Shown here in pieces: positions 1-64,000 of a stretch of DNA of 64,000 nucleotides. Positions within the stretch are counted from its first letter, which is position 1; every line of letters starts with the position of its first letter. The stretch is from positions 992,001 through 1,056,000 of the forward strand of contig NZ_CP099546.1 in assembly GCF_023973145.1 (NCBI RefSeq). Direction: 5' to 3'. The notes under the pieces were generated by a model, which was given only the letters and a program-made list of their open reading frames with translations, had not been told where the DNA came from and made no database searches. Made by a program: the position numbers and the translations under genes. The stretch comes from Natronosalvus vescus. GTDB lineage: Archaea > Halobacteriota > Halobacteria > Halobacteriales > Natrialbaceae.

Positions 1-475
1 CCGTCGCCTCGGCGAGGAGGGCGACGGCTTCATCCACGCGCTGAAGACGCTCAACGGCGGCCGCATCACCATCGCCGCCCGCGGCGTCGGCATCGCTCGA
101 GCGGCCTTCGACGAGGCTCGCTCCTACGCCACCGAGCGCGAACAGTTCGGTCAGCCGATCGGGGACTTCCAGGCGATCAAGCACAAGATCGCCGACATGG
201 ACACGAAGATCCAGGCCGCGAAGCTGTTGATGCACAACGCTGCCGACAACAAGATCCGGGGCGAGGACTACATCACCGAGGCCGCCCAGGCGAAACTCTA
301 CGCCAGCGAAGTCTCCCGCGAGGTCGCAAACGAGGGCATCCAGATCCACGGCGGCTACGGCTACACGAAGGACTTCCCGGCCGAGCGCTTCTACCGCGAC
401 GCCAAACTCAACGAGATCTACGAGGGTACGAGCGAGATTCTGCGGAATACGATCGGCGATCGCCTGCTCGACTGA
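1..475 (+). CDS. acyl-CoA dehydrogenase, C-terminal part (5' end outside window)
   Basis: The frame is open from base 2 to the TGA at 473-475, giving about 157 residues. It reads as the C-terminal helical domain of a FAD-dependent acyl-CoA dehydrogenase, the enzyme that forms the alpha-beta double bond of acyl-CoA in beta-oxidation. Visible family signatures are RxQFGxPIGDFQ, the QIHGGYGYTKDFP stretch, and the ending IYEGTSEILRNTI. The Glu of YEGTSEI matches the usual catalytic base position of the family. No defect is seen in the visible part. Substrate chain length cannot be read from this fragment. Confidence 0.93.
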   Translation, partial: RRLGEEGDGFIHALKTLNGGRITIAARGVGIARAAFDEARSYATEREQFGQPIGDFQAIKHKIADMDTKIQAAKLLMHNAADNKIRGEDYITEAAQAKLYASEVSREVANEGIQIHGGYGYTKDFPAERFYRDAKLNEIYEGTSEILRNTIGDRLLD

Positions 476-534
476 GCGGCTCCGTGAACTTGCTTTCTGG
501 TCGGTGTCCTCGATATTCGTCTTCTCGAGACTCC

Positions 535-822
535 TTACTCAGCACCTTCCTCGAGACACTCCCGCACCCACGAGCCGTGTCCGCGGACACGGTCTTCGCC
601 GGCCTGGCTCAGCCGATAGACGTCGTGGAGACCCTGGACGTCCTTCTCGACGAACCCGGCCTTCACGAGCGCCGAGAGCGATCCATAGAACGCCTTCGGC
701 TCGATTCGCTCGTCGTAGTGGGACTCGAGGGCCGATTTGAGTTCTTGGCCGCGTGCCTCGTCCATCGCGGCGAGTAGAAAACAGATGTCGCGCCGTCGTC
801 CACTTTGCAGCCACCGTGTCAT
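535..822 (-). CDS. PadR-like winged-helix transcriptional regulator
   Basis: This 95-residue protein is a small winged-helix DNA-binding protein of the kind annotated PadR-like in haloarchaea. The pattern LLAAMDEARGQELKSAL, a recognition-helix region near AFYGSLSALVKAGFVEK, and a wing followed by YRLSQAGEDRV fit the PadR fold (helix-turn-helix, wing, then a TLTxxG-like segment). It is much shorter than full PadR proteins because the C-terminal dimer helix is reduced. It converges on the acyl-CoA dehydrogenase gene, with 59 bases between the stops. The ligand and target are unknown. A shadow frame on the plus strand at 484-777 was ignored. Confidence 0.75.
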   Translation of the reverse strand: MTRWLQSGRRRDICFLLAAMDEARGQELKSALESHYDERIEPKAFYGSLSALVKAGFVEKDVQGLHDVYRLSQAGEDRVRGHGSWVRECLEEGAE

Positions 823-1034
823 GGGTCGTGATTCGGCCGTCGAGGCTACAGTCGTTTCGGTCGCCTCCTGAGCGAGAGACTGAGGTTTGTAGTAACAACT
901 GAAACGGTTTTACACTGATCGCCGACACGTCTGGCGATCGGGTGTACAATGACGTGCAGTGGCTACTATACAGTCGAGATGGCCGTCCTCGCGCTCCATT
1001 GGTCTCAATGTGAGTCTTTGAGAATTGGATCTTC

Positions 1035-1042
1035 TATTTATA
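1035..1042 (+). promoter_or_regulatory. TATA box for the HalOD1 gene
   Basis: The sequence tatttata ends 25 bases before the ATG at 1067, the spacing expected of a leaderless haloarchaeal transcript. This favours 1067 over the in-frame upstream GTG/ATG candidates from 1025. Confidence 0.6.
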
Positions 1043-1066
1043 TGGATCGCAGACTTCGTTACCTCC

Positions 1067-1339
1067 ATGAACACCACAGCGACTACCACGATCTCAACTG
1101 TCTCTTCGGACAACCCTGACGAGGTCATCGAAAGCGTTGTCACCGCTGTCGCAGACGCAGCAGGTGTCTCTCCACTGCAGTTACCACCGCTGCTGAATGC
1201 GGTCGACCCCGATGCGCTGGATCGGATCGTTCGAACTGGCAGCCATGATCTGACTGTCGAGTTTACCTACCACGGGTATCGAGTACGTGTTTCCGGTGAC
1301 GGGTACGTCACTGTAAGGGCGCTCGATGACGGGCAGTAG
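1067..1339 (+). CDS. HalOD1 (halobacterial output domain 1) protein
   Basis: This 90-residue protein consists of one HalOD1 domain. The diagnostic pattern is visible: VVTAVADAAGVSPLQLPPLL, then DPDALDRIV, then VEFTYHGYRVRVSGDGYVTV. HalOD1 domains occur alone or at the C-terminus of haloarchaeal signalling proteins and are thought to be output modules. The start at 1067 is chosen because a TATA box lies 25 bases upstream. It is transcribed towards the large repeat-protein gene, which ends 122 bases beyond it on the other strand. No partner kinase or receiver lies nearby. Confidence 0.85.
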   Translation: MNTTATTTISTVSSDNPDEVIESVVTAVADAAGVSPLQLPPLLNAVDPDALDRIVRTGSHDLTVEFTYHGYRVRVSGDGYVTVRALDDGQ

Positions 1340-1461
1340 AGTGCGGATTTTTGTACCAACTGTGGCATAGAATATGCGTCACCAGCTCCCCCACCTATCG
1401 TCGACCAACACGAGTGGTTTCTCCATCGGTTCGAATCCACAATTCTCCGGTGTGACCGGTA

Positions 1462-4400
1462 TCAGTGCACGATTCCGGTCGCCGGCTGTGCCCGGGCATC
1501 CTGCTGATCGCCCACCGGTTCGGCCACTTCGACGGCTGTCGACGCCTGGGTGTCGGCCGTACGGACGGTGACCTCGAGGTCGCCGACGTCGTCCGGCCCG
1601 GTCTGGACGGTAACGACGAGTGTCGCCGTTTCGCCGGGGGACAGGGACACGACGTCGGTCGCGGCGTCGGCGAAGTCTCCAACGTCGAAAACGACCTCGC
1701 CCTCGCCGGCCGCCTCACCAGTGTTCGTCACGTCCGCGACGATGTCGAACGACGCGCCCGCCTCGACGGTCGCTGGCGCGTCGATGCCCGTCACTTCGAA
1801 CGCCGGTTCTCCTGGTTCATCGACGGTGATCGTCACCGAATCGCTCCCCGCTTCTGGAGCGGCCACGTCCGGATCGGCGATTCGAACCGTCAGGTCGATG
1901 ATTCCGACGACGTCCTGTGGAGGATCGACGGTCATCGTGAGCGTCGTCGCTTCGCCGGGCCCGAGCGAGACGTCCTCGGTCACAGCTGCCTCTTGCGGGC
2001 CGACGTCGAGAACCACGGGGCTCTCGCCGCTTCCGGCACCCAGGTTCTCCACGTCGACGACGAGTTCGATCGGTTGATCGGGTTCGACGGTTTCTCGAGC
2101 GTCGACGATCGAAACGGCGAACGCCGGAGCCAACGTGAGTTCGGCTCCGTCGGCAACTGGGTCACCGTTCGCGTCTAGATAGGGGCCGTCGTGGACGCCC
2201 ACTGCATCGAGGCTTTCGAAGGCGAACTGCTCGTCACCGGTCAGGTCGCGATGGACGACCGCGACGAGCGTTCGATCCTCGTCGATCGGTTCCTCGAGCG
2301 CCACGGTCACGTCTTCGTGCGATCCGGGCTCGAGGTAGTCGGAGACGCCGAGGACTGACTCGTCCTCGATTGGGGCGTCCGCCTCGTAGAGGGCGACGAA
2401 GCCGCCTTCCGAGAGGGTCACGTCATCGATAGTTGCGTTCGTCCCATCTGACTCCTGGTCGACGAACGTCAGTTCGGCGGTCGGTCGCTCGCCGAAGCCC
2501 AGTTCCTGACAGTCCTCGATAGTCGCGGGGTTCGGATTCTCGAGCACGTTCTCGTCGCCCGCCTCGAGTTCGTCCGGCTGCTCCCCAGTCTGGGAGAGGT
2601 GGACGAACTCGACGTAGTGAGTGAACTCGCTGTACGGGTAGAGATCGGTCGTCGAGAGCACCGTCCCGTCCTCGATCGGCTCGTCGACCGTCTCGGCGAG
2701 GTCGTCGTCCGTGAGGAGCGTCGGGGTGTCGACCCATGGGCCCTCCAGGTGCGAGATTTGCAGGGAAAGCCCTTCGAACGCGGTGGCATCTTGAATCTCG
2801 ATCGTCGTACAGTCGAGGAACGTCACCGGTGTGTCGACAGTGTACTCGATCCCGCTCACCGCTATTTCCGCGTCGTCCTCGGCGGCTCTGACGGCAATCT
2901 CGATTTCCGCGTCCTCTTCGAGCGACGGATCGAGGTCGAGCGTCAGGTTCTCGACCGACTCGTCGGCTTCGAACGCGTCGCTCCGAACGGTTTCGTCGTC
3001 GTAGTGCGCCTCGAGGTAGTACTCGACGTTCGCGGTGGCCCGGTCGACGGTTACCGTTTCGCCGTCGCCACTCTGGTCGGCGACCTCGAGTTCGGCGGTC
3101 GGATCGAGGATTTCATCAATTTCGTCTTCGTCTTCAATCTCTACCTCATCATCGACTTCGTCCTCGTCACCGACCTCGACCTCGTACTCGACCGTTGCGG
3201 TCGATAGCGCTTCACCGTCTTCGGCGGCGCGGATCGACACGTCAACGTTCGCGTCTTCCTCGAGCGGGGTTTCGAGGTCGAGCGTGAGGCTGGTGGTCGT
3301 CGCGTTCGCCTCGAAGCGTTCGCTCTGGACGATCTGATCGTCGGCTCGCGCCTCGACGTAAAACTCGACGTTGGCCGTGGCGTTTTCGATCGTCAGCGAT
3401 TCTCCGTCGCCGGTTAGATCGTCGATGTCGAGGGTTGCAGTGCGCTCCTCGACGACCGTCACGTCGAACGACGCCGCTATCGGCTCGCCACCCGCTCGGA
3501 CGTACTGGGGATTCTGGTCGCCGTCGGTATCGACGGAGTCGAACTGTCCGTCGCCGTCGGCGTCCTGGTATGGAACGGCAAACAGCGTGTGCGAGCCGGC
3601 CTCGAGCGCGTCGGTCTCGAACTCGGTTCCGGGGACGTCAGCGAACAGCGTAACGGTGACCGAGTCGTGTTCTCCCGGTTCGAGGTAGTCTGAGACGCCG
3701 ATCACGCTATCGACGCGCTCCCCCTCGAGCCAGCCGGCGTCGTGAATCGCGACAAATCCGCCCTCCGAAAGGGTCACGTCGTCGATCGTGACCGTTTCGC
3801 CGTCGATGGTCTGGTCGGCGGTTCGCACCGTTGCGTCGCCGTCGATGGGTTCTTCCTCGGCCGTTCGATCGACCGCGTGCACAGAGGCTCGCTCGCGAAC
3901 CTCGGCTTCGCCCTCGAGGCCGTCCGCGGCCGATTGCCGGACGGTGTCTGCAGCGGTGTTCTCGGTGATCCGTTGCACCTGTTCGACGGTGACCCGCTGG
4001 TTCTGCACCGCGGTCGCGACCGCTGCACACGTCGCTTCGGCGGCCATCTGTATCTGTACGACCGTCACGCGCTGTTCCTGCGTAACCGACAGTGCGCCCT
4101 TCGACGCGCCACGGGCGATCGTCTGCACCTGGTGTACGTTCACGGTCTGGGACTGCTTGACCGCACCCGTTCCGGCCCCTCTCGAGGCCGCCTGGATCTG
4201 CGTCACGTCGACCACCTGGTGCTGGACAGCCGACTCGACGGCACCTGTCGCGGCACCACGAGCGGCGTACTGCACCTGCGTCACGTGAACCGCCTGTATC
4301 TGGACGAGCGACCCCGTCGCCGCACCGACGGCCGCCGCCTGTATCTGCTCGATCGTCGCCTCCTGGCTCTGGTAGATCGCACCCGTCGCGGCACCGAGAG

Positions 4401-5466
4401 CGGCCTTCTGAATTTGTGTGATCGTTACCTGCTGAATCTGTGTGATCGACAGCGCGCCCTTTCCGGCACCGCGTGCGGCGACCTGCGTCTGTTCGACGGT
4501 CACCTGCTGTTTCTGCACGAGCGCCCCTTCGGCGGCACCCATCGCGGCCGTCTGTACTTGCTTGATCGTCACGTGTTGTTGCTGTTCGACGGTGACGGTC
4601 TGCCGTTGTTCGACCACACCGTCGAGTACACCGGAAGCCGCGCCAGCGGCCGCGTGTTGCACCTGTTCGACGGTTATCTCCTGGTGCTGGGCGACGTGGT
4701 GCTGGGGCGCGTGCTTCTGTTTCTTCGCGCCTTCGAGCGCGCCGTGGGCTGCACCCTGGCTCGCTTCCTGGATGGTACCGACGTGGCCGATTCCCTTCTT
4801 CCCGGCCTCGTGTGCTGCACCACCAGCGGCACCGCGAGCGGCGTGCTGGATCTGTTCGACCGTTACTTCCTGGTGTTGGTCGAGCGCCCCGTGACTTGCC
4901 CCCCACGCCGCGTTCTGTAGTTGCGTGACGTTCGCCGTCTGGTGCTGGCTCAACGCGCCGGACGTACTGCCGATCACGGCGGACTGGAACTGGGTCTCCG
5001 TGACCGTCTGGTGCTGGAGCAACGCGCCGTGTACCGCTCCCGTTGCGGCATGTTGCACCTGCTCGACGGTAGCCTCCTGATGCTGTTCGACGGCCTCGGA
5101 GGCGGCCGATTTTGCGGCCAGTCGTTGCTCTTGAGTGACGTTGATGCCCTGTTCCTGGGCGAGTTCGATTCCCTTCTCCGCACCCTCCTCCGCCGCCTCG
5201 TGTTTGGACTGTGGAGTGTCATCGTCGTCTTGGGATGGCGACTGCCCGGATTCGTCACCGAACTCGACGAGTTCGATGTTGGTGTCGTTCTCGGCTGCTG
5301 CCACGGTAGCACCCGACCCACTCGCACCGGCCGCGGCCGATTCCTGCTGGTTCCCTTCGGTCACGATGTCGCCAATCGATCCACTATCGACCGACAGTCC
5401 GGCGGCGCTGACGATCAACCCACCGGCGACCACGCCGACCAGAAGTACAATCAGAACCCCTCTCAT
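1462..5466 (-). CDS. large exported protein with a 23-residue Gln/Ala repeat, DUF7282-like and CARDB-like domains
   Basis: The 1334-residue product starts with a hydrophobic Sec-type signal or anchor (residues 1-23, MRGVLIVLLVGVVAGG...). Residues about 86-512 are roughly 15 copies of a 23-residue repeat of the form xQxVTVEQ(I/V)QxAAxGAAxGALxQ. Two segments with GETVTIDDVTLSEGGFVA followed by GVSDYLEPG (about 547-640 and 1005-1100) match the haloarchaeal DUF7282 type. An acidic Asp/Glu linker sits near residue 770. The C-terminus holds two CARDB-like beta domains (about 1119 and 1222 onward). No PGF-CTERM sorting signal is visible. It is probably cell-surface or secreted; its function is unknown. 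It stands alone between convergent and non-coding neighbours. Confidence 0.9.
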   Translation of the reverse strand: MRGVLIVLLVGVVAGGLIVSAAGLSVDSGSIGDIVTEGNQQESAAAGASGSGATVAAAENDTNIELVEFGDESGQSPSQDDDDTPQSKHEAAEEGAEKGIELAQEQGINVTQEQRLAAKSAASEAVEQHQEATVEQVQHAATGAVHGALLQHQTVTETQFQSAVIGSTSGALSQHQTANVTQLQNAAWGASHGALDQHQEVTVEQIQHAARGAAGGAAHEAGKKGIGHVGTIQEASQGAAHGALEGAKKQKHAPQHHVAQHQEITVEQVQHAAAGAASGVLDGVVEQRQTVTVEQQQHVTIKQVQTAAMGAAEGALVQKQQVTVEQTQVAARGAGKGALSITQIQQVTITQIQKAALGAATGAIYQSQEATIEQIQAAAVGAATGSLVQIQAVHVTQVQYAARGAATGAVESAVQHQVVDVTQIQAASRGAGTGAVKQSQTVNVHQVQTIARGASKGALSVTQEQRVTVVQIQMAAEATCAAVATAVQNQRVTVEQVQRITENTAADTVRQSAADGLEGEAEVRERASVHAVDRTAEEEPIDGDATVRTADQTIDGETVTIDDVTLSEGGFVAIHDAGWLEGERVDSVIGVSDYLEPGEHDSVTVTLFADVPGTEFETDALEAGSHTLFAVPYQDADGDGQFDSVDTDGDQNPQYVRAGGEPIAASFDVTVVEERTATLDIDDLTGDGESLTIENATANVEFYVEARADDQIVQSERFEANATTTSLTLDLETPLEEDANVDVSIRAAEDGEALSTATVEYEVEVGDEDEVDDEVEIEDEDEIDEILDPTAELEVADQSGDGETVTVDRATANVEYYLEAHYDDETVRSDAFEADESVENLTLDLDPSLEEDAEIEIAVRAAEDDAEIAVSGIEYTVDTPVTFLDCTTIEIQDATAFEGLSLQISHLEGPWVDTPTLLTDDDLAETVDEPIEDGTVLSTTDLYPYSEFTHYVEFVHLSQTGEQPDELEAGDENVLENPNPATIEDCQELGFGERPTAELTFVDQESDGTNATIDDVTLSEGGFVALYEADAPIEDESVLGVSDYLEPGSHEDVTVALEEPIDEDRTLVAVVHRDLTGDEQFAFESLDAVGVHDGPYLDANGDPVADGAELTLAPAFAVSIVDARETVEPDQPIELVVDVENLGAGSGESPVVLDVGPQEAAVTEDVSLGPGEATTLTMTVDPPQDVVGIIDLTVRIADPDVAAPEAGSDSVTITVDEPGEPAFEVTGIDAPATVEAGASFDIVADVTNTGEAAGEGEVVFDVGDFADAATDVVSLSPGETATLVVTVQTGPDDVGDLEVTVRTADTQASTAVEVAEPVGDQQDARAQPATGIVH
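3930..5210 (-). repeat. coding repeat array, 69-bp unit (23 residues)
   Basis: This stretch inside the 1334-residue protein gene encodes about 15 units with the core VTVEQIQxAAxGAAxGAL. Some units carry short insertions, such as the GKKGIG and KKQKHAPQHH segments around residues 222-260. Gln is fixed at several spaced positions and Gly/Ala at others, so selection acts on the protein. The DNA copies have diverged at many synonymous positions. Confidence 0.9.
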
Positions 5467-6013
5467 CGGTCGACGGAGCCCCTACATCCTGCGTGGAACG
5501 CCGACTCGAGCGTGGTTGTTAGATCGATTGGTAGGTCGAGCGTGGTTGGTACGCATTTTCCGGTGTCCGTACGCGGTCGCGGTGAGTTGCTCCAGCCGGT
5601 TGGGGAACGCAGAATCATCGACTGAACAGGTCGTCGCGGCGGTATAAACGGATCCTACCGTTCGCTCCCGTTCCAGTCGGTAACCGTCTTTTCCGTTACA
5701 CCTGGGCGACGGGATGGGTACGCTCGTCCTATCAGGGGTCACAAACTCGAGTCTGCAGCGCTGAGTAGGCGAAGCGCGAGTTCCGAGCGACGTCCACCGA
5801 ATCTGGAACGTCTCGCCGAGTAATGTCGAATTTCGAACAACGTAATTCTGCGTGGTCGGCGGGACGGACACCGTACGGTGTCGACGACCGTACCTCGAGG
5901 ACGCGACCAGTCGAGTCCGGATATGCGTTCGTTGTCGTCGAAGGAGATTCGAACTGATTTCGCTCTCGAAACGTGAATACGAGCACTACGGACTACGGAC
6001 AACGGAATACGGA
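5467..6013. other. gene-free stretch upstream of the repeat-protein gene
   Basis: About 550 bases with only shadow-type reading frames. No clear TATA box lies within 40 bases of the ATG at 5466. Near 5985-6015 there are short direct repeats of tacggactac. I see no RNA gene or recognisable gene remnant. Confidence 0.5.
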
Positions 6014-6481
6014 CTACAGCGGATCACCGCGGACGAACAAGCCGGCGTCGTCGGTTTCCCGGTTCTCGGCGTAGAAGTCGTGGTACTCCATGAGTTGAAA
6101 GAGCGTGCCCGTCGGGTTCGAGGGCGAGACGAACACCTCCGTCCAGTCGTCGTAAGTCTGGTAGTCGACCGTTCGGTAGCCGACCTCCGAAAGCACTTCT
6201 ACTGCCCCGTCGATGTCCGCCACTTCGAGCGTCACGTGATGAAGACCGGGCCCCTGCTGACCGAGAAACCGGGTGAGAAACGACTCGGTACCCTCGAGTG
6301 GAGCGATGAGTTCGAGCCGGGAGGCGTCCCCGAACCGGTACGTCGCCTACGTGAACTTCTGGTCGGTGACTTCCTCGTGGACTTTTTCGGCACCGAAGGC
6401 GAGGAGCTGTCCCTCGGCCTCGTCGATGGCGTCGACGGCGATACCGATGTGGTCGATGCGCATGGCAGGTGGCTCGCTCAT
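6014..6481 (-). pseudogene. VOC-family (methylmalonyl-CoA epimerase-like) protein interrupted by an in-frame TAG
   Basis: The start MSEPPAMRIDHIGIAVDAI at 6481 (or the inner ATG at 6463) leads to EEVTDQKFT. A TAG at 6347-6349 follows, and the same frame then continues as YRFGDASRLELIAPLEG, GPGLHHVTLEVADID and TLFQLMEY, ending at 6014. Joined together, this is one complete vicinal-oxygen-chelate domain of about 155 codons, and the H, H and E metal-ligand positions of the epimerase family appear to be kept. A single base substitution would explain the break. A methylmalonyl-CoA mutase gene is in this window at 57 kb, so a functional relation is possible but not shown. Confidence 0.8.
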
Positions 6482-6487
6482 GAGTGA

Positions 6488-6682
6488 GGAGACGGATGGG
6501 GTGACAGTAATTCTAGGGTCGCCCTCGAGTTCGACAAAAGGCTCACCAGACTGATGATCGATCGAAGAAACCAAAACCAGGAACTCTTCCAGAAATTCAT
6601 GGACAACGACGAGGTGCAGGACATCATCACAGAACACCTTCGGAAGGCCGTTTACGAAGCGAGTCAAGAAACAGAGGCCTGA
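6488..6682 (+). pseudogene. possible C-terminal remnant of a large protein (type I restriction R-subunit-like tail)
   Basis: An open stretch of 64 codons without a good start encodes RVALEFDKRLTRLMIDRRN and then a charged helical tail ending ASQETEA. The codon use looks like real coding sequence. The helix resembles C-termini of large helicase or restriction R subunits, where a Asn-rich ELxxxF segment precedes the end, but this is only a resemblance. The nearest ATG is at 6554 (42 codons). No upstream domain is present, so it would be a fragment left by a deletion. It abuts the broken VOC gene. Confidence 0.3.
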
Positions 6683-6903
6683 GTCAGCCACGCTATTTCA
6701 GAAGATAATTTCTCGCGTCCGTTTGCTTGCTCGTTTTTGCGCTCTCGCTTCCTAACGACCGAACACCACGCTTGACGATTCGGACTAACAGAAGAGTACA
6801 AAAAGAACCCGCGGATACTGAAGCCTCCTCGAGATCCGACTCACCGTTCGCAACATCCATTGTGCACTACTCACGGCTGCCAGGATTCAAAACTCCAAGT
6901 TAG

Positions 6904-7006
6904 TAGTCCCGGGCGGATTCGAACCGCCGTCAATGGCTTTCTCTCGTACCAGCCGAAACTGTGTACGTCCAAAGGCCATTATGATTGGCCACTACACCAC
7001 GGGACT
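6904..7006 (-). tRNA. tRNA-Gln (TTG) with a 30-base intron
   Basis: Read on the minus strand, the acceptor AGTCCCG (from 7006) pairs with CGGGACT, and the discriminator A is at 6904. The T-arm is GGCGG-TTCGAAT-CCGCC. The anticodon stem ATGGC pairs with GCCAT only if about 30 bases (6939-6968) are removed. The loop is then CTTTGGA with anticodon TTG. The intron sits after position 37, the usual archaeal site, and a GTAC/GTAC helix is present for a bulge-helix-bulge motif. Haloarchaea are known to carry introns in tRNA-Trp, elongator tRNA-Met and tRNA-Gln(UUG). CCA is not encoded. Confidence 0.92.
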
Positions 7007-7075
7007 GCGTACTCGAGTCCATCGATTCCGCGTGTCGATGGCTACATCCTGATAGTGGATGGGACAGTAATAGTG

Positions 7076-7824
7076 TTACCTTTTCCCGTCGGAACCGACC
7101 TCGAGCGTGCCCTCCTCTGCGAGCCGATGGCACGACCGACACAGCGACACGACGTTCTCGAGCGTGTGGGCCTCGATTGGCTCATCGAACCGCCTTACAG
7201 GGATAACGTGGTGAACGTCCGGGTTTCGTCCGAGGTCGTCTCGAGTACGTCCGCACGCTCGACATCGATAGTCGTCGCGTTCGAGGGCCTGTCGCCGTAT
7301 CGCCCACCACGACCGTCCGTACGCGATCGGGCCACCGGTCCACTGGTGATGATCCTCGCCGACGATGGTCGATGAAAGCCACTGTCCGTAACACGACAAT
7401 CACAGAACACACCGCGTTCGTTCGCCTCGAGTCGAGAGGAGTACACGGACAGTGTGGTGTCACACCAGCCACAGTCGACGGACACGCGCTCGCCCGGCTT
7501 CGAAGGGTTTTCCGGAAGCAACCCATCTGCCGCTTCGACACACGACGAACAGTACACACCGTCCTTGTTGGAGGGGTAGTACTCGAACGTCGTCCCACAG
7601 CACCGACAGGACGCCTCTTCGGTGGCGTCCCGCCAGTTTCCGTTGTTCGACCCGGCGTTCGGATTGCACTCGCTACAGTATCGTCGCCGGGACTTCGGAT
7701 CGTAGAACTCGAGCCCACACCCGGAACACGTCCGGTTCGGAAGCGGGTTACCGTGTACTTTCGTGTGGTGCTGGCGCATCCCCTGCTCGGTGGGGAACCG
7801 TTTTTCGCAGGTCGGACAGCGCAT
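7076..7824 (-). pseudogene. HNH endonuclease with zinc-finger N-terminus, frameshifted
   Basis: The 5' part (from the ATG at 7824) reads MRCPTCEKRFPTEQGMRQHHTKVHG, a C2H2-like finger, followed by three more CxxC pairs up to about GVFC. The frame then changes near 7385-7402, and the 3' part continues SCYGQWLSS, DYRCRACG, DVHHVIPV, LENVVSLCRSCH to the stop at 7076. Together they give a roughly 249-codon protein of the zinc-finger HNH type common in haloarchaea, where the core motif is HH...N...H flanked by two CxxC. A one-base deletion would explain the change. The gene has a good TATA box and ends 70 bases before the tRNA-Gln. Confidence 0.85.
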
Positions 7825-7847
7825 GCCGGCGGTGGCCGCCCGATCGG

Positions 7848-7854
7848 ATAAATA
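7848..7854 (-). promoter_or_regulatory. TATA box for the HNH endonuclease gene
   Basis: On the minus strand the sequence TATTTAT lies 24 bases before the ATG at 7824, which fits a leaderless transcript. Confidence 0.55.
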
Positions 7855-7891
7855 GTCGCGGCTGTTTCATACGGTCTGCTGTAGTCTCTTC

Positions 7892-7925
7892 CCGGTGATT
7901 GCCCTATCGAGTCGGCAATCACCGG
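7892..7925. terminator. perfect 12-bp inverted repeat downstream of the DtxR gene
   Basis: The arms ccggtgattgcc and ggcaatcaccgg are separated by 10 bases, 22 bases past the stop of the DtxR-type gene. No strong T-run follows on the minus strand, so it could be a transcript-end stem or an operator of the HNH gene. Confidence 0.45.
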
Positions 7926-7946
7926 AAAACGTTACAGTAAACCGAC

Positions 7947-8375
7947 TCACTCCGCCAGCGAACAGGCCTCGAGGTGTTCACAGCAGTCCGCCTCCGGGTC
8001 GAAACAGTCCGGGCACTCGCCCCGGCGGTCGATGATCGTGTCCAGCCGATCGGCGACGGTGTCGTCGATGACGCTCTCGAGGGCGCGGGCCTCGTCGCGG
8101 AACTCCTCGACCTCGAGGACGTTCGCGAGGAAGCGCTGGATGATGCAGTACGTCTGGAGGGCATCGTGTGCCCGCTCGAGGCCGTCGTCAGTAAGTTGTG
8201 CTCCCTTGTACTTTTCGTGCTCGACGAGCTCTCGTTCCTCGAGTTTGCCGATCATCTCGTTGACGCTCGCTGGACTCACCTCCAGTAGCTCCGCGAGGGT
8301 GCCCGTCGAGGCTGGGCCGTCTTCGAGGCGCTGTGCCAGATAGACTGCTTTCAGGTATTGGTCTGCCGTGTTCAT
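7947..8375 (-). CDS. DtxR/MntR-family metal-dependent transcriptional regulator
   Basis: This is a 142-residue protein. Residues 1-70 form the DtxR winged helix: QYLKAVYLAQRLEDGPASTGTLAELLEVSPASVNEMIGKL, then ELVEHEKYKGAQLTDDG. The dimerization and metal-binding domain follows (FRDEARALESVIDDTVADRLD). There is no SH3 domain, as in short MntR/SirR types. The tail is Cys-rich (CPDCFDPEADCCEHLEAC), typical of haloarchaeal members and a possible metal or redox site. The start at 8375 begins the conserved domain; upstream in-frame codons are not conserved-looking. It lies 43 bases downstream of a ferritin-like gene on the same strand, which suggests an iron or manganese regulatory unit. Confidence 0.9.
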   Translation of the reverse strand: MNTADQYLKAVYLAQRLEDGPASTGTLAELLEVSPASVNEMIGKLEERELVEHEKYKGAQLTDDGLERAHDALQTYCIIQRFLANVLEVEEFRDEARALESVIDDTVADRLDTIIDRRGECPDCFDPEADCCEHLEACSLAE

Positions 8376-8418
8376 CGATGTAGCCCCCCAGTCCGCGTTT
8401 GCCCTCCTGTCTGCTCGT

Positions 8419-8913
8419 TCATGCTCGACGCTCCATGATGTTGGTGACGTCCTGAGCACCCTCCATCTCCTCCTCGCGAATCGCGTACAGCGTCTCGAGC
8501 ACCCGTTCCCGATCGACGCTGAAGTCCGTCTCGGAGGCTTCTATCGCCTCGATCAGGTCGTCGTAGAACTTGTACGCCGTCTCCTCGTTACAGAGTTGAT
8601 CGTAGAGCACCCCGTCGGTATCCTCCGGCGGGCCGTAGCGTGCGTCGACGAGCGCATTGATCTCCTCGTAGGCGACCGTTTCGGCGTCGAGGTCGTCGAT
8701 CAACGTCTCCAGTCGCTCCCGATGTTCGGCGGACTCCTCGGTCGCCTCCGACAGCAACTCCCGCACCTCTTCGTCGATCGCCTCCCGCTCGTCGTCAGGC
8801 AACGACTCGAGGTGGTGGGCGGCACGCGACTCGACGACCTCCTCCAGGACGACCCCGATCTGCAGCAATCGGGCGAGTTGGTGGTCGCTCGAGACCCGCT
8901 GTCCCAGACTCAT
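8419..8913 (-). CDS. ferritin-like (rubrerythrin/DUF-type) four-helix protein
   Basis: The 164-residue product is almost all helical and acidic. Pairs of Glu and His (VVLEEVVESRAAHHLESL, ESAEHRERLETL, NEETAYKFYDDLIEAI) have the spacing of a diiron four-helix bundle. ExxH pairs are visible in the second and third blocks. It is the first gene of a minus-strand pair with the DtxR-type regulator. Such pairs are common in haloarchaea and suggest iron storage or iron-linked oxidative stress, which is an inference. A weak TATA-like CTAAGTAG lies near 8933-8942. Confidence 0.75.
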   Translation of the reverse strand: MSLGQRVSSDHQLARLLQIGVVLEEVVESRAAHHLESLPDDEREAIDEEVRELLSEATEESAEHRERLETLIDDLDAETVAYEEINALVDARYGPPEDTDGVLYDQLCNEETAYKFYDDLIEAIEASETDFSVDRERVLETLYAIREEEMEGAQDVTNIMERRA

Positions 8914-9076
8914 ACCAACCGATATGGGGGCGACCCTACTTAGTCTCCCGCTTCTCGATCGCTAAGGAGGGTCGCGGTCGTCGATCACGGCTTGCAGTTC
9001 TCGGCTTCCACCTGGCGTCTCACGGTGCCATCGTGTCAGCGAAGGCACTATCTATCTGCCGACCGTCGACTCCCGT

Positions 9077-9703
9077 ATGAGCGAGCGCTCGGATGAAACG
9101 ACGGTGTCCGACGACATCGGTGACTCCACGGCCCAGCGGGGTGAGCCAGCCGACACGGAGACCCTGCTCGAGCAGACAGATCGGCTGCTCGATGGTGAGT
9201 CGACGATTCCCCACGGATCGGAGCCGGAACCCGAGACGAGCGGTCACCAGTCCAGAGCGACATCGGAATCGGGATCCAATTCGGACGACGGATCCCGCTT
9301 GCGGCTCCGAAACTGGCGTGCAGGGTTCTCGATCCCCTCCCTGGGCGCCCCCTCGTCGTACTTCTCCCCGAAGGCGTTTCTCGTCGTGCTCCTCACCCTG
9401 GCGGCCGGAATGGTCGCCGGCGGTGTGTTCCTCCCGCTGGGCGGCATCGGTCGGATCGTCGGCATCGTCGTCGTCGCGTTCGTGATCGGCCTCCTGACGA
9501 CGAAACGACGGTATCTCGAGCTCGCCTCCGCAGGTGCGGCCGTTGGCGTCGTCGGGTCACTCTTCGATTTCGCGCTCTTGCTACCGACCGACGCCGGCCA
9601 GCGGGTGCTCGCGATTGGGGCCGGAGCCGGATTGCTCGCGACCGTCGTGAGTTACTACTTCGGCCGCGACCTGCGAAACGGTTTGTCCCGGGATCTCGAC
9701 TAG
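9077..9703 (+). CDS. haloarchaeal membrane protein of unknown function (four TM segments)
   Basis: This is a 208-residue protein. Residues 1-95 are polar, acidic and probably disordered. Residues about 98-200 hold four hydrophobic segments (AFLVVLLTLAAGMVAGGVF, IVGIVVVAFVIGLL, AAVGVVGSLFDFALLL, VLAIGAGAGLLATVVSYYF) with short positively charged loops (TTKRRY, GRDLRNG). I do not recognise a function. It faces away from the ferritin-like gene across a 163-base divergent spacer and converges on the DUF5811-like gene. Confidence 0.8.
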   Translation: MSERSDETTVSDDIGDSTAQRGEPADTETLLEQTDRLLDGESTIPHGSEPEPETSGHQSRATSESGSNSDDGSRLRLRNWRAGFSIPSLGAPSSYFSPKAFLVVLLTLAAGMVAGGVFLPLGGIGRIVGIVVVAFVIGLLTTKRRYLELASAGAAVGVVGSLFDFALLLPTDAGQRVLAIGAGAGLLATVVSYYFGRDLRNGLSRDLD

Positions 9704-9872
9704 ACGTGTCGTTTCTGGTCGTCTGTGAACGTCGTAGCGGTGCGTGATCATCCTGGGGCCGGGTCTGGGGCGCTTGAGGCTTCGACCGCCTGGAGAACGA
9801 GGCGGTTGAAGTCAAGCCAGCCGAGAACACGTCGGTCGTCACCACCCGAACGGAGGAACGATACGGCAGTAC

Positions 9873-10265
9873 CTATCGCGCCGTCGGCGTCACGCTCTCG
9901 TCGACCGCCTGTTTGACCTGGAGAGCAGCACTCGCTGCCAGTCCGCGTGCTACCTCGTCGCGATCCTCGGCGCTGATCAGATCCTTCGGTGCGTTCTCGA
10001 GATCCGGTGTAAATCCAGCACTGACGGGGTGGCCGATCGGCGGCTGGACGGCGACGAGCGCCTGTGGGCCGGTGACCCCACCAGCGACGTCGGCGTCGAC
10101 GATGTACTCGTCAGGGAGGAACTCCCGCGTCCGGGCGGCGATCTGACTTACGGTGCGCTGGAGCGTCCGCTTTTGCTCGAGCGAGAGTTCCGGAACGTCC
10201 GCCGCAGCCCGATGTCCGGCCTGTGTGACCCCTGGTAGCCCCGCGTACGGCGTGTTTCCGTTCAT
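9873..10265 (-). CDS. conserved haloarchaeal protein, DUF5811-like
   Basis: This 130-residue protein begins MNGNTPYAGLPGVTQAGHRA, a start that I recognise as conserved in haloarchaea (DUF5811 type). A helical region follows (LSLEQKRTLQRTVSQIAARTREFLPDEYIVD), then an alpha/beta part with GPQALVAVQPPIGHPVSAGF and a C-terminal helix rich in Ala. No catalytic motif is visible. It lies upstream of infB on the same strand with a 188-base gap, so it may be transcribed separately. Its function is unknown. Confidence 0.75.
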   Translation of the reverse strand: MNGNTPYAGLPGVTQAGHRAAADVPELSLEQKRTLQRTVSQIAARTREFLPDEYIVDADVAGGVTGPQALVAVQPPIGHPVSAGFTPDLENAPKDLISAEDRDEVARGLAASAALQVKQAVDESVTPTAR

Positions 10266-10453
10266 GAGAAATCAGTACCTCCGATAACGGGATGGCGCGT
10301 AAAAAGCGTTCGCTTCGAGACATTCATTCGCACACAAAATTGGACAACCCGCAGAACGCATCCGGTTGAAGGTGGAGTTGCCGGCGAAAGCACCCGATAG
10401 GGTGATGTCCACGAGGCAACCACGCCTCGAGCGAGTGCTCGATATCAGGTGAC

Positions 10454-12265
10454 TTACTTGCCCCAGAACGGATCTCGCTTCCGGTGTTTCTCGAGGTACA
10501 TATTCAGCGCTTCGAGTTCGTCGGCCGGAATCTCCGTCGTGAGTTCTTGCTCGAGGATCTTCGCGTGTTTCTCGGGCAGTTGCGTCCAGAGCAGGTCGCC
10601 TTCTTTGACCTGGCGGCCGATCGTCGGGCCGTCGATCGCGACCGAGACACGTTCGCCAGCGCGTGCTTCGTCGACGTCTTCGCCCTGTTCCTGGATCCCC
10701 TTCACCTGTCCAACGCGAGTTGGCTCGTTGTCCTCCCACTTGACGACGAAGGAGTTGTTCTGGAGCGTTCCGGCGTACACCTCGACGCCGACGACTGCGG
10801 GGTCGTTCTGTCGGAAGACGTGATCTTTGAGGACGCGGAACCGGGACGGACGGGTAATATTGTCGAGGATCGTATCCTGCTGGGCGCGCTCGATCGCCTC
10901 GACGTGTTCGGTGTACTCCTCGATAAGCTGGTAGATGACGTCGTCGGTGAACAGTTTCACGTCGTCGATCTCCGCTCGGCGTTGAGCGTCCGAGAGGACG
11001 TCGACGCTGAATCCGAGGACGGCCTGTTGTTTCGGGTCGTCGGCCGTCGAGGCAACCGAGATGTCCCGTGGGGCGACGTCGCCGACCTCCGCACGGACGA
11101 TCGGTATCTCCGCCTCGTCGAGGGCGTCGGCCATCGCCTCGAGGCTGCCGAGCGTGTCGGCTTTGACGACGACGCCATCCTCGGCGGTGTCGACGGCTAT
11201 GTCTGCGAGTTCAGCTTGCACCTCGGAGCGTACGTCCTCGAGGTCGCGATCGCGAACGACGCGGACGGGTGCCCCGGCCATGGCGTCCTCGAGGTCGGGG
11301 GCGGCGATTTTGATCCCCGCCGCGGCACCGACCTCGTCGACGTTCTCGAACCGGCTCTCGGTGCGTATCTCCGCCAGCGGCCGGGGCTGGAGCAGCGCAC
11401 GCACGTCGGTGACGATCGGTTCGTTCAGCCCACCGACGACGATGGTATCGTCCGTCTTGACCGTGCCGTCGTAGAGCACGGTGTCGATCGTCGTCCCGAA
11501 GCCCTTCTCTTCTTTGACTTCGAGGACGGTGCCTACGCCGGGGCCAGCCACGTCGATCTCCATCTCCTCTTTCATGTATCGCTGGGAGAGTCCCATCATG
11601 ACGGCGAGCAGGTCGGGGACGCCCTCCCCCGTGAGTGCGGAGACGGGGACGGCGCCGACGTTGCGCTGGAAGTTCTGGACGCGCCAGTAGAGGTCGGCCG
11701 AGAAGCCCTCGTCGGAGAGGTTGCCGATGATCGTATAGAGGCTCTCGTCGAGACGCTGGCGGGTGCGTTCGGACTGGGATTCGTAGGTCTGGGTGATCGG
11801 TGTGTCCTCCAGTGGATTCCATCCCGGAACAGTGTCGATCTTGTTCGCAGCGACAATAAACGGCGTCTGGGAGCGTTTGAGAATGTCCAGGGCCTCGAGC
11901 GTCTGGGGCTGGAAGCCGTCGTTGACGTCGACGACGAGGATCGCGATGTCGGCAAGTGCGCCCCCGCGCGAGCGAAGGGTTGTAAAGGAGTGGTGGCCGG
12001 GCGTGTCGATAAAGAGGAGTCCCGGCAGGTCGAAGTCGTCGGGATTGACGAGTTCGCCGGCGATCGAGGAGACGACGTCGAGGGGGACGGCCGTCGCGCC
12101 GATGTGCTGGGTGATCGCGCCTGCTTCGCCCTCGATGACCGCGGAGCCGCGAATTTTGTCGAGGAGACTGGTCTTGCCGTGATCGACGTGTCCGAGGACG
12201 GCGACGATTGGGGTTCTGAGAGCCGCTGGATCGTGTTCGTGTGTATCCGAATCAGTGTCCGACAT
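10454..12265 (-). CDS. infB: translation initiation factor IF-2 (aIF5B)
   Basis: This 603-residue GTPase promotes joining of the ribosomal subunits and positioning of initiator tRNA. G1 is GHVDHGKTSLLDKIR near residues 26-40, G3 is DTPGHHSF, and G4 is NKID. The beta-barrel domain II with its EKGFGTTIDTVLYDGTVK segment, domain III and the C-terminal barrel (WTQLPEKHAKILEQEL) all follow. The length matches archaeal aIF5B, which lacks the long bacterial N-terminal extension. A 609-codon frame on the opposite strand (10484-12313) is a GC-rich shadow. The 214 bases upstream form a divergent promoter region with the next membrane protein. Confidence 0.98.
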   Translation of the reverse strand: MSDTDSDTHEHDPAALRTPIVAVLGHVDHGKTSLLDKIRGSAVIEGEAGAITQHIGATAVPLDVVSSIAGELVNPDDFDLPGLLFIDTPGHHSFTTLRSRGGALADIAILVVDVNDGFQPQTLEALDILKRSQTPFIVAANKIDTVPGWNPLEDTPITQTYESQSERTRQRLDESLYTIIGNLSDEGFSADLYWRVQNFQRNVGAVPVSALTGEGVPDLLAVMMGLSQRYMKEEMEIDVAGPGVGTVLEVKEEKGFGTTIDTVLYDGTVKTDDTIVVGGLNEPIVTDVRALLQPRPLAEIRTESRFENVDEVGAAAGIKIAAPDLEDAMAGAPVRVVRDRDLEDVRSEVQAELADIAVDTAEDGVVVKADTLGSLEAMADALDEAEIPIVRAEVGDVAPRDISVASTADDPKQQAVLGFSVDVLSDAQRRAEIDDVKLFTDDVIYQLIEEYTEHVEAIERAQQDTILDNITRPSRFRVLKDHVFRQNDPAVVGVEVYAGTLQNNSFVVKWEDNEPTRVGQVKGIQEQGEDVDEARAGERVSVAIDGPTIGRQVKEGDLLWTQLPEKHAKILEQELTTEIPADELEALNMYLEKHRKRDPFWGK

Positions 12266-12479
12266 AGTGAACCACCCGAGAAGGTCTTATCAGTATCGTC
12301 CGTTGCCCGGTAGTTAAACCCATCGTCACGGCCGAACGGGTGCGGGAGTCCACGTTGTGTAGTGACACTCGGGTGGTGACACTCGAGACGATATTACGAA
12401 CCGGTCACGCGCCCCCATCCGGTTTATCCCGCCTGTCTGGTATCAAAAGCATTAACATATCAGACTGTGAGTGGAGATC

Positions 12480-13052
12480 ATGGCTCAACCTAACAACACG
12501 CCAGAATCGGCCGATGAAGGCGGTGACGAGATCACAACTGATCCGCAGGTCGCCGTCACCGGTGACGGTGACGACGAGAACGAACTGATTAAGGAGTGGG
12601 CGCTCTTCGGTGGAATCTTGCTGACCATTGCGGGCCTCGGTGTCGGCCTCTTTTACATTCTGGTGGATGCGATCGACCAGGAAGTCGCGGAAACCGGGAG
12701 TCTGTTCGCCTGGGGACTCGGGTCGTCGGTCTCGACTTTGCTCGTCGTCGGCGCGTTCGTTGGCGTCTTCGTCGCCTGGAACCTCGACGTCGCGGACGAT
12801 TTGGCCTACCGGATCGCCGGTGCAACCATGGCCGCCGGCACGTTCGGCTACGTCGTCGTCAGCGTCCTGTTCCGATCGACGACGAGTGACGTGTCACTCG
12901 AGTTCGCCGGCTTGCTCATCAACGCCGCCATCGGCGCGCTGGTCGTCGGCGCTGTCGCCGCGGGAGGCGTCTGGGTTGCCCGGAACAAAGCCCCGGCTGC
13001 GATCGGTGTCGGAAGCAAAGACGAGTCGACTGCGGTGTCGACGGCCGACTAA
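12480..13052 (+). CDS. haloarchaeal membrane protein of unknown function
   Basis: The 190-residue product has a polar acidic N-terminus (about 38 residues) and four hydrophobic segments (WALFGGILLTIAGLGVGLFYILV, STLLVVGAFVGVFVAW, IAGATMAAGTFGYVVVSVLF, AALVVGAVAAGGVWVA-like). The ATG at 12480 is preferred over a GTG nine bases upstream, because the AT-rich ttaacatatc about 26 bases before it fits a TATA box. The gene is divergent from infB. I do not recognise the family. Confidence 0.8.
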   Translation: MAQPNNTPESADEGGDEITTDPQVAVTGDGDDENELIKEWALFGGILLTIAGLGVGLFYILVDAIDQEVAETGSLFAWGLGSSVSTLLVVGAFVGVFVAWNLDVADDLAYRIAGATMAAGTFGYVVVSVLFRSTTSDVSLEFAGLLINAAIGALVVGAVAAGGVWVARNKAPAAIGVGSKDESTAVSTAD

Positions 13053-13166
13053 GACGCGGTTCTTCCTGTCGAGCGATCTCCCTCGAGCGACGTGGCTGTT
13101 TCCTTCGCTATCATACCGGACGACAATTCTGAGACGCGTCTGACATCCGTCAGCCGTCCCCCCGTG

Positions 13167-13176
13167 TTTTTAATAG
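13167..13176 (+). promoter_or_regulatory. TATA box for the PRC-barrel/nob1 operon
   Basis: The sequence tttttaatag lies about 25 bases before the ATG at 13199. Confidence 0.6.
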
Positions 13177-13198
13177 CGATTAGTCAGTACCAGTCTGT

Positions 13199-13444
13199 AT
13201 GAGCGAAATACTCGCTGAGAACCTCTCGGGGAAGTCCGTCATGGGGTCTGACGGAACGGAACTGGGACTGCTCTACAACATCACCATGGATCTCAACTCG
13301 GGAAAACTCCACGACCTCGTCGTCGACCCCGACGAAGAACTCCCGTCGCGCGCCGTCGACTTCGACAAAAACGAGGCCGGCCGCTTCCTCATCCCCGTCA
13401 GCCGCGTCCAGGCGGTAAAAGACTACATCGTCGTCCAACGGTAA
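13199..13444 (+). CDS. PRC-barrel domain protein
   Basis: This 81-residue protein is a single PRC-barrel: an N-terminal LAENLSGKSVMGSDGTELGLLYNITMD strand pair, then GKLHDLVVDPDE, and the closing FLIPVSRVQAVKDYIVV strand. PRC-barrels occur in RNA metabolism proteins and as stand-alone archaeal proteins. It lies 4 bases before nob1 in the same direction. This arrangement is common in haloarchaea and supports a role near rRNA maturation, as an inference. Confidence 0.9.
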   Translation: MSEILAENLSGKSVMGSDGTELGLLYNITMDLNSGKLHDLVVDPDEELPSRAVDFDKNEAGRFLIPVSRVQAVKDYIVVQR

Positions 13445-13448
13445 CGGT

Positions 13449-13907
13449 ATGTATATTCTCGATTCGTCGGCGTTTATCCACGACTTTCACACGACAGCAC
13501 AGAAGGCAACGATTCCACTCGTCCGTGAGGAACTCGAGGACGAGAGCGCCTATCGCTACGACGCGATGGAAGGGTCGGGGATGCACATTCACATCCCGAA
13601 CGGCGATACGACCGAGAAAGTACGCCGGGCGGCGCGCGAGTCGGGCGACCTCGATGTCCTCTCCGATACCGACATTCGACTCGTCGCCACGGCGTTCGAA
13701 CTCGACGGCGTCCTGGTCACCGACGACTACGCGATGCAAAACGTCGCCGAGCGGCTGTCGGTGACCGTCGAACCGATCGCCAGAGAGGGTATCGAGGAAG
13801 AACGAAACTGGATCTTCCAGTGTCAGGGCTGTGGGCGAGAGTACGACGACCACGAAGAGCGCTGTCCGATCTGTGGTGCCGACGTGACACGGAAGAATCC
13901 GAACTGA
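13449..13907 (+). CDS. nob1: rRNA maturation endonuclease Nob1
   Basis: This is a 152-residue protein. The N-terminal PIN domain starts MYILDSSAFIHDF, with the first catalytic Asp at residue 5, and further acidic residues at VLSDTDIRLVATA and VLVTDDYAMQN. The C-terminal zinc ribbon has two CxxC pairs (CQGCGREYDD...CPICGAD). Nob1 cleaves the 3' end of pre-16S rRNA. The gene follows the PRC-barrel gene with a 4-base gap. Length and domain order match archaeal Nob1. Confidence 0.95.
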   Translation: MYILDSSAFIHDFHTTAQKATIPLVREELEDESAYRYDAMEGSGMHIHIPNGDTTEKVRRAARESGDLDVLSDTDIRLVATAFELDGVLVTDDYAMQNVAERLSVTVEPIAREGIEEERNWIFQCQGCGREYDDHEERCPICGADVTRKNPN

Positions 13908-14018
13908 TCCGCTCATCACGCGAATAGGTCGAACGCATGTCCAGTGCCAACTCGGGCAGCGAGACGGGTGTCTCTCCCCCGTCCTGAACACCAGTGTGGT
14001 CTCGTTGTCAAAACGGCT

Positions 14019-14393
14019 CTACTGAGATGAAGCCCCAGTGTGGCCGATACACACGACCTCACGGATTTCGAGTGCGCTCTCGAACTCGTCGTCCCGTTCC
14101 TGACGGCGTCCGATCCGCTCGAGTTGTTCGGTGTGGGCGCGACGAACCGCAGCCGTCTCGCGATCGGTGAATCCTAGTTTCGATCCGATCTCGTCCCAGT
14201 GTCCCAGTTCGACCAGGAACACGGCTCGGTCGTCGTCTTCGAACACGCATTCTGCGCTTCGTTGGTACTGCTCGAGGTTAGCGACTAACTGACGTTGTGC
14301 CTGCTCGATCAGGTTGGGGAGACTGGACGCTGGAACGCTCGCCTTCGCGGCGGTCAACAGCAGAATTTGTCCGTCGATCGGTTTGGCTGTCAT
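14019..14393 (-). CDS. conserved haloarchaeal protein of unknown function, third gene of the SAMP3-like operon
   Basis: The 124-residue product is mostly helical (ASSLPNLIEQAQRQLVANLEQYQRSAECVFED, then DRAVFLVELGHWDEIGSKLGFTDRETAAVRRAHTEQLERIGRR). The middle resembles a small helix-turn-helix, but I cannot assign a family. It starts 6 bases after the stop of the 85-residue gene and probably belongs to the same transcript. Its job is unknown. Confidence 0.7.
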   Translation of the reverse strand: MTAKPIDGQILLLTAAKASVPASSLPNLIEQAQRQLVANLEQYQRSAECVFEDDDRAVFLVELGHWDEIGSKLGFTDRETAAVRRAHTEQLERIGRRQERDDEFESALEIREVVCIGHTGASSQ

Positions 14394-14399
14394 CGATCC

Positions 14400-14657
14400 T
14401 CATCCCCCTGCGCGCATCGCCTTCTGGGCGAACGCCGGCACGAGTTCCTCGAGCACGGCTTCATCACCGTCGAAGACGACCGTCACCTCGGTGAGCGTGA
14501 GCGTCGGTCCGATGGTGACCTGCTCGGCACTGAACTGTGCCTGCCAGCCGTCACCGTCGACCGTCTCGTCGTCGGTTCGCTCCCCGCCCAGGTTCTCGAG
14601 ATATCTGACGACAAGTCGCTCGGAGATGCCGCGGAACGACCGTTCGACGCGTGTCAT
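14400..14657 (-). CDS. small protein translationally coupled to the SAMP3-like gene (MoaD-associated, DUF1952-like?)
   Basis: This is an 85-residue protein (ERSFRGISERLVVRYLENLGGE, then AQFSAEQVTIGPTLTLTEVTVVFDGDEAVLEELVPAFAQKAMRAGG). Its start overlaps the stop of the ubiquitin-like gene as ATGA. A similar ferredoxin-like domain follows MoaD-like domains in some organisms (DUF1952), and the segment order fits, but this is from memory of the family shape only. The protein itself ends in Gly-Gly, which may be chance. It probably acts with the ubiquitin-like partner. Confidence 0.7.
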   Translation of the reverse strand: MTRVERSFRGISERLVVRYLENLGGERTDDETVDGDGWQAQFSAEQVTIGPTLTLTEVTVVFDGDEAVLEELVPAFAQKAMRAGG

Positions 14658-14965
14658 CGGTCGTGGGTTGGGGCCGCCACTGCGCCGGCGCCCCCTGCAA
14701 CCGGTGGGAACACCGATAACCGGTCGCCGTCCTCGAGGTCGGTGTCAACGCCCGCCATATGAACGACGTCGCGACCGTTCTTGAGAACGCTCAACTGCGG
14801 ACGGATCGCCCCGTTCTCGAGCAACTGCCCCTCGAGACCGTCGTACTCCGCCTCGAGGTCTGCGAGGACGTCGCCGACGGTCGTTCCGTCGTCGATGGGC
14901 TTCGAACGTTCTTTCTGTCCGACCGCTTCCCGAAAGGTCGCAAAAAACCGAAGCTCGAGTTCCAT
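14654..14965 (-). CDS. samp3: ubiquitin-like small archaeal modifier protein (SAMP3/MoaD-like) with a C-terminal tail after the di-glycine
   Basis: The 103-residue beta-grasp protein starts MELELRFFATFREAVGQKE, closely resembling Haloferax SAMP3. It continues with TTVGDVLADLEAEYDGLEG, LSVLKNGRDVVHM and RLSVFPPVAGG. SAMPs and MoaD act through a C-terminal Gly-Gly that is activated by an E1-like enzyme, either for protein conjugation or for sulfur transfer. Here the Gly-Gly is at residues 91-92 and 11 further residues follow (AGAVAAPTHDR). The start at 14965 is chosen by homology and by a TATA-like CTTATG 26 bases upstream. The downstream start overlaps the stop. Confidence 0.88.
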   Translation of the reverse strand: MELELRFFATFREAVGQKERSKPIDDGTTVGDVLADLEAEYDGLEGQLLENGAIRPQLSVLKNGRDVVHMAGVDTDLEDGDRLSVFPPVAGGAGAVAAPTHDR

Positions 14966-15040
14966 ACTCGAGTATTGGTGGGCGTGGGCATAAGTGTCGG
15001 CGGTCGTCCTATCGAAACTGCCGTTCAGGATGGGGCACAA

Positions 15041-16150
15041 TCACTCGAGGCTGTCGTAAATCGACGTGAGCTGTCCGATCGAGTGTTCGACCGAGAGCAT
15101 CGCTCGCCGCCGGCGACACAGATCGGACAATCGATCCTGCTCATCGAGACACCGCGTAATCGCCCACTGCAGATCGCCGATCGACCCCTGCTGATACCGA
15201 TAGCCCGTCTCCCCCTGGATCACCGAATCCGTCAGGGCCCCGGCGTTGACCGCGACGACGGGCGTGCCACAGGCCGTCGCCTCGAGCGCGACCAGCCCCT
15301 GGGTCTCGACCGGGCTAGGGAAGACGAAAACGTCGAGCGCGGAGTAAAATGCTGGTAGCTCCTCCCGTTCGAGAAAACCGAGAAACCGGACGTCGGCGTC
15401 CGACTCAGCCGCCCGTTTCTCGAGGACGTCACGGGCCGGGCCGTCACCTCCGAGGACGAGCGTCATTCCCGTCCCGGTGACAGCCTTGATCGCCTCCTCG
15501 AGGTTCTTCTCCTCGCCGTGGCGGCCCGTGTAGCCGAGCAGCGGCCGATCGGTCGGAAGATCGTAGCGCTCACAGAACGACGTTGGATCGACCGGGCGGA
15601 AGAACTCGGTGTCGATTCCGTTGGAAACGACCGTCACGTCGACGTCGGCGTCGACCGTCTCAAGGAGGTGATCGCGGGCGAACGCCGTCGGTGCGGTCAC
15701 GTGATCGACACGCTCGAAAAACGACCGCTCGTACAGTCGGCAGGTTCGTTTGACGCCGTCGAGGACGTTTCCCGAGACGTGCTGGCTGGCGCGGTCGTCG
15801 AGCAGCGTGTGGTAGGAGGCGACGACGGGGACGTCGCGTTTCCGGGCGAACCTGATGCCGGTAAAGCCGATCGTAAACGGCGTGTGGACGTGGACGAGAT
15901 CCGGCGTCTCGAGCCCGTCGGGTACTGCGGGCAAGCCGAGGCGATACTGTGGATACAGCGGCGCTCGAACGCTTCGGATGGGGAACTCGTTCGTGCCAGG
16001 ATCGTACCCGTTCATTTCCGGGTAGACGACCGGCATCTCGCTCCGGTGGGTGCGCCAGCGATCGCGCCAGAGTTGAATCGTATAGGTAACGCCGTTGACC
16101 GTCGGCAAGTAGAGATCTGTGAAGGCGGCGACCGTCTCCGTTCGCGTCAT
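15041..16150 (-). CDS. glycosyltransferase family 4 protein
   Basis: The 369-residue GT-B enzyme transfers a sugar from a nucleotide-sugar donor; the product is not known. The acceptor-side N-terminal domain shows FTDLYLPTVNGVTYTI, DLVHVHTPFTIG and ASYHTLLDD. The donor domain shows GYTGRHGEEKNLEEAIKAV, VLGGDGPARDVL, FLGFLEREELPAFYSALDVFVFPS and the family signature ETQGLVALEATACGTPVVAVNAGALTD (EX7E). It could make a glycolipid or surface glycan. The gene is alone, transcribed towards the SAMP3-like operon. Confidence 0.95.
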   Translation of the reverse strand: MTRTETVAAFTDLYLPTVNGVTYTIQLWRDRWRTHRSEMPVVYPEMNGYDPGTNEFPIRSVRAPLYPQYRLGLPAVPDGLETPDLVHVHTPFTIGFTGIRFARKRDVPVVASYHTLLDDRASQHVSGNVLDGVKRTCRLYERSFFERVDHVTAPTAFARDHLLETVDADVDVTVVSNGIDTEFFRPVDPTSFCERYDLPTDRPLLGYTGRHGEEKNLEEAIKAVTGTGMTLVLGGDGPARDVLEKRAAESDADVRFLGFLEREELPAFYSALDVFVFPSPVETQGLVALEATACGTPVVAVNAGALTDSVIQGETGYRYQQGSIGDLQWAITRCLDEQDRLSDLCRRRRAMLSVEHSIGQLTSIYDSLE

Positions 16151-16324
16151 CGCCTTCCGGTTTTCTCCGGAGATCCGAATAGGTTCCGCTGTTGAACAGT
16201 TTCGCCTGACATGTTGTAATCGGTCGTGATCGTCTCCGGATGACCGAGCTTCTGCGATAGGCTCGAGTCTCCTGTACGATTTGTGGGCACTCGTGATATC
16301 TGGTCAAATAGGCGGTCGCGACAC

Positions 16325-16804
16325 TCAGTCGACGATGTACGTCACGCCGTGGTTCGACAGCAGCGATCGCATCCGCTCGACACCACCGGACGTGTCCCAC
16401 CCTTCACCGATATAGTGTTTGTACGGGTGGCGAAGCCAGGAGTACTCCCGGTGGGCGAACACTTCGACTGCCTCGCGGCTGTGCTGGTACACCGTCACGT
16501 GGAGTTGCCAGTCGGCCATTGGTGATTTCCGTCGAACCCAGCTCCCTGCCGAGAAGCGACCGTCCTCGTGTACCTTCAGCGAGGCGATTGGCTCCGGTGA
16601 AAACGCCATCGCCTCGAGATCCGGACGAAAGTCGCTGAGACTCTGCTCGACGGTACCGACGTACTCGGCGGGATGTTGGGTGCACGTCGCGAATCCGCCC
16701 AGCGGCTCTTTGATGCGGTGGAGGGTCGGCAGAACGCGACGGCGGACGCGCGTTGCTAGATCGAGTTCGTCACGAATGCTATCTCGATCGTCCTTCGATT
16801 GCAC
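16325..16804 (-). CDS. conserved haloarchaeal protein of unknown function
   Basis: The 159-residue product has a helical basic N-terminus (ELDLATRVRRRVLPTLHRIKEP), then a beta-rich part (GGFATCTQHPAEYVGTVE, PIASLKVHEDGRFSAGSWVRR, WQLHVTVYQHSREAVEVFAHREYSWLRHPYKHY) and GWDTSGGVERMRSLLSNHGVTY. The many conserved-looking aromatic and His residues suggest a real fold, but I do not recognise it. The GTG at 16804 is preferred because an AT-rich AAGATTTTG lies 26-36 bases upstream. A TTG at 16831 is an alternative. Confidence 0.75.
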   Translation of the reverse strand: MQSKDDRDSIRDELDLATRVRRRVLPTLHRIKEPLGGFATCTQHPAEYVGTVEQSLSDFRPDLEAMAFSPEPIASLKVHEDGRFSAGSWVRRKSPMADWQLHVTVYQHSREAVEVFAHREYSWLRHPYKHYIGEGWDTSGGVERMRSLLSNHGVTYIVD

Positions 16805-16960
16805 GCGACAGTCTAGGGGCGTCGGTGGCAAAATCTTTCTGGCTTTCCGCTCGCGTTGACAGCGGTTCCGATTCGGCTAGTCCGCTTCCAGGCGTCGTCT
16901 GATGAGCGAAAACGAACACCCCCACGGGATTTCGACCACTAGTTCAGGAGTGGAACGCCA

Positions 16961-17347
16961 CTAGAGATCCCGTAACCGAATTCCGTCCTCGACCACGCGG
17001 GCGTTTCGCTCCCGATCGAGATGCGTTGCGAGATCGTCGTGGTCGTACAACTGGGCGATGACGTCGGCGTAGAGCGTTCGCCACGCGATCGCGTAAATAG
17101 GGGATTGTCCCCACGCTCGCAGTTCTGGAACGAGGTCGTCGTAGGTGTCCCGTCGTTTCTCGAACCGTTCGATGGCATCCAGCACGTACCCCGCGGCCTC
17201 CGAATCGTCCTCCGCGTTCTCGATGGCCTGGTTCAAACGGGCCTCCCAGCCAGCGACGGCCTGTTGCATATCGATGGCAGCATCGCCGCCGTCCTCGGGG
17301 AGGCGCTCGAGAACCGGTTCTGGCACGCCGAGTGAGAGTTCGTCCAT
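16961..17347 (-). CDS. conserved haloarchaeal helical protein of unknown function
   Basis: The 128-residue product is almost fully helical (AAIDMQQAVAGWEARLNQAIENAEDD, AAGYVLDAIERFEKRRDTYDDLVPELRAWG, SPIYAIAWRTLYADVIAQLYDH). The start at 17347 is supported by a TATA-like CTTTATC 21-27 bases upstream. The longer upstream frame (to 17668) has no such support and poor coding character. Its function is unknown. Confidence 0.75.
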   Translation of the reverse strand: MDELSLGVPEPVLERLPEDGGDAAIDMQQAVAGWEARLNQAIENAEDDSEAAGYVLDAIERFEKRRDTYDDLVPELRAWGQSPIYAIAWRTLYADVIAQLYDHDDLATHLDRERNARVVEDGIRLRDL

Positions 17348-17367
17348 ATCTGGTTCTCTGCTGGAAC

Positions 17368-17374
17368 GATAAAG
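17368..17374 (-). promoter_or_regulatory. TATA-like element for the 128-residue protein gene
   Basis: On the minus strand CTTTATC lies about 24 bases before the ATG at 17347, which helps fix that start. Confidence 0.45.
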
Positions 17375-18401
17375 AAACCCAGCCTTCCGGTGGTGGTTCG
17401 GGCCGCTTCCGTGTTCCACGTCGTGTGCTTGGAACGCCAGTGGCGGTGCGTTCCGGTCGGATTCGCCTGCGTCACCCCATGAAGGGCGAGTTTTCGCAGT
17501 GTTGCCGTCAGTTCGAATCACCGCATACCTTTTGGCATTTGGTATAGCATCATTCAGTATATTAGTTCGGTTTCGTGGCCGATTTCTGTTGGAGGATTGA
17601 TCACTCTCGGGTGTTCGAACGCGTTCCGGCGCCCTCGAGCTCCGTGCCATCGATACAGAATGTCTCACCGCAGCATAATCGGATCGCTACTATCGCTCGT
17701 TTATCGGGTCGTTCGAAGAGAGGCTTCGATATCGTGACCGCCGTGCCAGTTTTGCGACGTGGTTCACCACAGTGTTGCCGACCGGTATCTCTACACACCT
17801 GTTTTCTCGACTCGACCCTGGGGGTTCGGGCCACGAACTGCTGATGAATTGGCTCCCTCCCCGGTGATCACGCTGTCGGTATGTGGCCTGGTTGTAGTCT
17901 GCGATGTGGGGATCCGGGATGTTCGCCAGCGTCGCTGTCGGTCAGTGTGCTCAAGAGACTGGCCTGTAGTCGATGGCTCACTCTGTACTGGCAGTAGACC
18001 GACATACTATCTCGCACCTGCCGGCCACCGCGGCCTGCCTCGGACGGGCGGTGGTATTGATCCACTTGCTTCCGACTCGGTTTGTGAGTGTGACGATCGT
18101 GTGTTTCGATCCGCCCGTTCCATGGGGAATATCAAGTTGTGATCTGGCTCAGGACGTTCCGGATTCGATCTTCGAGCAATCTCCTCAATCATTGATTCGA
18201 CCGTTCGTCCTCGGGTGGATTGTCGCCTCGATCCGGTTCAAAAACGGGCATCGACTTCGGCTCCTCTGACCGATGTTCGTGGCCAGGTAAGTTCGGAGTA
18301 ATAAATAGTATGTTGCTATATGGAATATGTTTCACTCGTACGAGTCAGTTCGCTCTCGAGGCGCTAACAGGCTACTCCACGGCGTACCACCGAGAACGCC
18401 T
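17375..18401. other. gene-free stretch of about 1 kb
   Basis: The reading frames here are short, overlap on both strands and lack recognisable motifs. The sequence looks less GC-rich than its neighbours and has AT-rich patches near 17530-17570 and 18295-18330. I see no tRNA, transposase remnant or terminal inverted repeat. It may be an old insertion or deletion scar beside the broken sugar isomerase gene. Confidence 0.5.
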
Positions 18402-19117
18402 TCAGCGTCGAAGTAGCGACTCTATCACCCGAGTATCGTGCTCGAGCGCCACGACTGGATCGGACGGGTCGTCGTGTTCGTAGATAATCCAGTCCACCTC
18501 GACAGCGCGGGCGGCGTCGACGAGCGTGCGAGCGGGACGTCGCCGGTACCAAGGGTACAGGGGCTGTCGCCGTCGACGACTTTCAGATGGACGAGGTCAA
18601 TTCGATCACCGTATCGTTCGAGCAGTCGAATGGGGTCGCCGCCCGCAGGGGTTGCCCAGCCAATGTCGAGTTCGAACGCGACCGGCGTCGACTCGAGTTC
18701 GGTTGCGAGCAGGTCGAAGGCGTGCTCGTGCTCGTCTCCGTCCTCGACCTCCGACTCGAACGGGACGAACTCCTGGTCGTGGTCATGGTAGAACGGTTCG
18801 ATTTCTCCACTGGCGAGCACGTCACCGAGAGTTCCCAGCCGCGTTGCCGTCTCCTCGAATGCCTGTCGACTCTCGAACGCCTCCGGATCGAGCCAAGGGA
18901 CGACCAGTCTGGTGCAGCCGAGCGTGTGATAGGTGTCGGCTACTGCCGCAGGTGCTTCCTCGAGGTCGTCGATCGGGACGTGGGCTGCTGCGGGCTCGAG
19001 CCCGATTTCCTCGAGTGTTCGTGCGACCGTTCTCGGGGACGTTTCACCGAGGCCGGCGAACTCGACCCCGTCCACGCCGGTCGCCGCGACGACCTCGAGT
19101 ACGTCCGGGAGGGGCAT
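18402..19117 (-). pseudogene. sugar phosphate isomerase/epimerase (TIM barrel), frameshifted
   Basis: From the ATG at 19117, the frame encodes a xylose-isomerase-like TIM barrel: ATGVDGVEFAGLGE, AAHVPIDDLEE, TRLVVPWLDPEAF, EPFYHDHDQEF, VAFELDIGWATPAGGDP and IDLVHLKVVDG, with the usual metal-ligand Glu, Asp and His positions. Near 18522-18532 the frame shifts by one base. The restored frame reads LVDAARAVEVDWIIYEHDDP and ends at 18402. The codons before 19117 encode TAVQLYSLRALD, the expected first strand, but no ATG is in that frame. An ATG at 19173 lies in another frame, so the 5' end may also be broken. Confidence 0.85.
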
Positions 19118-19248
19118 GTCGAGCGCGCGCAGCGAGTAGAGCTGGACGGCCGTGTGCAGACGCGATGCATTCTGGGTAGGCTAATCAGTGTCCCCGTTGG
19201 CGACCACCAATAGCTGTTTATGCCCCTCGAGCGAACAGTCACGATATC

Positions 19249-20289
19249 GTGATCGTCGACGCGCGCGTGCTCCAGGAGGATTTCGTTCCGAGCGAGGTCG
19301 TCCACCGGCACGACGAGGTGAACTACCTCTCGGAGACCCTCGAGCCGCTGCTTAGCGATGATCGCCCGGAGACGTCGTTTCTGTTCGGGCCGACTGGCGT
19401 CGGGAAGACCTGCATCGCCCGATACACGCTCACCCAGCTGCAGGCCGAGCGGCCGGGGATCCGGGTGGCGTACCTCAACTGCTGGCAGGCACACACCCGA
19501 TATCGGGTGCTGTACGGCATTCTCGCGGCCCTCGAGCGAACCCACGACATCCACCATTCGACCCCGAAGACCGAGCTGTTCGATCGGCTCGCTCGAGCCG
19601 ATCGGAAGCCGATCATCGCCATCCTCGACGAGGTCGACCAGCTTGAGGAGACGGGGGCGCTGTACGACCTCCACCGGCTTGGCCACGTCTCGCTCGTGTT
19701 GATCGCCAATCGGGAGGACGAACTCTTCGCCGGGTTCGACGACCGGGTTCGCTCGCGACTACGCGCCGGCACACGCGTCCAGTTCGACCGCTACAGCACT
19801 GCGGAACTAGTCGCGATTCTCCGCGAGCGAGCGACGCAAGGCCTCGAACCGGAATCGATCGACGAGCGGCAGTTACGACGGATCGCCGACGCTGCCGCCG
19901 GTGACGCGCGCGTCGGCATCGGGATGCTCCGCGCCGCCGCTCGAACGGCCGAGCAGCGGGGACTCGCCTCGATATCGGACGAGGTGCTCGAGGAAGCGAT
20001 TCCGGACACGCGGGCAGCGATTCGACGCAAGACTATCGACGGCCTGATCGAACACCAGCGGGTGCTGTACGACATCATCGACGAGGCCGGTGAGATCGAA
20101 CCCCAGGCGCTGTACGCCACGTACGAAGATCGCGTCGAGGATCCGAAAACACACCGAACTCTCCGGAACTACCTGACGAAGATGGTGCACTACGACCTGA
20201 TCGAAGCAGTCGGGGAGAAACGGGGTCGTACGTATCGGGTGATCGATGGCGAGTACGTCCAAGGTGACGAGCGAGCAGAAATCGAGTAG
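19249..20289 (+). CDS. orc: Orc1/Cdc6-family AAA+ replication initiator-like protein
   Basis: This 346-residue protein has Walker A GPTGVGKT (residues 47-54), Walker B IAILDEVD (123-130), a sensor 1 region VLIANRED, a sensor 2 region ARVGIGMLRAAARTAE, and a C-terminal winged helix (about 260-340) with KTHRTLRNYLTKMVHYDLIEAVGEKRGRTYRV. It is shorter than typical Cdc6 proteins (about 400 residues), mainly at the N-terminus. The GTG start has a TATA-like gtttatg near 19216-19222. Haloarchaea carry many orc paralogues, often without a nearby active origin. I see no obvious ORB repeats beside it. Confidence 0.9.
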   Translation: MIVDARVLQEDFVPSEVVHRHDEVNYLSETLEPLLSDDRPETSFLFGPTGVGKTCIARYTLTQLQAERPGIRVAYLNCWQAHTRYRVLYGILAALERTHDIHHSTPKTELFDRLARADRKPIIAILDEVDQLEETGALYDLHRLGHVSLVLIANREDELFAGFDDRVRSRLRAGTRVQFDRYSTAELVAILRERATQGLEPESIDERQLRRIADAAAGDARVGIGMLRAAARTAEQRGLASISDEVLEEAIPDTRAAIRRKTIDGLIEHQRVLYDIIDEAGEIEPQALYATYEDRVEDPKTHRTLRNYLTKMVHYDLIEAVGEKRGRTYRVIDGEYVQGDERAEIE

Positions 20290-20414
20290 GGATCGACGAA
20301 TCCTGTGAGTTGGAGGGAAAACTGGCGGCCACTCGAACGGATCTGAACCAGGATCGGTAATCAGTCGAACACCGCAGGGTCAGCCGCCACTCGTGTGACT
20401 CGAAATCGACGGGG

Positions 20415-20984
20415 TTAGTGACTGGCTTCGGCCGTAGTCTTACAAATCTCGAGGAAGTTCTCGAACACTTCGTCGCCCTGTGCCGTGTGGGCAACTTCGG
20501 GGTGCCACTGGACGCCGTAGAGGTTCCGCTCGGTGTCGCTCATCGCCTCGACGCCACAGACGTCGCTCGAGGCCGTGCGCGTGAACCCCTCGGGGAGTTC
20601 TTTGACCTCGTCGGCGTGACTCGCCCAGACGCGCGTCTCGGGGGCGAGCGAACCGATGAGCGGGTCGTCCGGCTCGAGTACGTCGACGGTGACGTCGGCG
20701 TATCCACCGTAGTCGCCGCTGCCGACGCTGCCGCCGAGTTCGAGAGCCATAATCTGCATCCCGAGACAGATACCGAGGACGGGTCGGCCGTCCTCGAGGT
20801 ACTGTGGACTCCGGCCGATTCGATCCATGTCGGGGCCGCCCGAGAGGACGATGCCATCGGCCTCGACCTCCTCTGGCGGGGTGTCGTTGTCGATCAACTC
20901 GCAGTCGACGCCGAGGTCGCGCAGCGCCCGTTGTTCCAGGTGGGTGAACTGACCGTGATTGTCCACCACGGTGATTGTCGTCAT
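20415..20984 (-). CDS. guaA: GMP synthase subunit A (glutamine amidotransferase)
   Basis: This 189-residue class I glutaminase supplies ammonia for the XMP-to-GMP step of purine synthesis. Archaea encode it separately from the ATP pyrophosphatase subunit. The nucleophile Cys73 lies in GICLGMQ, and His161 and Glu163 lie in QWHPEV. The N-terminus TITVVDNHGQFTHLEQRALRDLG is typical. The start at 20984 is supported by a TATA-like box at 21008-21016. The synthetase subunit is not in this window. Confidence 0.95.
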   Translation of the reverse strand: MTTITVVDNHGQFTHLEQRALRDLGVDCELIDNDTPPEEVEADGIVLSGGPDMDRIGRSPQYLEDGRPVLGICLGMQIMALELGGSVGSGDYGGYADVTVDVLEPDDPLIGSLAPETRVWASHADEVKELPEGFTRTASSDVCGVEAMSDTERNLYGVQWHPEVAHTAQGDEVFENFLEICKTTAEASH

Positions 20985-21007
20985 TGGGTCTGGGTAGCCA
21001 CTCGAAC

Positions 21008-21016
21008 GATAAAAAC
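21008..21016 (-). promoter_or_regulatory. TATA box for guaA (subunit A)
   Basis: On the minus strand GTTTTTATC lies about 26 bases before the ATG at 20984. Confidence 0.55.
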
Positions 21017-21094
21017 AGTCCGAAGCATGGGCTGATATCGAGGGTTTCGTCAACGGTGGCCGTCCGTGTCTCCCCCTGGTGACCGTTCCCGGTA

Positions 21095-21102
21095 CGTTTA
21101 TG
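21095..21102 (+). promoter_or_regulatory. TATA box for the 45-residue membrane protein gene
   Basis: The sequence cgtttatg lies about 25 bases before the ATG at 21127 and selects that start over upstream codons. Confidence 0.5.
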
Positions 21103-21126
21103 CGTTCGTCACCAGAGCGTGTAGGT

Positions 21127-21264
21127 ATGACACTCGATCTCTCGTCGTTCGACCATCCGTCGTGGAAGACGGCTGCTGGAACGGGCGTCGGCTACCTGCT
21201 GATTCTTGCGTTGATGACGGCCGTACTGTTCGTACTCCCCTGGCTCGTCTTCACGACACTCTGA
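21127..21264 (+). CDS. small single-span membrane protein
   Basis: The 45-residue product (MTLDLSSFDHPSWKTAAGTG, then a hydrophobic span ending VLPWLVFTTL) has one transmembrane helix. I recall proteins of this size and start in haloarchaea, with no known function. It diverges from guaA across a 142-base spacer. Confidence 0.7.
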   Translation: MTLDLSSFDHPSWKTAAGTGVGYLLILALMTAVLFVLPWLVFTTL

Positions 21265-21476
21265 GCGGAAGGAGGTGCGGTCAGCGGTCGGACGACGCTA
21301 AAACTGTCCTTGCATCGTTCTGTCAATGGATCACGTTATCTCCGGTCGGGAGCACACGTGAAACGGAGCGTTGACAGGGTCGTCCTGATCCGCAATTTCG
21401 ATTCCCGCGCGGAAACGACGTACCCAGACTCGAGAGCCGACACGCGGCCCGTTAGACGATCCGCTCGTGCTTGCCT

Positions 21477-21945
21477 TCAGCGGCCAGTGGCGACGTCTTC
21501 CATCGACGGAACGACGCCGACCTGTTGTAAGAGGCCGAGGAAATCGGCGAGAACCCACGCCTCGGCGATCCTGCCGTCCTCGATGCGGTTGATGACCAGC
21601 CCCTGGATCTCTGCCTCGGTATCGGTTGGGGGGATACCCATGAAGTCGCCATCGTGTGTTCCACGGTAGGTGTACGCGGAACACACGTATTCGCCACTTT
21701 CGTCGCTAAACTGAATCCCTTCAGTTGCTTCCAGATCGGAGAACGCGGCGTGGAACATTCCGCATGGATTCGACGGATTCGTCGGTGCCGTGGAGTTCCA
21801 TTCCCGTCATCGGCCCGTGCTGGACGTAGTCCTCCGTTTGTAGTTCGGCGAGACGGTCGTAATCCCGACCGTTGAAGACATCGCTGTTGAACTGTCGAAC
21901 GATCTCGATACTTTGCATCCCGGGTGCTGTAGCTGCTATACTCAT
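21477..21945 (-). pseudogene. SnoaL-like ester cyclase, frameshifted
   Basis: From the ATG at 21945 the frame reads IEIVRQFNSDVFNGRDYDRLAELQTEDYVQHGP and GTDESVESM. It then shifts by one base near 21758-21770. The second frame continues FHAAFSDLEATEGI, YVCSAYTYRGTHDGDFMGIPPT, and RIAEAWVLADFLGLLQQVGVVP to the stop at 21477. Together this is a complete SnoaL-like (polyketide cyclase fold) protein of about 150 codons, with the expected GTH...GIPPTG-like motif. The substrate cannot be assigned. It is the fourth broken gene within 16 kb. Confidence 0.85.
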
Positions 21946-22091
21946 ATCACCACATCTACTAGTACTCCTGCGGGAATAACGAGAGTGGCTCATTCAGTCA
22001 GCTGTGGTGAGTAAAACGCGTCGTTCGTCACGAATGTCCTCATCTAAATACAACACCCGTCCAGAACGACTTCGGCTCGAGTCCTCAGTCG

Positions 22092-23312
22092 CTAGGCGAA
22101 CGTCTTCGAGACTTCGGGGTTCTCTTCGGATTCGGCTTGCACTTTCGCCCAGGCGTTCATGAAGTCCTCCATGTGAATCTCGGTGCGGTCGTCCCGGATC
22201 GCGAACATCCCGGCTTCGGTACAGACGGCTTTGACGTCGGCACCGGAGGCCTCGGGGGTCTCCGCGGCTAGCTGGGTGAAGTCGACGTCGTCGTCGACGT
22301 TCATGTTCCGGGTGTGGATCTGGAAGATCAGCTCGCGGCCCTCCTCGGTCGGCTTTGGCACCTCGATGAGGCGGTCGAACCGTCCGGGGCGCAAGATCGC
22401 GCGGTCGAGCATGTCGAAGCGGTTCGTGGCCGCGATGATGCGGATGTCACCGCGCTCTTCGAACCCGTCCATCTCCGAGAGGAGCTGCATCATCGTTCGC
22501 TGGACTTCGGCGTCGCCGGAGGTCTTCGACTCCGTCCGTTTCGAGGCGATGGCGTCGATCTCGTCGATGAAGATGACGGCGGGTTCGTGCTCTCGGGCGA
22601 CCTCGAAGAGGTCACGGACGAGCTTTGCCCCCTCGCCAATGAACTTGTGGACGAGTTCGGAGCCGGCCATCTTGATGAAGGTTGCGTCGGTCTGGTTGGC
22701 GACGGCCTTCGCGAGCATCGTCTTCCCCGTCCCCGGTGGCCCATAGAGGAGGACGCCACTCGGTGGGTCGATGCCGACTTTGTCGAACATCTCGGGGCTC
22801 TTCAGTGGCATTTCGACCGTTTCGCGCACCTCTTGCATCTGCTCTTCGAGGCCGCCGATGTCTTCGTAGTGGACATCGGGGCTCTGGGTCACTTCCATCA
22901 CCCGCGCCCGAACGTCGGTCTCGCTCGAGAGAGACTTGACGATAGAAAGCGAGTTGTTGACCGCGACGCGGTCGTCGGGGTCGAGATCGTCCCGCATCTC
23001 TTCGGTGACTTCCGTCAGCGCCTCCTGGTTGTTGCCGTGTTGTTTGATAATGACGCCCTCGTCGGAAATCTCCTGGACGGTGGCGACGAACAGCGGCGAC
23101 TGCTTGAGTTTCTTGTTCTCGTGGGTCAGGCGCTCGAGTTTCTGCTGGTACTTGTTGTTCTCGGCGTTCGCATCGAGGAGCTTGTCCCGCATCTCCTCGT
23201 TCTGGGACTCGAGTACTTCGAGTCGCTCCTCGAGAGCCCGTATTTTCTCCTGTTGAGACGCCTCGTCCTCGTCGTAAGGCACGTCGACGTCTTCCACAGT
23301 GTCGCTCATCAC
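22092..23312 (-). CDS. pan: proteasome-activating nucleotidase (PAN)
   Basis: The 406-residue AAA+ ATPase unfolds substrates for the 20S proteasome. The coiled coil spans residues about 20-72, the OB domain about 73-125, Walker A is GPPGTGKT (191-198), Walker B is VIFIDEID (246-253), and the second region of homology is NRFDMLDRAILRPGRFDR. The C-terminus is TFA, where most PAN and proteasome ATPases have a hydrophobic-Tyr-X motif for docking. Phe replaces Tyr here. An adjacent second ATG (23309) is an alternative start. A PAC2-type protein, related to proteasome assembly chaperones, is at 36 kb. Confidence 0.97.
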   Translation of the reverse strand: MMSDTVEDVDVPYDEDEASQQEKIRALEERLEVLESQNEEMRDKLLDANAENNKYQQKLERLTHENKKLKQSPLFVATVQEISDEGVIIKQHGNNQEALTEVTEEMRDDLDPDDRVAVNNSLSIVKSLSSETDVRARVMEVTQSPDVHYEDIGGLEEQMQEVRETVEMPLKSPEMFDKVGIDPPSGVLLYGPPGTGKTMLAKAVANQTDATFIKMAGSELVHKFIGEGAKLVRDLFEVAREHEPAVIFIDEIDAIASKRTESKTSGDAEVQRTMMQLLSEMDGFEERGDIRIIAATNRFDMLDRAILRPGRFDRLIEVPKPTEEGRELIFQIHTRNMNVDDDVDFTQLAAETPEASGADVKAVCTEAGMFAIRDDRTEIHMEDFMNAWAKVQAESEENPEVSKTFA

Positions 23313-23433
23313 GCACTGGTAGGGCAGTGGATCATAAGAGGCTTCGGGTAGTCTCAGCGCCGAATAGTATTACCGAGGGGAATATTTTAAAACAGCAAAT
23401 ATTATTATGCTGTATTTCGTAGCTTGATTCACA

Positions 23434-23703
23434 ATGAGCATCTCAGAGCCGTTCCAACAGAGCGAACCCGATCGCGGAACGTGGGACGACGTCCGTGACC
23501 TTCCCCCGAGCGCAAAGCTCGTCGCGAAGGTACTCGAGTACAACGACACGATGACCCAACAGCAGATCGCCGACGAGAGTCTGTTGCCGGCGAGAACTGT
23601 CCGCTACGCGCTCAACCGTCTCGACGAGGAGAACGTGATCGCCTCCCGGTTTTCGTTTTCTGACGCCCGAAAGCGCCTCTACACGCTCGAGATCGACCAG
23701 TAG
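23434..23703 (+). CDS. MarR-type winged-helix protein
   Basis: The 89-residue product is a stand-alone winged helix: SAKLVAKVLEYNDTMTQQQIADESLLPARTVRYALNRLDEENVIASRFSF, then a wing ending RLYTLEI. It diverges from pan across a 121-base AT-rich spacer that contains the promoter (aatattatta about 25-35 bases before the ATG). Small MarR/TrmB-like proteins of this length are frequent in haloarchaea. The target is unknown. Control of pan is possible but unproven. Confidence 0.85.
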   Translation: MSISEPFQQSEPDRGTWDDVRDLPPSAKLVAKVLEYNDTMTQQQIADESLLPARTVRYALNRLDEENVIASRFSFSDARKRLYTLEIDQ

Positions 23704-23804
23704 ACCGTAGGGATCGTCGTCTGTTCCGACCGAGGCTCGTATAACCGGTTGCATCACCGACGTTTTTCGGGTTTCGTCCGACTCCTCGAGGGTGTCCCCT
23801 GCGC

Positions 23805-24452
23805 TTACTGGAGGCGGATCGACATCTCCTGTTCGAAACTTTCGGCACCACAGAGTTCGAAGCCGACCCGCTCGTAGAGGGCGATTGCCGGCCCGTTCCA
23901 CCGTTCGACGGTGAGCCACACGTGGTCGACGCCCACTGTCGCGGCATGGCCCAGCAACAGTTCGAGCAACTGTGTGCCGATCCCACCGCGCTGGTAGGCC
24001 TGGAGGACGAATATCGCCAACTCCCACTCGACCGAGCCGGGATCCTCGACGGCGCTCGGCTCGTCCGTATCGGGAACGAGCGTCGCGTGGCCGATGATTT
24101 CCCCGTCGTGACTCCCGACGACGTTGATCCCATTTTCGAGCAGCGGCTTGAGCCACTGGCGGATTCGATCGCGACCGGTTGGGGGAATCCCCTGGGCACG
24201 GTCGGCCGGATCGAACTGGGCGTACATTTCGGTGAGTGCCTCGAGCGGGTCGGTGCCGTCGGATTCCCGTCCTTTCGTATCGGTAGCGTCGGAGCCCCGT
24301 CCTCCGGCGCCGGAGCGTCTCGACTCGTCTTCGCGATCACCGATCGCGGCGAATTCGATCGTCCGGGCATCCGGATCCGTGTACGTCGTCGGCGGAGTCG
24401 GGAACAACCCGACTGGATCGTCAGGGTAGATCCGCGTGTGTTCGGGCCTCAT
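23805..24452 (-). CDS. GNAT-family N-acetyltransferase
   Basis: This is a 215-residue protein. The N-terminal 70 residues are polar and disordered-looking. The GNAT core follows: NVVGSHDGEIIGHATLVPD, WELAIFVLQAYQRGGIGTQLLELLLGHA (the acetyl-CoA binding loop Q/RxxGxG/A) and GPAIALYERVGFELCG. The start at 24452 is 2 bases after the stop of the universal stress protein gene. A longer frame to 24971 is a shadow of that gene. The USP-GNAT pair suggests a stress-linked acetylation unit. The substrate is unknown. Confidence 0.9.
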   Translation of the reverse strand: MRPEHTRIYPDDPVGLFPTPPTTYTDPDARTIEFAAIGDREDESRRSGAGGRGSDATDTKGRESDGTDPLEALTEMYAQFDPADRAQGIPPTGRDRIRQWLKPLLENGINVVGSHDGEIIGHATLVPDTDEPSAVEDPGSVEWELAIFVLQAYQRGGIGTQLLELLLGHAATVGVDHVWLTVERWNGPAIALYERVGFELCGAESFEQEMSIRLQ

Positions 24453-24454
24453 TG

Positions 24455-24823
24455 TTATCGAACCAGTTTGACCGTCGTCGTCGCGTTCAACAGAACGAAC
24501 TCCGTAATCGGCCCGAGTCGAACCTTCCCCATCGGGCTTCGAGTGCCGCCACCGATCACGAGCTGATCGACGGCTTCGCGCTCGGCATAGTCGACGAGTG
24601 CACTCCCCGGGTCGCCCTCGAGCCGTATAACCTCGGCGTCGATCCCAGCCACCGAAAGCCGTTCGCGAGCCAGTTCGTGAACCTCCTCGACCGAGCGCTC
24701 GGACTCGGGTTTTTTCACGATGGCGACGGTCAACTCGTCGCCGACCGCCTGGACGCGTTCGATCGTCGTCTCGAGCGTCTTTACCGACTCGTCGCTTCCC
24801 TCGAGTCCCAACAGGACGTTCAT
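24455..24823 (-). CDS. universal stress protein (UspA family)
   Basis: This is a 122-residue USP domain: MNVLLGLEGSDESVKTLETTIERV, VAIVKKPESERSVEEVHELARERL, and DQLVIGGGTRSPMGKVRLGPITEFVLLNATTTVKLVR. The last segment is the nucleotide-binding GGGTRSPxGKxxxG(S/P) variant. The start at 24823 matches the family N-terminus; the longer frame to 24955 adds unconserved residues. It is co-directional with the GNAT gene, 2 bases apart. Confidence 0.88.
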   Translation of the reverse strand: MNVLLGLEGSDESVKTLETTIERVQAVGDELTVAIVKKPESERSVEEVHELARERLSVAGIDAEVIRLEGDPGSALVDYAEREAVDQLVIGGGTRSPMGKVRLGPITEFVLLNATTTVKLVR

Positions 24824-24918
24824 ACGCTCGTGTGCGAGGCCCCGGAGGAAAACCGTTGCGCCGGTTGGGGTGTCTCGTACCGTCGTGATTGTCCGGGAGT
24901 CGTCGAACGTATGGGTCG

Positions 24919-25482
24919 CTACCGTGATGAGCGGTCGCTCTCGCGTGCAGGCCACGAGAGGACGTCGGCAACGAGCTCGAGCCCCGGATAGCCGTCGTGT
25001 CGCCAGGCGACGAACGCGAGTGCCGCGAGCACGAACTCAGCGAGGAAGAAGGGCTCTCCCAGCGAACTCACGAAGAGGTCGATAATGCTCGGCGCACCGC
25101 TCTCGTACGGCTCGACGGACAGCAGGGGCCACAGGAGGTGATTCGGCTCGGTGCCGCCCCACAGCACCGGCAGGGCATCGACGAGCACGTGTGACAGCGC
25201 ACCGAGTCCGAACGCCGTGCCGTACTCGGGACGGTCATATCGGGCGGTGAACGCGGCCACGAGCAAACAGAGCGGAACCAGCACCAGCAACGAGTGCGCC
25301 AGCGTTCGCCCCGTGGGCAACACGCCGAGGTACCACGCGAGCGGTTTGTCGACCAGGTCGGGAAACTGACTCCCGAGGAGCAAGAACGCGACGGGGATTG
25401 CCGTCGGCGGCTGATTCGTTCGTGATCGCATCCAGAACGTATACAGAAGATAGGCGATTGCAGCGTGTCCAAGGGGCCACAT
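24919..25482 (-). CDS. DUF457-type membrane protein (predicted metal-dependent hydrolase family)
   Basis: The 187-residue protein starts MWPLGHAAIAYLLY and contains LLGSQFPDLVDKPLAW, GRTLAHSLLVLVPLCLL and GALSHVLVDALPVLWG. These His and Asp positions in membrane helices are typical of the YdjM/DUF457 family of predicted membrane-bound metal hydrolases. About four or five hydrophobic segments are visible. A paralogue with the same DKPLAW motif is at 38183-38785. The biochemical role is not established. Confidence 0.85.
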   Translation of the reverse strand: MWPLGHAAIAYLLYTFWMRSRTNQPPTAIPVAFLLLGSQFPDLVDKPLAWYLGVLPTGRTLAHSLLVLVPLCLLVAAFTARYDRPEYGTAFGLGALSHVLVDALPVLWGGTEPNHLLWPLLSVEPYESGAPSIIDLFVSSLGEPFFLAEFVLAALAFVAWRHDGYPGLELVADVLSWPARESDRSSR

Positions 25483-25691
25483 ATGTACTGGATCAGCGAA
25501 CGTCCAGTGCGGCTATAAACGATGTGACTGATACCTCGGGCTCGCTCTGTTTGGCACTCGGTAATCACTCGGCAGCGGATCGTGGCCGCTCATGACCGCT
25601 GTCAAAGCAACAATCTCCCTCGTTCGTCTCAGTTGGAGCAATTGCGGCCGCGGTCGAAACAGTGGTAGCCTCCCGTGGTGTATCGCCGGCA

Positions 25692-26210
25692 ATGCTTGCG
25701 ATCTTTGCTGATACCCACAGCCAGGCCGGTCACCACCTCGAGGGGGCCTCGCTCACGGCTGCTCGCGAGGCGGATGCCGTGATTCACGCCGGTGACTTCA
25801 CGAGCAAGCGCGCACTCGCGGCGTTTCAAGAGCTGTGTCCCGTCTTCTATCCCGTTCACGGAAACGCCGACAGCGCCACCGTCACGGATCGGTTACCACC
25901 GGTACGGATCGTCGAGTACGACGGATTGCGAATCGCCGTCACCCACCGTCGGTCGGGTGGCGACGTCGGCCTGGCGATGTTCGGGCGTTCGCGCGACGCC
26001 GACATCGTCGTCTCGGGGCACACCCACCGGCCGTCAGTTACCGAAACCGACGACGTGACGCTGGTAAACCCGGGCAGTCACGCCCAGCCACGTGGGAATC
26101 GCCCCGGGTTCGCGACGCTCGAGCGGGTCGATGCGCACACGTTTACCGGGACGCTATCCGAACCCGACGGGACGTCGATCGACTCGTTTTCAGTCGTCGT
26201 CGACCGGTAA
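25692..26210 (+). CDS. YfcE/MJ0936-type metallophosphoesterase
   Basis: The 172-residue calcineurin-like phosphodiesterase shows the metal-site motifs in order: FADTHS (DxH), HAGDF (GDxx), PVHGNAD (GNHD variant), AVTHRR and VVSGHTHRP (GHTH). Members hydrolyse phosphodiesters with two metal ions; the natural substrate is unknown. The start MLAIFADTH at 25692 is the conserved N-terminus. It diverges from the DUF457 gene. Confidence 0.93.
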   Translation: MLAIFADTHSQAGHHLEGASLTAAREADAVIHAGDFTSKRALAAFQELCPVFYPVHGNADSATVTDRLPPVRIVEYDGLRIAVTHRRSGGDVGLAMFGRSRDADIVVSGHTHRPSVTETDDVTLVNPGSHAQPRGNRPGFATLERVDAHTFTGTLSEPDGTSIDSFSVVVDR

Positions 26211-26603
26211 CGCTCGGTACTCGCGGCTGGTGAGTTCCTCTCGGAAGTGAGCTGTCCAGTTGCCATCGCGTTCTCGCGTACGGACGACGGACGCAAGGCA
26301 CTCACTGTGAGCGATCAACAGTCGATGAGAAGTTCCAATACCTGACGGCTGGCACGCGGTGGAGGGCCATTACGACGTGAGCGGACGGAACGTCCGGCGT
26401 CGAGCATCAGGGGGACAGCGAAGGGGTGTCCGTGAGTGTGGGTGTGGATGTGGGTGATCCGCCTCGAGCGTGGGCGTCCGCCCGACGCGACAATCTCGGC
26501 CACCCCTCCTACTGTGGCCCCGGTCGACAACGTAGCATGTCACGTTAGCATCTGACGACCGAGGCACAGTACACCCTATACTGTGGGTATAAAAAGAATC
26601 ATC

Positions 26604-26631
26604 CCAAGCTAAAAAATCGATTTTAGCTTGG
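26604..26631. repeat. perfect 11-bp inverted repeat with 6-base loop, preceded by a TATA-like box
   Basis: The arms are ccaagctaaaa and ttttagcttgg. A TATA-like gtataaaaa ends 9 bases upstream on the plus strand. Read on the minus strand, the stem is followed after a few bases by a T-run, like a terminator. No gene flanks it directly. Confidence 0.6.
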
Positions 26632-26684
26632 TGTGGGTTAGTGTCGATCGCCACTGAACTGGCGGGACAGGTGGTGAGGAGGTA

Positions 26685-26753
26685 CGATGGTGTGTTGCGT
26701 GGCTGTGTGGTGGTATGTTGCGTGGCTGTGCGATGGTGTGTTGCGTGGCTGTG
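26685..26753. repeat. three tandem 23-base repeats
   Basis: Units start at 26685, 26708 and 26731. Each contains the core ttgcgtggctgtg; units 1 and 3 are identical and unit 2 differs at a few positions. There are no spacers, so this is not a CRISPR array. Confidence 0.8.
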
Positions 26754-26950
26754 TGCTAATCCATTGATCGGGCGGATGGCGATTCCGGATGACCGGCCGG
26801 TGTAGCGAGGCGATCATGAACCGACACGGGCATCTGAGACTGGCGGCGTCGACGGTATCGAACTGCCGCCGGTGATGTCGACGGTTCCCCGCCCGTCAGC
26901 TGCTTCGAGACGTCGAAACGATTTTGAGACCACCGGTATAAACGGGCGGT

Positions 26951-27082
26951 ATGCTCGATTTGATCCCGAACGACCCCGTGATCATCGGAATGGTGGTGCT
27001 CCTCCTTTCGTTGATCTTCTTCCTGTATCTCCTGTTGCGACGCACCGTCCTCGAGTTCCGCGACGGAATGGATCGTCGCTGA
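26951..27082 (+). CDS. small single-span membrane protein
   Basis: The 43-residue product (MLDLIPNDPVIIGMVVLLLS, then LIFFLYLLLRR and VLEFRDGMDRR) has one transmembrane helix followed by a basic tail. I recall short proteins of this form in haloarchaea. A TATA-like cgattttgag at about 26919-26928 has leaderless spacing. The function is unknown. Confidence 0.65.
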   Translation: MLDLIPNDPVIIGMVVLLLSLIFFLYLLLRRTVLEFRDGMDRR

Positions 27083-27194
27083 GGCGAGACTCACAGTTGC
27101 GTTCGTCGCTCGAGAATCCGCGTTCAGCACGTGATGACTTGAGAATCCGAGTCCAGCACGAGTGTGGCGACAGTGACGAATTCTCGCGTCCTGT

Positions 27195-28373
27195 TCACCC
27201 CTCGAAGCCAGCGTCGTCCATCACGGCTGCGAACTCCTCGCTGTCGAGGACCGACTCGTAGACGATAGCGGTGGCCATTCCGCCGGGGTAGGATCCCTCG
27301 TTCGTCACGTGGTGTACCTTGTGACAGTGTGCAGGGTAGATGCCTGGATCGGAATCGGCCTCGAACTCGAGGGTGTAGCGCTCGGCGGGGCTGATGTTGA
27401 TCACGTCCTCTTTGTACTGGGCGGCCTCCGGGATGGGGCTGCCGTCTTTCTCGACGACCGTGAACCGGTGGCCGTGGGTGTGGAACGGGTGTGACTCGTA
27501 GCCAGCGTTCACGATGTGGAGACGAACGGTGTCGCCCTCATTGACGATGAACGGGGAGCCGTCCTCGGGGTGGAACGTCGAGGGGGCGCTACGGCCGTTG
27601 ATCGTGTACAGGTTGGGGTTGCGATCGGTGGCGTTGTAGTCGACGTCGGCACCGGCGTAGCGCTCGTGGAGGCGGCTGTCCCACTCCCTGAGCGTGAGGA
27701 AGTACTCCCGGTCGGGTGCCTCGTAGTCTTCGGGGTCGACGCGGAGAATGCCGTACATTCCCATATCGAGGTGGGTATCGGTCTCAACGTGGCAGTGATA
27801 GAAGTGGGTGCCGGGGACGTCGCCTTCAAGTTCGTAGGTGTGCTCCTCGTCGGGGTTGACCTGCATGCGCGTCGAGACCGGTGCACCGTCGTCGTGCCAG
27901 ACCTTGCTGACGGCGTGGACGTGTACCGTGTGCGGGTGGTTGTGTTTGGAGTTCTCGAACGTCAACTCGAACGTCTTGCCCTCATCCATCCGGTAGATAG
28001 GGCCGGGTACGCTTGGCTCGAGGTCGTCGGCCTGCCAGGCCCAGACTTCAGGAAGTTCGACCGAGCCCCCGTGTGCGTCCGCGGTGACGATTTCGTGACG
28101 GGCGGGAACGGTTCGAAGCGTCGAACGGTGATTCTGCTCGGCCAGGTCGACTACCTGCGGTGGTGCCGTATAGGCGTAGTCCGTGAGCGGGCCGTCGTCC
28201 TCATCCTCGTCCTCGTTCGAGTCGCCGGAGCCAGTCTGAGCGGGCTCTGACGGTTGCTCGTCGTCCATCCAGCCGAGACAGCCGGCTGCGGCACCGAGAA
28301 TACCTGCGCCAGCGGTTCCGAGGAGTGCGCGACGGTGCAGCCGGTGGGTCGAATTCGAATCGTCGTGGGACAT
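27195..28373 (-). CDS. two-domain multicopper oxidase, Tat lipoprotein
   Basis: This is a 392-residue protein. The twin-arginine signal (RRALLGTAGAG, residues 14-15) ends in the lipobox AAGC with Cys32, so it is probably exported folded and lipid-anchored. Copper motifs are HPHTVHVHAVS, THFYHCHVETDTHLDMGMYG, HPFHTHGHRF and YPAHCHKVHHV...GM. These fit a two-domain laccase or nitrite-reductase-like cupredoxin enzyme. The acidic linker after Cys32 is typical of haloarchaeal surface proteins. Its activity (laccase, copper oxidase or nitrite reductase) cannot be decided by eye. A palindrome lies just upstream of its TATA box. Confidence 0.93.
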   Translation of the reverse strand: MSHDDSNSTHRLHRRALLGTAGAGILGAAAGCLGWMDDEQPSEPAQTGSGDSNEDEDEDDGPLTDYAYTAPPQVVDLAEQNHRSTLRTVPARHEIVTADAHGGSVELPEVWAWQADDLEPSVPGPIYRMDEGKTFELTFENSKHNHPHTVHVHAVSKVWHDDGAPVSTRMQVNPDEEHTYELEGDVPGTHFYHCHVETDTHLDMGMYGILRVDPEDYEAPDREYFLTLREWDSRLHERYAGADVDYNATDRNPNLYTINGRSAPSTFHPEDGSPFIVNEGDTVRLHIVNAGYESHPFHTHGHRFTVVEKDGSPIPEAAQYKEDVINISPAERYTLEFEADSDPGIYPAHCHKVHHVTNEGSYPGGMATAIVYESVLDSEEFAAVMDDAGFEG

Positions 28374-28405
28374 GAGTTACCTGATGCTTCGAACGGTGAC
28401 ACCAA

Positions 28406-28414
28406 GGTATATCC
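28406..28414 (-). promoter_or_regulatory. TATA box for the multicopper oxidase gene
   Basis: On the minus strand GGATATACC lies 33-41 bases before the ATG at 28373, implying a short leader of about 9 bases. Confidence 0.5.
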
Positions 28415-28420
28415 AGCCCG

Positions 28421-28437
28421 TTCCCACGAAGTGGGAA
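28421..28437. promoter_or_regulatory. palindrome upstream of the multicopper oxidase promoter, possible operator
   Basis: TTCCCAC-GAA-GTGGGAA is a perfect 7-bp inverted repeat placed 6 bases upstream of the TATA box. That is where an activator or a metal-responsive repressor could bind. Confidence 0.45.
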
Positions 28438-28565
28438 AATGGGTTGCGTGACAATGGCACACGCTCCGATAGTCGCGATGGTTGCTACCGGTGTGTTGTG
28501 AAGCGCCTCGAGAACGGTGTCGACGATCCGCATCGAAAACGGCGTCGATAGTGACGTCTGCTGGC

Positions 28566-29759
28566 TCAGATTCCCTTGCTCATCAGGTGACTGCGCAACA
28601 CGTCCGCGTCCTTGTTTCCGGTACCGGTGTTGACGATGACGACCGTCGCATCGTCGTCGAACTCCCCACGAGCCCCGAGTTCCCAGGCACCACTCGCCGC
28701 GGCCGCACACGTCGGTGCCATCTCGAGGCCCTCGCCTTTCGCGACGGCGATGGCGGCCTCGAGGATCTCCTCGTCGTCGGTGGCGACGGCGCCACCGCCG
28801 CTCTCCCGAAGGGCCTCGAGTATCCACGGACTGGCGCCGGGGTCGGGAATCTCGATCCCGCCACAGATCGTGTCGGGATACTCGACGGGGTCGTGTCGAT
28901 CCTTCCCCTGTTCGAAGGCCTCGACGATGGGTTGACAGCCGGTTGCCTGGGCGGCGTAGAACGCAGGGACGTCGTCAATGAGCCCGAGGTCACGGTACTC
29001 CTGGGCGGCCTTGTACATCCCGACCAGACCGACGCCGCCGCCAGTGGGGTAGACGATGGCGTCCGGCACCGCCCACTCGAGCTGTTCGACGATTTCGTAC
29101 AGCATCGTCTTCTTCCCTTCGTGACGGTAGGGCGTCACGAACGTCTTCACCGAGTACCAGTCGTCGTGTTCGCCCATCGCGTCCTCGTAGGCTGCGCCGG
29201 CGTCGCCGATTCGGCCGCCGACGACGGTCATCTCGCCGCCGTGGACGTTCACCATCGCCTTGTTCGTGAAGCCCGATCGGGCCGGGAGAAACACGTGGGA
29301 GTCGATATCAGCGCGGCCGGCGTAGGCGGCCGCGGCCTGCCCGGCGTTGCCCGCCGAGGCGAGGGCGACGTCGTTCGCGCCGTGTTGACTCGCCGCTGTC
29401 ATCGTGACGGTCTGACCGCGATCCTTGAAGGTTCCCGTCGGGTTCCGGCCCTCGTCTTTGATCAACACGCGACTGACGCCTAACTCTTCGGCCAGCTTTT
29501 CGCACTCGACCAGTGCCGTCGCACCCTCGTCCATCGTCACCGCCGACGCGCGCGGAAACGGCAACAGCTCTTCGTAGCGCCACATCGAGTCGAACGGGCG
29601 CGCCTCGAACGTCTCCCGATCGAGATCGATCGCGTCGTAGTCGTAGCGCGGATCGAGAATCCCGTCACAGTCGGGACAGCGGTGGGTACCGGTTTCGGCG
29701 TCGAACGTGGCCCCACAGTCGATGCACTCGAGTCCGGTGAACGCGTCGGTGGTCTCCAT
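28566..29759 (-). CDS. thrC: threonine synthase
   Basis: The 397-residue PLP enzyme converts O-phosphohomoserine to threonine. An N-terminal zinc ribbon has CIDC and CPDC (residues 12-31). The PLP lysine is Lys112 in PTGTFKDRG, and other signatures are ALASAGNAGQAAAAYAG and VYPTGGGVGLVGM. The METTDAFTGLEC start at 29759 is chosen as the family N-terminus; an in-frame ATG at 29798 adds 13 residues. The AT-rich GGAATTTGG about 30 bases upstream may be its TATA box. Confidence 0.95.
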   Translation of the reverse strand: METTDAFTGLECIDCGATFDAETGTHRCPDCDGILDPRYDYDAIDLDRETFEARPFDSMWRYEELLPFPRASAVTMDEGATALVECEKLAEELGVSRVLIKDEGRNPTGTFKDRGQTVTMTAASQHGANDVALASAGNAGQAAAAYAGRADIDSHVFLPARSGFTNKAMVNVHGGEMTVVGGRIGDAGAAYEDAMGEHDDWYSVKTFVTPYRHEGKKTMLYEIVEQLEWAVPDAIVYPTGGGVGLVGMYKAAQEYRDLGLIDDVPAFYAAQATGCQPIVEAFEQGKDRHDPVEYPDTICGGIEIPDPGASPWILEALRESGGGAVATDDEEILEAAIAVAKGEGLEMAPTCAAAASGAWELGARGEFDDDATVVIVNTGTGNKDADVLRSHLMSKGI

Positions 29760-30050
29760 ACTGCCCTCTTGTGAGGGGGAGACCAAATTCCTGTCCATTG
29801 GCGGAGTCGGTTCTGCATGTCGAGGGTTCTACCAACGATACACTTATTGAAGCTATATACTATAAAAACTAAAGTAAAGGATGCTTGGTAGCCCACTGCG
29901 TGAGAACAGAAAAACCGAGTCTCGGCTCCTCCTTCGGTCAGGACAGGCCGTCCACTACAGCCGCCCACACCGACTCGAGGTAGCCACCAAGCGTTTCGTT
30001 GCGATCGGTGTAGGGCCGATGCCTTTGTCGCTCTCGCCCGAAGGACGAGT
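29760..30050. promoter_or_regulatory. divergent AT-rich promoter region between thrC and the flavin oxidoreductase gene
   Basis: The stretch 29838-29882 is strongly AT-rich and contains tatatactataaaaac, likely core promoter sequence. A 58-codon frame from 29881 to 30053 on the plus strand lacks recognisable features and is not called. Confidence 0.45.
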
Positions 30051-31409
30051 ATGACACCGCAACGGAACCCCACTGTCGCCGTAGTCGGCGGCGGACTCGC
30101 CGGTCTCGTCGCTGCCCGTCACCTGGCTGCCGCCGGCGTCGACGCCACACTCTACGAGCGACGGGACGAGGTCGGCGGCCGCGTCCGTACGCTCGAGCGA
30201 GACGGATATCGGTTCGACCGTGGCTTTCAGGTACTGTTCACCGACTATCCGGCGGTTCGGGCGGAACTCGACCTTGAGGCACTGGCCCTTCGGCCGTTCG
30301 CACCGGGAGCGGTTATCGCCCGCGACGGCCACCGATCGACCCTGTCGGATCCACTTCGCGACCCGAGGGCGTTGCCCGCAACGCTGCTCAATCGCGACGT
30401 GACGCTCGGCGACAAACTGCGCGTCCTCCGGCTCAGGCGGCGACTGGCGGGAACCGATCCCGAGACGATCTTCACGGGGGAGGACACCACCATCCGCGAG
30501 TATCTCCACGCACAGGGCTTTTCACAGCGGTTCATCACCCATTTTGCCGCCCCCTTCTACGGCGGCATCACCCTCGATCGCTCCCTCTCGACGTCGAAAC
30601 GGGTGTTCGAGTACACCTTCCGGACGCTCTCGAGCGGATCGATCGCCGTCCCGGCGGCCGGAATGGGGGCGATACCGGCCCAGATCGCCGACCGAGCGCG
30701 TACAGCCGGCGCACGGATCGAGACCGGGGTGACCGTCACAGCCGTCGATGCGAAGGACGACGGCGATGGTGATGGCGACGGCGATATCGATGACGAGAGC
30801 GTCACGTACACGCTCGAGGGAGCCACCGATGCAACCGCCGACGCCGTCGTCGTCGCCACCGACCCGCCGACGGCCCGCGAACTCACGAGTCTCGAGTCGA
30901 TCCCCACAGCAGGCAAGGGCTGTCTCACCCAGTTCTACGCCATGCCAAAGAGGACGGATCTCGAGAGCGGCGGTCGACTGATTCTCAACGCGGACGACGA
31001 CGCCGGCCCGAACCACGTCGTTCCTCACAGCGAGGTCGCTCCCGAGTACGCCCCCGACGATGCCTCGCTGATCAGCGCGACGTATCTCGCCTGGCCCAAC
31101 GACGGAGACGGGACGCCCGACGACACCGACGAGATAACCGACGACGAGACGCTGTTCGAGCGTACACGCGCGACTCTCGCCGCCTGGTATCCCGAGCGAC
31201 GGTTCGGCGACCTCGAGCCCGTCCACACCGAACGGGTGCCGTTCGCCCAGTTCGCTCAGCCGCCGGGGATTCACGATCGATTGCCGTCGGTGTGCGACCC
31301 GGACGGGGCGGTGTATCTGGCAGGTGACTATACCCAGTGGTCGTCGATCCAGGGCGCACTCGAGAGCGGGCGGGTTGCGGCGAGCGCCGTGATACGGGAT
31401 CTCGAGTGA
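30051..31409 (+). CDS. NAD(P)/FAD-dependent amine-oxidase-like oxidoreductase
   Basis: This is a 452-residue protein. The N-terminal dinucleotide motif is VAVVGGGLAGLVAARHLAAAG, followed by LYERRDEVGGRVRT, the signature of the amine oxidase, phytoene desaturase and protoporphyrinogen oxidase superfamily. The C-terminal FAD-contact motif is VYLAGDYTQWSSIQGALESGRVAA. A GDGDGDGD stretch near residue 245 is a short acidic low-complexity insertion. The substrate is not clear; carotenoid, protoporphyrinogen and amine oxidases all share this fold. It converges on the metallophosphoesterase gene with a 19-base gap. Confidence 0.88.
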   Translation: MTPQRNPTVAVVGGGLAGLVAARHLAAAGVDATLYERRDEVGGRVRTLERDGYRFDRGFQVLFTDYPAVRAELDLEALALRPFAPGAVIARDGHRSTLSDPLRDPRALPATLLNRDVTLGDKLRVLRLRRRLAGTDPETIFTGEDTTIREYLHAQGFSQRFITHFAAPFYGGITLDRSLSTSKRVFEYTFRTLSSGSIAVPAAGMGAIPAQIADRARTAGARIETGVTVTAVDAKDDGDGDGDGDIDDESVTYTLEGATDATADAVVVATDPPTARELTSLESIPTAGKGCLTQFYAMPKRTDLESGGRLILNADDDAGPNHVVPHSEVAPEYAPDDASLISATYLAWPNDGDGTPDDTDEITDDETLFERTRATLAAWYPERRFGDLEPVHTERVPFAQFAQPPGIHDRLPSVCDPDGAVYLAGDYTQWSSIQGALESGRVAASAVIRDLE

Positions 31410-31428
31410 GTCTAGAAAGCCGAGTGCG

Positions 31429-32211
31429 CTACAACAGTCGTCGACTCTTGCCGAGGGGCGGAAACCACAGCACCGACGCCGATGATTCGTCCCGAACCCC
31501 CGGCGCCATCGCGTCTGCGTCTCGAATCAGTGGTGACTGAAAGTCTCGGACTCGGTGATTGTTCACCGTCGCTCCGGCCGCGCTCCTGGTAAAGGCGGGG
31601 AGCATCAACACGTCCGCACCCCGGTAGACGTTCTCGCCGTAGAGAAAACAGGGAAGTTTTCGACCGCCGATCGAGAGCGCCGGGTGGTCGTGGCCGACGA
31701 TGTAGCGCCTGGGTTGGGGCTGGGGTTCGGGGTCGTCGTCTCCCTCGAGCACTGGCCGCTCGTGGCCGTGACAGACCACCGTCTCGCCGTCGGCCAGCCG
31801 GTAACACTCGGCCGTCTGCCCGGCGTAGACGGTCTCGAGCATCGAATCGTGATTCCCGGGCGTGACCACGAGGTCGGCGTCAGCGTCCGCGACGGCGCGC
31901 TCGAGACGCGTGACGTCCCAGTCGACACCCTCGGGGACGCTCGAGAACGCGTGTAACAGGTCACCGGCGACGACGACCGTCGTCGGGGCCGTTTGCGCCA
32001 GAAGCGTCTCGAGTCGGGCGAGAACGTCCCCGCCGTCGTCGATCGGGGCGTCGACTGCCGAGGCGGCGGCCCGCCCCAGGTGGAGGTCGGCCACGACCAG
32101 GGTCTCGGCTGCGGGGACGTAGACGGCACGCTCGAGGAACTCGATCGGCACGTCGACGGCGAAGGTGGTGTCGTCGATCGATCGACTCTCGTCCCCCTCG
32201 CCGTCAGTCAT
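31429..32211 (-). CDS. metallophosphoesterase (SbcD/Mre11-like fold), coupled to archaeosortase A
   Basis: This 260-residue protein shows LVVADLHLGR (DxH), VVVAGDLLHAF, VVTPGNHDSML, VVCHGHERP and YIVGHDHPALSI, the five metal-ligand blocks of calcineurin-like phosphoesterases. The variant with DLHLG and GHDHP is widespread in haloarchaea and is often annotated as a phosphoesterase near DNA ligase or helicase genes in bacteria. Its start at 32211 overlaps the archaeosortase stop by 8 bases, so translation is probably coupled. A link to surface protein processing is only positional. Confidence 0.9.
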   Translation of the reverse strand: MTDGEGDESRSIDDTTFAVDVPIEFLERAVYVPAAETLVVADLHLGRAAASAVDAPIDDGGDVLARLETLLAQTAPTTVVVAGDLLHAFSSVPEGVDWDVTRLERAVADADADLVVTPGNHDSMLETVYAGQTAECYRLADGETVVCHGHERPVLEGDDDPEPQPQPRRYIVGHDHPALSIGGRKLPCFLYGENVYRGADVLMLPAFTRSAAGATVNNHRVRDFQSPLIRDADAMAPGVRDESSASVLWFPPLGKSRRLL

Positions 32212-33310
32212 CGTCCGCCGGGGCTGGTGCCTCCGGGTCACCCACCTCGTCGTGATCGAGCGCATCGGCCAGATCGTACTCGTTGCCGGTGAGTACGAAC
32301 AGCGCCTCCTCGAGCGGCTCGAGCACCTCGGGGAGGATGCGGATCACGAGGTAGGTGATGCCGACGAGGGCGACGATCGAGAGCGACTGGGCGATGAAGT
32401 TGTGGGCGACGAGAAACGAGGTGCGGCTTTCGGGTGCACCCATGAACGTCGTCGTGATGTAGATAAGTGAGTCGTACTGGAACCAGCCGTATGGAGAGGC
32501 GAGCGCGATGAACACGTTCCGGACGAGGTTGAGGAACCAGATGACGCCGATGGCGGCCACGAACGCGGTTGCCTTCCGCCGGAGCGGGGCCTTTACAGCC
32601 GCGATCAGCCCGCCGAAGATCGCCATGCTTCCGATGCCCGTACAGGCGAGGACGATGTAGGTCGTCCGGCCGGTGACGGTTTCGTCGGGATCGAAGTCAA
32701 AGCGGCTCTGGTAGCCGTTGGCCCCTTCGTTGATGCCCGGGCTGTATCCGAACAGTTCCATACCGAAATGCGCCTGGGCGGCCGTCGTCTCGATCAGCCA
32801 CTGGCGGGCGAACGGAATCGTCTCGACGGGGAGGTAGATGATCCCCATCAGCGCTACGGCTTTCGAGAGCAACAACAGCGACGTGCGTCCACGGTACAGC
32901 AGATAGCCCGTATACGTACACAGCGGGAGCGCCGCCAGGCTCAGTATCGTCTGAATCGGGCTCTGGGCGTCGGCGTAGTAGTACGGCGCCATCGTCAGCC
33001 AGAAGATGCCGAAGACGACCCAGGCGCCGGCGGCCAGATATCGGGCGGCATCCGTCCGGTCGCGCCACCACAGTCCCATCGCGAGGACGAACGCACCGAT
33101 CGCGATCCAGGCGAGGGCGTCGGTCGGCGAGATCGGGCCGAGGAGTGCCGGTACCGTCCCAACAGTGGCGACACTCGAGTCGACCCAGGACGTCGACATC
33201 GAGATCGAAAGAACCGATTCGGCCGTCTCGAGCGTCTCGAGCGTGGAGGGCGTGGAGGACGGGGAACGCGTGACGGTAGACGACAGGGCCGTCACGGACG
33301 AGGAGGACAT
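32204..33310 (-). CDS. artA: archaeosortase A
   Basis: This integral membrane transpeptidase processes proteins with a C-terminal PGF-CTERM signal, such as the S-layer glycoprotein, and links them to membrane lipid. The 368 residues include about eight hydrophobic helices. The catalytic Cys is Cys223 in VLACTGIGS, with Arg264 in NLVRNVF and His303 in VAHNF; the Cys-Arg spacing of 41 fits the family. The first 37 residues are Ser/Thr-rich and poorly conserved-looking, so the true start may be the ATG at 33199. No PGF-CTERM protein was found in this window. Confidence 0.93.
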   Translation of the reverse strand: MSSSSVTALSSTVTRSPSSTPSTLETLETAESVLSISMSTSWVDSSVATVGTVPALLGPISPTDALAWIAIGAFVLAMGLWWRDRTDAARYLAAGAWVVFGIFWLTMAPYYYADAQSPIQTILSLAALPLCTYTGYLLYRGRTSLLLLSKAVALMGIIYLPVETIPFARQWLIETTAAQAHFGMELFGYSPGINEGANGYQSRFDFDPDETVTGRTTYIVLACTGIGSMAIFGGLIAAVKAPLRRKATAFVAAIGVIWFLNLVRNVFIALASPYGWFQYDSLIYITTTFMGAPESRTSFLVAHNFIAQSLSIVALVGITYLVIRILPEVLEPLEEALFVLTGNEYDLADALDHDEVGDPEAPAPADDD

Positions 33311-33432
33311 ACTCAGGCGAATTGATGAACTCGGTCGCTATCAACCTGACGCTGTTGTGCTGGGACGGCCAATCGCCGCCGCAACCCCCACAGACCGCGC
33401 CATTTTTGGCACTGTCCCGAGAAGGCGGGGGT

Positions 33433-34212
33433 ATGGTCGATGTCCTCGACAACAAGCGGGCGGCCACGCGATTTCGCATCCTCGTCGAGATCGCCGAACG
33501 CCAGCCTGCCGTCAGCCAGAGTGAGATCGCCGAGGAAGTCGGCGTGACCAGTCAGGCAGTCAGCGAGTACATCCGGGCGCTCGTCGAGGACGGGTTCGTC
33601 GACAAGGAGGGGCGCTCTCGCTACCGCGTCACCAACGAGGGCGTCGACTGGCTCTTTCAGGCCGCCGGCGACGTCCGCCGGTTCGCCGACCACGTCACCG
33701 AGGACGTCCTGGGCGCGATGGGCGAGGACGCCGCCATCGCCACCGCTGACCTCGAGACGGGCGCCCCGGTCTCGCTCACCGTGGAGGATGGACTGCTCCA
33801 CGCCTCCCCCGGTTCCGAGGGACCCGCAACGGGCGTCGCAACGACGGACGCTGCCGCGGGAACCGACGTCGGGGTGACCAGCTTCGAGGGCGTCATCGAC
33901 CTCGAGCCTGGCTCGGTTACGGTCTGGCAGGTTCCGCCCGTCCGGGCCGGCGGCAGCCAATCGGCCGCAACCGAGGCCATCGTCGACGGCTGTGGCGACG
34001 TCGACCTCGTCCTCGCCGCTGGCGTCGAAGCCATCGTGACCCTCGAGCGCGCCGAGATCGATCCGGCGACCACGTTCGCCGTTGGCACCGTCGCCGCTGA
34101 CGCCGCCGAGAGAGGCCTCGAGGTGGCCGTCGTCGCGACGACCGATGCGGTCGGTCGCGTCACCGACGTGTTGCGAGACGGGGACGTGGCGTACGAAGTG
34201 CTCGAGGGCTGA
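33433..34212 (+). CDS. winged-helix transcriptional regulator with C-terminal alpha/beta domain
   Basis: This is a 259-residue protein. The N-terminal MarR/ArsR-like winged helix is clear: RFRILVEIAERQPAVSQSEIAEEVGVTSQAVSEYIRALVEDGFVDKEGRSRYRVTNEGVDWL. The remaining 180 residues form a regular alpha/beta domain (GVIDLEPGSVTVWQVPPVRAGG, DVDLVLAAGVEAIVTLERAEI, GLEVAVVATTDAVGRVTDVLRDGD) that resembles a ligand-binding output domain. The start at 33433 is preferred over in-frame upstream ATGs, because ccatttttgg lies about 26 bases before it. It is divergent from artA. Confidence 0.88.
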   Translation: MVDVLDNKRAATRFRILVEIAERQPAVSQSEIAEEVGVTSQAVSEYIRALVEDGFVDKEGRSRYRVTNEGVDWLFQAAGDVRRFADHVTEDVLGAMGEDAAIATADLETGAPVSLTVEDGLLHASPGSEGPATGVATTDAAAGTDVGVTSFEGVIDLEPGSVTVWQVPPVRAGGSQSAATEAIVDGCGDVDLVLAAGVEAIVTLERAEIDPATTFAVGTVAADAAERGLEVAVVATTDAVGRVTDVLRDGDVAYEVLEG

Positions 34213-34491
34213 GAACGATTTTGACTATCGAGGCAGTGCGCAGGTTCGAGCCACCGCCAGCATCTCCACCGACGGGTCGGTCACGACGGATTTGGGATCC
34301 GCGCTCGCACGATCGCGACAGCGAACGGGATGCCCGTGCGGCCACGGTTGCCTGGATATCGTCGAGAGACGACGACCGATCCCACGGTGTCGTCGTGAAA
34401 CGGCGACGTGATCCACTCGAGACCGGTCGTTCTAGCAACCTCGAGTTCCACGTATCAATCGATTTGTCGGGATCTGCAGTCACGCCGCGAG

Positions 34492-35157
34492 TCAGTCGGC
34501 GTGCTCGCTCACCGTCGCGTACGCCTCCTGCACCCGTCGGAACGACGCCGTATCGCCGCCGTGGTCGGGATGTACCTGCTTGATTCGCTCGCGGTAGGCC
34601 GACCGGACGGCCTCGTGGTCGGCATCGCTCGGGAGCCCGAGCGTCTTGTAGGCCAGCCGAAGTCGCCTCTGCGGATCCATCCGGACGGAATCCGTCGTTG
34701 GCTCGGGCTCTGGCACCTCGAATGGCAACCGACCGCCGAGGTGGACGCCCGGCATCTCGTGTTCGACCAGGATGACGTACGTGTCGGTGGTTCGCTGGAG
34801 GGTGAAGAACTCCTCGGCGACGAACGTCACCGCCACGTCTCGATCTGGGAGGTAGAACGCGACCGTCACGTCCGTGTCGGGAAGCTGGTACTCCTCGCGG
34901 TAGCGCTCGCCGATCGACTGGAGGTACGACCGGATCTCGCCGCGTCTGCGTCCCTCGCTCGAGTATCGGTTCGTGTTCGATTTCCCGTTCCCGTTCCCAT
35001 CTCCGTTCGCAGTCGTCCCCCTCCCTGGGCCGTAGGAGTCGGGGAACACACGGTTGCCGACGACGAAAATCGCCGTGGCAACGAGACTGAACGCACCGCC
35101 GAGAATCAGCCCGGCGAGAACGGCCGGCGGGATTGCCTCGAGGACGCTCGTTGGCAC
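34492..35157 (-). CDS. membrane-anchored J-domain protein
   Basis: This is a 221-residue protein. An N-terminal transmembrane helix (IPPAVLAGLILGGAFSLVATAIFVVG) is followed by a polar Gly/Asn linker, a beta-rich middle (TDVTVAFYLPDRDVAVTFVAEEFF) and a C-terminal J domain: YKTLGLPSDADHEAVRSAYRERIKQVHPDHGGD with the HPD motif intact. A C-terminal J domain behind a membrane anchor suggests recruitment of DnaK to the membrane. The start is probably the GTG at 35157. It follows the PAC2 gene on the same strand with an 88-base gap. Confidence 0.85.
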   Translation of the reverse strand: MPTSVLEAIPPAVLAGLILGGAFSLVATAIFVVGNRVFPDSYGPGRGTTANGDGNGNGKSNTNRYSSEGRRRGEIRSYLQSIGERYREEYQLPDTDVTVAFYLPDRDVAVTFVAEEFFTLQRTTDTYVILVEHEMPGVHLGGRLPFEVPEPEPTTDSVRMDPQRRLRLAYKTLGLPSDADHEAVRSAYRERIKQVHPDHGGDTASFRRVQEAYATVSEHAD

Positions 35158-35245
35158 GGGTCGGTGTAGGGTGTCGAGAACAAAGAACTGCTCGCCTCCA
35201 GGTGTTCGATCGGCCGAACGTGGCACCGGGAGCCGGGAGTCGGAA

Positions 35246-36016
35246 TCAACCGATATAGCGCAGATCGTCGTCGCTTGGAACCTCCATCGCCTGTTGCTGT
35301 TGTTCCATCTCCTGGATCTTGCCGATGACGTCCTCCATCTCGTCTGCACGATCGTCCAGGGAGTCGTACTCGACCTCGAACTCGAGGCGCGCCTCGAGCA
35401 CGTCCAGAACCGCTCGGGCGCTCTTTGGATCGACGAGGTAGCCGCTGGTTTCGCCCATCAGACAGACGGCGTCGAAGCCACGTTGTTCGCCGAGTCCCAG
35501 CAGGAGTCCGGAAACGCCGACGATGCCGCCCGCGGGTTCGTCCTCGCGGAACTCCACGCCCTGTTCCTCGAGCGGCTCGAGCAGCGACTCGTCGGTGACG
35601 GCCCCGAGGACGGCGTACTCGTCGATCAGTTCACCTGTCGGGACACCGCCGAGGGCGTACAGCTCACTCGCACCGAACTCCTCGGATATGTCTAAAAACG
35701 CGTCCGTGAGCACGTAGTGGCCGGCGTTGGTCTGGGCCTGATGGTCGCCGGTCAACACGAGCATGTCGCGACCCGAGTCGGGCGTCACAGCGTGTATCTC
35801 CGCGCACGTCAGACTCGTGACGCCGTCCTCGACGGTTACCTGGGGTGGGAACTCCTGGGAGTAGACGCGCCGAACGAGCGTACTCTCGTCCGCCAGTTCC
35901 TCGAGAATGTGGTCGGCGGCGAGTTTGCCCACGTGACCGACGCCGGGAAGTCCCTCGATCAGCACCGGATCCTCGAGGCTGGCCTCGGCAACGGTCTCGA
36001 TGTCGAGTTCGTCCAT
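35246..36016 (-). CDS. PAC2-family (proteasome assembly chaperone-like) protein
   Basis: This is a 256-residue protein with the PAC2 pattern: PVLIEGLPGVGHVGKLAADHIL, LVRRVYSQEFPPQV, DMLVLTGDHQAQTNAGHYVLTDAFLD, ELYALGGVPTGE, and a C-terminal Gln-rich helix. Archaeal PAC2 proteins are related to eukaryotic proteasome assembly chaperone 2. It is the last gene of a conserved block after Nop10, with 6 bases between the genes. Confidence 0.92.
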   Translation of the reverse strand: MDELDIETVAEASLEDPVLIEGLPGVGHVGKLAADHILEELADESTLVRRVYSQEFPPQVTVEDGVTSLTCAEIHAVTPDSGRDMLVLTGDHQAQTNAGHYVLTDAFLDISEEFGASELYALGGVPTGELIDEYAVLGAVTDESLLEPLEEQGVEFREDEPAGGIVGVSGLLLGLGEQRGFDAVCLMGETSGYLVDPKSARAVLDVLEARLEFEVEYDSLDDRADEMEDVIGKIQEMEQQQQAMEVPSDDDLRYIG

Positions 36017-36022
36017 ACCGTA

Positions 36023-36202
36023 TCAGCGAACGCGACGTTTAAGAGCGCGTCGGTACTCCCCGTGTGCATCGTCGGGATCGAACGGGGCTGGCGCGCTGTT
36101 GATGGCATCTGCCCCACACTCGGGACAGGTAACAGAGAGGGTGTAGACCGGACGGTCGTGAGCCGTCTCCCAGTTTGAACAGACGAGAATATCGGATTTC
36201 AT
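36023..36202 (-). CDS. nop10: H/ACA ribonucleoprotein component Nop10
   Basis: The 59-residue protein has the zinc-ribbon remnant SVTCPECGADA, then NSAPAPFDPDDAHGEYRRALKRR, the linker and helix that bind Cbf5 in box H/ACA pseudouridylation particles. The first metal site has C8 and C26/C29. The gene lies 14 bases after aIF2 alpha, in the usual archaeal order. Confidence 0.94.
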   Translation of the reverse strand: MKSDILVCSNWETAHDRPVYTLSVTCPECGADAINSAPAPFDPDDAHGEYRRALKRRVR

Positions 36203-36216
36203 CGTCGCTGGGGACG

Positions 36217-37017
36217 CTACTCGTCGTCGGTTCGTCGCTCGCGGTGGTACTCGCCGCTGCCGCCTTCGGATCGAATCGCGTCGATGGCCCGCTCGGCGCT
36301 TTCCTCGAGTGCTGCCTCGGCGGTCTTGTAGTTCGGCGCTCGAACCTTGATGCGATATTCTGGGGCACCCACGTAGGTCACCTCGAGTTCGACGCCGTCG
36401 GGAATGTCGCCGTTGCCCTCGGCTGCCTCGAGCGCGTTTCGGATGCCGTCGACGCCGCTGGGTGCGGCGTTTTCGAGATCGACGTAGCCCGTCACGTTGA
36501 CGTACGGTACCGAGACGTTCTCCCGGGCGGTTTCGACGATGGCTTCGAGATCGTCCTCGTCGAGATCGGTGTTCTCGAGGGCTTCGTGGCCGTGAATCGC
36601 GGCCTGTTTGAAGCCGTCGTAGAGCGTCCCGTGGGCGGCGAGTAGTTCGTTCGCGATGGCGATGTACTCCTCGTCGTCGATGTCCTCGCCAAAGGCGACT
36701 TCCATCCAGTTGTCCGCCTTCTGCTCGTTTTTCCACTCCTGAATCTTGTCCGAGCGCTGGTGATCGTTGACGTCCTTGAGTGAGAGATCGATCTGCTCGT
36801 GAGACTCGTCGACGTCGAGGACTTTACAGACGGCAATCTGGCCTTCACGAACGTGGTCGCGGACGTTCTTGATCCAGCCGCTCGCGACCTCGGAGATGTG
36901 GATCAAGCCACGCTTGTCCTGGTACTCCTCGAGGTCGACGAAGACGCCGAAGTCCTCGATCTCGTCGATTTTGCCGACGACGAGTTCGCCGGGCTCTGGC
37001 CAGCCGCTGTACTTCAT
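36217..37017 (-). CDS. eif2a: translation initiation factor aIF2 subunit alpha
   Basis: This is a 266-residue protein. The N-terminal S1 domain ([59 protein letters not shown]) is followed by a helical domain ([23 protein letters not shown]) and a C-terminal alpha/beta domain that contacts aIF2 gamma ([29 protein letters not shown]). It brings initiator tRNA to the ribosome as part of aIF2. Its ATG overlaps the S27e stop by 4 bases. Confidence 0.97.
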
Positions 37018-37187
37018 CGTGACTCGACGGTCTCGACGATCTCGTGGTCGATCTGGGCTTTGCCGCCGGTCGGAACGGCCAGCGTGGTGCCACAGACGGC
37101 ACAGGCAACCTCGGAGGCGGCCTTGCCGAAGACGACCTGTTCATTCTCACAGTCACTGCATCGGACGCGGTAGTAGCTTCCTGCCAT
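37014..37187 (-). CDS. rps27e: 30S ribosomal protein S27e
   Basis: The 57-residue zinc-ribbon protein reads [40 protein letters not shown]. The two CxxC pairs bind zinc. Its length is normal for archaeal S27e. It sits between L44e and aIF2 alpha with a 5-base gap upstream and a 4-base overlap downstream. Confidence 0.97.
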
Positions 37188-37192
37188 GTGAA

Positions 37193-37477
37193 TCACTCCT
37201 GGAACTCGAGTCGGCCGGCGCGCCATCCCTTGCGGAGGTGAGCCTTGCCACACTCGCTGCATCGGTACTTGAGGTCGGTCTTTTTCGTTGGTTTGTCGCC
37301 ACTTGGCACCTTCGAGAACTTCCCCGAGTTCCCGATGGTCGAGAGCTGACGGGCTCGCTGTCGGTCGGCAACCTTCTTCATCCCGGTCTGACGGCCGGTT
37401 CGAACCTTCTCGACTTCGTGTTCGTGGTGGGACTGGCAGTGCGGGCAGTACGTATTGAATCGACGTGGCATCTGCAT
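37193..37477 (-). CDS. rpl44e: 50S ribosomal protein L44e
   Basis: The 94-residue protein starts [32 protein letters not shown], with a zinc site formed by CPHC and CSEC. The alternative start MPRRFNTYC is at 37471. It is the first gene of the L44e-S27e-aIF2a-Nop10-PAC2 block. A TATA-like box at 37511-37520 gives a short leader. Confidence 0.97.
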
Positions 37478-37510
37478 GATTAACTCACTTGCAGTGGGCT
37501 ATGGCACGGC

Positions 37511-37520
37511 TGTTTAAAAC
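37511..37520 (-). promoter_or_regulatory. TATA box for the rpl44e operon
   Basis: On the minus strand GTTTTAAACA lies about 35-43 bases before the ATG at 37477, implying a leader of around 10 bases. Confidence 0.55.
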
Positions 37521-37677
37521 CCGTTTGGTTCGGTTCGACCGACCAGGTCGCTCGAGGAGGTGTGTGAGGGGCACACAAACACCCACAGCGGCCGTATTAT
37601 TCGTGGGTATCGGTGACCACGACCACTGCCACAGCACTACAAGTGCACCCCGATCCGGGGTGGGGGTGGCTTCGAAG

Positions 37678-37687
37678 CGCTTAATTC
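37678..37687 (+). promoter_or_regulatory. TATA-like element for the 88-residue protein gene
   Basis: The sequence gcttaattcc lies 23-32 bases before the ATG at 37710. Confidence 0.5.
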
Positions 37688-37709
37688 CCCATCGTCCGAA
37701 TCGTCGCTC

Positions 37710-37976
37710 ATGAAGCGGCTCATCATCCACGGGGATCCGGGCATTCGAAAGGGCGCGGTCATCGAACACGACGGGGAAGAACTGGTTTGCTTCGGCATCA
37801 ACCGTAACGGTGAGTGGCACGGCCCCGACCGCGTCCAGCTCTGGTGTACCGTCGGCACGGAAGCCGAGTTCGAGGATTTCCAGTACCGGAACTTCACCCC
37901 CCACTGGCTCGAGGTCGAACGTGCAGATGCAAGCGAGATCACTGTGATCGAGCCGAAGGGGACGCTGTTCGCCTGA
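37710..37976 (+). CDS. conserved haloarchaeal protein (HAH_0734-like family)
   Basis: The 88-residue protein reads MKRLIIHGDPGIRKGAVIEHDGEELVCFGINRNGEWHGPDRVQLWCTVGTE and ends with a beta-rich part. I recognise the start and the HGPD/LWCTVGTE pattern as a conserved haloarchaeal family without known function. It diverges from the L44e operon. Confidence 0.8.
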   Translation: MKRLIIHGDPGIRKGAVIEHDGEELVCFGINRNGEWHGPDRVQLWCTVGTEAEFEDFQYRNFTPHWLEVERADASEITVIEPKGTLFA

Positions 37977-38182
37977 TCGCCGCTGTATCGTCTCACTTCG
38001 GTGCTCGATAGGTAGCCCTCGGTCTCCGTCGTGCCGTCTCACGCGTTCGTTTTCCGGTTGGTACGGATCGGACAATTACAACGTCTGCGACATCGCCCTG
38101 AAGGTCGAACCGACCCGTACCCAGACGCTGTACACCGACAGGCCATCCATAACTAACCCGGCCAGGGTTCACCCGATGGGTA

Positions 38183-38785
38183 ATGTGGCCGTGGGAACAC
38201 GTGGTCGTCGGCTACCTCGCGTACTCGCTGTTTGCCCACCTGTACTACCGATCGTCGCCGGGTGCGCTCGAGACGATTGCTGTCGTCGTTGCGTCGGTAC
38301 TCCCGGATTTCATCGACAAACCGCTTGCCTGGGAGTTCGGCGTCTTCGAGAGCGGATACGCGCTCGGTCACTCGGTCTTTTTCGCGGTGCCACTGTGTCT
38401 CGTCGTCGGAGTGCTGGCTCGACAGGCTGGTCGGGCCCGGCCGGGACTCGCGTTCGCAATCGGCTATCTACTCCACCTGCCCGCGGACGTAATCCCGATC
38501 TATTTCCGACGGGGAACGCTCCCGATCGAACGGATTCTCTGGCCGGTGCGGACGACGCCACCCGATTCGGGGGTGGCGGGATTTCGCGAGCAGTTTCTGA
38601 CGATGGTCGGCACCTACCGCCACCAGCTCGTCGCCGGTGAGTTATCAAACGTGGAGTGGGTCGGGCTCGGACTGGTCGCGGTGACGGTCGTCCTCTGGCT
38701 CGTGGACGGTGCCCCAGTCGCTCGGGAACTGTGTACCGGGAGCGCCCGAGTCGTTCGCCAGTGGGCCGCTCGAGTCAGTAGCTGA
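38183..38785 (+). CDS. DUF457-type membrane protein (predicted metal-dependent hydrolase family), second copy
   Basis: This 200-residue protein starts MWPWEHVVVGYLAYSLFAH and contains VLPDFIDKPLAWEFG, GYALGHSVFFAVPLCLVVG and GYLLHLPADVIPIYF. The His/Asp pattern matches the paralogue at 24919-25482. Compared with that copy it has EH for GH near the N-terminus and HLPAD for HVLVD in the third block. Four or five membrane helices are visible. The role is not established. Confidence 0.85.
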   Translation: MWPWEHVVVGYLAYSLFAHLYYRSSPGALETIAVVVASVLPDFIDKPLAWEFGVFESGYALGHSVFFAVPLCLVVGVLARQAGRARPGLAFAIGYLLHLPADVIPIYFRRGTLPIERILWPVRTTPPDSGVAGFREQFLTMVGTYRHQLVAGELSNVEWVGLGLVAVTVVLWLVDGAPVARELCTGSARVVRQWAARVSS

Positions 38786-38807
38786 AGGGACTGTGGTCGG
38801 CTTACGA

Positions 38808-40919
38808 TCAGGTGAGTCTGAGGAACTGGCGATCGTCGGCCACGTCGCTTCTCGCCGGGTATACCACGACGAAATTACCCGCTGTGACCGTCGAGATGCG
38901 TTTTGGCAGCGTCATCAGCACCGGGTGCCACCCGACATCGTCCCGGCGTGCACTGACACAGACGACGAGGTCATCCGTCCGAACGACTCGTTCGAGTGTC
39001 TCGTAGAGATCGTCCCAGTCGTCGACGGCATCGAACCTGTCCGGAACGTCCGGCTCGACGAGCTGAGAGGCGCGATCGAACTGCTCGGTGGATCCATCGA
39101 CGACGAGCCCCTGGATCGACACGCCGGTTCGTTCAGCGAGCAGTTTGACGGTGTGAAGCGCTTCGGAAAACCCGTCGTTGTGTTCGATCGAGGGCGGACA
39201 GATGAGGACGATTCGTGCCGTCGTATTGAGCGGCTCTCGAACTCTGCCGACGAGGGCGAGCTGTGTGGTTCGGTTCAACACCTGATCGATGATGTGACCG
39301 AACGTCCGCTGGGTTCGAGACGGTGCCCCATCCCACCCCATCACGAGCGTCGTAATTTGATTCTCGAGCATCGATCGGACGATTCCGGAGGCAATATTGT
39401 GATTTACACGCGTGTGGCGATCGACGTTAACCTCCGCGCCAGCAGCGTACGCGCCAAGTTGCTCGAGGAACGCCTCTGTTTCGGCGATCCTGGCGGACGT
39501 CTCGGCACCTGGCCTGACGACCGACACGGTGTGAATCGCCGCTTGTGAACGGGGATCACGAAGAGTAAGCGCGAGGTTGAGCAGAGTCTCTCTGTACTCC
39601 GATTCCACCGAGACGGGCACGAGGATTCGTTGTGATCGCTCAGTTGGATCGTACGCCTCGTGATCTCGAGCGCGGACGAGCCCATCACCAGCCCACTCGA
39701 CGAGCGCCGGACTCACCAGACTCACGACGAGGATCATCAGGACGACGCCATTGATCATGTGTTGGTCGAAGCCGGGCACGCCTGCAGTGAACCCGATCTG
39801 GACGATCGCCAGCGCGGCCGCCGCCTGTCCCATCGATAAGCCGGCCATCCCGACGATTTCTTCGTGGGTGTACCCATACGCCCGCCCAGTTACCCAGGCC
39901 GCGACGTACTTCGTCACCACGACCATGACGATCAGCGATCCGGCGATGACGAGCGTTTCGATGCCGTCGGCGAGGACGCGGACGTTGACGAGCATTCCGA
40001 CCGAGAGGAGAAAAAACGGGATGAACAGGGCGTTACCGACGAATTCGATGCGGTTCATCAACGTTCCCGTCTGCGGGATCAGCCGGTTGAGCGCGAGGCC
40101 GGCCAGGAACGCACCGATAATGTGCTCGACGCCTGCGAGCGAGGCGAGAAACGCACAGCTAAACAACGTCGCCATCACGAACAGGAACTCGAAGTAGCTC
40201 TCTTCGTTGTGGATACGAAAGAACCACCTGGCGATCACGGGGACGAGGAGCCAGACGCCGACGAAAAACGCGGCGAGTCCGACCGCGAGCTGAATCCAAA
40301 AGGCTGCATCGAGCGCCCCACCCACGGATGTGACGACGACGGCCAGAACGAGCAACGCCAGCGTGTCCGTGAGGATCGTCCCGCCAACTGTCGCCGTCAT
40401 GGCTTCGTTCTCGGTGACGCCGAGTCGATTGATGACCGGATACGCGAGCAGCGTGTGTGAAGAAAAGATCGCTGCGAACAGCGAGGCGGCGGCGAGTGAG
40501 AGTTCGAGGACGACGATCCCGACGACCGTACCCACGGCCTGGGGAATAACGAACGAGAGGAGTCCGAATACGAGGCTCCGATCCGTGCGTTCGACGAACC
40601 GGTTCAGATTGATCTCGAGTGCGGCGACGAACATGAGGTACACGAGGCCAACCTCTCCCAGAAGCTGGATTGTCTCGTCCCGCTCCAGGAGACCGAGTCC
40701 ATGTGGCCCGATTGCCGCACCGACGAGAATAATGCCGACGATTCCAGGCAACCGGTAGCGCTTGAGTATCAGGGGAGCGACGAGAAAGAGCACCATGGCG
40801 AGGCCGAAGATCAGGATCGGATCCTCGAAGGGTGGTGTCAACGGAGCGTCGGTGACCAGGAGTGTTGGCATGCGCCCGGCTATTGCCACACCGGCGAGTA
40901 CGGTATGTGTGTTCCCCAT
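38808..40919 (-). CDS. cation:proton antiporter (CPA2 type) with C-terminal universal-stress domains
   Basis: This is a 703-residue protein. Residues about 30-420 hold the sodium/hydrogen exchanger domain with 11-13 helices ([92 protein letters not shown]). The TDT motif in the fifth-helix region replaces the usual D-D or N-D pair. Residues about 445-700 hold two USP-like domains ([35 protein letters not shown]). The start is at 40919, with an inner ATG at 40871. It probably exports Na+ or K+ against H+ and may be gated by nucleotide. Confidence 0.9.
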
Positions 40920-41032
40920 TTTCAGTAATCGCAGCCACGACTGTGTGATACTGTCACCTGGGTGATGGTGAAAAACCCGCACAGGGCACCCGAATCACAA
41001 CCCTTAACTACCGTACCGGGTTACGTTGAGCC

Positions 41033-41107
41033 AGCGGGATGGGATAGCCAGGAGATTCCGGCGGGCTCATAACCCGCAGATCGGTAGTTCAAATCTACCT
41101 CCCGCTA
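41033..41107 (+). tRNA. initiator tRNA-Met (CAT)
   Basis: The acceptor arm AGCGGGA pairs with TCCCGCT and the discriminator is A at 41107. The anticodon arm is CGGGC-TCATAA-style with the three G-C pairs typical of initiator tRNA (GCGGG-CTCATAA-CCCGC), and the T-arm is GTAG-TTCAAAT-CTAC. The length is 75 bases with no intron. CCA is not encoded. Its 3' end is repeated downstream. Confidence 0.93.
41087..41107 (+). repeat. attachment-site-like direct repeat, copy 1 (inside tRNA 3' end)
   Basis: This is the 21-base 3' end of the initiator tRNA, from the T-loop through the discriminator. An identical copy is at 41221-41241. Confidence 0.75.
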
Positions 41108-41161
41108 CTTTTCAGGGATACAACCCGATGAGCGTAGCGAGGAGGCTGTATCCCTGGAAAG
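41108..41161. repeat. inverted repeat, 15-bp arms
   Basis: Arms 41108-41122 and 41147-41161 (core cagggataca / tgtatccctg) pair at 14 of 15 positions. It sits directly after the tRNA, inside the presumed attachment scar. Confidence 0.7.
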
Positions 41162-41171
41162 CCGATGAGTA

Positions 41172-41227
41172 TTTGAACCAGACGAGACGCGCGCAGCAAA
41201 CGCGAGCACGTCTCGGCGAGGTTCAAA
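41172..41227. repeat. inverted repeat ending in the second attachment copy
   Basis: Outer arms tttgaacc (41172-41179) and ggttcaaa (41220-41227) and inner arms cgagacg (41183-41189) and cgtctcg (41209-41215) form a long stem-loop. Its 3' arm overlaps the duplicated tRNA sequence. Confidence 0.65.
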
Positions 41228-41241
41228 TCTACCTCCCGCTA
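41221..41241 (+). repeat. attachment-site-like direct repeat, copy 2
   Basis: A perfect 21-base copy of the tRNA 3' end, 134 bases after copy 1. It is consistent with the att site of an integrated element that has been lost or shortened. Confidence 0.75.
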
Positions 41242-41703
41242 TGTTTTGTCGCGAGCAAATTCGCGAGCGACGGAGATAGCACGAGTAGCTTTGAACTCGA
41301 CAGCGTGGGTTCGGTTGGTCGTCACGAGATGTTCTACCGCCGTGTCCACAGAGCGATTTTATCACCAGAATGTACGTATCGATATAGTTCGGAATTCGAC
41401 CTACGGTGAGTGGTCAGGTACTCATCAGGCCAGTGAATTAATCGAGCATTTACGCTAAGTAATGCAGTTTTGGAGCCTCACATCCGTTCAGAACTGGTAT
41501 GTGATTTCCTCTCAACTGACAACAGTTGTCGTTTGCTTGAAACTCAATACCAAGCCAGTTTCCAGCATGGATTACAAGCAATATTTGTCGGGTGTGGACA
41601 AATGGTCGATTCACGGTTTATTTTATTGTGGTACAAAACTCATTACCCTCTCTGATAAAACAGTTCGGAAAGTATTTATGTAGTTAGTCTCTGTATTCTC
41701 AAT
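41242..41703. other. AT-rich gene-free scar between the attachment repeat and the peptide transporter
   Basis: This stretch is much richer in AT than its neighbours, especially 41460-41700. The reading frames are short and lack motifs. The last part carries the promoter of the transporter operon. Confidence 0.5.
41673..41680 (+). promoter_or_regulatory. TATA box of the peptide transporter operon
   Basis: The sequence tatttatg ends 24 bases before the ATG at 41704, indicating a leaderless mRNA. Confidence 0.6.
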
Positions 41704-43575
41704 ATGCCTCATAAGGACTTACAGGCAACTGGTGTTAATCGACGGAAGGTGCTTTCGCTAGCTGGTGCAGCTGGCGTTGCTGGTATTGCAGGATGTATGG
41801 GTGGCAGTGATGACGACGGAAACGGAGACGACGGCAATGGTGTTGGCTCCGATATCGACGATCAGGACGGTGACGTCAGCGAACGTGAGATCCAGCCAGA
41901 CTGGATTACGCCATCCGGTTCCGAAGCCCAGGATCTGAACCCGCTTCGAATCAACGACACGACCTCCGCCGCACGGCTCACCCCGCTTCTCGACGGCCCA
42001 TACGGTCTCGACGAGAACGACGAGTTCTACGGCTACTGGTTCGAAGATTACGAGACTGACGACAACCAGACCTGGACATTCTACCTCCGTGACAACCTCG
42101 AGTGGGGTAGTGACTACGGCCAGATGACCGCCGATGACTGGGTTTTCCACGTCGAAAACATCGCCCAATACGAGGATAACTGGGCGGGTCACGTGAACCG
42201 GTCGAACTGGGACTCCGTTACCGAGGTGACGGCGGTCGACGATACCACTCTCGAGGTGGAGATCGAGGCCCCCGACCCGCTGTTCGTCCGCCAGCCAACG
42301 TTCTGGGGAACGCAGATCCTCCCCCAAGCGCTCGTCGAGCCATACTTCGAGGATTACCTCGACGGCAACGAAGACGCCGGGAACGAACTCAACAACGCCG
42401 ACGCCGTGACGCAGTTCGAATATACTGGCAACCTCGGCCCGTACACGTTCGAAAGCCGATCCATCGAAGACCGGTTCGTCGCCGTTCGTAACGACGATTA
42501 TTACCTGCGCGGCGAAAACGACGACTGGGAGGACGCACCGTACTTCGAACAGTATACGATCAACATCCTCGAGGAGGAGAGTACCCGTCTGGCGGAGTTC
42601 GAGACCCAGGGACTCTCGACGATCGAAATCCCTGCAGACCAGGTCGAGAGTTTCCAGGGCGACGACCGGTTCACGCTCGTCTCCTCGGAAACGCCGTACT
42701 GCAGCGTGCAGGTCTACAACCAGCGAGCCAACGGTTGGGAGGAACTTCGCAAACCCGAGATTCGTCGCGCACTCTCGATGGCGATCAACAAAGAGACCAT
42801 CGCCGACGACATCTACCGTGGCTTCGCGGAGGTCGCCCACACGTTCCAGCCGGAGTACTCCGAGTTCTACGACGACAGCGAAGTCGAACCGGTTGGACAG
42901 GGTGACTCCTACGACGTCGCGGAGGCTCGATCCCTGCTCGAGGAGAACCTCAGTGACGGCTACGAGTACGACGGTGATACGCTGCTCGACCCCGACGGGA
43001 GCCCGGTCGTCCTGACCTACGTTTACTCGAACGCTTCCGACCTCGTCGAGGACACGGCTCGCTACGTCTCCTCTGAACTCGAGCAACTCGGCATCGAGAT
43101 CGACGCGACCGGTGTCCCGTTCAACACGATGCTCGAACAGTACGCGATGGTTGCAGAAGACGGCGAACCGCTGGGCATCTTCAACGACCCAGAAGCGGAG
43201 GATCCACAGGAACTCACCAGCGCCCGCGAGTGGGATCTGCTGTCCGGAATCGGGTTCAACACGTATCCACGGTCGCCGGCATCGATCGCCGCGTTCTGGA
43301 CGGCAAGCTCTGGAACGAACTTTTACGGATACGTTCCGGAGGAAGATATCGGGGGCATGATCGAGGAAGGGGCAACCGCTGAGGACTCAGATGAACAGCA
43401 AGCGATATTCGCCGAAATCTTCGGCATCCTGAGTCGAGACCTGCCGGTGAACTTCCTGTACTTCCAGGACGACATCTTCGGCTATCAGGAGGAAGTCGTC
43501 TTCACCGAGGACCCATCCCCGTCGTGGGGCTACAAGTCCAACAGCTGGTGGATGACCGACGACCCACACAACTAG
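41704..43575 (+). CDS. dppA: peptide ABC transporter substrate-binding lipoprotein
   Basis: The 623-residue protein carries a Tat signal (NRRKVLSLAGAAGVAG) and lipobox IAGC, then an acidic Gly/Asp linker, so it is anchored outside the membrane. The SBP_bac_5 fold is seen in WTFYLRDNLEWGSDYGQMTADDWVFHVENI, LRKPEIRRALSMAINKETIADDIYRGFAE and SYDVAEARSLLEENL. Substrate is inferred from the family: di- or oligopeptides. It is the first gene of the operon, 181 bases before the permease gene, with its own TATA box. Confidence 0.95.
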   Translation: MPHKDLQATGVNRRKVLSLAGAAGVAGIAGCMGGSDDDGNGDDGNGVGSDIDDQDGDVSEREIQPDWITPSGSEAQDLNPLRINDTTSAARLTPLLDGPYGLDENDEFYGYWFEDYETDDNQTWTFYLRDNLEWGSDYGQMTADDWVFHVENIAQYEDNWAGHVNRSNWDSVTEVTAVDDTTLEVEIEAPDPLFVRQPTFWGTQILPQALVEPYFEDYLDGNEDAGNELNNADAVTQFEYTGNLGPYTFESRSIEDRFVAVRNDDYYLRGENDDWEDAPYFEQYTINILEEESTRLAEFETQGLSTIEIPADQVESFQGDDRFTLVSSETPYCSVQVYNQRANGWEELRKPEIRRALSMAINKETIADDIYRGFAEVAHTFQPEYSEFYDDSEVEPVGQGDSYDVAEARSLLEENLSDGYEYDGDTLLDPDGSPVVLTYVYSNASDLVEDTARYVSSELEQLGIEIDATGVPFNTMLEQYAMVAEDGEPLGIFNDPEAEDPQELTSAREWDLLSGIGFNTYPRSPASIAAFWTASSGTNFYGYVPEEDIGGMIEEGATAEDSDEQQAIFAEIFGILSRDLPVNFLYFQDDIFGYQEEVVFTEDPSPSWGYKSNSWWMTDDPHN

Positions 43576-43756
43576 ACGCGAATTACGACGAGGCAGGTGG
43601 GCTGATGGTGGCTCATTTGTCGTTTCTTTCCCGTACAACAGACACACCGAAGACTACATACAGTACTACTCAATCAACACATATATCGATCATGTACGAT
43701 ACTCTTGTTCGCAGTTGTGAAACTGTGTCCGTACACCCCTGGGGTGGTGAGACACT

Positions 43757-44734
43757 ATGAGCATGACCTGGTACATCAGCCGACGGGTCGTCTGGGCGCT
43801 CATTGCCTCGTTTATCATAATGAGCTTTACGTTCGGACTTCTGGCAGCGTCACCGAATCCAACGACCAGTCAGGTCGCGTTCGACGCTGCACAGGACGGA
43901 GCCGATCCACAGGAGGCCGTCGAAACGTACGAAGCCACACGTGGAGAGGATCGACCGCTCTTCGAACAGTACACTGATTTCATGGTCTCGATGTACACGT
44001 TAGACTGGGGTGATTCGTTCATCTATCAAACTGACGTGTTAGGGGTGATCGCCGACGCGTGGATCTACTCGGCGATCATCGTTATCCCATCGACCATCCT
44101 CGCCGTCCTCATCGGGTTCGGCGTCGGTCTGTACTCAGCGACGAATCAGTACACGAAGACGGACTACGCCGCGACGTTCGCTGCGTTCTTCGGGATCAGT
44201 GTCCCCAACTTCTGGTTGGCGATCATGTTGATTTTGATCGGTGGGGTTATGCTCGGCTGGTTCCCGACGAGTTACGACACGGGCGTGTCCTGGTGGTCGC
44301 TCGAACACCTCCACCAGCTGATCTTGCCGTTAATCGTTCTCACGACGGCCGCCGTTGCATCCGAGATGCGTTACGCACGCGCTGAAACGCTCGAATACGT
44401 CAACGCCGAGTGGACGAAAACCGCTCGAGCGAAGGGGGTCAGCGAGTGGAAAATTATGTTCAGACATATCTTCCGGCCAGCGACACCGGTGTTGATCACG
44501 ATACTGGTTGCTGACTTCGTAGGGATTATCTTCGCGACCTCGTACGTCATCGAGGTGATTTTTGGCATTCCAGGACTCGGGTTGGTCAGCTACAATGCGA
44601 TCATCAATCAGGATACGCCACTCGTCCTCGCAACGACGCTGATCCCGGTGATCATCGCGATCCTCGGGAACCTGCTCCAGGACATCCTGTACACCGTGCT
44701 CGATCCACGAATTAGCTACGAGGGGAGAAACTAA
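43757..44734 (+). CDS. dppB: peptide ABC transporter permease (DppB-like)
   Basis: The 325-residue integral membrane protein has an N-terminal helix (WYISRRVVWALIASFIIMSFTFGLL), a long external loop and five more helices. The permease signature EMRYARAETLEYVNAEWTKTARAKGVSEWKIMFRHIFRPA contains the EAA loop that contacts the ATPase. It reads into the DppC-like gene with TAATG overlap. A second ATG two codons in is an alternative start. Confidence 0.95.
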   Translation: MSMTWYISRRVVWALIASFIIMSFTFGLLAASPNPTTSQVAFDAAQDGADPQEAVETYEATRGEDRPLFEQYTDFMVSMYTLDWGDSFIYQTDVLGVIADAWIYSAIIVIPSTILAVLIGFGVGLYSATNQYTKTDYAATFAAFFGISVPNFWLAIMLILIGGVMLGWFPTSYDTGVSWWSLEHLHQLILPLIVLTTAAVASEMRYARAETLEYVNAEWTKTARAKGVSEWKIMFRHIFRPATPVLITILVADFVGIIFATSYVIEVIFGIPGLGLVSYNAIINQDTPLVLATTLIPVIIAILGNLLQDILYTVLDPRISYEGRN

Positions 44735-45876
44735 TGGCTACTGACACACCACAATCTCAGTCCGTCGACCTCGATGCGATCGACTGGGAACAGTATGAAC
44801 GTGGTCGGTTCTACATCGCCAAACAGACGATCATCACGTACGGATCGTTGCTCCTGCTCGCCGTGATGTGGCTCTACGACCACCTCTACGTGGAGGCTCG
44901 ACATCCGTTCGTCGAGCAGGATCTCGTGCTGTTCGAACTCTCGTTGAATCCGGACAACGTCGACTGGTTGTTCGCGATGACGCTGCTCGCGTTGTTCTGG
45001 TTCGTCGTCGTCCCGCTGTGGAAAAACAAGCGGATGACGATGTACTACTGGTCGAAGTTCAAACAAAACACGGCTGCCGTCTGGAGTATGGGCTTTCTCG
45101 CCGTGCTGTTCGTCGTGGGAACGGTCGGCCCGCTGATCATCGGCCACCCCGAGCCAAACTGGGGGAACCCGAACGCACCGCCGGTCTTCTTTGGCGGCGA
45201 TTGGGCCCACCCGTTCGGAACGCACCGAACCGGGGAGGACATCCTCGAGATTACGATCGCTGGCGCGCAGGTGAGCCTGCAGGTCGGACTAATTGCGACG
45301 CTGTTCAGTGTCGTTCTCGCGGCGGTCGTCGGTGCAACGGCTGCGTTCTCCGGTGGCTGGCTGGACGAGCTCCTCATGCGCTTCGTCGACCTCCTCATGA
45401 CGTTCCCGACGTTCTTCCTGATCGTGCTCCTCGTGTACATCTACGGTGGGAGCCTGTTCTTGCTAATCGTCATCCTGGCGTTCACGGGCTGGGGTGGGAC
45501 GGCACGGTTGATCAGGAGTGAGGCCTTACAGCGCAGCGAAGAAGCGTACATCAGCGCCGCCGAGGCCGCAGGGGCGAGCAAGGCCTACATCATCAGACGC
45601 CACATCTTGCCGAACGTCTCAAACACGATCATCACGGCGGCAACGTTGCTGATTCCGATCATGATCCTGACGGAGGCAGTGATCGCGTTCCTCGGATTCG
45701 GCGACATGAACGTTTGGTCGTGGGGCCGGATCATCTCGGACGGGCGAAACCACCTGCGAACTGCCTGGTGGGTTGCAACGATTCCAGGAATCTTCCTGTT
45801 CTTCACCGTGTTAGCGTTCAACTTCCTCGGTGATGCACTACGAGACGCACTCGATCCACGACACGAAACAGAATAA
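44734..45876 (+). CDS. dppC: peptide ABC transporter permease (DppC-like)
   Basis: This 380-residue permease has an extended N-terminus with two extra hydrophobic segments (QTIITYGSLLLLAVMWLYD, WLFAMTLLALFWFVVVPLW), then the usual DppC core: GTHRTGEDILEITIAGAQVSLQVGLIATLFSVVLA, FVDLLMTFPTFFLIVLLVYI and the EAA loop SEEAYISAAEAAGASKAYIIRRHILPN. Typical DppC proteins are about 300 residues, so the N-terminal extension is unusual in length. It overlaps its neighbours by one base. Confidence 0.94.
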   Translation: MATDTPQSQSVDLDAIDWEQYERGRFYIAKQTIITYGSLLLLAVMWLYDHLYVEARHPFVEQDLVLFELSLNPDNVDWLFAMTLLALFWFVVVPLWKNKRMTMYYWSKFKQNTAAVWSMGFLAVLFVVGTVGPLIIGHPEPNWGNPNAPPVFFGGDWAHPFGTHRTGEDILEITIAGAQVSLQVGLIATLFSVVLAAVVGATAAFSGGWLDELLMRFVDLLMTFPTFFLIVLLVYIYGGSLFLLIVILAFTGWGGTARLIRSEALQRSEEAYISAAEAAGASKAYIIRRHILPNVSNTIITAATLLIPIMILTEAVIAFLGFGDMNVWSWGRIISDGRNHLRTAWWVATIPGIFLFFTVLAFNFLGDALRDALDPRHETE

Positions 45877-46937
45877 TGACTGACGAACCACTACTCTCGG
45901 TACGGGACCTGCAAACGGTGTTTCACACCGACGATGGAACCGTCCACGCCGTTGACGGTGTGAGCTTCGACGTCAAACGCGGTGAGACGGTCTGTATTGT
46001 TGGCGAAAGTGGCAGTGGCAAATCCGTGACCACCGAATCGATCACGCGGATCATCCAGATGCCGCCAGGTGAGATTGCCGGCGGCGAGGTACTCTTCGAC
46101 GGTATGGACATCACGGCGATGTCCGAGAAGGAGATACGCAAGATTCGCGGCGGCCGGATCAGCCACGTCTTCCAGAACCCACAGAGCGCACTGAACCCGG
46201 TGTACACCATCGGTGCGCAGATCCGTGAGGCGATTCAAACCCACCAGGATCTCTCCAAAGAAGCGAGTCGCGAACGTGCGATCGAACTCCTCGACGAGGT
46301 CGGCATTCCGGAAGCGGCCTCCCGAGTCGACGATTACCCCCACGAGTTCAGCGGCGGCATGAAACAGCGAGCGATCATCGCGATGGCACTCGCGTGTGAA
46401 CCCGACCTGCTGATCGCCGACGAACCGACGACGGCACTCGACGTCACGATCGAGTCGCAGATCCTCGAACTCCTGCTGGATCTCCAGGACGAGTTCGATA
46501 TGTCGATCATTTTCGTCACCCACGACCTCGGGGTAGTCGCGGAAATCGCCGACCGAGTGATCGTCATGTACGCGGGGAAGGTCATGGAGCAAGCCGACGT
46601 CTTCGACCTCTATGACTCGCCTGCACACCCATATACGCGGGCGCTTCTCAACTGTCTCCCCGGGAACACTGGCACGGTCGAACCGATCGGTGGGACGCTT
46701 CCGAGTGTCACCAACCCGCCGGATGGCTGTCGGTTTGCCGACCGGTGTGAGTACGCCATCGATGACTGTTATGTCGGTGAACAACCGTATCTCGTTCCGG
46801 TAACGTCGAGCGATCACACTGTCTCGTGTCTTCACTACCACGATGGGTACGATTCGTCGACCGTCCTCGAGGACAACAACCGAACCGGATCGACGACTAA
46901 CACACAGTTCGTTTCGGAATCAGGAGGTGATCGGTGA
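45876..46937 (+). CDS. dppD: peptide ABC transporter ATP-binding protein (DppD-like)
   Basis: This is a 353-residue ATPase. Walker A is GESGSGKSV, the Q-loop region HVFQNPQSALNPVYTIG, the signature FSGGMKQR, Walker B LLIADEPTTALD, and the H-loop VTHDLG. The C-terminal oligopeptide-transporter motif (oligo_HPY) is PPDGCRFADRCEYA, with cysteines that may bind an iron-sulfur cluster in this family. The product pairs with the next ATPase. Confidence 0.96.
   Translation: MTDEPLLSVRDLQTVFHTDDGTVHAVDGVSFDVKRGETVCIVGESGSGKSVTTESITRIIQMPPGEIAGGEVLFDGMDITAMSEKEIRKIRGGRISHVFQNPQSALNPVYTIGAQIREAIQTHQDLSKEASRERAIELLDEVGIPEAASRVDDYPHEFSGGMKQRAIIAMALACEPDLLIADEPTTALDVTIESQILELLLDLQDEFDMSIIFVTHDLGVVAEIADRVIVMYAGKVMEQADVFDLYDSPAHPYTRALLNCLPGNTGTVEPIGGTLPSVTNPPDGCRFADRCEYAIDDCYVGEQPYLVPVTSSDHTVSCLHYHDGYDSSTVLEDNNRTGSTTNTQFVSESGGDR
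46923..46930 (+). promoter_or_regulatory. strong Shine-Dalgarno sequence for dppF
   Basis: The sequence ggaggtga lies 6 bases before the ATG at 46937, inside the end of dppD. A full match to the 16S rRNA 3' end is unusual here and favours ATG 46937 over the GTG at 46934. Confidence 0.65.
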
Positions 46938-48262
46938 TGAGGAGTTCGAATCCGTTACTCGAGGTCAAGAATCTCAAAAAACATTATCCAATCACGAAAG
47001 GAGTACTCAAACGCGAGATCGGTCGTGTCCGAGCCGTCGATGGGATCAGTCTCTCCGTCGACCGCGGTGAGACCGTTGGACTCGTCGGTGAGTCCGGATG
47101 TGGAAAGTCGACAGCTGCGACGACGATTCTCCAACTCGAGGAGGCCACCGATGGACAGGTGTTGTTCGAGGGCGAGGACGTCACGGCCTTCAACAAGCGT
47201 GAACTCAAACGGTTCCGTCGTCGGGCACAGATGATCTTCCAGGATCCGGACTCGAGTTTCGATCCACGTATGTCGATCGGGGAGTCCGTCGCCGAGCCCC
47301 TGTTGGTTAACGGTATGGACGACCGTCAGCGTCGCCGCGAGATCGTCGAACACCTGCTCGTGAAAGTCGGGCTCCAGGCGTCCGACGCCGACCGGTATCC
47401 ACACGAGTTCAGTGGCGGACAGAAACAGCGTATCGGATTAGCTCGTGCACTCTCGGTCAACCCAGACTTGCTCGTCGCGGACGAACCGGTGTCGGCGCTA
47501 GACGTGTCGATTCAGGCGGAAATCCTCGACATTATGGAGGATCTGCAGGAAGAATTCGGCCTGGGAATCCTGATCATCAGCCATAATCTGGGCGTCATTC
47601 GCGAAATCTGTGACCGAGTCGGCGTGATGTACCTCGGCGAAATCGTCGAGGAAGGGCCAACTGAGGAAATCTTCGACAATCCACAGCATCCGTATACGCG
47701 AGCGCTTATCTCGTCGATTCCAGTTCCAGATCCACACCACTCTCGAACGGACGTGAAACTATCGGGGGACGTGCCAAGTCCGTCGAACCCACCGACGGGG
47801 TGTCGCTTCCATACGCGCTGTCCCGAAGTCATCCAGCCCGAGGCGTACGACTTCGACCAGGAGACGTGGCGAAGCGTGATGGATTACAAATACCGCGTCC
47901 ACGATCGGTCACTCGACACCGACTCCATTCTGGAGGGAGTCATCACGAAGAGTGAAACCTACGAAGAGACGGATGAAGTGCCGTTCGACCAGTTCGATCA
48001 ACGCCTGCGTTTGGAATTCGAGATTCCGGACTCGCTCCCCGACGAGCGGGCCGAGGACGCCCTCGGACGGTCGATTCGCCACGTCTATGACGATCAGTTC
48101 GACGAAGCGAGTTCGATCCTCGGTGAGGAGTTCGAGACGATCTGCCGACAGGAACGGCCAGAACAGGTACACGTCACTGGCGATCATCGCGCGTCGTGCC
48201 ACCTTGTAGAAACTGAAGCGGAAACAGTCGTCGATTCGCCAGCACAACCGAGCGACGACTGA
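46937..48262 (+). CDS. dppF: peptide ABC transporter ATP-binding protein (DppF-like) with a long C-terminal extension
   Basis: This is a 441-residue ATPase. Walker A is GESGCGKST, the Q-loop QMIFQDPDSSFDPRMSIG, the signature FSGGQKQR, Walker B LLVADEPVSALD, and oligo_HPY PPTGCRFHTRCPEV near residue 290. Bacterial DppF proteins end about 30 residues later. Here about 135 more residues follow, acidic and helical, with a core RSIRHVYDDQFDEASSILGEEFETIC. The start is chosen from the Shine-Dalgarno sequence six bases upstream. The gene ends 15 bases from the convergent phosphoribosyltransferase gene. Confidence 0.95.
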   Translation: MRSSNPLLEVKNLKKHYPITKGVLKREIGRVRAVDGISLSVDRGETVGLVGESGCGKSTAATTILQLEEATDGQVLFEGEDVTAFNKRELKRFRRRAQMIFQDPDSSFDPRMSIGESVAEPLLVNGMDDRQRRREIVEHLLVKVGLQASDADRYPHEFSGGQKQRIGLARALSVNPDLLVADEPVSALDVSIQAEILDIMEDLQEEFGLGILIISHNLGVIREICDRVGVMYLGEIVEEGPTEEIFDNPQHPYTRALISSIPVPDPHHSRTDVKLSGDVPSPSNPPTGCRFHTRCPEVIQPEAYDFDQETWRSVMDYKYRVHDRSLDTDSILEGVITKSETYEETDEVPFDQFDQRLRLEFEIPDSLPDERAEDALGRSIRHVYDDQFDEASSILGEEFETICRQERPEQVHVTGDHRASCHLVETEAETVVDSPAQPSDD

Positions 48263-48277
48263 CGAACGAGTTGCTTT

Positions 48278-48847
48278 TTACTCGTCGCCGTCTTCGTCGA
48301 CGATGACGACTTCGCCGTCGACGACGTCGACGTTGATCAGCGTTTTAACGTGGTAGCCAGCGTCGGCAACTTTGTTCTCGCCGCCTTCTTTCTTGATGAC
48401 GGCGACCGTGTCGACGACTTCAGCACCGATGTCGTCGAGGGCGCCGAGAACGGCGGCGAGGGTGCCGCCGGTCGAGAGCACGTCGTCGAGTACCAGTACG
48501 CGCTCGCCTGCGTAGACGTCGTTGATGAACATCTCGTTTTCCGAGTAGCCGGTTTTCTGGGCGATGGAGACCTCGCCCTCGAGGCCGTACTGGCGCTTTC
48601 GAATCACGGTAAGCGGAATGTCCGTCATCAGGGAGACGGCCGTCGAGATGTGAATTCCCATTGCCGCGGGAGTGACGATGCGGTCGACGTTCTCGAGGTC
48701 AGCTTTTCGCGTGATCCGAATCACGATTTCCCGGAGCAGTGACGGCTCGAGTTTGGGGACGCCGTCGCTGATCGGGTGCACGAAGTAGTGATAGCCCTCC
48801 TTTTCGATAATGGGGGCCTCGAGGAGTGACCGTTTCAACTGATCCAT
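48278..48847 (-). CDS. hpt: hypoxanthine/adenine phosphoribosyltransferase-family protein
   Basis: The 189-residue type I PRTase salvages purine bases with PRPP. The PRPP loop is [18 protein letters not shown], preceded by [17 protein letters not shown] and the flexible loop [13 protein letters not shown]. Haloarchaeal proteins of this group are annotated HGPRTase-like or Apt; which base is used cannot be settled here. A TATA-like CTTTTAC at 48871-48877 lies about 27 bases before the start. Confidence 0.92.
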
Positions 48848-48870
48848 GTCGTGGATCAGCGGGATATCGA

Positions 48871-48877
48871 GTAAAAG
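48871..48877 (-). promoter_or_regulatory. TATA-like element for the phosphoribosyltransferase gene
   Basis: On the minus strand CTTTTAC lies 24-30 bases before the ATG at 48847. Confidence 0.5.
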
Positions 48878-49083
48878 CTGACGATACGCGACGACGATGA
48901 TGTTACTCGGTAACAGCGATGACTATCGTTCCGGTGACGGTACCACGGTCGAGAGATCAACCGCACTCGAGTAGCCGTGCTGACTCCCACAGAACAACAC
49001 CGCCATCGGGAAGGTCGAAACAATGCACCGCTGTTTACCGATCCAGTGGTGGCAAACGGGGTACGTGACTACAACGATCCCTC

Positions 49084-49653
49084 TCAGTCGCTCCGTCCGT
49101 ACCGTAGCTCCGGCGGCTGTTCGCCGTGGCCGAGACGCATGTTTCGCTCGTAGTAGATGTGGGCGATGGCCGTCCCGGTGATCGTCACCGAGATTAACCC
49201 TGCCCAGGTAAGCTCCGAGAGGAGCGTCAACGGATAGATGTCGAGCCAGAGGGCGGCAACGAGCGCACAGCCGATCGCCCCCAGTGACAGGTACAGTTCA
49301 CGCCAGGCGAACTCGCTGCCGGGCACGATCTCGAGGTAGATGTTGAGGTCACTCGTTCGATCGGTCGGTTCGATCACGCCGGCGTCTGAGTCGAATTGGA
49401 GTATACCCGCGGCGTCCATCTTGGGGAGGTGCGTTTGCTGGAGGGTCGTGTACACCCGCTTTCGTTGTTCCGGGGTAACCTTCTCGGGAACCGTCTCGTA
49501 CTCCCAGGCGGCGACCTGCTGGGCGAGATCACCGAGTTCGACGGGACGACTGTCCTGTTTCAAATACTGGAGGACGTATCGGCGTCGCTGATTGCGGAGG
49601 ACTTCGAAGACCTCTCCTTTCGAGAGCGGGTTCTGGGGGGATTGTTGTGACAT
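49084..49653 (-). CDS. winged-helix protein with two membrane helices (DUF7344-like)
   Basis: The 189-residue protein begins with an ArsR-like winged helix: SKGEVFEVLRNQRRRYVLQYLKQDSRPVELGDLAQQVAAWE, then RKRVYTTLQQTHLPKMDAAGILQFDSDAGVIEPT. Two hydrophobic helices follow (LSLGAIGCALVAALWL, LTWAGLISVTITGTAIAHIYY). This layout is common in haloarchaea and resembles membrane-tethered regulators. The start at 49653 gives MSQQSPQNPLSKGEVF; the longer frame to 49677 is less likely. Target genes are unknown. Confidence 0.87.
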   Translation of the reverse strand: MSQQSPQNPLSKGEVFEVLRNQRRRYVLQYLKQDSRPVELGDLAQQVAAWEYETVPEKVTPEQRKRVYTTLQQTHLPKMDAAGILQFDSDAGVIEPTDRTSDLNIYLEIVPGSEFAWRELYLSLGAIGCALVAALWLDIYPLTLLSELTWAGLISVTITGTAIAHIYYERNMRLGHGEQPPELRYGRSD

Positions 49654-49802
49654 CACGATGCCCTCACCTCGTGACACCTGCGCGGAAACCTATCGCCATC
49701 GATTGACGGCATGAACGCCACCTATATAGTTCTCGTGACGATCGAATTCGATACAGTTGCACGCTACTCCCCTCGTACTCGTGGGGTGTATTTAATTCCA
49801 AC

Positions 49803-50963
49803 CTATCCCGAATCAACGACAACGGCGAGCGATCGAGCGATCTCTGTCGCGAGCGCTTCCTTCGACCCGGAAAACTGCGCGACGTCGTCCGCATGGACGA
49901 GGAGCGCTCGCGTTCGATTGGCACCCATGACGCTCGCGTCGTTGGCGACGACGAACGCGGCGTCGACGCGCTCGAGTACCTCTCGTGCGGCATCGATCAT
50001 CGCCTCGTCGTCGCCGCTCGTTTCGGCTTTGAACGCGACGATAGGGAGATCGGGCTGCTCGTCGCGCACCGTATCGAGGAGCTTCGGCGTCGGTTCGAGG
50101 TCGAGGGTCAGTTCCTTCCCGGAGCGCAGTTTCTCTTCGCTGGGCTCGAGGGTGTAGTCGCCGATGGCCGCCGCACAGACGAGTGCGTCCGCCTCTGCAC
50201 ATGCCTCGTGCGTAGCTTCGAGCATCTCACCGGCGGTTTCGACGGGGGTGACGTCGGCGTAGGCGACATCGGCACCGTCGTGGACGAGCGTGACGTCCGC
50301 GCCGTGGACGTAACAGGCACGGGCGACGGCTCGTCCCATCTTCCCCGAGGATCGGTTCGTCAGCACACGCACGGGGTCGATCGGTTCGGCGGTCGCCCCG
50401 CTCGTGACTACGACGTGGCGACCCTCGAGCGGGCGTTCGCCGACGGCCCGGGCGACCCCACAGACGATCGCCTCCTCAGTCGCGATCTTGGCTTTTCCCT
50501 CCTCGATGCGGGGATCGACGAATTCAACGCCCCAGGATTCGACGCGGTCGATGGCCTCGAGCACGCCCGGATGGGTGTACATCGGTTCGTGCATGGCGGG
50601 GGCGATCACCACCGGAACGCCGGCACCGAGTGCGGTTGTCGCGCAGGTGGTGACAGGCGTGTCGTCGATCGCGCCGGCGATCTTGCCGACGGTGTTCGCC
50701 GTCGCCGGCGCGAGTAGGAGGACATCGGCCCACCCGTCGTTTCCACAGAGGGTGACGTGTTCGACGCCACCAGTAATTTCGGTGACGACGTCGTTCTCGG
50801 TCGCAAACTCGAGCGCCCATGGGTGAATGATTCCCCGTGCACTGTCGCTCATCACTGCCCGGACGCTGGCCCCCTGGCGTCGCAACTCGTGGGCAAGTTC
50901 GACCGCCTTGACGGCCGCAATGGAACCCGACACCCCGAGTGCGACGTTGACTCCCTCGAGCAT
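49803..50963 (-). CDS. coaBC: bifunctional phosphopantothenoylcysteine decarboxylase/phosphopantothenate-cysteine ligase
   Basis: This 386-residue protein catalyses two successive steps of coenzyme A synthesis. The N-terminal flavoprotein (CoaC) shows GVSGSIAAVKAVELAHEL, IIHPWALEFAT, and APAMHEPMYTHPGVL, which matches the substrate-binding PXMNXXMW motif with substitutions. The C-terminal ligase (CoaB) shows VVVTSGATAEPIDPVRVLTNRSSGKMG and LVCAAAIGDYTLEPSEEKLRSG. Domain order and length match archaeal CoaBC. Confidence 0.96.
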   Translation of the reverse strand: MLEGVNVALGVSGSIAAVKAVELAHELRRQGASVRAVMSDSARGIIHPWALEFATENDVVTEITGGVEHVTLCGNDGWADVLLLAPATANTVGKIAGAIDDTPVTTCATTALGAGVPVVIAPAMHEPMYTHPGVLEAIDRVESWGVEFVDPRIEEGKAKIATEEAIVCGVARAVGERPLEGRHVVVTSGATAEPIDPVRVLTNRSSGKMGRAVARACYVHGADVTLVHDGADVAYADVTPVETAGEMLEATHEACAEADALVCAAAIGDYTLEPSEEKLRSGKELTLDLEPTPKLLDTVRDEQPDLPIVAFKAETSGDDEAMIDAAREVLERVDAAFVVANDASVMGANRTRALLVHADDVAQFSGSKEALATEIARSLAVVVDSG

Positions 50964-51029
50964 TCTCGGTTGCTCTTCGAAGGGAGAGCTAAAATGCGTA
51001 TGGATGTCGCGGCACCGACGGCGCCAGAC

Positions 51030-51767
51030 TTACTCCCGATCGACGCTCGGGTGCATCGTCGGCCGATCGTCCAGCGGGTCGGCCAGGGCGTCGAGCATCG
51101 TCTCGCGCGCCCGTCGGTCGCGCTCGAGACGTTCGTCGTCGTCGATCTCCACACAGCCAGGGGGCACGTCCCGGTCACGACCCGTGAAGTAGCCTTCGGG
51201 GGCAACCCAGTCGTGGTAGAACGCGACGTCGGAATCGTGGATCACTGCCAGCGCGACTTTCGCGCCGTGGCCGGCGGCGACGATCGTCTGGTGTGGTTCG
51301 CCGGCGATTCGGCCCGCTGCGTAGACGCCATCGACGGCCGTTCGACCGCCGTCGTCGACCTGAAGCATGTACTTGCTGCCGCGCTGTTCCCGTCCGACGT
51401 CGAGGGGCACGAGGTACTCGCTGTCGGGCCAGGAGGCGGCGATCACGCGTCTGGCCTCGAGCGGCTCGCCCCCCTCGGTCTCGAGGACGAATCCGGCCTC
51501 GAGGTCGCCTTCGTCCCTGGGGGCGACGTGCGTGACTCGCCCGAGTTCGACGGTCGCCCCGGCCGTGTGGGCCTGCTCGCGGGCGAGTTGCAGGTACCGG
51601 CGGGCGTCGATCCCGTCCGGAAAGCCGGGGTAGTTCTCGAGGCTGGCGTTTCGGGCCAGGATCGACTCGCCGCCGTCGACGACGAGCGTGTCCAGGCCGT
51701 TCCGTGCGGTGAAGATCGATGCGGCGAGACCGGTGACCCCGCCACCGACGATACAGACGTCGCGCAT
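51030..51767 (-). CDS. FAD-dependent oxidoreductase, thioredoxin-reductase-like without a CxxC
   Basis: The 245-residue protein starts VCIVGGGVTGLAASIFTARNGLDTLVVDGGE, a FAD Rossmann motif, and has DGVYAAGRIAGEPHQTIVAAGHGAKVA, the second FAD motif of thioredoxin reductases. The inserted NADPH domain and the redox-active CxxC of thioredoxin reductase are absent, so it cannot reduce thioredoxin in the usual way. The C-terminal 60 residues are acidic and Arg-rich. It may be a ferredoxin- or NADPH-independent flavoprotein. It lies upstream of coaBC (66 bases apart) on the same strand. Confidence 0.87.
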   Translation of the reverse strand: MRDVCIVGGGVTGLAASIFTARNGLDTLVVDGGESILARNASLENYPGFPDGIDARRYLQLAREQAHTAGATVELGRVTHVAPRDEGDLEAGFVLETEGGEPLEARRVIAASWPDSEYLVPLDVGREQRGSKYMLQVDDGGRTAVDGVYAAGRIAGEPHQTIVAAGHGAKVALAVIHDSDVAFYHDWVAPEGYFTGRDRDVPPGCVEIDDDERLERDRRARETMLDALADPLDDRPTMHPSVDRE

Positions 51768-51821
51768 ACGGGTTCCTCCGGAAGGCGGCTATAGAAAGAC
51801 TGCGACTTGGCGTGTGCGTCG

Positions 51822-52235
51822 TTACTGCTCTCGATACGCATCCTCATCGCCGCCCTCACTTTCACGCTCGCGTTCCCGCGGCGGGTGCCTGTCGCTCGCC
51901 GGCGTTCTCGCTCGAGCGTGGCTGTGTGGGCGCGTCGACGGATGGACGGGGTCGTCTCGTTCCGTATCGATTCGCGGAGACGGTTTCCTCGAGTCCTCGT
52001 CGCGGTGGCCGTACTGTCGCCGTTCGACCGCCCGCGCACGTCGGTTCGTGTCCCACTCCTGAAACAGCCCGTAGTCGGTCATCGTCTCCATGCCGGCGAT
52101 GGCCGCCGAGAGTTTGATCCCGATCAGTGGAATATCGGCGACGGAGACGATCACGTCCGCACGGATGATCGCACCATCGCGCAGGAGGACATCGATGACG
52201 TCGACGATCGCGTCGTCGGATTTCTTCGGTTTCAT
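51822..52235 (-). CDS. gvpM: gas vesicle protein GvpM with a long C-terminal extension
   Basis: Residues 1-65 match GvpA-like GvpM: MKPKKSDDAIVDVIDVLLRDGAIIRADVIVSVADIPLIGIKLSAAIAGMETMTDYG. GvpM is a minor GvpA homologue needed for gas vesicle nucleation in halobacteria. Known halobacterial GvpM is about 84 residues; this one has 137. The extra part is Arg-, His- and Asp-rich and looks disordered. It is the last gene of the operon and overlaps the gvpL stop by 4 bases. Confidence 0.9.
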   Translation of the reverse strand: MKPKKSDDAIVDVIDVLLRDGAIIRADVIVSVADIPLIGIKLSAAIAGMETMTDYGLFQEWDTNRRARAVERRQYGHRDEDSRKPSPRIDTERDDPVHPSTRPHSHARARTPASDRHPPRERERESEGGDEDAYREQ

Positions 52236-53173
52236 CGGTTGGCGTCCCGTTGATCGTCACCGAACGTGGGGGCGAACGAGTACGGCGGCCACGGGCCGGT
52301 AAATCGCACCTCGAACCCCGGTTCGGCGGCGATCTCATCGAGCACTGACCCGATCGCCTCTTCGTCGGCCTCGCGGGCCATGACGGTGAGCCGACACAGT
52401 CGCTCGCCGGCGTCCGACCGATCGAATTCCCCGCCGAGATCGACCGAGGTTCGGCGCTCGAGTCGCCGCTGCTCACGGGTGCAGTCCTCGAGTTGCGTTT
52501 GCAGCCTGTTGGTCACGTTCTCCCGCCGGTGTTGGCGAAGCGTCTTCACTCGCTGATCGACCTGTTTCCGCAGGAGGAACGCCTCGCCCTCCGACGCCGT
52601 CTCGATCCGGTCGCGCAGGCTTTTGAGTTCATCGTCCCCCTCGAGTAGCGTCTTCTCGTCCGGCGGCTCCCGCTCGATCACGTCGATCCGGTACTCCCAG
52701 TGGCCGCGGAGATCCGCAAGCGTCGACTCGAGGCGGTCGCGCTCCTCTCGGAGCCAGCCGCGAACGGTGTCGTCGTCGCCGCGGATGATGGTGTCGAACT
52801 GGAACGGCAGTGGCGTACCGAAGGCGTCCGCCGCCCGGTCGATGACCGTCTGATGGCGAACCAGCCAGCGTTTGACCTCGGCGAGGTCGGCAGAATCGTA
52901 CAACTCCTCACACGGGTGGACGACGGCCGCTATCGAGGCGTTCTCGAGGCGGACGAGGGAGACTGGTTCGTCGTCGATTCCAGTGGTCGAGAACGAAGCG
53001 TCATCGTCATCGCCGAGACTGACCACACAGTAAACGTATCGGCCATCCTCGAAGGTGACTCTCGAGTCGTCGTTATCGGCTGGTGTCGTGTTACCATCCC
53101 CGACTGGCGAGTTGTCGTCATCGCCTGGTTCCAGGGGGTCGCCGTCATCGGTCGTCGTGGAGTCACTACTCAT
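52232..53173 (-). CDS. gvpL: gas vesicle protein GvpL (GvpF/L family)
   Basis: This is a 313-residue protein. A 45-residue acidic N-terminus is followed by the GvpF/L fold: GRYVYCVVSL, ASIAAVVHPCEELYD, VKRWLVRHQTVIDRAADAFGTPLPFQFDTII, a charged helical arm (about residues 190-250), and FEVRFTGPWPPYSFAPTF at the end. GvpL acts as a scaffold that contacts other minor Gvp proteins. An ATG at 53179 is an alternative. The start overlaps the gvpK stop. Confidence 0.93.
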   Translation of the reverse strand: MSSDSTTTDDGDPLEPGDDDNSPVGDGNTTPADNDDSRVTFEDGRYVYCVVSLGDDDDASFSTTGIDDEPVSLVRLENASIAAVVHPCEELYDSADLAEVKRWLVRHQTVIDRAADAFGTPLPFQFDTIIRGDDDTVRGWLREERDRLESTLADLRGHWEYRIDVIEREPPDEKTLLEGDDELKSLRDRIETASEGEAFLLRKQVDQRVKTLRQHRRENVTNRLQTQLEDCTREQRRLERRTSVDLGGEFDRSDAGERLCRLTVMAREADEEAIGSVLDEIAAEPGFEVRFTGPWPPYSFAPTFGDDQRDANR

Positions 53174-53513
53174 CGTCATCACCACCGATCGTTGCGTACC
53201 CTGGCCGATCGAGTTCGTCGGCATCGACGTCGAGTCTGGCGATCGCATCCTCCACTAGCCCGTCGAGCTCCATCCGGAGGTCGTCGACGCCGTCTTCGAT
53301 CCCCTCGTCGGCTTTGAGCTGTTCGATCTCGGCCTCGATCGCCGCAAGCTGACGACCCAGCCGGTCGACCTCCTCCGCGGAGAGCTTCGGCGAGTCCATC
53401 CGCCGGACGGCCTCCCGTTCCATCGCCTCGAGGAGGAGTTCGACGACCGTGATGACGAGCGTCATCAGCCCCTGGCGGGCGTCGTCACCCTCGCCGACAT
53501 TGATCCTGGTCAC
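53166..53513 (-). CDS. gvpK: gas vesicle protein GvpK
   Basis: The 115-residue protein reads ARQGLMTLVITVVELLLEAMEREAVRRMDSPKLSAEEVDRLGRQLAAIEAEIEQLK, which is the GvpK signature. Length and pattern are normal. GvpK is an essential minor protein in gas vesicle assembly. It overlaps the gvpJ stop by 4 bases. Confidence 0.94.
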   Translation of the reverse strand: MTRINVGEGDDARQGLMTLVITVVELLLEAMEREAVRRMDSPKLSAEEVDRLGRQLAAIEAEIEQLKADEGIEDGVDDLRMELDGLVEDAIARLDVDADELDRPGYATIGGDDDE

Positions 53514-54031
53514 GCGCTTTCACCATCGGCTTTGGCTGTCTCGGCAGGTGCTTCGTCGTTCGTTTCGTTCGACTCGGACTCATCGACCATCTCGTCGCTC
53601 GAGTCGTGCTGGTGGCAGAATCCGTCGTCTTTCGCCGGGCGCGAGCACCGTTCACCCGACGCCGTGAGCGCCTTGCATTGGTCGGTAGTCTGTGATTGAG
53701 CTTCAGCGTCCTCGTCACCGCCTCCGTCGTCCGTCAAGTTGACCCCTTGAGTGGGGGCGATCGGCGGGGCCGGCCGCTCCATCTCGGCGAGCTCGGGATC
53801 GCCGGCCGCCTCGGCGACACGGCGCATATCCGTCCCCTCGGGGAACTCGAGCCCGTATTTTGCGGCCGTCTCGAAGGAGGCGATCGCCGCTCGAATCTGG
53901 ATGCCGAGCAACTGGGTGTCGCCGATCGAGACGGCGATGTCGGCGTTGATAACGATGCCTTTGTCGAGCAGGAGTTCGACGACTTCGGCGAGGTCGGCCT
54001 GCTGTCGACTCGGCTGGACGGCGTCCACCAT
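53510..54031 (-). CDS. gvpJ: gas vesicle protein GvpJ with a C-terminal zinc-binding-like motif
   Basis: Residues 1-65 are GvpA-like: DLAEVVELLLDKGIVINADIAVSIGDTQLLGIQIRAAIASFETAAKYGLEFP, as in GvpJ. The rest is a tail of about 105 residues with acidic low complexity and a Cys/His cluster: Cys119, Cys129, Cys139 and His142 in the pattern CKALTASGERC...GFCHQH. Known GvpJ proteins are near 100-115 residues, so this tail is an addition. It overlaps the upstream stop by one base. Confidence 0.9.
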   Translation of the reverse strand: MVDAVQPSRQQADLAEVVELLLDKGIVINADIAVSIGDTQLLGIQIRAAIASFETAAKYGLEFPEGTDMRRVAEAAGDPELAEMERPAPPIAPTQGVNLTDDGGGDEDAEAQSQTTDQCKALTASGERCSRPAKDDGFCHQHDSSDEMVDESESNETNDEAPAETAKADGESA

Positions 54032-54966
54032 CAGCGCTCACCCCGCCGCTTGCGTTCACGTTCGATCTCGAACCGCCTCCCGTAGATCCGCCGTCGGGAT
54101 GGAGCGGTCGACAATCGCACCTGCTGGGGTACCGTCGAGTACCGGGCGTCGCTGCCCAGGTCGGCGCGACCGACCGGCATCGTCGAGGCGGCCGTCGGAT
54201 TGCGCGAGTTCGTCCCGCGATCCGTCCGTCGCATCCGTTCGCGGTTCCACTCGTAGAGGTCTTCGAATTCCTCGTGGGCCTCGAGGAGTGCGTCTCGAAC
54301 GCCGTCGATTCCACGCATTGCGCCCTGCTGGATCGCCACCTGGACGTACTCCGGATCCTCCAGGACGTCGACGTCCATCCTCTCGAACGTTTCCTCGGGT
54401 TCGAAGTCCATCCCCGACTCGTCACCCATGAGACCGTCGTCGTCGGTAACCGCCGACACCGCCGATCCGACCAGCGAATCGTCGTCGCCGACGTCGTCGA
54501 TCGTGTCCGACAGCTCCGCCCCTGCATCCAGGATGTCGCCGAACTCGCTCGCGTTCCACATTCCGACGAGTTCGAGTGCGTCGAGCACCGCACCGAAGTC
54601 GATCGCCTCGCTCGGATCTCGTTCCCGTAGCGCCTCCGGGATATCGCCCGTTTCTATCGTCTCGAGTAACTCCTCGAGATCGACGGCATCGGTCAATTCC
54701 CCGAGGTCGACCGTCTCGAGGAACGTCGTTAGCACCGATGCGATGTCGGCAAGCGCATCGAAGTTCTCACGCACCGCCTCGCGTTCGTCGCTCTCGAGCG
54801 CGTCGATCGACTCGACGTCCTCGAGCAGTTCTTCGAGTCCGGAGAGCGCGGTCTTCCCGGCGTTGATGGCGTCGTCGATATCGATCTCTTCGAGAGCGTC
54901 GGTGGCGTCTTCCCCTTCGAGATCGAAATCCACGCTCGCGACCTCGAGTTCGTCGTCGTCACTCAT
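54031..54966 (-). CDS. gvpI: protein in the GvpI position, with long acidic helical N-terminus and basic C-terminus
   Basis: The 311-residue protein lies between gvpH and gvpJ, where gvpI is found in halobacteria. Residues 1-210 are acidic and helical (INAGKTALSGLEELLEDVESIDALESDEREAVRENFDAL; LVGMWNASEFGDILDAGAELSDTIDD). Residues 245-311 are basic and end RRRIYGRRFEIERERKRRGER, which recalls the basic GvpI. GvpI proper is about 144 residues, so this may be a fusion or a replacement. The assignment rests mainly on position. It overlaps gvpH by 8 bases. Confidence 0.6.
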   Translation of the reverse strand: MSDDDELEVASVDFDLEGEDATDALEEIDIDDAINAGKTALSGLEELLEDVESIDALESDEREAVRENFDALADIASVLTTFLETVDLGELTDAVDLEELLETIETGDIPEALRERDPSEAIDFGAVLDALELVGMWNASEFGDILDAGAELSDTIDDVGDDDSLVGSAVSAVTDDDGLMGDESGMDFEPEETFERMDVDVLEDPEYVQVAIQQGAMRGIDGVRDALLEAHEEFEDLYEWNRERMRRTDRGTNSRNPTAASTMPVGRADLGSDARYSTVPQQVRLSTAPSRRRIYGRRFEIERERKRRGER

Positions 54967-55663
54967 CGGACTCACCTCCGGTATCGGCTGCCCCGGGCCT
55001 GGACTCAGACTCTGCCTCGCTCGAAGTCGTGTTGTCGTCTCGCGCTCGTGTCGTCGAATCGGTATCGACCCGGTCACCTCGATCGTCGTCCGCTCTCCGC
55101 ACCACCACCGTGAGCACGTCGTTGTTTATCGCCGCGGTTTCTGTCGTCTCCGACCACGGAATCTCGACGCGCTCGAGTTCGGTCGTCCCGACGGCGACCA
55201 CAAGACTGCCATTTTCAACCCCGACCCGAACGTCTCCGGGATCGACGGTCGATAGATCGGCGACGATCTCGAGTTCGTCGTCGTAGCGATTGACGGTCAC
55301 ATCGACAGCAGGCTCGTTTTCTCGAATCCGTCGACGTCGAGGATGACGCTCGAACCCTCTGTCGTTTTCAGACTCGTGATCGCCGACGGCTGACTCGAGT
55401 GGATTCATCCGAACGTCCAGATCGACGTCGAACGACGATCGGTCGGAATCTGCCTCGTAGCGGTTCTCCGTGTACGGGTTCTGGTGGTCGCCCGGGATCC
55501 CCCGCCGTCGCTGTGGCCGACCACGTCCGGTGCTCGCGTCGTCGATCGCCTCGAACAGCCGGAACAGTTGTGAGATGATGCCGCCGGGTCGATCGGTACG
55601 CTCGTCGTCCGGCGGTTCCTCTGCCCCATTCGATTCGCCCGGGTCATGTGGCGGATCTACCAT
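54959..55663 (-). CDS. gvpH: gas vesicle protein GvpH (Hsp20-like)
   Basis: This is a 234-residue protein. The N-terminal 80 residues are polar with GIISQLFRLFEAIDDAS. The core (about 120-200) is Hsp20/alpha-crystallin-like: PAVDVTVNRYDDELEIVADLSTVDPGDVRVGVENGSLVVAV and NNDVLTVVVRR. The tail is acidic. GvpH has chaperone-like behaviour towards gas vesicle proteins. The start overlaps the gvpG stop by one base. Confidence 0.88.
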   Translation of the reverse strand: MVDPPHDPGESNGAEEPPDDERTDRPGGIISQLFRLFEAIDDASTGRGRPQRRRGIPGDHQNPYTENRYEADSDRSSFDVDLDVRMNPLESAVGDHESENDRGFERHPRRRRIRENEPAVDVTVNRYDDELEIVADLSTVDPGDVRVGVENGSLVVAVGTTELERVEIPWSETTETAAINNDVLTVVVRRADDDRGDRVDTDSTTRARDDNTTSSEAESESRPGAADTGGESDE

Positions 55664-55941
55664 CAGGATCGCACCTCCACTCGGCCGCTCATAAGTTCCT
55701 CGTGTACCTCGCGAGCGATCTCGAGGTCGGCCTCGATGTCGGCTTTTCGTCGTTCGTACTCCGTCTCCGACCGCTCACCCAGTTCGTAGAGCAGCCGATT
55801 CTCCTTCAGTTCGTCCTCGAGCGCGTCGATGTCGTACAATTCGTCGAGCGCGAGCGTGTGCAGCGTCTCGACGAGGGTGACGAACGGCCGAAAGAGGAGG
55901 TCGTCGATGATGATCGCGAAGACGGTGAATAGCATAGTCAT
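55663..55941 (-). CDS. gvpG: gas vesicle protein GvpG
   Basis: The 92-residue protein has a hydrophobic start (MTMLFTVFAIIIDDLLFRPFVTLVETLHTLAL) and a charged helix (LKENRLLYELGERSETEYERRKADIEADL) typical of GvpG. Length is normal. Its ATG overlaps the gvpF stop by 4 bases. Confidence 0.92.
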   Translation of the reverse strand: MTMLFTVFAIIIDDLLFRPFVTLVETLHTLALDELYDIDALEDELKENRLLYELGERSETEYERRKADIEADLEIAREVHEELMSGRVEVRS

Positions 55942-56627
55942 CGTTGGGCTCCGATCTGGATGTCGACGAAATTGTACGGGGCGAACGGGCCCGAGTACTG
56001 GACGATCACGTCCTCGAGGGACTCCTCGAGCGAGCCGATCGCACTGTCAAACGCCTCTCGATCCGAGCGCTCGACCAGATACGACCGGTTGAGCAACAGT
56101 CGATCACTGAATCGACCGTTATCGACCTGTTCGACGGCTAGTGGGTCGAGTTCGTCCGCTACGAGGGATTCGACGTCGTCCTCGCCGACCGTCGCCTCCG
56201 GTTCGGTGACGAGTTTGACGCCGAGTTCGACGCGGCCGTCGATTTCGTGGAGCGTGCGTCTGAACGCACTGCGCCCACCACGGAGGACGTTCTTCAGTGC
56301 CCGCTCGCTCTCGAAGACCATTCCGAACCGCATCGGCACGATCGTTCGACCCCCATCGCTGGTCATGAGTGCTCTGAGCACCTCGTCGTGTCGTTTGGCG
56401 TCCTCGTCGGTCTGTTCGGGGTCGGTGACGTCGATGGGGGAAGCGAGGGCAGCGAGTCGCCCGTGTGTCACCGGGTAGATCTTCGACGCACCCCTGACGG
56501 CACCGTTCTCGAGTTTCAGGTCGTTCCCTTCTCCCTCACTTTCGCTCCCGTCCGGATCGACGTCGAAGGTCGTCGCGTCACTCGCGGCGACGATCCCGTA
56601 GACGTAGTGGTAACTCGCGTCGGTCAC
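55938..56627 (-). CDS. gvpF: gas vesicle protein GvpF (GvpF/L family)
   Basis: This is a 229-residue protein: YHYVYGIVAASDATTF, GRLAALASPIDVTDPEQTDEDAKRHDEVLRALMTSDGGRTIVPMRFGMVF, FRRTLHEIDGRVELGVKL, and YSGPFAPYNFVDIQIGA. These are all GvpF/L signatures. It is the first recognised gene of the operon. The start is the GTG at 56627, which has a perfect GGAGGT six bases upstream. GvpF contacts GvpA during gas vesicle nucleation, but gvpA is not in this window. Confidence 0.94.
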   Translation of the reverse strand: MTDASYHYVYGIVAASDATTFDVDPDGSESEGEGNDLKLENGAVRGASKIYPVTHGRLAALASPIDVTDPEQTDEDAKRHDEVLRALMTSDGGRTIVPMRFGMVFESERALKNVLRGGRSAFRRTLHEIDGRVELGVKLVTEPEATVGEDDVESLVADELDPLAVEQVDNGRFSDRLLLNRSYLVERSDREAFDSAIGSLEESLEDVIVQYSGPFAPYNFVDIQIGAQR

Positions 56628-56633
56628 TCTCTG

Positions 56634-56639
56634 ACCTCC
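56634..56639 (-). promoter_or_regulatory. Shine-Dalgarno sequence for gvpF
   Basis: GGAGGT on the minus strand ends 6 bases before the GTG at 56627. It selects this start and implies that gvpF is translated from a leadered or upstream-coupled mRNA. Confidence 0.65.
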
Positions 56640-56960
56640 GATATCTGTTCGGTCGCAGCAGCTGTAGCCAGGTCACCAGCGACTGGTCGGCAAGCACCTG
56701 CAGGACTCTCGTGTAACTGTAGCGACCCCAACCGTCCGTCGACCGTCGGGTGCCGCCGATGTGGACTCCGTTTCATAGTGGGCCTCCCTCGAGTTCGTCG
56801 CGTTCGAGTTCGATGCGTGTGCGAGTGCGAGTGTACACGCGATAACGACGGCGTGAACCACCACTCGGTCGTCGACACGTTCAATGGGGGCGCGGGTTAT
56901 CGTGGTGCTTGCAGATGCAGTCTCCGTTCACACACGCCGAAGGGGAGACAGCCAGCAGAT

Positions 56961-57005
56961 TGCTGTGACTGGTAACCGCCAGTCGATGCTGTGACTGGCA
57001 ACCGC
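56961..57005 (+). repeat. two direct 19-base repeats upstream of the mutase promoter
   Basis: Copies at 56961-56979 and 56987-57005 share tgctgtgactgg(t/c)aaccgc with one mismatch and start 26 bases apart. The first also forms actgg...ccagt. They lie just upstream of the TATA box, as regulator sites do. Confidence 0.6.
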
Positions 57006-57028
57006 GCGCCCCCGATAGCTCCCGGAAT

Positions 57029-57036
57029 CCTTAATG
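57029..57036 (+). promoter_or_regulatory. TATA box of the methylmalonyl-CoA mutase gene
   Basis: The sequence ccttaatg lies 25-32 bases before the ATG at 57061. It overlaps the upstream in-frame ATG at 57034, which argues against that start. Confidence 0.55.
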
Positions 57037-57060
57037 GAACGTCCAGCAAAAATTACGATC

Positions 57061-58761
57061 ATGTACGACGATGAGGATCTCGAGACGATCCGCTCCGCCG
57101 AGTCCGAGTGGGAGGAGGAAACCCTCGAGCCAGTCCTCGACCGATTCGGTGAACGCAAGGATCGATTCGCGACGATCTCGAACCTCGAGGTCAATCGGCT
57201 GTACACGCCCGACGACGTCGAGGGGCTCGATTTCCTCGAGGATCTGGGCTTCCCCGGCGAGGAACCCTACACGCGAGGGCCGTACCCGACGATGTATCGG
57301 GGTCGGACGTGGACGATGCGCCAGTTCGCCGGCTTCGGGACGGCCGAAGAGACCAACGAGCGGTTCCACTATCTGATCGAGCAGGGCCAGACCGGGCTGT
57401 CGACGGCGTTCGACATGCCCACGCTGATGGGACTCGATTCGGACGACCCGATGAGCGACGGCGAGGTCGGCAGGGAAGGCGTCGCCGTCGACACCCTGCG
57501 AGACATGGAGATCCTCTTCGACGGCATCGACGTCGACGATGTCTCCACGAGTTTCACGATCAACCCCTCCGCACCCGTCATCTACGCGATGTACGTCGCC
57601 CTGGCCGACCAGCAGGGCGTCCCGCGCGAACGGATCCGCGGCACCCTCCAGAACGACATGTTCAAGGAGTTCATCGCCCAGAAGGAGTGGGTGATCCCGC
57701 CGGATCCGTCGCTCAAACTCGTCACCGACGTCGTCGAGTTCAGCGCCGAGGAGACGCCAAAGTTCCACCCCATTTCGGTCTCGGGCTATCACATCCGCGA
57801 GGCCGGCTCGACTGCCGTCCAGGAACTCGCCTTCACGCTCGCCGACGGCTTCGGCTACGTCGAAGACGCCATCGAGCGCGGCCTCGAGGTCGACGAGTTC
57901 GCCCCTCGGCTGTCGTTCTTCTTCAACTGTCACAACTCCTTCTTCGAGGAGATCGCCAAGTTCCGCGCGGCCCGCCGGATCTATGCCCGCGTGATGGACG
58001 AGTGGTACGACGCCGAGCGGGCGGAGTCCAAACGGCTGAAGTTCCACACGCAAACGGCCGGCCAGTCGCTGACGGCCCAGCAGCCGATCAATAACGTCGC
58101 TCGGGTGACGATGCAGGCGCTGGCGGGCGTCCTCGGGGGCACGCAGTCGCTGCACACCAACAGCTTCGACGAGGCGCTCGCCCTGCCCAGCGAGAAGGCC
58201 GTCCGGGTCGCCCTGCGCACCCAGCAGATAATCGCCGAGGAGTCCGGTGCTGCGGACATCGTCGATCCGCTGGGCGGGTCGTTCGCCGTCGAGGCGCTCA
58301 CGAACGAGACGGAAAAACGAGCCATGCGCTACATCGAGCACATCCGCGACCTCGGTGACGGCTCGGTTCGCGACGGCATCCTCCAGGGGATCGACGACGG
58401 CTACTTCCTCCGGGAGATCCAGGAGGCCTCCTACGAGTACCAGGAACGCGTCGAACGCGAGGAGGAGGTCGTCGTCGGCGTCAACAAGTTCACGATCGAC
58501 GAGGACACTTCCCCCGACATCCTCCACGTCGACGAAACTACCCAGGATCGCCAGCTGAACCGTCTCGAGCAGACGAAAGCCGACCGCGACGACGAAGCCG
58601 TTGAGGCGACGCTGTCGGCGCTCGAGGAGGCGATCGGAAACGACGAGAACACCATTCCATACATCGTCGACGCGGTCAAAGCCTACGCGACGATGGGCGA
58701 GATCATGCAGGTGTTCGAACAGCAGTACGGCGCCTACACCGAACAGATAGGGCTCGCCTAG
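57061..58761 (+). CDS. mcm: methylmalonyl-CoA mutase, large (catalytic) subunit
   Basis: The 566-residue TIM-barrel enzyme interconverts methylmalonyl-CoA and succinyl-CoA with adenosylcobalamin, a step of propionyl-CoA use. Signatures are YTRGPYPTMYRGRTWTMRQFAGFGTAEETNERF, GQTGLSTAFDMPTLMGLDSDDP, HPISVSGYHIREAGSTAVQELAFTLADG and FHTQTAGQSLTAQQPINNV. The B12-binding domain is not in this protein; archaea encode it as a separate small subunit, which is not in the window. The start at 57061 is chosen by the TATA spacing and the MYDDEDLETIR start typical of the family. Confidence 0.96.
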   Translation: MYDDEDLETIRSAESEWEEETLEPVLDRFGERKDRFATISNLEVNRLYTPDDVEGLDFLEDLGFPGEEPYTRGPYPTMYRGRTWTMRQFAGFGTAEETNERFHYLIEQGQTGLSTAFDMPTLMGLDSDDPMSDGEVGREGVAVDTLRDMEILFDGIDVDDVSTSFTINPSAPVIYAMYVALADQQGVPRERIRGTLQNDMFKEFIAQKEWVIPPDPSLKLVTDVVEFSAEETPKFHPISVSGYHIREAGSTAVQELAFTLADGFGYVEDAIERGLEVDEFAPRLSFFFNCHNSFFEEIAKFRAARRIYARVMDEWYDAERAESKRLKFHTQTAGQSLTAQQPINNVARVTMQALAGVLGGTQSLHTNSFDEALALPSEKAVRVALRTQQIIAEESGAADIVDPLGGSFAVEALTNETEKRAMRYIEHIRDLGDGSVRDGILQGIDDGYFLREIQEASYEYQERVEREEEVVVGVNKFTIDEDTSPDILHVDETTQDRQLNRLEQTKADRDDEAVEATLSALEEAIGNDENTIPYIVDAVKAYATMGEIMQVFEQQYGAYTEQIGLA

Positions 58762-59006
58762 TGGCGTTACAAGCCTGAACTGATGGGTGGAATCGATGAT
58801 GGTCGTCCGAGTGTCCCCATCAGTCGACGCTTGACGGAGCACTAGATCGGTTTTCGCCTTCTCCCCCGATACGGGGCAGACATTTTTCGATGTCGAGACA
58901 CGGGATACCGTCTCGAGCCGTCGCAGTGGTGACGTCGGTGTGACCTGGTAAAGCCGATGTTCGCGAAGGTATATCGGACTCACGATCCAATCTCCGGTGT
59001 GATTCC

Positions 59007-59870
59007 GTGAGTGACCCATCGAATGCTGAAACGGATCGCCTCCCGGCGGGAGCGACAATCGGGCGGAGCGCCCTCCGCGTGTCGGATCTCGAGGAGACGA
59101 CCGAGTTCTATCGAACCGTCGTCGGACTCAGGGTACTCAGTCGATCCGACGCGACGGCGGTGCTCGGCGTCGAGGGGACGCCGCTTCTCGTTCTAGAACG
59201 TGATTCGGACGCCCAGCCTCGCCACCGAAGCGCCACCGGCCTCTACCACAACGCGTTTTGGGTTCCTTCCCGCGAGGCGCTCGGCGACGCGCTAAACCGG
59301 ATCCGGGATCGGTGGCACCTCGGTGGGGCGTCCGACCACGGCGTGAGCGAGGCGCTGTACTGCACCGATCCCGAGGGAAATGGCGTCGAAATCTACCGCG
59401 ATTATCCCCGCGAGTCGTGGCCGAGTGGTGACGACAATCCCATACGGATGACAACTGAACCGCTAGATCTCGCCACGATCTCGGCGGCCGCCGCGGGTGA
59501 CGAGCACGTCCCGGCGGGAACCGACGTCGGCCACGTCCACCTGGAAGTATCCTCGCTCGAGTCGTTCAGGACGTTCTACGTGGACGTGCTCGGGTTCGAG
59601 GTCACGACGACAGTTCCTGGGGCGGTGTTCGTCTCCGCCGGGGGCTATCACCACCACCTCGGGGCGAACACGTGGCACCACCGAACGGCGTCGGTCGATG
59701 GGCGGGGTCTGTCGTGGCTCGAGGTACTCCTTCCAGAAGCGAGCGACCTCGAGGCGCTTCAGGATCGCCTCGAGAGCCACAACGTGCAGGTCACGAAGCG
59801 TGAGGAGGGCATATCCGTCGACGACCCCGATGGCATCCAGGTTCGGTGTCGAGTGGGATCGCCGACGTAG
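59007..59870 (+). CDS. two-domain VOC protein (catechol 2,3-dioxygenase CatE-like)
   Basis: This is a 287-residue protein with two vicinal-oxygen-chelate halves. The first shows IGRSALRVSDLEETTEFYRTVVGL, YHNAFWVPSR and DPEGNGVEIYRDYPRESW; the second shows VGHVHLEVSSLESFRTFYVDVLGFEVT, YHHHLGANTW and VDDPDGIQVRC. Metal ligands His and Glu appear in the second half. The family includes extradiol dioxygenases and glyoxalases; the substrate is not certain. It starts with GTG and follows the mutase gene by 245 bases. Confidence 0.88.
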   Translation: MSDPSNAETDRLPAGATIGRSALRVSDLEETTEFYRTVVGLRVLSRSDATAVLGVEGTPLLVLERDSDAQPRHRSATGLYHNAFWVPSREALGDALNRIRDRWHLGGASDHGVSEALYCTDPEGNGVEIYRDYPRESWPSGDDNPIRMTTEPLDLATISAAAAGDEHVPAGTDVGHVHLEVSSLESFRTFYVDVLGFEVTTTVPGAVFVSAGGYHHHLGANTWHHRTASVDGRGLSWLEVLLPEASDLEALQDRLESHNVQVTKREEGISVDDPDGIQVRCRVGSPT

Positions 59871-59964
59871 ACGACTGTTTCCTGGTTCGTCTCCCGATTA
59901 CAATAGCAGGCGCCTTCGATCGATCACCGAAACGCACTTGTTGCTGACACGAACAGTTCGGACA

Positions 59965-60138
59965 ATGGCCGAAGACGCCGTCCTCCACCGTCTCAACGTG
60001 ATCATCGTTCTGCTGGTCGCGATACTCGCCATCCTGTTGTGGCCCGTTCTCACTCCGCTCATCCTGTTCGCGAACGTCGTTATCGTCTTGCTCGTGGGAC
60101 TCGGGCTTAGCTGGGCGCTACTGCAGCGCGTTCGGTGA
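59965..60138 (+). CDS. small two-span membrane protein
   Basis: The 57-residue product (MAEDAVLHRLNVIIVLLVAILAI, then LILFANVVIVLLVGLGLSWALLQRVR) has two hydrophobic helices. I do not recognise it. It faces the convergent methyltransferase gene with a 19-base gap. Confidence 0.6.
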   Translation: MAEDAVLHRLNVIIVLLVAILAILLWPVLTPLILFANVVIVLLVGLGLSWALLQRVR

Positions 60139-60157
60139 GCCCGCCACCGTCGTCACC

Positions 60158-60817
60158 TCATCCGGAACGTCGCCCGACCAGTATCACCCGCGTTTCGTCT
60201 CGTCGCTCGTACTCGTCGTAGATCTGAATCCTGATTCCGTGGGATCGACACCGCTCGAGCAGTTCGCCCGGCTGGAACCGGTAGCGATCCCCGGGGCCAC
60301 TCGTGCTCGCGCTCGAGTCCCCGCTATCGCCCGAAACGACGTAGTGCTCGTAGACGAGGATGCCACCGGGTGTGAGCGCCTCGAGAATCTCCGGCAGCGA
60401 TCGCCGAGCGTCGAAGAAACTGATGGTGACCAGGTCGTACATCGTCGGCGGAAACCCGTAGCGATCCGCGTCGGCGAGAATCCAGTTGGCCGACACCCCA
60501 TCCGCCCTGGCTCGAGCTCGAGCGCGCTCGAGGACGATCCGCGAGATGTCGAGGCCGTCGACCGTCCAGCCGTGGGCGGCCAGGTAGCGGGCGTTTCGCC
60601 CGCCGCCGGTGGCGACGTCGAGCGCTCGACCCGGCGGGTGGCCGTCGACGGCAGCCTCGAGGATCGGGGAGGGGTCGCCGGGGGAACGGTCGCCTCGAGT
60701 TCGAGCCCGGTAGCGGTCGTCCCACCGGTTTCGTTCCTCGTTGGTCACGTCGATCACTTCGACGGGAGCAGCCAAGAATCCCACCCAGTCGGGTATCGGG
60801 GGCCGGTCATCGACCAA
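60158..60817 (-). CDS. class I SAM-dependent methyltransferase
   Basis: The 219-residue Rossmann enzyme shows the SAM motif RALDVATGGGRNARYLAAHGWTVDGLDISRIVLERAR, then WILADADRYGFPPTMYDLVTISFFDARRSLPEILEALTPGGILVYEHYV. It resembles TehB-type and haloarchaeal small methyltransferases. The substrate is unknown. The frame opens at a TTG (60817); a GTG near 60757 just before VTNEERNRWDDRYR, the conserved start, is a likely alternative. Confidence 0.88.
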   Translation of the reverse strand: MVDDRPPIPDWVGFLAAPVEVIDVTNEERNRWDDRYRARTRGDRSPGDPSPILEAAVDGHPPGRALDVATGGGRNARYLAAHGWTVDGLDISRIVLERARARARADGVSANWILADADRYGFPPTMYDLVTISFFDARRSLPEILEALTPGGILVYEHYVVSGDSGDSSASTSGPGDRYRFQPGELLERCRSHGIRIQIYDEYERRDETRVILVGRRSG

Positions 60818-60878
60818 CCATGGACTGACGTTGGGTAATTCTGAACTGACGATACTCGAGCGGGCGTGACCTGCAGAA

Positions 60879-62180
60879 TTATGCGAGGAAATCCTCGACC
60901 GTCGGCCGCTCGAGGTCGCCGGGGAACGCCTCGACTGGTGCCTGCACCTCGTCGCCGGAGGCCATCTCCTTCAGCGTAATCTCGTCGTTCTCGAGGTCGC
61001 GCTCGCCGACGATCACGGTCGTTTCGGCGTTTATCGAGTCGGCGTAGCCAAGCTGGGCACCGAAGGAACGTCCGGCGACGTCCGTCTCGACGACGTGGCC
61101 GCGTTCGCGGAGTTCGCGGCCGATTCTCGAGGCGATGGGTCGCGTATCACCCACCGACAGGACGTAGTAGTCCGTCGTGATCTCCTCGTCGGGCCAGACG
61201 CCCGCCCGCTGCATGAGCAAGGGGATGGTCGCGTGACCGGGGGCGACACCAACGGCGGGGGTCGGCTGGCCGCCGAAGGACTCGATGAGGTCGTCGTAGC
61301 GGCCGCCGCCGAACACCGATCGGGAGACCTCGCCGGCGGAGTCGAAGCACTCGAAGACGACGCCCGTGTAGTAATCGAGGCCGCGCGCCGTCTCGAGCGA
61401 GATCGTACAGAACTCTCGAGCGCCGAAGTCCTCGGCGGCGGCGAGCACCGCCTGCAAGTTTTCGACGGCGTCGGTCACCCGCTCGGTGCCGGAGAACTCG
61501 ACGACGGCCTCGAGGTCGCCGCTGGCGATGAGGTCGTCGAACTGCGCTGCGTCGTCTGCCGGAAGGCCGGCGTCGACGAGCAGGTCGTGGTACTCGACGC
61601 GCTCGATTTTGTCCGACTTGTCGACCGCTCGAATCGCCGCTTCGACGTCGACGTCGGCGTCGTAGGTTTTGAGGACGCCCCCGAGGACGTCCCGGTGGGA
61701 GATGCGGAACTCGAAGTGGTCGCTCGTGAGTCCGAGTCCGGTGAGGGCGTCCGCCGCCCACGCGAGGATTTCGGCGTCGGCTTCGGGTTCGGCGGAGCCG
61801 AAGATGTCGACGTTGGTCTGGTAGAACTCTCGCTGACGACCCTGCTGTACCTGCTCGTAGCGCCAGAAGGGGCGCGTGGAGAACCACTTGATGGGTTTCG
61901 AGAGTTCCTGCTGTTTGGCGACGACCATCCGGGCAACGGTCGGCGTCAGTTCCGGGGTGAGCGTGACGTGGCGGCCACCCTGATCCTCGAATGCGTACAG
62001 CTCGTCGACGATCTCGTCGCCGCTCTTGTCCGTCCACATCTCGGCGCGCTCGAGCGCCGGCGTCCCGATTTCGCGAAAGCCGTACTGGCGGGCGGTCTCC
62101 TCGAGCGTGTCGATAGCCGCGCGCCGGGCGGCCATCTCGCCGGGATAGAAGTCACGAAAACCCTTGATTCGGTCGTACAT
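60879..62180 (-). CDS. hisS: histidyl-tRNA synthetase
   Basis: This 433-residue class II synthetase charges tRNA-His. Motif 1 is FREIGTPALERAEMW, motif 2 is FSTRPFWRYEQVQQGRQREFYQTNVDIFG, the histidine A region is RGLDYYTGVVFE, and motif 3 is FGGGRYDDLIESFGGQPTPAVGVAPG. The C-terminal anticodon-binding domain follows (YYVLSVGDTRPIASRIGRELRERG). All parts are complete. Confidence 0.97.
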   Translation of the reverse strand: MYDRIKGFRDFYPGEMAARRAAIDTLEETARQYGFREIGTPALERAEMWTDKSGDEIVDELYAFEDQGGRHVTLTPELTPTVARMVVAKQQELSKPIKWFSTRPFWRYEQVQQGRQREFYQTNVDIFGSAEPEADAEILAWAADALTGLGLTSDHFEFRISHRDVLGGVLKTYDADVDVEAAIRAVDKSDKIERVEYHDLLVDAGLPADDAAQFDDLIASGDLEAVVEFSGTERVTDAVENLQAVLAAAEDFGAREFCTISLETARGLDYYTGVVFECFDSAGEVSRSVFGGGRYDDLIESFGGQPTPAVGVAPGHATIPLLMQRAGVWPDEEITTDYYVLSVGDTRPIASRIGRELRERGHVVETDVAGRSFGAQLGYADSINAETTVIVGERDLENDEITLKEMASGDEVQAPVEAFPGDLERPTVEDFLA

Positions 62181-62441
62181 GGGAGGTGGTTTGCGGACGG
62201 GACACTTCTACTCTTTCGTTCGCTCATCGTGTGTCGTTCGTCTGTGGGATCACATTCGGCATCCCTCTCTCGCAAAAGAGTGGTCACGGTGTCTCTCCAC
62301 TTTTACTGCAATCCAAACTTCTACTCGGATTAGGATTAGTGGTTTTCGATGGATGACTGGAACGTAGTTGTTTCCGGGGTATCCGGAAACGTGCAACTAA
62401 CCAACCAGGGATCAACGAGTGTCCCATTTTTCCGATCGTCA

Positions 62442-63596
62442 CTACTGGCCCGTTGACTCGCCGTTTTTGGATTCGTTGCCGGTATCGAACGTCGATTCGA
62501 CGATATCGTCGCTCGTGTCCCCCATCCAGTGAAACGTTCGCTGGGCCTGGAATCCAATTTCCTCGAACGCCGACTCGGCTGCATCACGTTCGTCGTCGGT
62601 CAGTTCGACCAGGTGAATCAGCGGTCGACCCGGAAGGACTCGTGGATTCGCCGAAATACCGATCAGCAACCCCGTGAACGGCGCTTCAATGACGTGGTTC
62701 TCCTCGTCGAAGTGATCGGAGATTACGCACATCTTTTCCCCCGCCTCGACGATGGGATGCGGCCCCCACGTCATCTCTACCAGACCGCCCGTGTCCGCGC
62801 GCAACCACGTCTTCTCGCTTTCACTCTCGAGAATTTTCCCGAACGTCGGTGGTCGCGAATCGACCTCCGGCAACAGGTTGTACGTCGCCATGACGTTCTC
62901 GACGCCCTCGATGGCCCGCTCAATCAGCACGGGCTGGAACCGATCGGCCTCACCCATCTCGATCGTAGCGGTCGGAACGCCGTCTTCGGTGGCCTCCCGT
63001 CGTAATGACCCTTCGCTACCGGCGCTGGAAAGTACCAGTTCAGCGCCGAACGCCTCGACGAGACGAGCCACGTCGTCATCGTCTATATCGGCCCGTGCGT
63101 GCATGAGCGTCAGTTTGTTCCGGGTCGACGTGTGAAAATCGAGGCCCATGTCGCACCGACTGACGAACTGATCGAATATGTTCTTCGCCATCCGCGACGC
63201 CTCCGAACCGTCAGCCAGGCCGGGAAACGAACGGTTCAGGTCGCGGTCGTAGATCGGCAAATACCGCTGTTCGGCTCGATACCCCGGCACGTTGACGACG
63301 TGGATGCAGACGAGCGTCCCGTGGAGGTCTGCCGGTTCGTACTCGTTCGCTATCCGTTGAAGCACTTTTACCCCATTTATTTCGTCACCGTGAACCGCAG
63401 CAGTCAGAAACAGACGTGGGCCAGGGTGATCGCCGTTAACGATCGTTACTGGCAGTTCGATAGATTGGTCGAGATAGTTCATACCTACCCGATACTCGAA
63501 ATGACGTTTCTCTCCCGGCTTCACTCGCCACTTTTCGTCCGATTCGGACGGTGAATCGAAGACGAATGCCTCCTGATTAGTGTGATTTGACGACAC
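62442..63596 (-). CDS. succinylglutamate desuccinylase/aspartoacylase-family hydrolase
   Basis: The 384-residue metallohydrolase of the M14/AstE fold shows LFLTAAVHGDEINGVKVL (His and Glu zinc ligands), YDRDLNRSFPGL, MGLDFHTSTRN (third zinc His) and a Glu-containing PTATIEMGEADRF. The C-terminal part is the typical beta-rich domain (LRADTGGLVEM; VIEAPFTGLLIGISANPRVLPGRPL). Substrate may be an N-acyl amino acid; related genes near ATP-grasp ligases act on other amides. The tail after residue 350 is polar. Confidence 0.92.
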   Translation of the reverse strand: MSSNHTNQEAFVFDSPSESDEKWRVKPGEKRHFEYRVGMNYLDQSIELPVTIVNGDHPGPRLFLTAAVHGDEINGVKVLQRIANEYEPADLHGTLVCIHVVNVPGYRAEQRYLPIYDRDLNRSFPGLADGSEASRMAKNIFDQFVSRCDMGLDFHTSTRNKLTLMHARADIDDDDVARLVEAFGAELVLSSAGSEGSLRREATEDGVPTATIEMGEADRFQPVLIERAIEGVENVMATYNLLPEVDSRPPTFGKILESESEKTWLRADTGGLVEMTWGPHPIVEAGEKMCVISDHFDEENHVIEAPFTGLLIGISANPRVLPGRPLIHLVELTDDERDAAESAFEEIGFQAQRTFHWMGDTSDDIVESTFDTGNESKNGESTGQ

Positions 63597-63795
63597 GGTT
63601 CCCTCTCAAATGGAGCAGCGATGGCTGGAAATAGCTGTAGCCTGCGATAGAAACGCGTTGTACGAGACACCCACAGTTACGGATATCGAAAGAAATCGTC
63701 CTGTCCAGAAGATGGTAACTGGAAGCGGCCACTTCTGGATCGACTGTGGTGAAGTGTGCAGAAATCAGAACGTGAACCTGTCCGCCGATGTGCTG
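63597..63795. other. spacer between hydrolase and sulfatase genes
   Basis: Plus-strand frames here are short and without motifs. No RNA gene is seen. Confidence 0.4.
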
Positions 63796-64000
63796 TCACT
63801 GTGAACCGTCGTTCCGAGTGACATTGCGGTTGTCGCTCAACCGCGGGTGAACCGTCTCCCAACCGTTCGGAAGGATCGATCTCTCGAGCAACGGATCGTT
63901 CGTGGTCTCCCTCCACTCGAGCAACTCGTCACGAAGTCGACCCCGAACGGCGACAGTCGCTGGATCGTCCGGTTGCTCGTCGGTCGTGAGGTTCTCTTGC
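63796..64000 (-). CDS. sulfatase, C-terminal fragment (rest beyond the window)
   Basis: The minus-strand frame is open from the window edge to the stop at 63796-63798. It reads QENLTTDEQPDDPATVAVRG and then RLRDELLEWRETTNDPLLER. The motif of a NL-like turn, a short helix, then LxxWxxxTxDP is the typical C-terminus of alkaline-phosphatase-superfamily sulfatases. Only about 68 codons are present, so this is family-level only. Confidence 0.6.
   Translation of the reverse strand, partial: QENLTTDEQPDDPATVAVRGRLRDELLEWRETTNDPLLERSILPNGWETVHPRLSDNRNVTRNDGSQ

Follow-up and report, generated by a model that had tools for sequence, protein, structure and literature searches.

We put at roughly 0.87 the probability that the eight genes gvpF-G-H-I-J-K-L-M of Natronosalvus vescus are the accessory half of a haloarchaeal gas-vesicle system of the ordinary kind, divided by a genome rearrangement that fell between the promoters of gvpF and gvpA in an originally divergent cluster. 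All eight were found on the minus strand at positions 51822-56627 of the window, the 64,000-nucleotide stretch of the chromosome that was analyzed, and none of gvpA, N, O, C, D or E lies beside them, as a preliminary description made from the DNA letters had stated. The shell half, gvpA-gvpN-gvpO, is on the same chromosome 192 kb off, and each half has kept its own copy of an upstream element conserved in the family; in the scheme that we propose, a common regulator would read both copies. The F-M proteins would build the nucleation complex and GvpA would polymerize into the shell, assisted by N and O as in Halobacterium, and a Cys/His knuckle copied from GvpO would let GvpJ make a contact that is otherwise GvpO's. 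What the genome carries is a familiar system in an unusual, rearranged form and not a new structure. Its less ordinary parts are the shared element and the fusion of the knuckle onto GvpJ, and it is these that deserve specialist attention.

The two operons and their genes

Profile searches with NCBIfam and Pfam models name F, G, J, K, L and M, with halophile-specific models above their cut-offs for J (NF046090) and M (NF046091), and further matches for L (NF045778) and, above cut-off, for G (NF045779). The assignment of gvpH relies on a weak Hsp20-like match combined with its position between G and I and its conservation in relatives. No gas-vesicle family was matched by gvpI in the Pfam and NCBIfam searches, and the gene was assigned from its position and its conservation at the same place of the locus in relatives, with 30-58% identity; an N-terminal extension of GvpI has been reported for Natrialba magadii (PMC3403918). 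The natural starts of gvpI and gvpL are probably at 54966 and 53173, judging from the sequence. Given these starts, adjacent genes overlap by 1-8 bp, and the overlapping genes described earlier hold in that form, the longer listed open reading frames overlapping more. The flanking genes are methylmalonyl-CoA mutase and an FAD oxidoreductase by profile matches, as had been claimed (Table 1).

Table 1. Features of the two gvp operons and their surroundings. Plain positions are those of the window; positions with the prefix C1 are those of the chromosome.
Feature	Position	Strand	Remarks
FAD oxidoreductase (flank)	51030..51767	-	Orthologue directly adjoins gvpA in same-genus MAG contig L051
gvpM	51822..52235	-	137 aa; NF046091 above cut-off
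gvpL	52232..53173	-	ORF open to 53248; NF045778 1.2e-105
gvpK	53166..53513	-	115 aa; PF05121 7.7e-24
gvpJ	53510..54031	-	173 aa; NF046090 halo_gas_GvpJ above cut-off; PF00741
Extra Cys/His knuckle, DUF5763 / GvpO_arch_Nterm	53573..53686	-	On GvpJ C-terminal tail
gvpI	54031..54966	-	Long N-terminal extension; ORF open to 55077; no family match
gvpH	54959..55663	-	234 aa; Hsp20-like C-terminal part; NF041800 weak, below cut-off
gvpG	55663..55941	-	92 aa; PF05120 1e-14; NF045779 above cut-off
gvpF	55938..56627	-	229 aa; PF06386 GvpL_GvpF 2.3e-41
Promoter element GCTTGCAGATGCAG	56907..56920 (C1:1048907)	+	280 bp upstream of gvpF
Methylmalonyl-CoA mutase (flank)	57034..58761	+	Adjoins gvpF-M also in G112, G113, G115
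gvpA	C1:1240562-1240849	+	95 aa; PF00741 1.4e-15
gvpN	C1:1240859-1241923	+	TIGR02640, 318 bits, above cut-off
gvpO	ATG at ~C1:1241952 to 1242566	+	PF05800 2.7e-24

A six-frame search of the 3.84-Mb chromosome returned three matches to the Gas_vesicle family, namely J, M and one at C1:1240595. The last belongs to gvpA, which is followed in a row by gvpN and gvpO on the plus strand (C1:1240562-1242566) of the same chromosome as gvpF-M and is 96-97% identical to the gvpA of genus relatives. With the start of gvpF at C1:1048627, the starts of the two operons are 192 kb apart, in place of the adjacent divergent layout of an A-operon and an F-M operon. The preliminary description had allowed that gvpA might be elsewhere in the genome, and this proved correct, gvpA-N-O being under strong purifying selection. 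Adjacency of the operons is an arrangement and no functional requirement. In Haloferax volcanii transformants A, O, F, G, J, K, L and M are reported to be essential (PMC9372576), and all eight exist in the genome of the window.

Of a gvpACNO cluster elsewhere in the genome, named earlier as counting against a new role, A, N and O are present; gvpC is absent, as it is from the intact clusters of the family. No orthologue of gvpC, gvpD or gvpE was found genome-wide with protein queries from Halobacterium salinarum, which served as the positive control, the queries matching only generic ATPase and winged-helix proteins. Orthologues of the three were likewise not found in one Natrinema and one Natronorubrum with intact clusters. 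Published descriptions list 11 gvp genes, with C, D and E missing, for Natrialba magadii, Natrinema pellirubrum, Halopiger xanaduensis and others (PMC4390858, PMC3403918). Absence of the three genes is usual for Natrialbaceae, and they are not essential for the gas-vesicle system. The genome of the window shares with this 11-gene cluster the same A, N, O and F-M set and the long GvpI, and with Natrialbaceae loci the same element upstream of gvpA and gvpF, but differs from the 11-gene cluster in the distance between its operons and in the GvpO knuckle on its GvpJ. Compared with the p-vac and c-vac clusters of H. salinarum (gvpACNO and gvpDEFGHIJKLM), it has orthologous A, N, O, F, G, J, K, L and M, but no gvpC, D or E, and its halves are not adjacent.

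Two observations concern the surroundings of gvpO. A CHY zinc-finger gene follows it (L004 11821-12411, C1:1242421-1243011) and is also found in G112, G113, G115, G117 and G034, making it a possible candidate for an extra member of the gvpA-N-O transcript. At loci L052, L060, L067, L077, L082, L085, L086, L087, L089 and L091-L097, gvpO comes after gvpA, and no gvpN was found within 10 kb with the GvpN of the window's genome as query.

Separation of the cluster in Natronosalvus and its relatives

Contiguous M-L-K-J-I-H-G-F|A clusters are the rule in the family and the two halves are nearly always adjacent, gvpF lying no more than 10 kb from gvpA at 72 of the 80 gvpA loci fetched by similarity. 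Some of the exceptions among the 80 are lone second gvpA copies in genomes with a full cluster elsewhere, Haloterrigena salina and Natronorubrum texcoconense being examples; others lie on short contigs, and others again are genuine splits. Within the window's GTDB genus, contiguous clusters are present in Natronosalvus hydrolyticus (G114) and in G116. On one contig, gvpA-N-O lies apart from gvpF-M by ~125 kb in G112, ~50 kb in G113 and ~125 kb in G115, and in all three gvpF-M has the window's mutase gene as its neighbour; in the metagenome-assembled genome G117 the two halves are on different contigs. An assembly artefact is an unlikely cause of the split, given three genomes of the same genus split on one contig with the same mutase neighbour. 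Halostagnicola sp. A-GB9-2 (L055/L174) is likewise split, and no mutase gene lies beside its gvpF in the stretch examined; because of this, separation of the gvp cluster probably occurred more than once. Like the genome of the window, all five of these genomes have the two operons apart and the element kept, but they differ from it in distances and neighbours.

Evidence on the breakpoints comes from G117 (L051/L144). There, the left flank of the window's operon, which runs from peptide transporter genes to the oxidoreductase and includes CoaBC, directly adjoins gvpA-N-O, beyond which lies the same right flank as at the gvpA-N-O locus of the window's genome. In the latter (G000), unlike G117, that left flank adjoins gvpM. 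Because the G117 contig joins the left flank, gvpA-N-O and its right flank, the operon edges are rearrangement breakpoints.

Lone gvpA copies without other gvp genes nearby were seen at L137 and L141 (G113 and G115), L037 and L046, those of G113 and G115 being 84-85% identical. G116, a metagenome-assembled genome, has two gvp regions (L143 and L142) with a stop codon within the gvpL match in each, and one of the regions may be decaying or the assembly may be faulty.

The shared upstream element, selective constraint and alternative readings

Across the 3.84-Mb genome there are three occurrences of the 14-bp word GCTTGCANNNGCAG, one upstream of gvpF and another upstream of gvpA. The copy upstream of gvpF reads, seen from that gene, CTGCATCTGCAAGC followed by ACCACGATAAC, and an identical copy of GCTTGCAGATGCAG is located at C1:1240503-1240516, 59 bp upstream of gvpA. 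The third (C1:3787407) is inside a coding frame that resembles ornithine cyclodeaminase, as identified by eye. Alignment of split and contiguous genomes revealed a conserved block upstream of gvpA, GCTTGCAGTCGCAG, followed in many genomes by CAAGCCGTGTT, which is positioned at -51 to -62 from the gvpA start codon across genera in surrounding DNA that has diverged. Contiguous clusters have a second copy in the F-A intergenic region, nearer gvpF, that reads CTGCGACTGCAAGCACCACGRTAAC seen from gvpF. The family-wide pattern is rare, with 0-8 matches per genome in 125 genomes, and of the 150 matches listed, 91 lie no more than 1.6 kb from a gvpA (60 of 72 genomes), the other 59 not being near gvpA. 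A reversed-pattern control gave mostly 20-60 matches per genome, but its dinucleotide make-up differs, and our argument is therefore the position beside gvpA and not this control.

Among split genomes with an intact upstream region, both copies are retained exactly in G112 and G115, and both are retained in G113 and Halostagnicola sp. A-GB9-2 with a single mismatch in one. The 14-bp element was not found at the solitary additional gvpA genes of G113 and G115 (L137/L141). A partial look-alike nearer gvpF, in the region of window position 56700, was too degenerate to claim. Given that both copies lie between gvpF and gvpA in contiguous clusters, the simplest account of the sequences would be that the cluster broke between the two, each operon leaving with its own copy. 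Coordinated expression of both halves would follow naturally, and the separated operons, each with the same short element, constitute a natural experiment that points to a control sequence. We found no paper on gvp promoters in Natrialbaceae within the open-licence literature. To our knowledge, GvpD and GvpE are the only known regulators, and they are missing from most haloarchaea with gas-vesicle genes.

Selective constraint was assessed by pairwise dN/dS against G112, G113 and G115 with the Nei-Gojobori method (own script). The ratio is 0.04-0.05 for gvpA, about 0.2 for gvpN and gvpO, and 0.17-0.42 for F-M; the comparison genes, mutase and CoaBC, give 0.11-0.15. The most constrained gvp gene is gvpA, H, I, L and F evolve fastest, and every gvp frame is open in the window's genome. 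With ratios well below 1, the gvp genes are by this measure maintained under purifying selection, a result that counts against decay and is silent on vesicle production. It bears on a reading in which the split cluster is a non-functional relic, its genes still readable and vesicles no longer made. The breaking up of the cluster and the gvpL matches with an internal stop in G116 are in keeping with such a relic, as are reports that no vesicles are made by several relatives possessing this 11-gene set (PMC4390858), which weigh on our own explanation too. However, the open frames, the low ratios of all gvp genes and the persistence of the upstream element beside each half in those split genomes that were examined make a relic improbable.

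The preliminary description had also raised the possibility that the F-M operon acts independently of gvpA, with GvpJ and GvpM forming a different, non-vesicle structure. J and M are GvpA paralogues for which assembly is possible in principle, their operon is physically separate from gvpA, and GvpJ carries an extra domain. Nevertheless, gvpA, N and O are present in the same genome, gvpA is the gene under the tightest constraint, and the same element precedes both halves; this suggestion of a new role found no support and we consider it very improbable. Accessory and shell halves of one rearranged system remain the preferred reading, against which can be set that the gvpF copy of the element is as far as 280 bp upstream and that H and I evolve fast. 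A different doubt concerns the element itself, which could be an inherited promoter sequence without regulatory meaning, the halves now being independently regulated. Both copies descend from one ancestral intergenic region, and the matches away from gvpA fit this view, whereas the nearly fixed position of the block across genera, in otherwise diverged intergenic DNA, and its absence from the solitary additional gvpA genes in G113 and G115 render it rather unlikely.

GvpJ and the GvpO knuckle

The acidic tail of GvpJ contains a knuckle, DUF5763, that NCBIfam models as the N-terminal domain of halophile GvpO. Its NF045806 scores are 72.7 bits in GvpJ and 73.8 bits in GvpO, against a cut-off of 52. 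The GvpO of the window's genome has this knuckle, whereas at the H. salinarum locus GvpO is 111 aa long and without it. A 124-bp tract at 53584-53707, overlapping the knuckle, is identical to gvpO of the same genome at 111 of 124 positions (90%), and the gvpJ tract aligns to gvpO with a score of 183 within its own genome and at most 111 with genus relatives. The paired tracts (53584-53707 and C1:1241955-1242078) are mutually inverted and 196 kb apart.

Searches with the knuckle returned no relative among solved structures at E values up to 1. Contacts have been described of GvpO with GvpA, N, F and L, and of GvpJ with GvpL and GvpA (PMC9372576 among the sources), and on the strength of these a docking role for the knuckle is a reasonable guess. 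Joining this to the element, one could tentatively picture a two-operon regulon, controlled through a gvp-specific element by a putative regulator that would replace GvpE and GvpD in Natrialbaceae, with the knuckle of GvpO and GvpJ as a docking module marking the same assembly site, a picture about which we are more doubtful than confident.

No knuckle was found in the GvpJ of G112, G113, G115 or G117, and that of Halostagnicola sp. A-GB9-2 is also without it. A similar, older-looking GvpJ fusion with a longer linker is present in another genus (G035/L061 and G037). The presence of the knuckle on GvpJ in two genera, combined with its absence from genus relatives, would mean either two or more separate acquisitions by GvpJ or a single one followed by loss or transfer. 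Its repeated passage from GvpO to GvpJ suggests a small module that can be moved between proteins of vesicle assembly.
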